From Isohypsibius dastychi (lineage: Eukaryota; Tardigrada; Eutardigrada; Parachela; Isohypsibiidae), in assembly GCA_034696485.1 (NCBI GenBank), contig JAQIWT010000333.1:1-23136 (forward strand): a stretch of 23,136 nucleotides of DNA. Direction: 5' to 3'. Under the pieces are notes generated by a model that searched no databases, was not told the origin of the DNA, and saw only the letters and a program-made list of their open reading frames with translations. This document shows positions 1 to 23,136 of this stretch, one piece after another (positions within the stretch are counted from its first letter, which is position 1; the number at the start of each line of letters is the position of its first letter). Both the position numbers and the translations under genes were made by a program.

Positions 1-899
1 TACGAATGGAGTGCTTGTCTGACCTGTGCAATCTTCGGGTCTTCGTCATTCTGCAACAGCGTGACCCACGTTCGAATGGCCTGAAAATAATCTTGGAGGG
101 TCAACTGAGTGCCAAGTGGCATCAAAACGCGCGCTGCCGCCATGGCTAATCTGGAGGTCTCAAAGTTGGGAGAGTGCACCGTGGCCACCTTCAGAGCGCT
201 ATTGATCAGATCGGTGATTTTGTATGCACGCTCCTTGATGAACTTTTCGCGTTCCTCGGGATTTGTCATGGTCGGGGGTGGCAGCCAGGATTTATCAATG
301 ACTATGGGCTTCCCGTAGTCTAACAATACGCTTGATCTGAATTTTTCTCGATGTGTGTAGGTCAACCCAACAGGTGCAATACTCAATTTAAAATTCGGAT
401 CTTCTGCGAGTTCGACGGCTCGAAGAGCAATTCGGGCTGGACCGGTCTTCAACGGCTGCGCCAAACTGGCAGCAAATCTCGAAACTCCCTCAGGTGCGAT
501 CGCAAGACACTCACCGTTGTGCAGTGCTTGGAAGGCTGCACGATACATTTTCTCATTGTATTCACCTGCTTTGTCGCCGTGCTCCTTCGGTCGAAACACG
601 GGTACCGCACCTGATCGCTTCACAAACGAACCCCAGAAAGGCATATCCCACAGCGTGTCCTTAGCGCAAAACCTCAGTTGCCTTGGAGTATTGGCCATTA
701 GTAAGGCGGCGTCAACAAGACCATTGCCGTGGTTGAACGCAAGGATCGTAGGAACCCCATTTTGAGGTACATTGTTCACGTTGACGCACGAGACGGTCGA
801 ATAGAATCCGTTCACAAACAAGTTGAACAGTCTTGCGAACCACGGATACAGGACCGGCTCGTCGTTCGAGAACTTCGGGTCGACCGCGTTTGATGACAT
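1..899 (-). CDS. PlsC-superfamily glycerolipid acyltransferase (GPAT/LPLAT-like), 3' partial
   Basis: Likely transfers an acyl chain to glycerol-3-phosphate or a lysophospholipid in membrane glycerolipid synthesis. The frame is open from ATG 899-897 to the window edge, so about 299 codons are visible and the C-terminus is missing; an in-frame TAA lies just upstream of the ATG. Acyltransferase blocks appear in order: block I NHGNGLVDA (His57, Asp63), block II GSFVKRSG and VFRP (about 90-104), block III APEGVSR (about 135-141), and a block IV-like APVGLTY (about 175-181). The His-Asp spacing is HX5D rather than the bacterial HX4D; I recall a similar arrangement in the Sct1/Gpt2-like eukaryotic branch. 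No transmembrane helix is obvious in the visible part, though residues 20-40 are moderately hydrophobic. It is divergent from the membrane-protein gene at 1411. Family is secure; substrate is inference. Confidence 0.85.
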   Translation of the reverse strand, partial: MSSNAVDPKFSNDEPVLYPWFARLFNLFVNGFYSTVSCVNVNNVPQNGVPTILAFNHGNGLVDAALLMANTPRQLRFCAKDTLWDMPFWGSFVKRSGAVPVFRPKEHGDKAGEYNEKMYRAAFQALHNGECLAIAPEGVSRFAASLAQPLKTGPARIALRAVELAEDPNFKLSIAPVGLTYTHREKFRSSVLLDYGKPIVIDKSWLPPPTMTNPEEREKFIKERAYKITDLINSALKVATVHSPNFETSRLAMAAARVLMPLGTQLTLQDYFQAIRTWVTLLQNDEDPKIAQVRQALHS

Positions 900-1410
900 C
901 TCCCCTGTGTTTCTGGCGAATTGATAACAACAACCTTATTTGTGGGATATACGCGCTGCGGCCCTTGCGTAGGTGTCGCACCTCCTTGGATACATACCGC
1001 CGCACTGCGCCTTCTCGAGTCTGTCCCTCTCTGTGTACCTTCTTTCAAGTATTTAGCTCTCTGTGTGTTTGATGAACATCGCAGACAATTTGCGACTAGA
1101 CGCCCAAGCGTTAGTGCTCGTGCTCGTACATCGTTCATATGAGATCGTTTCTTCGTAGTGGCTCGTAAATCTTCGCCTTGTTTTGTGCGCATCTGTCTGT
1201 TTCTGTGCAAGATTTTTAGATAAATCCGAACAAGTATATTATTTTTTCTATGATTCACCTACATAATATTTGTGATTTCTGACCCAAGCGTATCCTCTTT
1301 TTTGGTTATCTATGTTTGGGACCAGAAGAGGCGAAGGGCACTGTGGCAATCTCAGTCAACACTCAACCCTAATTCGCGTGTGGCACTTTGGTACACCAGG
1401 ACAAACAAAG
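900..1410. other. Divergent intergenic region, acyltransferase / membrane protein
   Basis: About 510 bases separate two divergently transcribed genes, so both promoters presumably lie here. Short frames exist on both strands but none resembles a known protein. The part 1190-1320 is T-rich. An in-frame ATG at 1312 could extend the downstream protein by 33 residues. No clear TATA box or regulatory palindrome was recognised. Confidence 0.5.
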
Positions 1411-2226
1411 ATGGCTATTACCAACGCGCAAAAGAGCCAGCTGGGGTTCTTCCTCTTCACCGTTGTGCAGATCTTTGTGTTTCTTTACGCTCCCCAGGTA
1501 TATAAGGACCCGATGGAAGGCATCGACGGAAAACCGGACTTTGCGGCGTTGCGCTTGATCGGAACCAAAGAGATTGGTCTTATGACGATTTACTTGTCCG
1601 GAATAGTTGGCAACGATCCTCTCATTGCTTATATGACAATTGTGGGCCGGTCGTCTGTTTTACTGGTGATGCCAATGTTTGTTGTGGTGTATGGAGCGCC
1701 CATCGCTGCATTGGCTGGCGTCATTCAGGATGTCTTTGGACTCTCAGCCACTCTATACTTCTTGCAGACCGAGAAACAGGGTAAGCGGGTAGAGTCTTGG
1801 AGAATGACCGAACTTGCATCTTACTTTCCTCGCATGAGCATTCTCGCTGGAGGTGTATGGGAAGTCACCTACGGTTGGAGTCTCATGCAAAATCCAACCT
1901 CGATCGATATCATGCCGAAACCCATCTTCGGTCCACCCACGTTCATCGGAGCCAGAATGTTTGGCTACATGACGTGGCTAGTAGGACTTTACCAAATCGC
2001 AATCGCCCTATTTCCTACGCGTGACGGCACTGTTTACCTCGCTGTTGCCTTCCACCACATTTGCTTCTTCACTTTCACAACATTCGGATTGACAGCGATT
2101 ACCGGGAAGCAGTTTCGCCCTCCTATTGAGCATCTAGTTTTTGGGGCTTCTCTTTTGTTAGGCCTTGCTGCTTCTACTGCTTACAGTCGTCTTTCTGACG
2201 AGACCAAAACCGTGAAGACTGATTAG
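1411..2226 (+). CDS. Multi-pass membrane protein with two tandem internal repeats, function unknown
   Basis: A 271-residue hydrophobic protein of no family I recognise with confidence. Hydrophobic segments lie near 11-29, 50-68, 72-94, 95-118, 143-160, 180-200, 206-228 and 240-258, suggesting about eight membrane helices. The two halves are homologous with an offset of about 129 residues. KPDF (41-44), IG (50-51), G56 and MT (58-59) match KPIF (170-173), IG (179-180), G185 and MT (187-188) with identical spacing; Y26/P34 match Y154/P162. The ATG at 1411 is preferred for its aaag-ATG-g context and because the protein then begins just before the first helix. An in-frame ATG at 1312 would add 33 Arg-containing residues that could instead be a targeting peptide. 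It converges with the gene at 2408-3199. Confidence 0.85.
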   Translation: MAITNAQKSQLGFFLFTVVQIFVFLYAPQVYKDPMEGIDGKPDFAALRLIGTKEIGLMTIYLSGIVGNDPLIAYMTIVGRSSVLLVMPMFVVVYGAPIAALAGVIQDVFGLSATLYFLQTEKQGKRVESWRMTELASYFPRMSILAGGVWEVTYGWSLMQNPTSIDIMPKPIFGPPTFIGARMFGYMTWLVGLYQIAIALFPTRDGTVYLAVAFHHICFFTFTTFGLTAITGKQFRPPIEHLVFGASLLLGLAASTAYSRLSDETKTVKTD

Positions 2227-2255
2227 TGTCCAGATAGGGTGTTATTTTTAAATGT

Positions 2256-2273
2256 TTTGACCCTACGGTCAAA
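2256..2273. repeat. Short hairpin in 3' UTR of the membrane-protein gene
   Basis: TTTGACC (2256-2262), a 4-base loop CTAC, and GGTCAAA (2267-2273) form a perfect 7-bp stem 30 bases after the stop codon at 2224-2226. It lies in the 181-bp gap between two convergent genes. It could be a 3' UTR structure or simply chance. Confidence 0.45.
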
Positions 2274-2407
2274 TTTCAGGGTTCTCAATAGCAATGTGTT
2301 TACAGTGTAGCAGTTGCCTTGGGTCACTAAAGCATAACTCGTGAAATCTCTTCGATATTAACTAATTATGCATATGTTACCATAAAGAATACAAGGTTAA
2401 AAACTAT

Positions 2408-3199
2408 CTAAGTTGAGTTCGAACGAGTCTTATTCAAGGGTGCTAATGGAGCTTTTGGTAGTGATGATTTCGTGGACAAGGATTCTCCCGTCTCGATGGC
2501 TCTGAATGCTCGGATGAGGAGTTCACGACGTTCAAGTGCACCTGGTTGCTCGGGATCAGCCAAAAGCTGACAGAGATTCGCGGCTCTCGATATCGCCGCT
2601 CGTGCCTGCGACAGTAACTTCTCTTGCGCCCTCCCCTTCAGGTAGCGACTGGCGGAGGATACATTTTTTCCTAGAAGATCCTCTACCGGGTTGATATCTG
2701 TCGTCGTGGTTGATGTCGAATCGCTGTCGTAGCCGCTTTCCTTCGGCGTAAACCATCGGCTGGACGGGCTCGAGTGAGATGTGATGTCCGGGTTTTTCCC
2801 GTTGAACCGCGTAATCGCTCGCAGATGATCAAGCTGAGCAGTCAACATCTCTTCGTTTTCCCCACACGCAGTGATAAATTTCTCCGTTTCAGAACGAAAA
2901 TCATGATGCAATGAGGCTAGGGTGGTCTTGTTTGATGCAGGCTTTTTTTTCGATTTCTTCTTATTCTTACGCTTGGGCACTTCCGAGTCGCTAGACATAA
3001 CCTCCTCACTAGGAGGTGCCAAGGCGACCGGGACAGGAACTTCGAACATATGTCTTCTCGCTGCAGCCAGTGCGGCGTCATTGCCCAACATTGTCGAGCT
3101 CAACAAAACGCGTCCGACCTCACCAACATGATACCGGGAAGGAGGCTTGCTCATTCCAGCCGCAGCGGCTCGCACATTGCTTCCTTGTTGCTGGTTCAT
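2408..3199 (-). CDS. Hypothetical hydrophilic protein with putative nuclear localisation signal
   Basis: A 263-residue protein from ATG 3199-3197 that I do not recognise. The N-terminus is rich in Ala, Pro and Ser. An acidic-serine stretch (about 65-73) is followed by a basic run KRKNKKKSKKK (76-86) typical of a nuclear or nucleolar signal. Two likely helical segments follow, about 97-130 and about 188-238 (rich in Ala, Arg, Leu), separated by a Ser/Thr/Asp-rich linker near 140-170. There are no membrane segments and no catalytic motif. It is expressed opposite to the membrane-protein gene (181-bp gap) and is divergent from the nucleoporin gene 1.2 kb away. The uninterrupted frame and coherent composition favour a real, mostly disordered protein, possibly in chromatin or ribosome biogenesis; that role is only inference from the basic tract. 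Confidence 0.7.
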   Translation of the reverse strand: MNQQQGSNVRAAAAGMSKPPSRYHVGEVGRVLLSSTMLGNDAALAAARRHMFEVPVPVALAPPSEEVMSSDSEVPKRKNKKKSKKKPASNKTTLASLHHDFRSETEKFITACGENEEMLTAQLDHLRAITRFNGKNPDITSHSSPSSRWFTPKESGYDSDSTSTTTTDINPVEDLLGKNVSSASRYLKGRAQEKLLSQARAAISRAANLCQLLADPEQPGALERRELLIRAFRAIETGESLSTKSSLPKAPLAPLNKTRSNST

Positions 3200-3828
3200 C
3201 TTAGGCTCACTATTTCAGAGCAAGCGAATACGAAGGGTACAGATCGACAGACTTCGCAATAAAATAGCTAATATTTTGGCAAACGTAGATCTGCTTGGAA
3301 ATAGGTAATTCAAGATCAGGCTACGCGGCCCGATTTGAAATGCCAAAGATGACGTTTAGAAAAAGTGAAAAGTGATTACTGGCCCTCTTTGATCAAGATA
3401 ATTGTAAATGAGTCAAACCCCTAGACCAAAACAAGATTGTTGGTGCTCAGGCACCGTTAGCAACGTTGTCACCCCAGCGACAAACAACGTCAAAGACAAG
3501 AAGTCGAATCGCCGCCAAGCACCCGAACAGATTCTCCACTCGAAACCAAGACCTGCGTAGGCTCCGACATGACACACACCAGCTTTCGAGCTTTTGGCGA
3601 ACGAATGCCCGTCGCTCTTAGACCCTACCGTTCAAGCACTTATCACGAGTTCCACCTCGAATTATTCCCTGAAACTTGACCGGCCTCCGTTGAGAAGTTC
3701 CAAATGCTGTGCGAAGCGACGATGATTCGCAGGTTGTAAATTTGTGATTTAGTTTGAACTCTTTCTTGATTTATTACATAATTTGCAAAGTCCCAGAGGT
3801 ACATTTGGCTCTCCCGCTCCTTCCCGGC

Positions 3829-3899
3829 TTCCCGCCCTCCGTCATTGTCGGAATATCGTACGATCCGGCCCATTCAAATCTCAAATGGCTTGGCGGGAG
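3829..3899. promoter_or_regulatory. Pair of E2F-like GGCGGGA boxes upstream of the nucleoporin gene
   Basis: TTCCCGCC at 3829-3836 and TTGGCGGGAG at 3890-3899 are inverted relative to each other and about 55 bases apart. Each resembles the E2F/DP consensus (TTTSSCGC and its complement). They lie about 510-580 bases upstream of the ATG at 4410; the second sits in the loop and arm of the inverted repeat 3872-3907. This is motif resemblance only. Confidence 0.25.
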
Positions 3900-3907
3900 A
3901 TTTGAAT
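3872..3907. repeat. 11-bp perfect inverted repeat
   Basis: ATTCAAATCTC (3872-3882) and its exact complement GAGATTTGAAT (3897-3907) flank a 14-base loop. It is the longest perfect short-range inverted repeat noticed in the window. It could form a stem-loop in a 5' UTR or act as a protein-binding site. A GGCGGGA box is embedded at the 3' side of the loop. Confidence 0.7.
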
Positions 3908-4409
3908 TATGAATTTACAAAACAACAACTGGGAAAAGAGAGAAGAGAGGAATCCTGTTTCATCACACAATCATTAGGCAATCAAGGTTGTCGTTCGGGA
4001 GACGGAACGAGAATCAGGAAATCTCAACCGCCACAACCATCCGGAGGACGTGAGAGTTACCCGAAGCTGGACGGAGGAAACTCGTGGGCTTCATGTATGT
4101 CGCAGTTAGATTCACCACGCAGGCATAGTAGAGGCCTCTCTAGTACTCCCAAGTACTGTCGTCATCTTACGGGCTCGACCCGGAGTCGAACGTCGTCTAC
4201 GCGGGTCAGTCGATGTGGAGGCATTGCAACCCGAGATTTCTCACCCCAGACGTGTCCCGATATCCGTAGCATCTGTGTCGCGCTTCTATAGTTCGGTAAT
4301 CGTTCTCTCGCTGTTGCTGGGCCGTTTTGAAACGTAGGCTTGATCGGGGTGTTTGCAATTGTCTAAATTATAGTTGAAGTGCAAAGTTTGTTCGAGGCGC
4401 AAGAAAAAG

Positions 4410-7088
4410 ATGGACGGCGACACAACGATAAATTTCTTTTTTGGTTCGACGAGCAATATCACCAAAGGCAGGCATAGCGATGCAACATTCACAACAAAAT
4501 TGCGTTTTGACACCGACTTATCCTTCGTTCAGGATGAAGAATCATTCACACATCTTCAGGATGGCGAATTACCCAACGAGGTCGGGGTCATGGAGCAACC
4601 GAGTGAATTGGGTGGAAACCCTATGATACCATTTGTGGACGACGAGCCACCGTCGCTCGAGTCCAACGAACACGAAAGGTTTGCGAGTTCCCTTCGCGGA
4701 ATGGAAAGGTTTTGGCGAGATGAACAATATTCGAACGCACTGAGCAATTTAGTCGCAGCAAACTACGCGCATCTTGTTGTATTGATCACTATGCAGTCTT
4801 TAAAGGAAGGGAACGATGACAGAGGAATTGCTTGGCTTCGAAGGGAGCGAGATACATGGACACTTATAGAATTACTCAGAGGGAGTAAGATGGCGTCTCA
4901 GCCGACAGCAAAGGTCTTGGGCGCTCTGACGGACCGCGAGGTATTGGACTTTGAAGTCTCCCGTTCTCCACATGCGCAGGTTCTGCACACTCTAGTACGA
5001 TGGTGTCACTTGAGTGTGGCCGAAAAGGTTCCATCTGATGACAAGTTGCTTGGTGTTGAAATTCAGAAACGTTTAGGATCCTGCGAGGATGCATTTGATG
5101 ATCCGGCGGTGGCACAGACTGTTTATGCGGCGATAAGAGCGGGAGCCTACTACCAGGTCGTGAGGACGCCAGAGTCTGAGCAGATGGAGGAGCGGTTGAG
5201 GTCGATGGTTAACGAAAACCATCATATATTATGGCGTTTGGTAAGCTTCAATGGAGGAAAACCCTTTGACGTTGTGAGCAGGGTCGATAGGGAGGGCAAT
5301 CCCCATCGAGCGTCTTGGAAACTCGCATGTGCGAACCTAGCATCCCAAAATGGGGCGAGCGAGGAAGAGCGCAGAGTGTACTCTATTTTGAGCGGGATAA
5401 CCCAACCGCAGTACCCTGAAGTGGAGGATTTGTTGTTTTCATCTTTGAGAAGTCTGATGGAACAATGGTCAGACAAAGTGCTGCATCGTCACCACGTTGC
5501 TTGTGAGCAACTTGTGAGGGGCAGGACGCGAGGCGAAGCCGACTCTGAGAGCGAGAGGGATCTGCTAGCCCAGGCTGAATACGATTTCAAAATCGAATTG
5601 AAAAATCTCATTGTTGAAACCGTGCGACAGGCTTTTAATAAGAAGCCGCAGCATCAAGACAAAAGGAAGAAACAGAAAGTAGGAGAAGGCGGCGAGTTTT
5701 TCCAGAGGATCCAGTTGGATCTAATTTCAGAAAGCCCCCTGGAAGGTTTATTCGAGAGGGAATCATCTCTGCAACAGGAAAACGACCGCGATAAATTATC
5801 GAAATTGAGATTTCTGGCTCATCTCGCCGTCTATGCATATATGTCTACATTTGTTGACCAGTCGCGGTCGACACTTCCCATTGGCCAAGTATCACATGCG
5901 CTCAAGGATAAAGTCGTTAAACTGTACATGGACGCACTCACGTCGTCTGGTAAGAAGGAGTTTGACTTGGTTGCTCACATTACGCCCTACTTGAATTTTC
6001 TCACAGAGGAGGCCGACAAAGATGTTTACGTGGAACGCGCTTTGGTAGCAACGACTACTGCTTGGCCGGATGACGCCAGGCTAAAGTTTATAAGAGATGT
6101 TCGATCAAGGTTTATCGACCAAGCAAGACTGAACGATTTACTCTCCAAATTGAGATCAAGTTCATTCGAAGTATCCAATGTCGAGTCGAAAGAATGCGAG
6201 CAGAGGAGGCGCAAGTCTCTACCTTTAGAGATTGCCGATGCGTCATACTGGCGAGCTCTCTGGATTGAAGTCGAAATGTTTAGATGGTGCATCCTGGACG
6301 GCGACGTGGACTTGATAATCTATGCTGGGAATGAACTTGTGAGGCTATCAGTGCAGAGATATCTAAATGAGTCGGATGCTTCAAAGCGGGCGCTTGATTG
6401 GAAATTAGGCGAGTGCGTTCTTGGACTCATCGGGGACTTTCCCGCAATAGAGCACACGACGAAAAGACAAGAGATGGCAGAATTTGGCGCATGGCATAGA
6501 GCATTCCTCGCTTGGAAAAGTCTGGCCATGCTCGAGGCGCAGCTAGAGGAGATTAGCGCAACATCGAATTGGTATGAGCGTCAGATAGCAATGATTGGAG
6601 AGAGGGACCCAACCGGGAGGAGGGAGCTTGTTCATGCAAGAGATCAAGACATTGACAGATGGACAGCGGAGGACGACGTGCTTGGCGACCACAATCAAAA
6701 TGTTTGTTGGTTGGCGAATGTTTTGAGGGAAGATCTAGCGACTTGCCTTCGGATGGATTTTCCTCCTTCTGAAAGAATTCAATTGCGAGACAAATTTGTT
6801 GGTAAACTCGTAGAGGAAACGTTTCGGACACTCGCTCAATCCGCCAAGGAGACAACTAGGCTTAGACATCTTGCGCAAAAGGCTGGTTTGACCAGGATTC
6901 ATCGAAATATCATCAAGTTAAGCGACGCAGTGGCTTTGGAAACCGTTAAGCGCATGGGAAGGGATGGCGAGTTGGACATGTTCAGGGAGCAAACCAAAGC
7001 TGTTCTTCATGCTGTGGCAAGTTCCGCCAAAGCCCTTTTAACGTTCACAGATACGCCAGTCCGATACGCTTTTCTTGATGATGCATAA
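4410..7088 (+). CDS. NUP84: Nup84/Nup107-family nucleoporin
   Basis: Structural subunit of the Y-shaped Nup84/Nup107-160 complex that scaffolds the nuclear pore. The product is 892 residues, close to animal Nup107 (about 925) and longer than yeast Nup84. It is almost entirely alpha-helical, without membrane segments. Family resemblance is clearest at GNPHRASWKLAC (about 295-306) followed by a Tyr-containing LSG turn and a VEDLL segment, which parallel the conserved GNPxRxxWKxxC...YxxLSG region of Nup107. A helical repeat beginning LVAHITPYL (about 520) and a C-terminal region with an AFLAWKSL helix also fit. The N-terminal 90 residues are acidic and low-conservation; a lysine-rich insert lies near 417-430. 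The ATG at 4410 is chosen because the frame upstream has only non-ATG starts, and the context aaaaag-ATG-g is good. It converges with SelO, 194 bp between stop codons. Confidence 0.86.
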   Translation: MDGDTTINFFFGSTSNITKGRHSDATFTTKLRFDTDLSFVQDEESFTHLQDGELPNEVGVMEQPSELGGNPMIPFVDDEPPSLESNEHERFASSLRGMERFWRDEQYSNALSNLVAANYAHLVVLITMQSLKEGNDDRGIAWLRRERDTWTLIELLRGSKMASQPTAKVLGALTDREVLDFEVSRSPHAQVLHTLVRWCHLSVAEKVPSDDKLLGVEIQKRLGSCEDAFDDPAVAQTVYAAIRAGAYYQVVRTPESEQMEERLRSMVNENHHILWRLVSFNGGKPFDVVSRVDREGNPHRASWKLACANLASQNGASEEERRVYSILSGITQPQYPEVEDLLFSSLRSLMEQWSDKVLHRHHVACEQLVRGRTRGEADSESERDLLAQAEYDFKIELKNLIVETVRQAFNKKPQHQDKRKKQKVGEGGEFFQRIQLDLISESPLEGLFERESSLQQENDRDKLSKLRFLAHLAVYAYMSTFVDQSRSTLPIGQVSHALKDKVVKLYMDALTSSGKKEFDLVAHITPYLNFLTEEADKDVYVERALVATTTAWPDDARLKFIRDVRSRFIDQARLNDLLSKLRSSSFEVSNVESKECEQRRRKSLPLEIADASYWRALWIEVEMFRWCILDGDVDLIIYAGNELVRLSVQRYLNESDASKRALDWKLGECVLGLIGDFPAIEHTTKRQEMAEFGAWHRAFLAWKSLAMLEAQLEEISATSNWYERQIAMIGERDPTGRRELVHARDQDIDRWTAEDDVLGDHNQNVCWLANVLREDLATCLRMDFPPSERIQLRDKFVGKLVEETFRTLAQSAKETTRLRHLAQKAGLTRIHRNIIKLSDAVALETVKRMGRDGELDMFREQTKAVLHAVASSAKALLTFTDTPVRYAFLDDA

Positions 7089-7137
7089 ATTCCTGATCAT
7101 TCTCAAATCCTACCGTTCTAGTGTGCAGGATTTAGAT

Positions 7138-7143
7138 TTTATT
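7138..7143 (-). terminator. Possible polyadenylation signal for SelO
   Basis: TTTATT on the plus strand reads AATAAA on the minus strand, about 140 bases past the SelO stop codon in the convergent gap with the nucleoporin gene. This is the canonical hexamer, but its use is not shown. Confidence 0.3.
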
Positions 7144-7282
7144 TTCCCCTCCTACTTGGTAAACACTCAACTGTTTACTCGTCAGGTTAGGAATAGTTTG
7201 TGATTACAGCAGCTATAGTTAAACCTTGCTCGGCGAGCATGGTCAGACAAACATTCGACTTTACAACGCAGACCATCACACA

Positions 7283-9304
7283 TTACGAAGAGCATGACAC
7301 GGCGCACATCTGGTTCTCTATATCTCCAGGGCTGGGCGCATCATATTTAAACCCGTCCCCGGGGTCGATCCAGTATGAGTCCTCGTCCTTGTACGGGTTG
7401 ATGCACATTTCTAGGACCTTGTTAAGTTCAGCAAAGTCTCCCTTTTCTGCCTTTTCAATGGCCCGCTGAGCAACATGATTCCGCAGTACAAATCTTGGAT
7501 TTACCTCGTTCATTTTCTCCCTTCGTCTTTCCTTGATCAAATCAAACTCCGTGTATAGTCGCTGCATCCACCTGAGCCAGACCTCCTTATCGTTTCGAGC
7601 CTTGTCGCGATCCGTCCAGGAAGTCATTTCGAAATATTTGTCTAACCGAGCCATTTCAGCTCGGACGTCACCTGCGTTGAGGCCGGTCGCTCGCTCCACC
7701 TCGTCGGCTTTGCCCTTGTTAATTAATTCCATGAGCATGCGCATCTGTTGAGGATCGTATTTCGGTTTGGACACGAACTGCAGAGCCGAAACATCCCCCA
7801 AACACGGGGCAATGTACTGCCTGTAATCTTCTTCGATGCCCTGGAGACCCCCATCGCATTTCGCGAGGGCTCGGAAGAACTGAGTGAAATCAGCGGCGGT
7901 TTGGTTCATGGCATCAAACAAGTCACCAAACAGATTGCTCTCGCTCTTGCCGTCTGCTGTTGGTTGAATGCCGAGTTTCTGACACATTCTCTCGCGGTAC
8001 TGGTCATGGTACTCTTTCAGGTACTCGTCGCGAATAGTACTGGCAATCTCCTTCGGATCCTGGGTGAACACGTTCCCCGCCATAGCAAGCGTCTCAACGA
8101 GTTTCATACAGTTCCACAAGCATATTGAAGGCTGTTCCGAGTACGCATATCTTCCACCATCGTCCGATCGGTTGCAGATAAAGCTCAAATCCATGCGTTC
8201 CATAAAGCCAAACGGACCATAATCGAGCGTCTTTCCCAGAATAGACATATTATCCGTGTTCAAAACACCGTGACACCATCCTGTCGTCTGCCACAACGCA
8301 CTAAGTCTGGCGGTGCGTCGGGAAACCTCTTCCACAAACTTCTCGGGGGATGTGCAATCCGGGTAGAAATTCCTCATAGTGTAATCAACTAATTGTTTGA
8401 TTATGTCCTTGTTACCTTTCCTAAAGTTTAGCCCTGCGCGACCTGACATGGGATCAACTGGACGGGCAATCTCGAAGGACCCGAACCTCAGAAATGTCTC
8501 ACAGACACGAATTACCACCGCACATCGTTCCCGTCGCGGATGACCATCGTAAAGAATGTCTCTGATAACTGTTGAGTCTGATGTACAGATAGATAAAGCG
8601 CGAGTGGTCGGAATGCCGAGCGCATGAAGGTGCTCTGAACATAAGAACTCTCTAATAGATGATCGGAGGACCTTGCGACCATCGGCTTGACGAGAAAATG
8701 GTGTCAGACCTGCGCCCTTCCATTGCATCTCCCATCTCTCGTGCTTGGAGTTGACCACCTCCCCTATGTACATGGTGGCCCCGTCTCCAAGCTGACCGGC
8801 AAAGGTACCAAATTGATGACCGCAATAGCAGTGTGCTGCGGGTCGACCAAACGTCTTAACATTGCCTGCGAGCAGCTCAGAGACCTTGGTTAGAGGCTCA
8901 CTCTCAATGTCAATCTCCAGCAAATTGTGTGCAACATCCTTAGAGTAAGCGATCAGGTGGGGATTCTCCAACGGTGTGGGGTCCATTAGAGCAAATACGG
9001 CGTTGGGTACATCTCGCTGGGCTGTGTTGAATGAGGAATCCACCGGTAGCTCTCGAAGCGATCGGTTGTCGAAGATCAGTTTGGAAACCGGCTTCAAGCC
9101 TCCGGTCACCCCAGTGGCGGACGCGGCAGAACGGCTCATCATCTTTCTCGCAAGAGGCTGCATGGATTCGCCCCCGGATGTTACTCCCTTTGTCAAGGAT
9201 TGTGATTGCGGGCGGTGCTGTCGAGAAAGGTATACAGCGAGACTGCCCCCGAGTATGACCGAGGATATCAGAACAGCCGCAGCTGAGAGGTTGTTTATTG
9301 ACAT
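7283..9304 (-). CDS. SELENOO: Selenoprotein O homologue (SelO/YdiU pseudokinase AMPylase), cysteine form
   Basis: SelO enzymes have an inverted protein-kinase fold and transfer AMP from ATP to Ser/Thr/Tyr residues; in eukaryotes they are mitochondrial and redox-linked. The 673-residue product has family hallmarks in order: HQFGTFAGQLGDGA (about 163-176), QWKGAGLTPFSR with the conserved Lys near 196, RSSIREFL (about 214-221), HGVLNTDNMS (about 345-354) carrying the active-site Asp/Asn, and the DFG-like DYGPFGFM (about 361-368). It ends CAVSCSS; Cys671, third from the end, occupies the position of selenocysteine in animal SelO, so no recoding is needed. Residues 5-27 form a hydrophobic segment. 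A downstream Met48 precedes an Arg/Ser/Ala-rich stretch resembling a mitochondrial presequence, so the N-terminus may be anchored or alternatively initiated. RbfA lies upstream on the same strand. Confidence 0.96.
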   Translation of the reverse strand: MSINNLSAAAVLISSVILGGSLAVYLSRQHRPQSQSLTKGVTSGGESMQPLARKMMSRSAASATGVTGGLKPVSKLIFDNRSLRELPVDSSFNTAQRDVPNAVFALMDPTPLENPHLIAYSKDVAHNLLEIDIESEPLTKVSELLAGNVKTFGRPAAHCYCGHQFGTFAGQLGDGATMYIGEVVNSKHERWEMQWKGAGLTPFSRQADGRKVLRSSIREFLCSEHLHALGIPTTRALSICTSDSTVIRDILYDGHPRRERCAVVIRVCETFLRFGSFEIARPVDPMSGRAGLNFRKGNKDIIKQLVDYTMRNFYPDCTSPEKFVEEVSRRTARLSALWQTTGWCHGVLNTDNMSILGKTLDYGPFGFMERMDLSFICNRSDDGGRYAYSEQPSICLWNCMKLVETLAMAGNVFTQDPKEIASTIRDEYLKEYHDQYRERMCQKLGIQPTADGKSESNLFGDLFDAMNQTAADFTQFFRALAKCDGGLQGIEEDYRQYIAPCLGDVSALQFVSKPKYDPQQMRMLMELINKGKADEVERATGLNAGDVRAEMARLDKYFEMTSWTDRDKARNDKEVWLRWMQRLYTEFDLIKERRREKMNEVNPRFVLRNHVAQRAIEKAEKGDFAELNKVLEMCINPYKDEDSYWIDPGDGFKYDAPSPGDIENQMCAVSCSS

Positions 9305-10002
9305 GTCCTCCTAGCAAGTTGATGACACGGTTGTCTTCCACGTGGTGTGACCGCTGCGCCGGCGCTCTGAATGTCTGTCTTCACCTTATGTACAGACCGA
9401 GGGTATGTATTCCGCAGACTCGGTTTGGACTGTCCCTGGCGGGGGATCGCAAGTAACGGATACACCTGGTCAACGTCTCGCTCCTTCTTGACGTGAGCGA
9501 TATTTATGCCGCCAACCGTTACGTTCGCAGAAGAACCGCAAACCTACAACCAGACCCTGCTTCCTGCTTTCTAAGCTGCTTCCCGCTCGCACGTGTTTTT
9601 CGGCGACTTCCAACGCGGTTCCGCGACCCGATGACGTCCAGAGCAAAACTGTGATGGACTGTGACCTGAATGAACTTGCGTACGCTGCTGTAGTGTGATG
9701 TGAGAGACTGGTGAGGGGTTTGATTTTCCTTTTTCGATATTTTTAGAGTTTTCGCAATGCACTCGTATGACAACGACCGTAATGAGTTCTCCGTGTCCGA
9801 TTCAGTTCCCCCAACTAACAACCTATCGATATATGGCGCATCTACCTCTTTGGGATAGCTATTCACTTCTTAAGACTCTATGCGCTAAATGAATGTGGGA
9901 AGTAGTCTCGACATGGTAGACGAGAGATTGCGTTCGTCGTCAATCGTTATTATATCGGGAAAGAGAGTACAGATCTTCTGTGAATGATTCTATTTGAGGT
10001 AC
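9305..10002. other. Upstream region of SelO / 3' region of RbfA
   Basis: About 700 bases between two minus-strand genes. Frames here are short and resemble nothing. It carries E-box/G-box-like CACGTG cores at 9339-9344 (inside CCACGTGG 9338-9345) and 9590-9595, a TGACGTC at 9632-9638, and the palindrome GCGCCGGCGC at 9356-9365, all upstream of the SelO start. Confidence 0.5.
9338..9365 (-). promoter_or_regulatory. Candidate SelO promoter elements: G-box and GC palindrome
   Basis: CCACGTGG (9338-9345) and GCGCCGGCGC (9356-9365) lie 34-61 bases upstream of the SelO ATG. CACGTG is a classic bHLH/bZIP core; a second copy at 9590 and a TGACGTC at 9632 lie further upstream. Assignment rests on motif resemblance and position only. 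Confidence 0.25.
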
Positions 10003-11370
10003 CTATACCGATCTCCGTCTGCGGCGGCGTCCAGTAACGCTTATGGCTGATTCTACTTCACCCTCCCTTTCGGATGACTTCGGAATGATGGATGCGATCT
10101 CAGTCTCTGCTCTTCGTCTAGTTTGCTTCAATGCAACCGACTTTGGATTGTGATCATCAGACTTCGAGGAAGCCCGTGCATCCTCATTGCCTGCTTCTCC
10201 TCGTTTGGCAACTTTTAGGCCTCCGCGAATCGGTCGTGCATCCTCTTCGCTATCATCTTCTTGAGTATCACTCATAGACTCCTCCCGTCTAGGCGAGTTA
10301 TTCTTATTGCGAGACATAGGTATTTCATTCTGATCCCCCTTCAGCTCGTCCGAATGTACCTCATTTTCCATCTCTGTATTTCGTCGCGGCGACCTTGTCT
10401 TCCTATATGCAGTAGGCGCAGCAGGCGCAAGGGAGTGCTCAACGGGCGGCATATCTTCCTCCTCTCGAAGGATATCGTAGTTGCCTGTGAGAACTCGAAC
10501 TTCATCGTTACGTCCTCGTTGGCCATCCTTAGACTTCTCCTGCTTGCTTCTGTCCAAGGCCGACATTGGCTTAAATTGCAGATCGGGCACGAACCTTGTT
10601 CGGATCTTACTTGCCAAAACATTCTTCAGATGCTTCCTCGCAATTTCGAAGCGTTCTTGCCACTCCTTAGTCGCCTTGGCCATGTCGGGAGCGAGGCCAG
10701 GCGGATCGAAAAATACCACCGCCCTCTTCAAATCGCTCGACATGACGACTTCCGCAATTTGAGCCCGTCCAACTTCTATGTCGGCATCGAAGGTTGGGAA
10801 TCCGCCAACCGCTACCTCGTGCACAAGTTCATTTAATATTGCCTCGGCTAGTTTTCCCTTTTTCCGCTCCAACGCTTGTTTATCTCTTCCTGACTCGTCC
10901 CGAATAATTCGCCCTCTCTCAGGGACACCCTTCAACTCTGAAATAATTCTTGAAGTCGGAGCACGTTTGCGTTTCTCTCGATGGTCCTCAAACTCATGAG
11001 ACGAGGGCGAAAGGACCTCTTGAGGCCTCACTAGCCTTCCATCTAATCCAAGACTTTCTTTGAGCGCCTCCTTCTCTAATTTTCGACATAGGAGAAACCA
11101 TTTGCTTGCTTTCTTTTTGGAATCATGGAGGGGAATTACATGCGATATTGGACCCAATGCTTTTGCGGTGACAGGATTGGTGAGCTTCCTAAGGGTCTCT
11201 TTGTTATTGAAGTTTGCAAGTTGGGTTGGACTTGGTTTCCGTCTCTGTTTGTTCCTTGGGTCGCGTTCCACCACTGATTGTTGAACACTCACCGCCAAGC
11301 TCGTTGTCTCTGTCACCGCAGCTCGGGCCACTCGAGCAGTGGCCTTTCCGAATAGAGTCTTTTGTATCAT
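10003..11370 (-). CDS. rbfA: RbfA-like ribosome-binding factor, organellar, with long extensions
   Basis: RbfA binds the small ribosomal subunit late in 16S/12S rRNA maturation. The RbfA domain occupies about residues 170-275 of 455: an initial helix, AQIAEVVMSSDLKRAVVFF (about 203-221), a helix with EIARKHLKNVLASKI (about 242-256) and the RFVPDLQFKPMSALD ending (about 259-273), matching the KH-like family core. ATG 11370-11368 is chosen because the frame further upstream offers only non-ATG starts. From it the protein begins MIQKTLFGKATARVARAAV, an Arg/Ala-rich, acid-free stretch typical of a mitochondrial presequence. About 150 residues precede the domain. About 180 charged, Ser/Arg/Glu-rich, probably disordered residues follow, ending in a run of arginines. 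Bacterial RbfA is about 120-135 residues, so the extensions are large. Chloroplast import is an alternative. Confidence 0.85.
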   Translation of the reverse strand: MIQKTLFGKATARVARAAVTETTSLAVSVQQSVVERDPRNKQRRKPSPTQLANFNNKETLRKLTNPVTAKALGPISHVIPLHDSKKKASKWFLLCRKLEKEALKESLGLDGRLVRPQEVLSPSSHEFEDHREKRKRAPTSRIISELKGVPERGRIIRDESGRDKQALERKKGKLAEAILNELVHEVAVGGFPTFDADIEVGRAQIAEVVMSSDLKRAVVFFDPPGLAPDMAKATKEWQERFEIARKHLKNVLASKIRTRFVPDLQFKPMSALDRSKQEKSKDGQRGRNDEVRVLTGNYDILREEEDMPPVEHSLAPAAPTAYRKTRSPRRNTEMENEVHSDELKGDQNEIPMSRNKNNSPRREESMSDTQEDDSEEDARPIRGGLKVAKRGEAGNEDARASSKSDDHNPKSVALKQTRRRAETEIASIIPKSSEREGEVESAISVTGRRRRRRSV

Positions 11371-12017
11371 GATACCTCTTGTGTGGAATTTTCTATCACT
11401 ATTATCGAATGTACTCGCCTGCAAGGTGTGGAATTTTTGAGATTGAGGAGACCAATCACGCCCAGCGCGTCACGTCGAGTCGAGTGTGCGAACGCGTCAA
11501 AACAACCGAGCATCTCGTCTTGATTATTTATCATGCGCAGAGCTACCAGTTATATGTAGTGCGAGATGAAGCGGGCGCGTCACTCACTCAGACATTGTCA
11601 CCGTGGTCACAGGTTTTTGTTTGATGAGCGGTTCGTAGCATCGCGTACTAGTATGTTCGTAACAGCCTGTTCAGTTCATCACCTCCTCCAGCACGGTCGA
11701 AAGCGTTGACGCTTGACCTATGCAGTTAAGGTATGATGGGATCCTTCTCCCAACTTTATTGTATGCATTGATGATTTATATATATGTATCAGGTCTTGCA
11801 CCGAGAGCCATCATACGTCCATGACAAAATTGTACCCTTCTCGTGGTTCTATAATACATAAACCGTATCCTCGTGGTGTCGATAGTCTGTCGCATCGACT
11901 CGGTGTGATTGGGGAGGAGGTCGTCCAAGGACTCGGAGTTCCAAGTCAGGACTACGCTAAACCTTGCAAACGAGACGAACGTACACGTCCTGGGCTGTTG
12001 AGAGAAACAAGCACGCG
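11371..12017. other. Divergent intergenic region, RbfA / MFS transporter
   Basis: About 650 bases holding the promoters of two divergent genes. A TTATATATATG stretch at 11776-11786, 230-240 bases before the transporter ATG, is the only TATA-like element noticed. The open frames inside lack support. Confidence 0.45.
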
Positions 12018-14123
12018 ATGATTCCGACGGTTGATTTGGCCGTCCACATGGGCGTCGACGATGTCGAGTCTGTCGACGATGACAAGGAAAAACAATCCGA
12101 CCAGGGTCTGGACAGCGAGCAGTCATCACCAGCATCACCAGCATCACAGCACGCCCAGGCGGAAGAGGCCAAGAGCAGGCTACGGGATATTCTCCTACGC
12201 AACCGTGACTACTTTGCGCAGAAGTCGCAAGTCGATGTTGCCAACTCTACCTCTGTGTTGAGCGCGCCTAGCAGACTCAGCCTTCAGGTGCACTTCCCCA
12301 CACTCAACAAGGAAAGACTTCATGAGTTCGAAAAGCTTCTTCACGCCAATGGCAGATACATGATTGTGCAACCCACATTCAAGAAGTTTTTGAGTCTCAA
12401 CTGTGACAAATTGCAGGTCGACACCAAGCGGGAACTATTGAGACAATTCACACTGCCTGACCTCATGGTTGTCACCTTACTGGCCACGGCACTGCTTCTT
12501 TCGACTCCCGACAGAGGTCACTTGAACTCACTCGCCGGTTTGATCATCTTACAAGATCCCTCGTTCAATTATAGTCCCCTTCGTCATGGCGAGTTGTTGT
12601 TCATCAGCTCCATCTCGACAGCCGTAGGTCGACTCGTGACGGGTTTCATCATCGATGCGAATGATCCCATTCACACGTTTGCCGCGTTTAGTCTCATATC
12701 TGCCTTTTTCGTTGTGCTCATTTCCCAGCTCCATGCCGTCACACCTGGATACGATCCCGATTCAAGGTATACGGCTTTTCTCATTTTGCAAGCTTTCAAT
12801 GTGTTTTTCCAGAGCGGTATCAACGCGAGTGGAGTCAAATTCCTTCATGATCATTTTCGCCCCAGCTTATATGGTCGTGCTCTTGTGGTATATGCAATCG
12901 GAGGTCGGCTAGGAAGCATCATCTCAAGTTTGGCCATGGGGAGCGTCGTCGACTCACCCAACCTCCAGTGGCAAGCTGGTTCTGTCATTGCGTTTGCGAT
13001 GTGTTTTGCATCTGTCATTCCAGTGTTCTTAATCAAATGTTTCCCACATCCATCCATTCATTCGTCCGCGCCTGACGAGCTTTCATTCCTCCAAAAACAC
13101 AAAACGCACGAGGCCACCGCGCCTCCAGCCCATGCTTTAAATATCGGATTTCCCACCTGCGATGCCAAGCATCGAAAAAAGACCAGGCGTCACTTGATCG
13201 AAGCTGTGAAGCGTCTTGCATCTTGGTGGCAAAGACGATCATTCGTTTTGATGGCATGCGCCAACGCAGGTATGGCCGTTGCAGTCTCGGGTGAAGGCTT
13301 CGAAGGAATTGCCTCTCTTTTCACTGGTCGCGTTTTTCACACACCCAGAGGAATTCCAACCGGAACGGTGACAATATTCTCGCATTTGGGTGCCATCTTG
13401 TCACTTATCGTGGGTGGTGTCTTCGTTGAGCGCCTGAACAGGCCTAGTCAGGCTCGAGTGGCACTTTCGATGACAATGATCTCATGTTTCGCTGCAATTG
13501 GGCTCATCGGTCTGTCGGTCGAAGGACAGAACAGTGTACCTCCTGAACCTAACATGAGTCTTGCTCCAGGGGCTCGAACCGTGTATTTCTTCATCGGTTT
13601 CGGTTTGGGGTATCCATTCTCAGTAACGGTTCAAAAATTCGCAATGAACTTTGGAGGCGCTCATGCTGGTCTTGTTTCTCAGACGCTCGGTTTCTTTGCC
13701 ACTGCAGTATGTGCTATTGCTGATGGCATCTTCGGATCAGTTGCAACTCGCAGTTTTCCGGCAGTTGGAGTCATTCTGGCAATATTCATATTCTCAGCCT
13801 GGCTCTTCTTGTTCCTGTTTGACTTTTTCGAATGGGTCGCTAAAATTAGGTTAAAGAACTTTGACCTAACAGCTCACATCGCAAAGATCATGCACGGAAA
13901 GGACATGGATTTTCCTGCCCAGAACAAACGAAGGCTCCTGCTTGTCGCCGCGAGCGAGTCGTTCCACACTGACATATCTCACCTTCTAGATAAGCGAGTC
14001 GACTCCACGCACCGCGGCTTGCACTACTTGTGGTCGGCTTTCACGTTCAGCTTAGCTCTCTTCTTCATATCTGCGTTGTTTCTTTCGTACTACTGGGTGC
14101 GCAACCCATCCGCGTTGTTTTAG
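12018..14123 (+). CDS. Major facilitator superfamily-like transporter
   Basis: A 701-residue polytopic membrane protein with the two-bundle pattern of an MFS carrier; substrate unknown. The first 145 residues are hydrophilic and acidic at the start. Hydrophobic segments follow near 147-163, 192-212, 221-241, 253-273, 287-310, 320-340, then a basic loop (about 342-405), then 409-436, 450-472, 481-502, 520-543, 551-575, 583-607. After a cytosolic stretch comes a thirteenth segment at 669-693. GRLVTGFIIDAND (204-216) resembles the loop 2-3 motif A (GxxxDRxGR) in degenerate form; the GRALVVYAIGGRLGS segment (286-300) starts helix 5. The ATG at 12018 is the first ATG of the frame; upstream codons in this frame include only non-ATG starts. 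The extra C-terminal helix would place N- and C-termini on opposite sides if all 13 span. Confidence 0.8.
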   Translation: MIPTVDLAVHMGVDDVESVDDDKEKQSDQGLDSEQSSPASPASQHAQAEEAKSRLRDILLRNRDYFAQKSQVDVANSTSVLSAPSRLSLQVHFPTLNKERLHEFEKLLHANGRYMIVQPTFKKFLSLNCDKLQVDTKRELLRQFTLPDLMVVTLLATALLLSTPDRGHLNSLAGLIILQDPSFNYSPLRHGELLFISSISTAVGRLVTGFIIDANDPIHTFAAFSLISAFFVVLISQLHAVTPGYDPDSRYTAFLILQAFNVFFQSGINASGVKFLHDHFRPSLYGRALVVYAIGGRLGSIISSLAMGSVVDSPNLQWQAGSVIAFAMCFASVIPVFLIKCFPHPSIHSSAPDELSFLQKHKTHEATAPPAHALNIGFPTCDAKHRKKTRRHLIEAVKRLASWWQRRSFVLMACANAGMAVAVSGEGFEGIASLFTGRVFHTPRGIPTGTVTIFSHLGAILSLIVGGVFVERLNRPSQARVALSMTMISCFAAIGLIGLSVEGQNSVPPEPNMSLAPGARTVYFFIGFGLGYPFSVTVQKFAMNFGGAHAGLVSQTLGFFATAVCAIADGIFGSVATRSFPAVGVILAIFIFSAWLFLFLFDFFEWVAKIRLKNFDLTAHIAKIMHGKDMDFPAQNKRRLLLVAASESFHTDISHLLDKRVDSTHRGLHYLWSAFTFSLALFFISALFLSYYWVRNPSALF
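12124..12147 (+). repeat. Nine-base tandem repeat in transporter N-terminus
   Basis: The unit CATCACCAG occurs twice and is followed by a partial third copy CATCAC. In frame it encodes an SPASPAS-type disordered segment. Repeat number may vary between strains. Confidence 0.7.
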
Positions 14124-16036
14124 AGAGTCATTGGGGATGGCAGCCGTATTGATTTCATTGATCTGACCGAGGGCGAAACCCTCCCAATTAGGATTCAAGT
14201 GCGTTGGTTGCACAACCTTTGCGTCCAAGCACCGCACTTCAAGTGTTATCCGGGAACCTCAACGGGCTTCAGCCGGTTTGGCCCCTCTCTCGAGGCCAAA
14301 ATAAGCATTGTACGTGTCGAGTCATCCTCGTCAATCCCAACAGGAGGTGATTTGTTGTGCCTTTCATTCTTTGAAGAGAACTTGGTTCAGACTCGCTCCA
14401 AAGACTTCTATGTAACAGGCGAAGATTGTGGCGGAAGTAGGTGCGCGGTCGAGGACAAAGTAGGTGCGGTTTATAGTTCTACACGCTTCTACATCTCGAA
14501 CCTGCAGGTTTGGGGATCGCTCTCGAGGCAAACGCAAAATAAATATTTTAGAATTTTAAAATACCCAGTAGTACGTATAGGTAGTAGAAAGGGTTACAAT
14601 TATATCAAAATAAGACATGAGAATTATTACAATGAACTCAATCACGGCGGAGCACAGAGACGCCTGCGCATATGGAACATATCGGCGTAGTATGCGAAGA
14701 GGATTGTGATGATTATTGTAGTATACGTGCAGCCTTGTTGAATGTTCGATGCGAAATATCTGACCCATCAGCAAGGATATCCTCTTGTGCGGTGTGCAGG
14801 AAAGGCAGGCGAAGGATCAGAGCAGCGAACGAAATAGATTATAGATTTAATAAGAAAGTCATCACACGGTATAGAATATACGCATTATGGAAACCATTAT
14901 CTCATATCGCACTATCGCGGGCCCACAATAAAGTATATACTGCATGCGCAATTACTTTATGTATTTATGCTGAGAATAGAAAGGAGAGCTAATTCGTAGG
15001 GATTGCATTACATAATGTAATCAATCCTTCATGGGATGTTACTGGGAATTGAGCACAATATAAGCATATCGAGATGCCGAAATTCTTCACGCATATATAT
15101 TGGGTAACGTATGCCTTCTCTACAAATAATAAAGGCCTCCCCCCTTATTTGGGACATGATGCGCACGGCGGGAGTATATCATTGAGTTACAAAGAGAGAT
15201 ATTTGATAGATTTTGGATGATCATTGATAAATTTTATACATATAATTATATGATCGATGCCCGGGGGATTGTCTTTTCTCGCTTTTGCCTAATGCCTATA
15301 ATGGAAATTCGAGCGCATACACCACAAACAACATAAGAAGCTGCCGAGTCCTCGCGCTTTCGCTCTCTTTATTGATTTTGCTCATTTTAAATCCGCCGCC
15401 GCGGCACAAAAGCGAACAGCAACGCAAAGAAACCAGGACGATTACGATGATCAGTCGTATTATTCTCAGGCCAGGCCACAAGATGATCCAAATTAGAAAT
15501 GACCTCCTTAGAAAGTGCGGAACACGTAATCGGCGTGTCAGAGTGTTACGAACGTGGCAATAGATTTGACGTTTACCGGACGAGGAATGCAAAAATCAAC
15601 TTGTGTAAAGGCAACGTGCAATTTAAAATTCAACTTCGTTGTTGTTTATTTTGGAGGCTCCCTGCATGTTTTTTTAAATAAACAAAAGGAGAGAGCGCGG
15701 AACTGAAACGAAACCGAGAATTGTGCACTTCCAACCGAATTTCACACAATAATCGTCTGGACCACACTTGGTAACAATTTATTATGACCACCTATAGCTG
15801 ATAAAGAGGCGGTTAGCGGACAACTAGAACTCGTTTGAAGCTCACACGACAGCCAACGGCTCCACTCTCTCTCGTTCAGTTCAGGCCACGCGTACGGTCC
15901 ACACGCTACTTTATTATTCCTTCTCCTCTGTCGCCACGCTCGTAGAAGGCCGAACAACCTTGCTCGACGCAACCAAGGAATAAAACAATCGAAGCCGATC
16001 CGTCACGACCAGTGCGTAACACAAGACACGCCAAAG
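14124..16036. other. 1.9-kb gene-free region upstream of the CNB-RGS gene
   Basis: The largest gap in the window. The longest frame (about 160 codons from 14199) contains no ATG, and no other frame resembles a protein. The part from about 14,530 to 15,280 is noticeably AT-rich. An AATAAA at 14538-14543, 415 bases after the transporter stop, could serve its mRNA. The region holds the palindromes AGGATATCCT (14774-14783) and a near-perfect palindrome at 15001-15026. It probably contains the transporter 3' UTR and the CNB-RGS promoter and 5' UTR. An unrecognised non-coding RNA is possible; no tRNA or snRNA motif was found. Confidence 0.5.
15001..15026. repeat. 26-bp near-perfect palindrome
   Basis: Arms GATTG (15001-15005) plus ATTACAT (15007-15013) pair with ATGTAAT (15015-15021) plus CAATC (15022-15026), around a single central A and one unpaired C at 15006. 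Twelve base pairs with almost no loop suggest a dimeric protein-binding site more than an RNA hairpin. Confidence 0.65.
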
Positions 16037-17809
16037 ATGGGACAGTCGGGGTCCAAAGATGTGGAGATGATCAAGGAGGGCGAGTCAGTGGTGGATTTCC
16101 TCAGGAAAAATGCCTTCTTTCGGGACGTCAAAGATGTTGCCAGCCTCAAGAAGGCGGCAACCATGTTTGAGATCGTTCGGTTGAACCAACAGCCTGGTGA
16201 GACTAAGCGAATCATCCGCAAGGGCGATATTGGAGACTGCCTTTACATTGTAGGGCGAGGGCAGGTTGAGGTGTCTGCACCGGACGAAAAGGGCAACCGA
16301 ACGGTTTTGCGAAAGCTCGTACGACAAGACGTTTTCACGGAGATTGGTTTTATTCACAATGTCCCAAGCACCGTCGATATGGACGCTGTCAAGGAACATG
16401 TTGTTCTCCTCAAGCTCTCTAAGGGCACATACAACAAGCACAAGGGTGCCAAGTACATGAAGAATTTAACTGAGTGGCTTGATGCAACTGCCGGGCACAT
16501 GGTCTCGTCCTCATTGAAGAACGTTCCCATGCTTGCCGGGGTGCCGGAGGATAAACTCGCGACGATTGCAAAATTGTTCGAGCTAAAGGTATATGCCAAG
16601 GGAGAGCGCGTGTTCTCAGAGAGCGACCCAGGAGATGCGTTCTATATCCTCACCAAAGGTCGCCTCGTGGTGACCTCCAGCCAGTCGGGCCAGATTACCG
16701 AGCTGTCTACTCTCAAGGCCGGGCAGTCTTTTGGTGAAATCTCGCTCGTAGATGAACAGAATAGAACTGCAACCGTGACAGCGCTGGAGGACTCTACGCT
16801 ATTTATGCTGTCGCGAAATCAGTTCAAGGTGTTCCTGGATTTAGTGCCCTCACTTTCCGAGAAAATCAGGAAGAACATGCAAGAACGATCTGCTGTAAAC
16901 GTCGTGGCCAAGAAGATTCCCTTCTTTCAGACGCTCGAGCCAAACAAGCTTCATTTGCTAGGTACGATGTGCAAGATCCAAAGCTACCGCCCAGGATCTA
17001 CCATCATGATGGAGGGCCGAAACAAACCAGCCAAGTTTTTTATGATTACCCAGGGCACCGTTGAGGTCACCGTGCAAGACAAGATTATTCGCGAGATGGG
17101 TCCTGGAGAATACTTCGGCGAAATTTCCCTTGTGAGCGGCCGCGACGCCACAGCCACCGTAAAGGCCATTGGCAAGGATGATGTGGTTTGTCTGGAAATC
17201 ACTCGTGAAGAATTTGATGCGCTTTTCGTGGGTGAGCCTGGAGCATTAGCAGAGATTCAGATCAAAGTCCTTGGTAACTCAGTCGAGTTGCGTAATATCC
17301 TAGTGCATCCTATTGGAAGAAAGTATTTTGCAGAGTTCTCAAAGGAGCAGTTTGCGACCGAAAACATCGACTTTTGGAACTCAGTCGAAGAACTGGAGCG
17401 CATGGGTCGCCACCGGCTGCGTCCTTCGATTGCAGGAATTCTTCACGGTGTTGGTCTTGATAAGATAAATGAGCAGAAGCGCAAGACAATGGCCGAGAAG
17501 GTTGATGCCATCTACGAATTGTATGTGAAAGAGGATGCACCGCAAATGATCAACGTCAAGTCCAGTGTTCGCGACTCCATCAAGAAGCGAATAGAGAACG
17601 ATGATCTTGACTACGACATCTATCGCGCGGCGAAGTATGAGATCTACGAGCTCATGTCGTTGGACGTATTCTCGCGTTTCAAGCACAGCGATCTCTTCAA
17701 GAAGATGCTTTCAGAGATTGGCGTTTACGGGCAGATGGTTGGCGAGGACCTATCCGGTATCAAGTCCAAGCTAGACTTGAGGTCTCGGTCCATCGAGGAG
17801 AAGAACTGA
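16037..17809 (+). CDS. Triple cyclic-nucleotide-binding domain protein with C-terminal RGS domain
   Basis: A 590-residue putative signalling protein. Three CNB domains lie at about 25-140, 163-285 and 295-405, followed by an RGS domain at about 415-560. RGS domains speed GTP hydrolysis by G-alpha subunits; the family pattern is clear in FAEFSKEQFATENIDFW (431-447), the INVKSSVR stretch (505-512), YEIYELM (534-540) and FSRFKHSDLFKKML (545-558). The CNB phosphate-binding cassettes differ. CNB2 FGEISLVDEQNRTATV (232-247) retains Glu234 and Arg243, with Thr244 as in cGMP-dependent kinases. CNB1 has Ser111 and CNB3 Ala371 at the Arg position, so both are probably non-binding. MGQSGS at the N-terminus fits an N-myristoylation signal (Gly2, Ser6). 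There is no kinase domain, although the CNB pair alone resembles PKG. The ATG has a good aaag-ATG-g context. Confidence 0.93.
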   Translation: MGQSGSKDVEMIKEGESVVDFLRKNAFFRDVKDVASLKKAATMFEIVRLNQQPGETKRIIRKGDIGDCLYIVGRGQVEVSAPDEKGNRTVLRKLVRQDVFTEIGFIHNVPSTVDMDAVKEHVVLLKLSKGTYNKHKGAKYMKNLTEWLDATAGHMVSSSLKNVPMLAGVPEDKLATIAKLFELKVYAKGERVFSESDPGDAFYILTKGRLVVTSSQSGQITELSTLKAGQSFGEISLVDEQNRTATVTALEDSTLFMLSRNQFKVFLDLVPSLSEKIRKNMQERSAVNVVAKKIPFFQTLEPNKLHLLGTMCKIQSYRPGSTIMMEGRNKPAKFFMITQGTVEVTVQDKIIREMGPGEYFGEISLVSGRDATATVKAIGKDDVVCLEITREEFDALFVGEPGALAEIQIKVLGNSVELRNILVHPIGRKYFAEFSKEQFATENIDFWNSVEELERMGRHRLRPSIAGILHGVGLDKINEQKRKTMAEKVDAIYELYVKEDAPQMINVKSSVRDSIKKRIENDDLDYDIYRAAKYEIYELMSLDVFSRFKHSDLFKKMLSEIGVYGQMVGEDLSGIKSKLDLRSRSIEEKN

Positions 17810-17822
17810 TATCGGCCGATAT
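17809..17822. repeat. 14-bp perfect palindrome at the CNB-RGS stop codon
   Basis: ATATCGGCCGATAT is self-complementary over all 14 bases. It begins at the last base of the TGA stop codon. It could be a protein-binding site; a 14-bp palindrome is uncommon by chance in 23 kb. Confidence 0.7.
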
Positions 17823-18303
17823 GATTAGCCGCATTTTAGGAAAATGAACGTTGATATGTGTTGAGGTTGTTGTGTGACCTTGGGTAAAATCTATTTCGTC
17901 ATCAATCATGTCATCACATCTCTTCGGTACATTCTGCGTATACTAACATTACACGCAACCAAATCACTTTTACCTGAGACTATACTCTTACCTCAGGTCG
18001 ACAACACCATCATGATGCCGATTACTACCTCCCGAAGGGCCTCCTTCGGTTTCGGCTCTATGAATAAGCCCCACATCTCCACTACTCTTCTCCCATTATC
18101 TTCATTTGTATGCGTGCGTGCGTATAGTTATCGCATGGAGGATCGAAGATCGATATCTGAGTACTATCGTATGACTCTTGCTCACACGATCGTTTGATCG
18201 AATCGAAATGCAAGACATTGACAACTAGGAGGAAATATATAATCAACACAAATTCTCAAATATTACACGAGGGATCCTAATCATTTGTATTTGGAGAGTC
18301 AAG
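17810..18303. other. Intergenic region between CNB-RGS and COQ5
   Basis: About 490 bases between two co-directional genes. It holds the palindrome at 17809-17822, a short GCGT microrepeat near 18114, and a small CGATC-GTTT-GATCG hairpin near 18187. No gene is seen; the longest frame starts from a non-ATG codon. Confidence 0.45.
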
Positions 18304-19326
18304 ATGCTCTTGCGCACAATCGCAAGGCAGTCGCGGGCGGCGACGCGACGATCGTTGTCAACAACACTATCAACTGAACCGCCACCGACGGTGATCGAGG
18401 TCACCCCTGGCACCTCGAGCGCGACAGAAAAACAAGGAAATCCAAAGCTCTCTAGCTCACCGCCGCCTCATGTACAAGAGACGACGCATTTTGGAACCAA
18501 GAATGTTACCTACGACGAGAAAAAGAAGCTTGTGGGGAAGGTGTTCTCGAACGTTGCTGACAAGTATGACCTGATGAACGACCTTATGAGCGGGACGCTC
18601 CATCGGGTTTGGAAAGATTCGTTCGTAGAGGAGCTGGATCCGATCGCTTGGTCCGGCATGCATATGAAGGTTCTAGATGTTGCAGGCGGCACTGGAGATA
18701 TTAGCTTTCGCATAGCACAAAAGTGCCGAGAACGGCTCATCGGCGCTTCGCCTTATTCATCTTCTGTCAACATAACTGTGTGCGATATCAATCCAGAAAT
18801 GCTAAGAGTGGGTCGCAATCGACAACCAGATTTTGGACCTAATGTGAAGCTTGATTGGCTTGAAGGCGATGCCGAGACATTGGATGCTCTTCCGGATGAC
18901 GAGTTTGATCTGTATACTATTGCATTTGGTATCCGCAACGTGCCCAGGATCGAAAAGGCATTAGAAACGGCATTTCGCGTTCTAAAGCCTGGTGGTCGTC
19001 TGTCCGTTCTGGAGTTTTCTAAAGTCGCGGCTGGACCATTCGTTGAACAAGCCTACAATTTGTACTCTGATGCGATAATACCTGCCATGGGTCAGGTGGT
19101 TGCCAACGATGCGGATTCTTATCGATATCTCGTTGAAAGCATCCGCAAGTTTCCTCAGCAGAGGGAATTCGAGCGAATGATTCGCGCTGCGGGGTTTGAT
19201 TATGTCAGACATCGCAACATGTCGCTCGGCGTGGTCGCGATGCACTCAGGATTCAAGCTTCCCGTGCCCACAGAGGCCAAGTCCAGTGGCGAAGCAGAGT
19301 TGTCCAATGCAAAGCAAGAGCGATAA
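18304..19326 (+). CDS. COQ5: COQ5, 2-methoxy-6-polyprenyl-1,4-benzoquinol C-methyltransferase
   Basis: SAM-dependent C-methyltransferase of mitochondrial ubiquinone synthesis, the eukaryotic counterpart of UbiE. The 340-residue product starts MLLRTIARQSRAATRRSLST, an Arg/Ser-rich, acid-free mitochondrial presequence, followed by a low-complexity linker to about 62. The UbiE signature YDLMNDLMSGTLHRVWKD (88-105), SAM motif I VLDVAGGTGD (123-132), motif II acidic end CDINPEM (160-166), GDAETLDALP (188-197), FGIRNVP (208-214) and LKPGGRLSVLEFSK (227-240) are all present. The phylloquinone enzyme MenG of plastids is a close relative, but the presequence and COQ5-like signature favour the mitochondrial assignment. 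It converges with CSN6, 153 bp between stop codons. Confidence 0.96.
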   Translation: MLLRTIARQSRAATRRSLSTTLSTEPPPTVIEVTPGTSSATEKQGNPKLSSSPPPHVQETTHFGTKNVTYDEKKKLVGKVFSNVADKYDLMNDLMSGTLHRVWKDSFVEELDPIAWSGMHMKVLDVAGGTGDISFRIAQKCRERLIGASPYSSSVNITVCDINPEMLRVGRNRQPDFGPNVKLDWLEGDAETLDALPDDEFDLYTIAFGIRNVPRIEKALETAFRVLKPGGRLSVLEFSKVAAGPFVEQAYNLYSDAIIPAMGQVVANDADSYRYLVESIRKFPQQREFERMIRAAGFDYVRHRNMSLGVVAMHSGFKLPVPTEAKSSGEAELSNAKQER

Positions 19327-19479
19327 CTAAAAAATTGGCCCCTAGGGTCATAATTGTTAACATCTTAAGCAATGATCCGTATCTCTAGCACAAGTATTCC
19401 AGTCATCAAGAAAGCCAAATCTCAGGGATGAATAACAGTGTCCAAGTAAAAGAAGCTATTTGTACAATATATGGTAGAT

Positions 19480-20451
19480 TTAATTCATCCTGCTTTTTGA
19501 AGGCCCCACAGGACGCGGTCCCTTGCCCTTGACCGTTCGCTCAGCCGACTTTTCGTCTGAGGCTCCAGGGGTCGGATACGCGATGAAGAACTTCTCTAGA
19601 ACAGCATTCAGAGCCGAAGTTTGTTTAGTGACAGAGGCAAGAAGTGATACCAAGAGCGCATCTGATAATTCGTGGTTGAAGTCCAGTCTTACCAGTGTGG
19701 GCTCGAGTGCAGGAAGTTGGTTGCAAATTGCATCGGCTTCTCTCAGAAGCTCATGATCAACTCGGATTTGGCCCGATTTAGTCATCTCGAGGAATTTTCC
19801 GATCACGACGATACGTGATTTAAGCATTTGAACGGCATTCTTCAAGGCCGCCATATGAGGATTTAGCGTGGAACTAGCCTCTCCTCCGACCGTTCCTCCC
19901 GATCGTTGTGTGACGATGTGATCAACTGTTATTCGTTCGGACTCTGTAGTACCAACTCGAGCAGGCACCTCCACAAAGGTTTGTGCGGGCTGGTCGTTCA
20001 CAATTTGCATTACTGTTTCATAAATTGTTATCGGAAGAACCTTTTTCTTGGCTCCTGCAGAGACCACTTGTTGTTGCTGCCTCACTGCGGCTTCGTCCAT
20101 CACAAGGACCAGGGGCGATTCGTTCAACTCCTGGAACTGTTTATGTACTGTAAGCATTTCCGCATCTGAGAGGAGTGGACCCACAAGGTACCATCCGAGA
20201 AGCTCGAACCTCGGAAACACAGCGATTGTCAAGGCGATCTTGCGCTTCAAAAGGTCGATGTTGACCTGAGTCCTCGCGGTATCCACCTTGGCCTCCATCG
20301 AATCGAGCACCGATACGTTAGTTCCATCTTGTATGCCAACAAAGGCGCCTATTGCTCGAACCTCCGTGGCAGAGTCGGCTTTTGCTCGCGTGAAGTGGTC
20401 GGCTATGTTGACCAGCACGAGCGGGTGCACCGTAACCTCGGACCGCGACAT
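19480..20451 (-). CDS. CSN6: COP9 signalosome subunit 6 (CSN6)
   Basis: Non-catalytic MPN-domain subunit of the COP9 signalosome, which removes NEDD8 from cullins; it pairs with catalytic CSN5. The 323-residue product starts directly with the MPN domain: VTVHPLVLVNIADHF (6-20), AIGAFVG (33-39), FELLGWYLVGP (82-92) and LNESPLVLVMD (109-119). At the JAMM position the active sequence GWYHSHP is replaced by GWYLVGP, so both metal-binding histidines are absent, as expected for CSN6 (MPN-minus). ERITVDHIV (172-180) and the helical bundle after 205 match the CSN6 C-terminal half and argue against eIF3f or the proteasome subunit Rpn8. A basic tail ends the protein. It is divergent from the Nma111-like gene. 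Confidence 0.93.
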   Translation of the reverse strand: MSRSEVTVHPLVLVNIADHFTRAKADSATEVRAIGAFVGIQDGTNVSVLDSMEAKVDTARTQVNIDLLKRKIALTIAVFPRFELLGWYLVGPLLSDAEMLTVHKQFQELNESPLVLVMDEAAVRQQQQVVSAGAKKKVLPITIYETVMQIVNDQPAQTFVEVPARVGTTESERITVDHIVTQRSGGTVGGEASSTLNPHMAALKNAVQMLKSRIVVIGKFLEMTKSGQIRVDHELLREADAICNQLPALEPTLVRLDFNHELSDALLVSLLASVTKQTSALNAVLEKFFIAYPTPGASDEKSAERTVKGKGPRPVGPSKSRMN

Positions 20452-20944
20452 CCTTTCTCTTAAATATCCCGTGACGATTCAGATGCAGACGATCACAAGA
20501 GAAACGCTACTGCTCTCAACAAAGGGAAATAAGATGATTGTGATTTGGTTTTCGATAAATTGCAGATCAAATGTTACGATCGTGAAATTGGACGATCTTG
20601 GCGGGCGTTTTTGAATGTTTGGAATTGTTAGATTTCCCAGATGCGGAGTGACGAATGCGAAGAAATATGAGACAATAAAGTATGTAAGTTAGTGGATGGG
20701 CAGAGGACCAAACACAAATTTATGTTTTTAAAAAATTATAAATGTTGAATGGATGAGAGAGATTGTCTGCTGCTGCAGCTGCCTACCAGTCAAACGACCT
20801 TCTTCTTCTAAGTGATATTTAAACATTCAAAGTCGAATTTCTCTCCCGGTCTAGTATTGGTTGCTTAAACCTATGTTTCACACCCCGCTGATGATCGAGT
20901 AGCAAGGGCGGTAGAATCTAGATCTTTGTTGATTAGAAAGGACC
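20452..20944. other. Divergent intergenic region, CSN6 / Nma111-like protease
   Basis: About 490 bases. It includes an A/T-rich stretch near 20720-20745 and a TTGGCGGGCG box near 20599-20608 reminiscent of the two boxes upstream of the nucleoporin gene. No gene was recognised. Promoters of both flanking genes are expected here. Confidence 0.45.
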
Positions 20945-23136
20945 ATGTTTTCGTCGTGCATGTGCCTCCCAGGCGTGACGGGGCCTGACAACTGGCCCGA
21001 GGTGCTTGATCGGGCAGGCAGAGCGGTGGTCATGCTCAAGATAAACACGGTGCGGTGCTTTGAGACCAACACCCCGGCAATTTCAATCTCGACAGGCTTC
21101 GTCGTGGATAAGAGACTAGGAATTATTCTCACCAACAGACACGTCGTACAAGCAGGGCCCATTGTGGGCAAGGCCTCGTTCGTAAACAATGAAGAGGTTC
21201 AAGTTGCTGCACTCTATCGCGACCCTGAACACGATTTTGCCTTTCTAAAATACGATCCGAGGGCTGTGCGGCATATGGCTGTCGGGGAGTTGCAATTGTA
21301 TCCAGAAGGGGCGATCCTCGGAGTGAGTGTTGACTAAATGATCCATTTCGGAATGCTACTAACTTTATCTGGTTGGATAGACAGAGATCCGAGTAATAGG
21401 CAGCGATGCCGGAGAGAAGCTAATGGTGCTTGCAGGTACCTTGGCGCAGGACTCAAGAGAGTGCCCGCAATACTCTGGATTCTACCAGGATGTTAACAGG
21501 TAAGCTTAGTTTGAACAGGTAGACGGGATATTAAGGCTAACTATTCGATGTAGCTTCTACTTAGCGTCGTCTTCATCCACGAGTGGTGGTTCGTCCGGTG
21601 CACCTGTTTTAGACTCAAAGGGCAGGGTGATTGGACTAAATGCAGGAGCGGCTGTTATGGCGGCCAGCTCATTCTTTCTTCCTCTCGACCGTATTGTGCA
21701 CGCGTTGAACGCACTCCGTGAGAATAAGCCAATTACAAGAGGCACTTTGCTTACTGTATTTAGCTTTGTTTCGATGGATGAGTGTCGCCGCTTGGGATTA
21801 ACCCGTGAGGACGAGAAGAAGTTGAGACACCAGCAAAGAAAACGCTCGGCAATGGGCGCCTTGGTAATTAGTCGAGTGATTGATGGCGGAGCAGGTCACA
21901 GTGCGGGGCTTGAAACCGGTGATATTTTGATCAAAATGGGCGGCTCAATGATCGCGTCGTTTGCCCAGTTGGAAACAGCGCTCGATGGAAACATTGGGAA
22001 AGAAATTACGGTTGTCGTGCAGCGAGGCAACAGCTTAGTCGAAACAGTCGCAGTTCCCCAAGACCTATCATCCTTTCTGCCTTCTCGTCTCGTAGAATAC
22101 AGCGGAGGAGTCGTCCACAATCTTGGGACGGTTCTATCATACCCGACGGGCGTTCACCCATCAGCGGTTGTCGTGGCGCATCCGGGCTACTCGATGGAGA
22201 AGGCCGGTATTCCAATTTTCAGTGTGTTAACTTCAATCGATGGAGAGCTCGTCAAGACTTTGGGGGACTTTGCCAGGATAATGGCCTCCAAGCTAGACCG
22301 ACAGCGAATCGTCATGAGATTTTATTCGTTGGCGAGAAAAGGGGTCGAACATTCGGCGATTGTCGTGGTTGACAGAAAGTGGTTTCCACTTAGAATAATG
22401 ATCCGGGAGGATGCGGTACTAATTCGGGGCATTACTTCGACTATGGGGTTATGGAAGGTGGAGAATATTGAATCAGTTGGTTCATCTGCACCGAGTTTAG
22501 AGGCAAGACCTTTCGACGGTACAAAGGATATGAATATCATGCTAGCCAATCCTCACGTGCAAGACGCGTCAACTTTACCCGACGGTGTAGCTACGCCAAT
22601 AAAATCGGTTGGACTGTTAACTGATCAGAACAAGCGAGATCAAGCCGCCGCAGGAGTTGGAAACGAGGTCATTCCGCTTGATACGATTGCAATGGATAGA
22701 CAAGTAAGTTCTTCTCGAATAACTCTTGACCAGGTCCAACAGGAGCGGAGTGTTTCCGTTACTGGTCTCAAAGAGGGCGAGAATGCTTTGAAAGGCGAGG
22801 CGAAGGGTCGCATTGAGGACTTGCTCGACGCGTTTGTTTATGTGAGTATACTGCCACTCAACTTGAACGTACACGAAGACTGACTTGAAAACCTGAAAAG
22901 ATCACCTGCGACTGCCCATTTCGCATCGACGGAATTGCAGATACCAAATTTGTGGGGTGTGGGGTTATCCTAGATGCCGATCTAGGTCTCGTATGGTGTG
23001 ATCGCCGAACGGTTGTGTCATGTTTGGGCGATATCCGAATGGTCTTCGGCGGTGTGCTCGAAATTGATTCGTGCCGAGTCGTTTACTTCCACCCCACTCT
23101 CAACTTTGGTCTTATTCGCTTTGATGTGAGCGATCT
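20945..23136 (+). CDS. NMA111: Nma111/Deg7-type double HtrA serine protease, 3' partial, four exons visible
   Basis: Exons 20945-21322, 21381-21499, 21554-22841 and 22901 to beyond the window. Splicing restores one frame (phases 0, 2, 0) whose translation follows the Nma111/Deg7 family across every junction. HtrA-like protease 1 has a complete triad: His66 in LTNRHVV, Asp97 in PEHDFAFL, Ser180 in SGGSSGAPV. Exon 2 supplies [14 protein letters not shown], a family hallmark. A PDZ domain follows ([11 protein letters not shown]... AGLETGDIL), then a second PDZ-like unit and a variable linker. Exon 4 opens the second protease-like domain ([16 protein letters not shown], then CDRRTVV in place of the catalytic His motif), which is degenerate as usual in this family. 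Yeast Nma111 is nuclear and pro-apoptotic; plant Deg7 acts in chloroplasts. No signal peptide is evident here, so location is open. Confidence 0.93.
21323..21380 (+). other. Spliceosomal intron 1 of the Nma111-like gene (58 nt)
   Basis: Donor GTGAGT (21323-21328), branch point TACTAAC (21357-21363, identical to the yeast consensus) 18 bases from the acceptor, and acceptor ATAG. Reading through would reach an in-frame TAA at 21335-21337. Removal joins GAILG to TEIRV as in homologues. Confidence 0.93.
21500..21553 (+). other. Spliceosomal intron 2 of the Nma111-like gene (54 nt)
   Basis: Donor GTAAGC (21500-21505), branch point CTAAC (21537-21541), and acceptor GTAG. The intron is in phase 2 and splits a serine codon. 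Read-through would hit TAA immediately. Removal restores the stretch leading to the catalytic serine. Confidence 0.92.
22842..22900 (+). other. Spliceosomal intron 3 of the Nma111-like gene (59 nt)
   Basis: Donor GTGAGT (22842-22847), branch point CTGAC (22880-22884), and acceptor AAAG. The frame otherwise stops at TGA 22881-22883. Removal joins DAFVY to ITCDCPF and opens the second protease-like domain. Confidence 0.9.

What the first reader, a model, noticed from the sequence alone, without database searches (positions are those of the whole stretch)
16037..17809. CNB-CNB-CNB-RGS fusion: a putative cyclic-nucleotide-gated G-protein regulator
One uninterrupted 590-codon frame joins three cyclic-nucleotide-binding domains to a well-conserved RGS domain. 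CNB domains usually control kinases, channels, GEFs or transcription factors. RGS partners are usually DEP, GGL, PX or receptor domains. I do not know a described protein with this layout, though unpublished or database examples may exist. A putative N-myristoylation signal (Gly2, Ser6) would place it at a membrane next to G-alpha. The inferred model is that cAMP or cGMP binding to the CNB array relieves or imposes inhibition of the RGS domain, giving direct crosstalk between cyclic nucleotide and heterotrimeric G-protein signalling.
Basis: partly seen in the sequence, partly recalled or inferred. Interest (0 to 1): 0.78.

Follow-up and report, generated by a model that had tools for sequence, protein, structure and literature searches.

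The report
Cyclic-nucleotide-sensing G-protein switch-off protein
An unnamed eukaryote encodes one protein that joins a cyclic-nucleotide sensor to a G-protein off-switch, suggesting a direct link between two signalling systems that well-studied organisms connect through separate proteins.

Summary
Window 16037-17809 (+) is one uninterrupted 590-codon frame with three cyclic-nucleotide-binding (CNB) domains and an RGS domain at residues 418-557. It is not a fusion artefact: eight close homologues (69-90% identical) share it, and two Saprolegniales proteins at 24% identity have the same order. The RGS domain folds like RGS4/RGS8 and keeps the recalled G-alpha contact residues in 9 of 9 close sequences. 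The same assembly holds several G-alphas, one with a canonical RGS-sensitive switch I, plus many class III cyclases and PDEs. Gly2 and Ser6 occur in 9 of 9 intact N-termini, oomycetes included.

One correction: it is probably not a three-site sensor. Only the middle CNB has both the ribose-binding Glu and the phosphate-binding Arg (11 of 11); CNB1 and CNB3 lack the Arg.

Best reading: a myristoylated G-alpha GAP regulated by cyclic nucleotide at CNB2, relayed through CNB3, whose last helix runs almost directly into the RGS domain. Binding, GAP activity and coupling are inferred. It is a new variant of a known kind; database homologues exist as hypothetical proteins, and my paper searches listed no description.

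The parts
16037..17809 (+). CNB-CNB-CNB-RGS gene, single frame, 590 aa (P0001)
   Evidence: homologues
16037..16054 (+). putative N-myristoylation signal, MGQSGS (Gly2, Ser6)
   Evidence: Gly2 and Ser6 in 9 of 11 sequences, that is 9 of 9 with an intact start; P0008 begins at an internal Met and P0009 is truncated
16208..16429 (+). CNB1, residues 58-131
   Evidence: PF00027 match
16334..16375 (+). CNB1 cassette, residues 100-113 (FTEIGFIHNVPSTV): Glu102 kept, Ser111 at the Arg position
   Evidence: identical in 9 of 9 close sequences; too diverged in the 2 oomycete ones to align with confidence
16586..16837 (+). CNB2, residues 184-267
   Evidence: PF00027 match, best of 33 in the genome
16730..16777 (+). 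CNB2 phosphate-binding cassette, residues 232-247 (FGEISLVDEQNRTATV): Glu234, Arg243, Thr244
   Evidence: Glu234 and Arg243 in 11 of 11; Thr244 in 9 of 9 close sequences, Ser in 2 of 2 oomycete ones; P0003 has one extra residue between the Glu and the Arg
16979..17227 (+). CNB3, residues 315-397
   Evidence: PF00027 match
17114..17161 (+). CNB3 cassette, residues 360-375 (FGEISLVSGRDATATV): Glu362 kept, Ala371 at the Arg position
   Evidence: residues 360-374 identical in 9 of 9 close sequences; Cys or Thr at the position of 371 in the 2 oomycete ones
17237..17302 (+). predicted last helix of CNB3 (401-415) followed within 3 residues by the first RGS helix (418-422)
   Evidence: AlphaFold2 model m9a11ab94866c, secondary structure
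17288..17707 (+). RGS domain, residues 418-557
   Evidence: fold matches
17360..17365 (+). Glu442-Asn443, at the place of RGS4 Glu87-Asn88 (numbering recalled)
   Evidence: 9 of 9 close sequences, 0 of 2 oomycete; alignment to RGS17/RGS1/RGS18
17402..17467 (+). insert of about 22 residues (456-477) relative to RGS17, with its own predicted helix 463-469
   Evidence: alignment; helix
17552..17554 (+). Asn506, at the place of RGS4 Asn128 (numbering recalled)
   Evidence: 9 of 9 close sequences, 0 of 2 oomycete
17651..17677 (+). Leu539, Asp543, Arg547, at the places of RGS4 Leu159, Asp163, Arg167 (numbering recalled)
   Evidence: all three in 9 of 9 close sequences; of the 2 oomycete sequences only P0051 keeps Leu539

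Best explanation
The gene encodes a membrane-anchored GTPase-accelerating protein for heterotrimeric G-alpha whose RGS domain is controlled by cyclic nucleotide. N-myristoylation at Gly2 places it at the membrane beside G-alpha. cAMP or cGMP binds at the single intact site, CNB2. The resulting movement of the CNB2 helices is relayed through the degenerate CNB3, whose terminal helix runs almost directly into the RGS domain, and changes access to or orientation of the RGS surface. Given the many class III cyclases in this genome, the simplest logic is negative feedback: G-alpha signalling raises cyclic nucleotide, which turns the GAP on and switches G-alpha off. Shown here: domain content, conservation, predicted fold, and presence of G-alphas, cyclases and PDEs in the same assembly. 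Inferred: ligand binding, GAP activity, membrane anchoring, allosteric coupling, and its sign (activation slightly preferred).
Against: No biochemical evidence. The CNB next to the RGS domain (CNB3) is predicted not to bind cyclic nucleotide, so coupling needs a relay. Domain placement in the full model is unreliable (pTM 0.52), so no autoinhibited state can be seen. Fold alone does not prove GAP activity: SNX13 is the top fold match, and axin and GRK RGS-homology domains match too. The two oomycete relatives have lost nearly all the RGS contact residues while keeping the CNB2 site, so GAP activity is not essential to the wider family. N-myristoyltransferase and G-gamma were not found (no control rang in any of the three). 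One uninterrupted G-alpha (C1462, + strand) has Val where the RGS-sensitive Gly should be, and the C506 one has Gln for the second switch I Thr.
Confidence: 0.55

Rival explanations
1. Constitutive GAP with a nucleotide-dependent address: the RGS domain is always active, and the CNB array plus myristoyl group act as a localisation or scaffold module (for instance in the flagellar membrane), so cyclic nucleotide changes where the GAP sits, not how fast it works.
For: RGS profile and contacts look canonical. MGxxxS is conserved. Two of three CNBs have lost the ligand Arg but are as conserved as CNB2: P0006 identity 72/91, 76/101 and 79/97 for CNB1, CNB2 and CNB3, which suits a binding or scaffold role. 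The genome has a radial-spoke gene (five exon matches on one contig), so the organism probably has a flagellum. PKG action on mammalian RGS proteins works partly by moving them to the membrane (PMC3708839, passage).
Against: The near linker-free CNB3-RGS junction in the model suits direct coupling. No localisation data.
Confidence: 0.2
2. Reverse flow: active G-alpha binding to the RGS domain alters the CNB array or recruits it, so the protein is a G-alpha effector, comparable to RGS-RhoGEF proteins.
For: RGS domains serve as effector modules in RGS-RhoGEF of Naegleria (PMC9283941, abstract and passages), and an Entamoeba RGS-RhoGEF is among the fold matches.
Against: No catalytic output domain was found in the chain: beyond CNB and RGS, Pfam gives only a Cupin match below its cut-off, overlapping CNB3.
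Confidence: 0.1
3. Structural protein, for instance of the flagellar apparatus, in which both CNB and RGS folds are binding modules without ligand or GAP function.
For: Chains of the bovine sperm axoneme structure 9fqr match both the CNB part and the RGS part, and the Toxoplasma protein PCR12 is the best sequence match of the CNB part (9ya0). The oomycete relatives' RGS lost the contact residues. Radial-spoke gene present.
Against: CNB2 Glu/Arg in 11 of 11 and RGS contacts in 9 of 9 close sequences are hard to explain without ligand and G-alpha binding.
Confidence: 0.12
4. CNB2 binds a ligand other than cAMP or cGMP, for example a nucleoside as in kinetoplastid PKA.
For: Kinetoplastid PKA CNBs bind nucleosides (PMC10959531, passages).
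Against: In kinetoplastids the Arg is replaced and a Glu stands at the place of PKA Ala202/326, two residues after the cassette Glu (spacing recalled); here Arg243 is kept and that position is Ser236 in 11 of 11.
Confidence: 0.03

Closest known systems
Protist type III cGMP-dependent protein kinase (Plasmodium PKG)
   Same: Array of three or more CNBs in one chain; PfPKG has a degenerate CNB among functional ones and a last CNB helix that is also the first helix of the output domain (PMC6628679, passages). PKGs rank at the top of the Foldseek list and next after PCR12 in the sequence search; by VIA-align, channel and CAP CNBs rank first.
   Different: Output domain is RGS; Pfam finds no kinase. 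One intact CNB site, not three.
Epac / RAPGEF (CNB-controlled Rap exchange factor)
   Same: Works like it: cyclic nucleotide binding in the same chain controls a regulator of a G protein (recalled; Epac chains are among the CNB matches).
   Different: Epac is a GEF for a small G protein (recalled); this is a predicted GAP for heterotrimeric G-alpha, with no GEF domain found.
Classical RGS proteins (RGS1, RGS4, RGS8, RGS17)
   Same: RGS fold and G-alpha contact residues.
   Different: Those carry no CNB (recalled); here there is a CNB array at the N-terminus and an insert of about 22 residues in the RGS domain relative to RGS17.
PKG to RGS2/RGS3/RGS4 pathway (mammals; EGL-4 in C. elegans)
   Same: Cyclic nucleotide stimulates an RGS protein to damp G-alpha signalling (PMC3708839, passages).
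   Different: Two proteins and a phosphorylation step; here sensor and GAP are one chain.
Saprolegnia SDRG_12592 and Aphanomyces DYB38_012251 (hypothetical proteins)
   Same: MGxxxS start, three CNB stretches, C-terminal RGS-like domain, CNB2 with Glu and Arg, CNB3 without the Arg.
   Different: 24% identity; CNB1 cassette too diverged to read; G-alpha contacts lost except Leu539 in Saprolegnia; the Aphanomyces RGS is just below the Pfam cut-off (21.8 against 23.9 bits).

Membership tests
RGS domain proteins | RGS profile above Pfam's cut-off | tested here: met
   86.4 bits against 23.9, residues 418-557
RGS domain proteins | RGS helical fold | tested here: met
RGS domain proteins | G-alpha contact residues (RGS4 E87, N88, N128, L159, D163, R167; numbering recalled) | tested here: met
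   E442, N443, N506, L539, D543, R547; 9 of 9 close sequences
RGS domain proteins | accelerates GTP hydrolysis by G-alpha | not testable with these tools
   needs an enzyme assay; G-alpha genes, one with a canonical RGS-sensitive switch I, are present
cyclic-nucleotide-binding proteins | CNB profile | tested here: met
   three PF00027 stretches, E 2.2e-53
cyclic-nucleotide-binding proteins | Glu and Arg of the phosphate-binding cassette, CNB2 | tested here: met
   Glu234 and Arg243 in 11 of 11
cyclic-nucleotide-binding proteins | the same pair in CNB1 and CNB3 | tested here: not met
   Ser111 and Ala371 stand at the Arg position in 9 of 9 close sequences; the Glu is kept
protist type III PKG | C-terminal protein kinase domain | tested here: not met
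   no kinase family in the Pfam scan up to E 10
PKA regulatory subunit | cAMP-type cassette (Arg followed by Ala) in both CNBs | tested here: not met
   R-T-A in CNB2, no Arg in CNB1 and CNB3; the genome's PKA-R-like exons on C16 and C22 show PRAAT in 4 of 4 cassettes
N-myristoylated proteins | Gly2 with Ser/Thr at 6 | tested here: met
   9 of 9 intact N-termini among 11 sequences
N-myristoylated proteins | actual myristoylation, and an NMT in the genome | tested here: inconclusive
   no NMT match, but no control genome rang; the modification itself needs an experiment

The most novel reading that the evidence does not exclude
An old eukaryotic signalling device in which cGMP (or cAMP) binding directly and allosterically controls a heterotrimeric G-protein GAP in one polypeptide, a one-protein counterpart of the cyclic nucleotide to PKG to RGS pathway. 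It would be shared by common descent between the lineage of this genome and Saprolegniales and have arisen by swapping the kinase of a protist PKG for an RGS domain.
Probability: 0.4. Interest if true: 0.75.

Novelty: new variant of a known kind. Interest (0 to 1): 0.55.

Why it matters
Cyclic nucleotide and heterotrimeric G-protein pathways are usually linked through kinases or cyclases. A single chain holding sensor and GAP would be a direct route from cyclic nucleotide to G-alpha shut-off, the heterotrimeric counterpart of Epac. The gene is a single frame and the protein can be tested in vitro. The conserved one-site-of-three pattern also asks what degenerate CNB domains are kept for.

Tried and rejected
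Rejected: fusion, mis-assembly or two genes (eight close homologues and two oomycete proteins share the layout). Rejected: a PKA/PKG that lost its kinase by truncation (the chain ends in a conserved RGS domain). Held unlikely: a nucleoside-type CNB2 (Arg243 present, no Glu at position 236).

Searches that gave little: an RGS-region search over the protein collection returned 7 proteins from 285 candidates, 7 of 7 already known. A scan of viral contigs gave 37 pattern matches and 0 relatives; genome contigs gave 83 and 0. The full-length fold searches listed mainly CNB-containing chains, so the RGS domain was folded and searched alone. G-gamma and NMT searches found nothing, but no control genome rang, so absence is not shown. 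The organism could not be named: the 18S request failed four times. The light-harvesting family gave 0 matches while its control rang, so the organism is probably not photosynthetic. A cGMP or cAMP preference could not be called: Thr244 after Arg243 is the PKG-like residue (recalled), but the same pair also occurs in cAMP-preferring HCN channels (recalled).

Literature (open-licence PMC only): searches with both topics; one search asked for BASA81 (0 papers) and for PKG and RGS2. Searches held 0 papers. None of the 30 papers listed (of 41 found) holds both 'RGS domain' and 'cyclic nucleotide-binding'. Other listings were partial: 2 of 3, 10 of 18, 8 of 37. I saw titles and abstract starts, and passages of PMC12223298, PMC12716839, PMC6033456, PMC5784254, PMC7576140 and PMC11061236; no passage shown mentions a CNB-RGS protein. 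Subscription papers were not searched.

Full report
WHAT IS THERE. Window 16037-17809 (+) is one open frame of 590 codons plus stop. ATG 16037 is the first start codon after the upstream in-frame stop (one search shows the upstream frame). Pfam calls three cyclic-nucleotide-binding stretches (E 2.2e-53) and an RGS domain at 418-557 (E 2.4e-24). A genome search places the CNBs at residues 58-131, 184-267 and 315-397.

IT IS A REAL, CONSERVED PROTEIN. A search of about 5.8 billion proteins returned 117 at E <= 0.001, of which 9 carry both Pfam domains in the precomputed column: P0002-P0009 (69-90% identical) and P0051 from Saprolegnia diclina (24%). P0083 from Aphanomyces astaci has three CNB stretches and an RGS match just under the cut-off (21.8 against 23.9 bits). 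A profile search with all eleven sequences found no further protein with both domains among the 120 listed of 127 hits. Sensitivity is limited: candidates must share exact words, and only the best 7,995 and 7,994 were scored. P0001 to P0007 align from start to end with few gaps; P0008 lacks the first dozen residues and P0009 lacks its start. BLASTP of P0001 with P0051 gives E 1e-23, the main alignment running from residue 108 to 558, that is across CNB2, CNB3 and the RGS domain.

ONE NUCLEOTIDE SITE OF THREE. In CNB2 the cassette is FGEISLVDEQNRTATV: Glu234 and Arg243 are present in 11 of 11 sequences, oomycetes included; P0003 has one extra residue between them. In CNB1 (FTEIGFIHNVPSTV) and CNB3 (FGEISLVSGRDATATV) the Glu is kept but Ser111 and Ala371 stand where Arg should be, in 9 of 9 close sequences; the CNB1 cassette is letter for letter the same in all nine, the CNB3 one varies only by Val/Ile at 375. 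In the two oomycete sequences CNB3 has no Arg at that place either, while their CNB1 cassette is too diverged to align. PMC6628679 (passages) calls the Glu/Arg pair universally conserved in determined cyclic-nucleotide-binding CNBs and shows by ITC that a PfPKG CNB lacking both does not bind cGMP. CNB1 and CNB3 here lack only the Arg, so loss of binding is probable, not shown. As a contrast within the same genome, PKA-regulatory-like exons on contigs C16 and C22 show PRAAT in 4 of 4 cassettes. CNB1 and CNB3 are not decaying: against P0006, identities are 72/91, 76/101 and 79/97 for CNB1, CNB2 and CNB3.

THE REST OF THE PATHWAY IS IN THE SAME ASSEMBLY. The assembly (30.4 Mb, 1,648 contigs) gives 15 G-alpha matches, exon by exon, including two uninterrupted genes tail to tail on C1462 and intron-split ones on C506 and C1149. 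Of four G-alphas whose switch I was read, three keep the Gly that RGS action needs: VKTTGIVE on C1149, RKSTTGIQE on C1462 minus and RKATQGIAE on C506 (which has Gln for the second Thr). C1462 plus has Val. The fragments on C309, C20 and C289 were not read there. PMC9283941 (passages) reports that changing this Gly to Ser abolished RGS GAP activity in two Naegleria G-alphas. There are 6 RGS matches on four contigs and 33 CNB matches; only contig C333, this gene, has both. Class III cyclases give 105 matches on 57 contigs (counted), PDEase_I 16 matches and class C GPCRs 6 matches, 4 over the cut-off. G-gamma and NMT gave none, in searches where no control rang.

MEMBRANE TAG. Gly2 and Ser6 are present in 9 of 9 sequences with an intact start, including both oomycete proteins at 24% identity. 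Of the 11 sequences, P0008 begins at an internal Met and P0009 is truncated. This supports N-myristoylation; against it stands that no NMT was found in the assembly.

HOW IT MOST LIKELY WORKS. In the full model (mean pLDDT 78.1, pTM 0.52) CNB3's last helix (401-415) is followed within three residues by the first RGS helix. That resembles PfPKG, where the C-terminal helix of the last CNB is also the first helix of the output domain. I infer a myristoylated G-alpha GAP controlled by cyclic nucleotide at CNB2 through CNB3. The pTM is too low to read an autoinhibited arrangement. The sign of control is not known; activation is slightly preferred because it gives negative feedback and matches the PKG-RGS precedent (PMC3708839). 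Cyclic AMP or GMP cannot be decided: Thr244 suits cGMP but is not diagnostic (recalled).

WHAT IS KNOWN AND WHAT IS NEW. It works like Epac and like the PKG-RGS pathway merged into one chain. By profile, fold and contacts it is an RGS protein, and by profile a CNB protein with one intact site; it is not a PKG (no kinase) nor a PKA regulatory subunit. Database homologues exist as hypothetical proteins. The literature searches named in Tried and rejected listed no description. I file it as a new variant of a known kind.

LIMITS. A radial-spoke gene is present, so it probably has a flagellum, and no light-harvesting protein was found. No transcript, binding or enzyme data exist here.

Noticed in passing
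G000 contig C1462 (L032 1014-2102 + and 2297-3658 -): Two single-frame G-alpha genes tail to tail; the plus-strand one has Val instead of the switch I Gly needed for RGS action, and the minus-strand one is longer (453 aa).
   Followed up: partly
whole assembly G000: 105 class III nucleotide cyclase matches on 57 contigs in 30.4 Mb, a large set that recalls the many cyclases of Naegleria (PMC9283941 passage).
   Followed up: no
Inference only.
   Followed up: no
G000 contig C1317 (L034 780-1334 and 3216-4010, +): Two neighbouring RGS genes, each followed in frame by hydrophobic stretches that look like membrane segments.
   Followed up: no
P0051 and P0083: Saprolegniales relatives keep the CNB2 ligand residues but have lost nearly all RGS contacts to G-alpha, so the family may have a role beyond GAP activity.
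   Followed up: partly
window flanks: Ordinary eukaryotic genes around the finding: Nup84/107 (4374-7088), SelO (7283-9304), MFS transporter (11964-14123), COQ5 (18304-19326), a JAB/MitMem_reg protein that looks like eIF3f (19480-20451), and trypsin-like and PDZ pieces that look like an HtrA protease (20945-21337 and 21627-22883).
   Followed up: partly
L030 (C16) and L031 (C22): Two PKA-regulatory-subunit-like genes with PRAAT cassettes, split by introns.
   Followed up: partly
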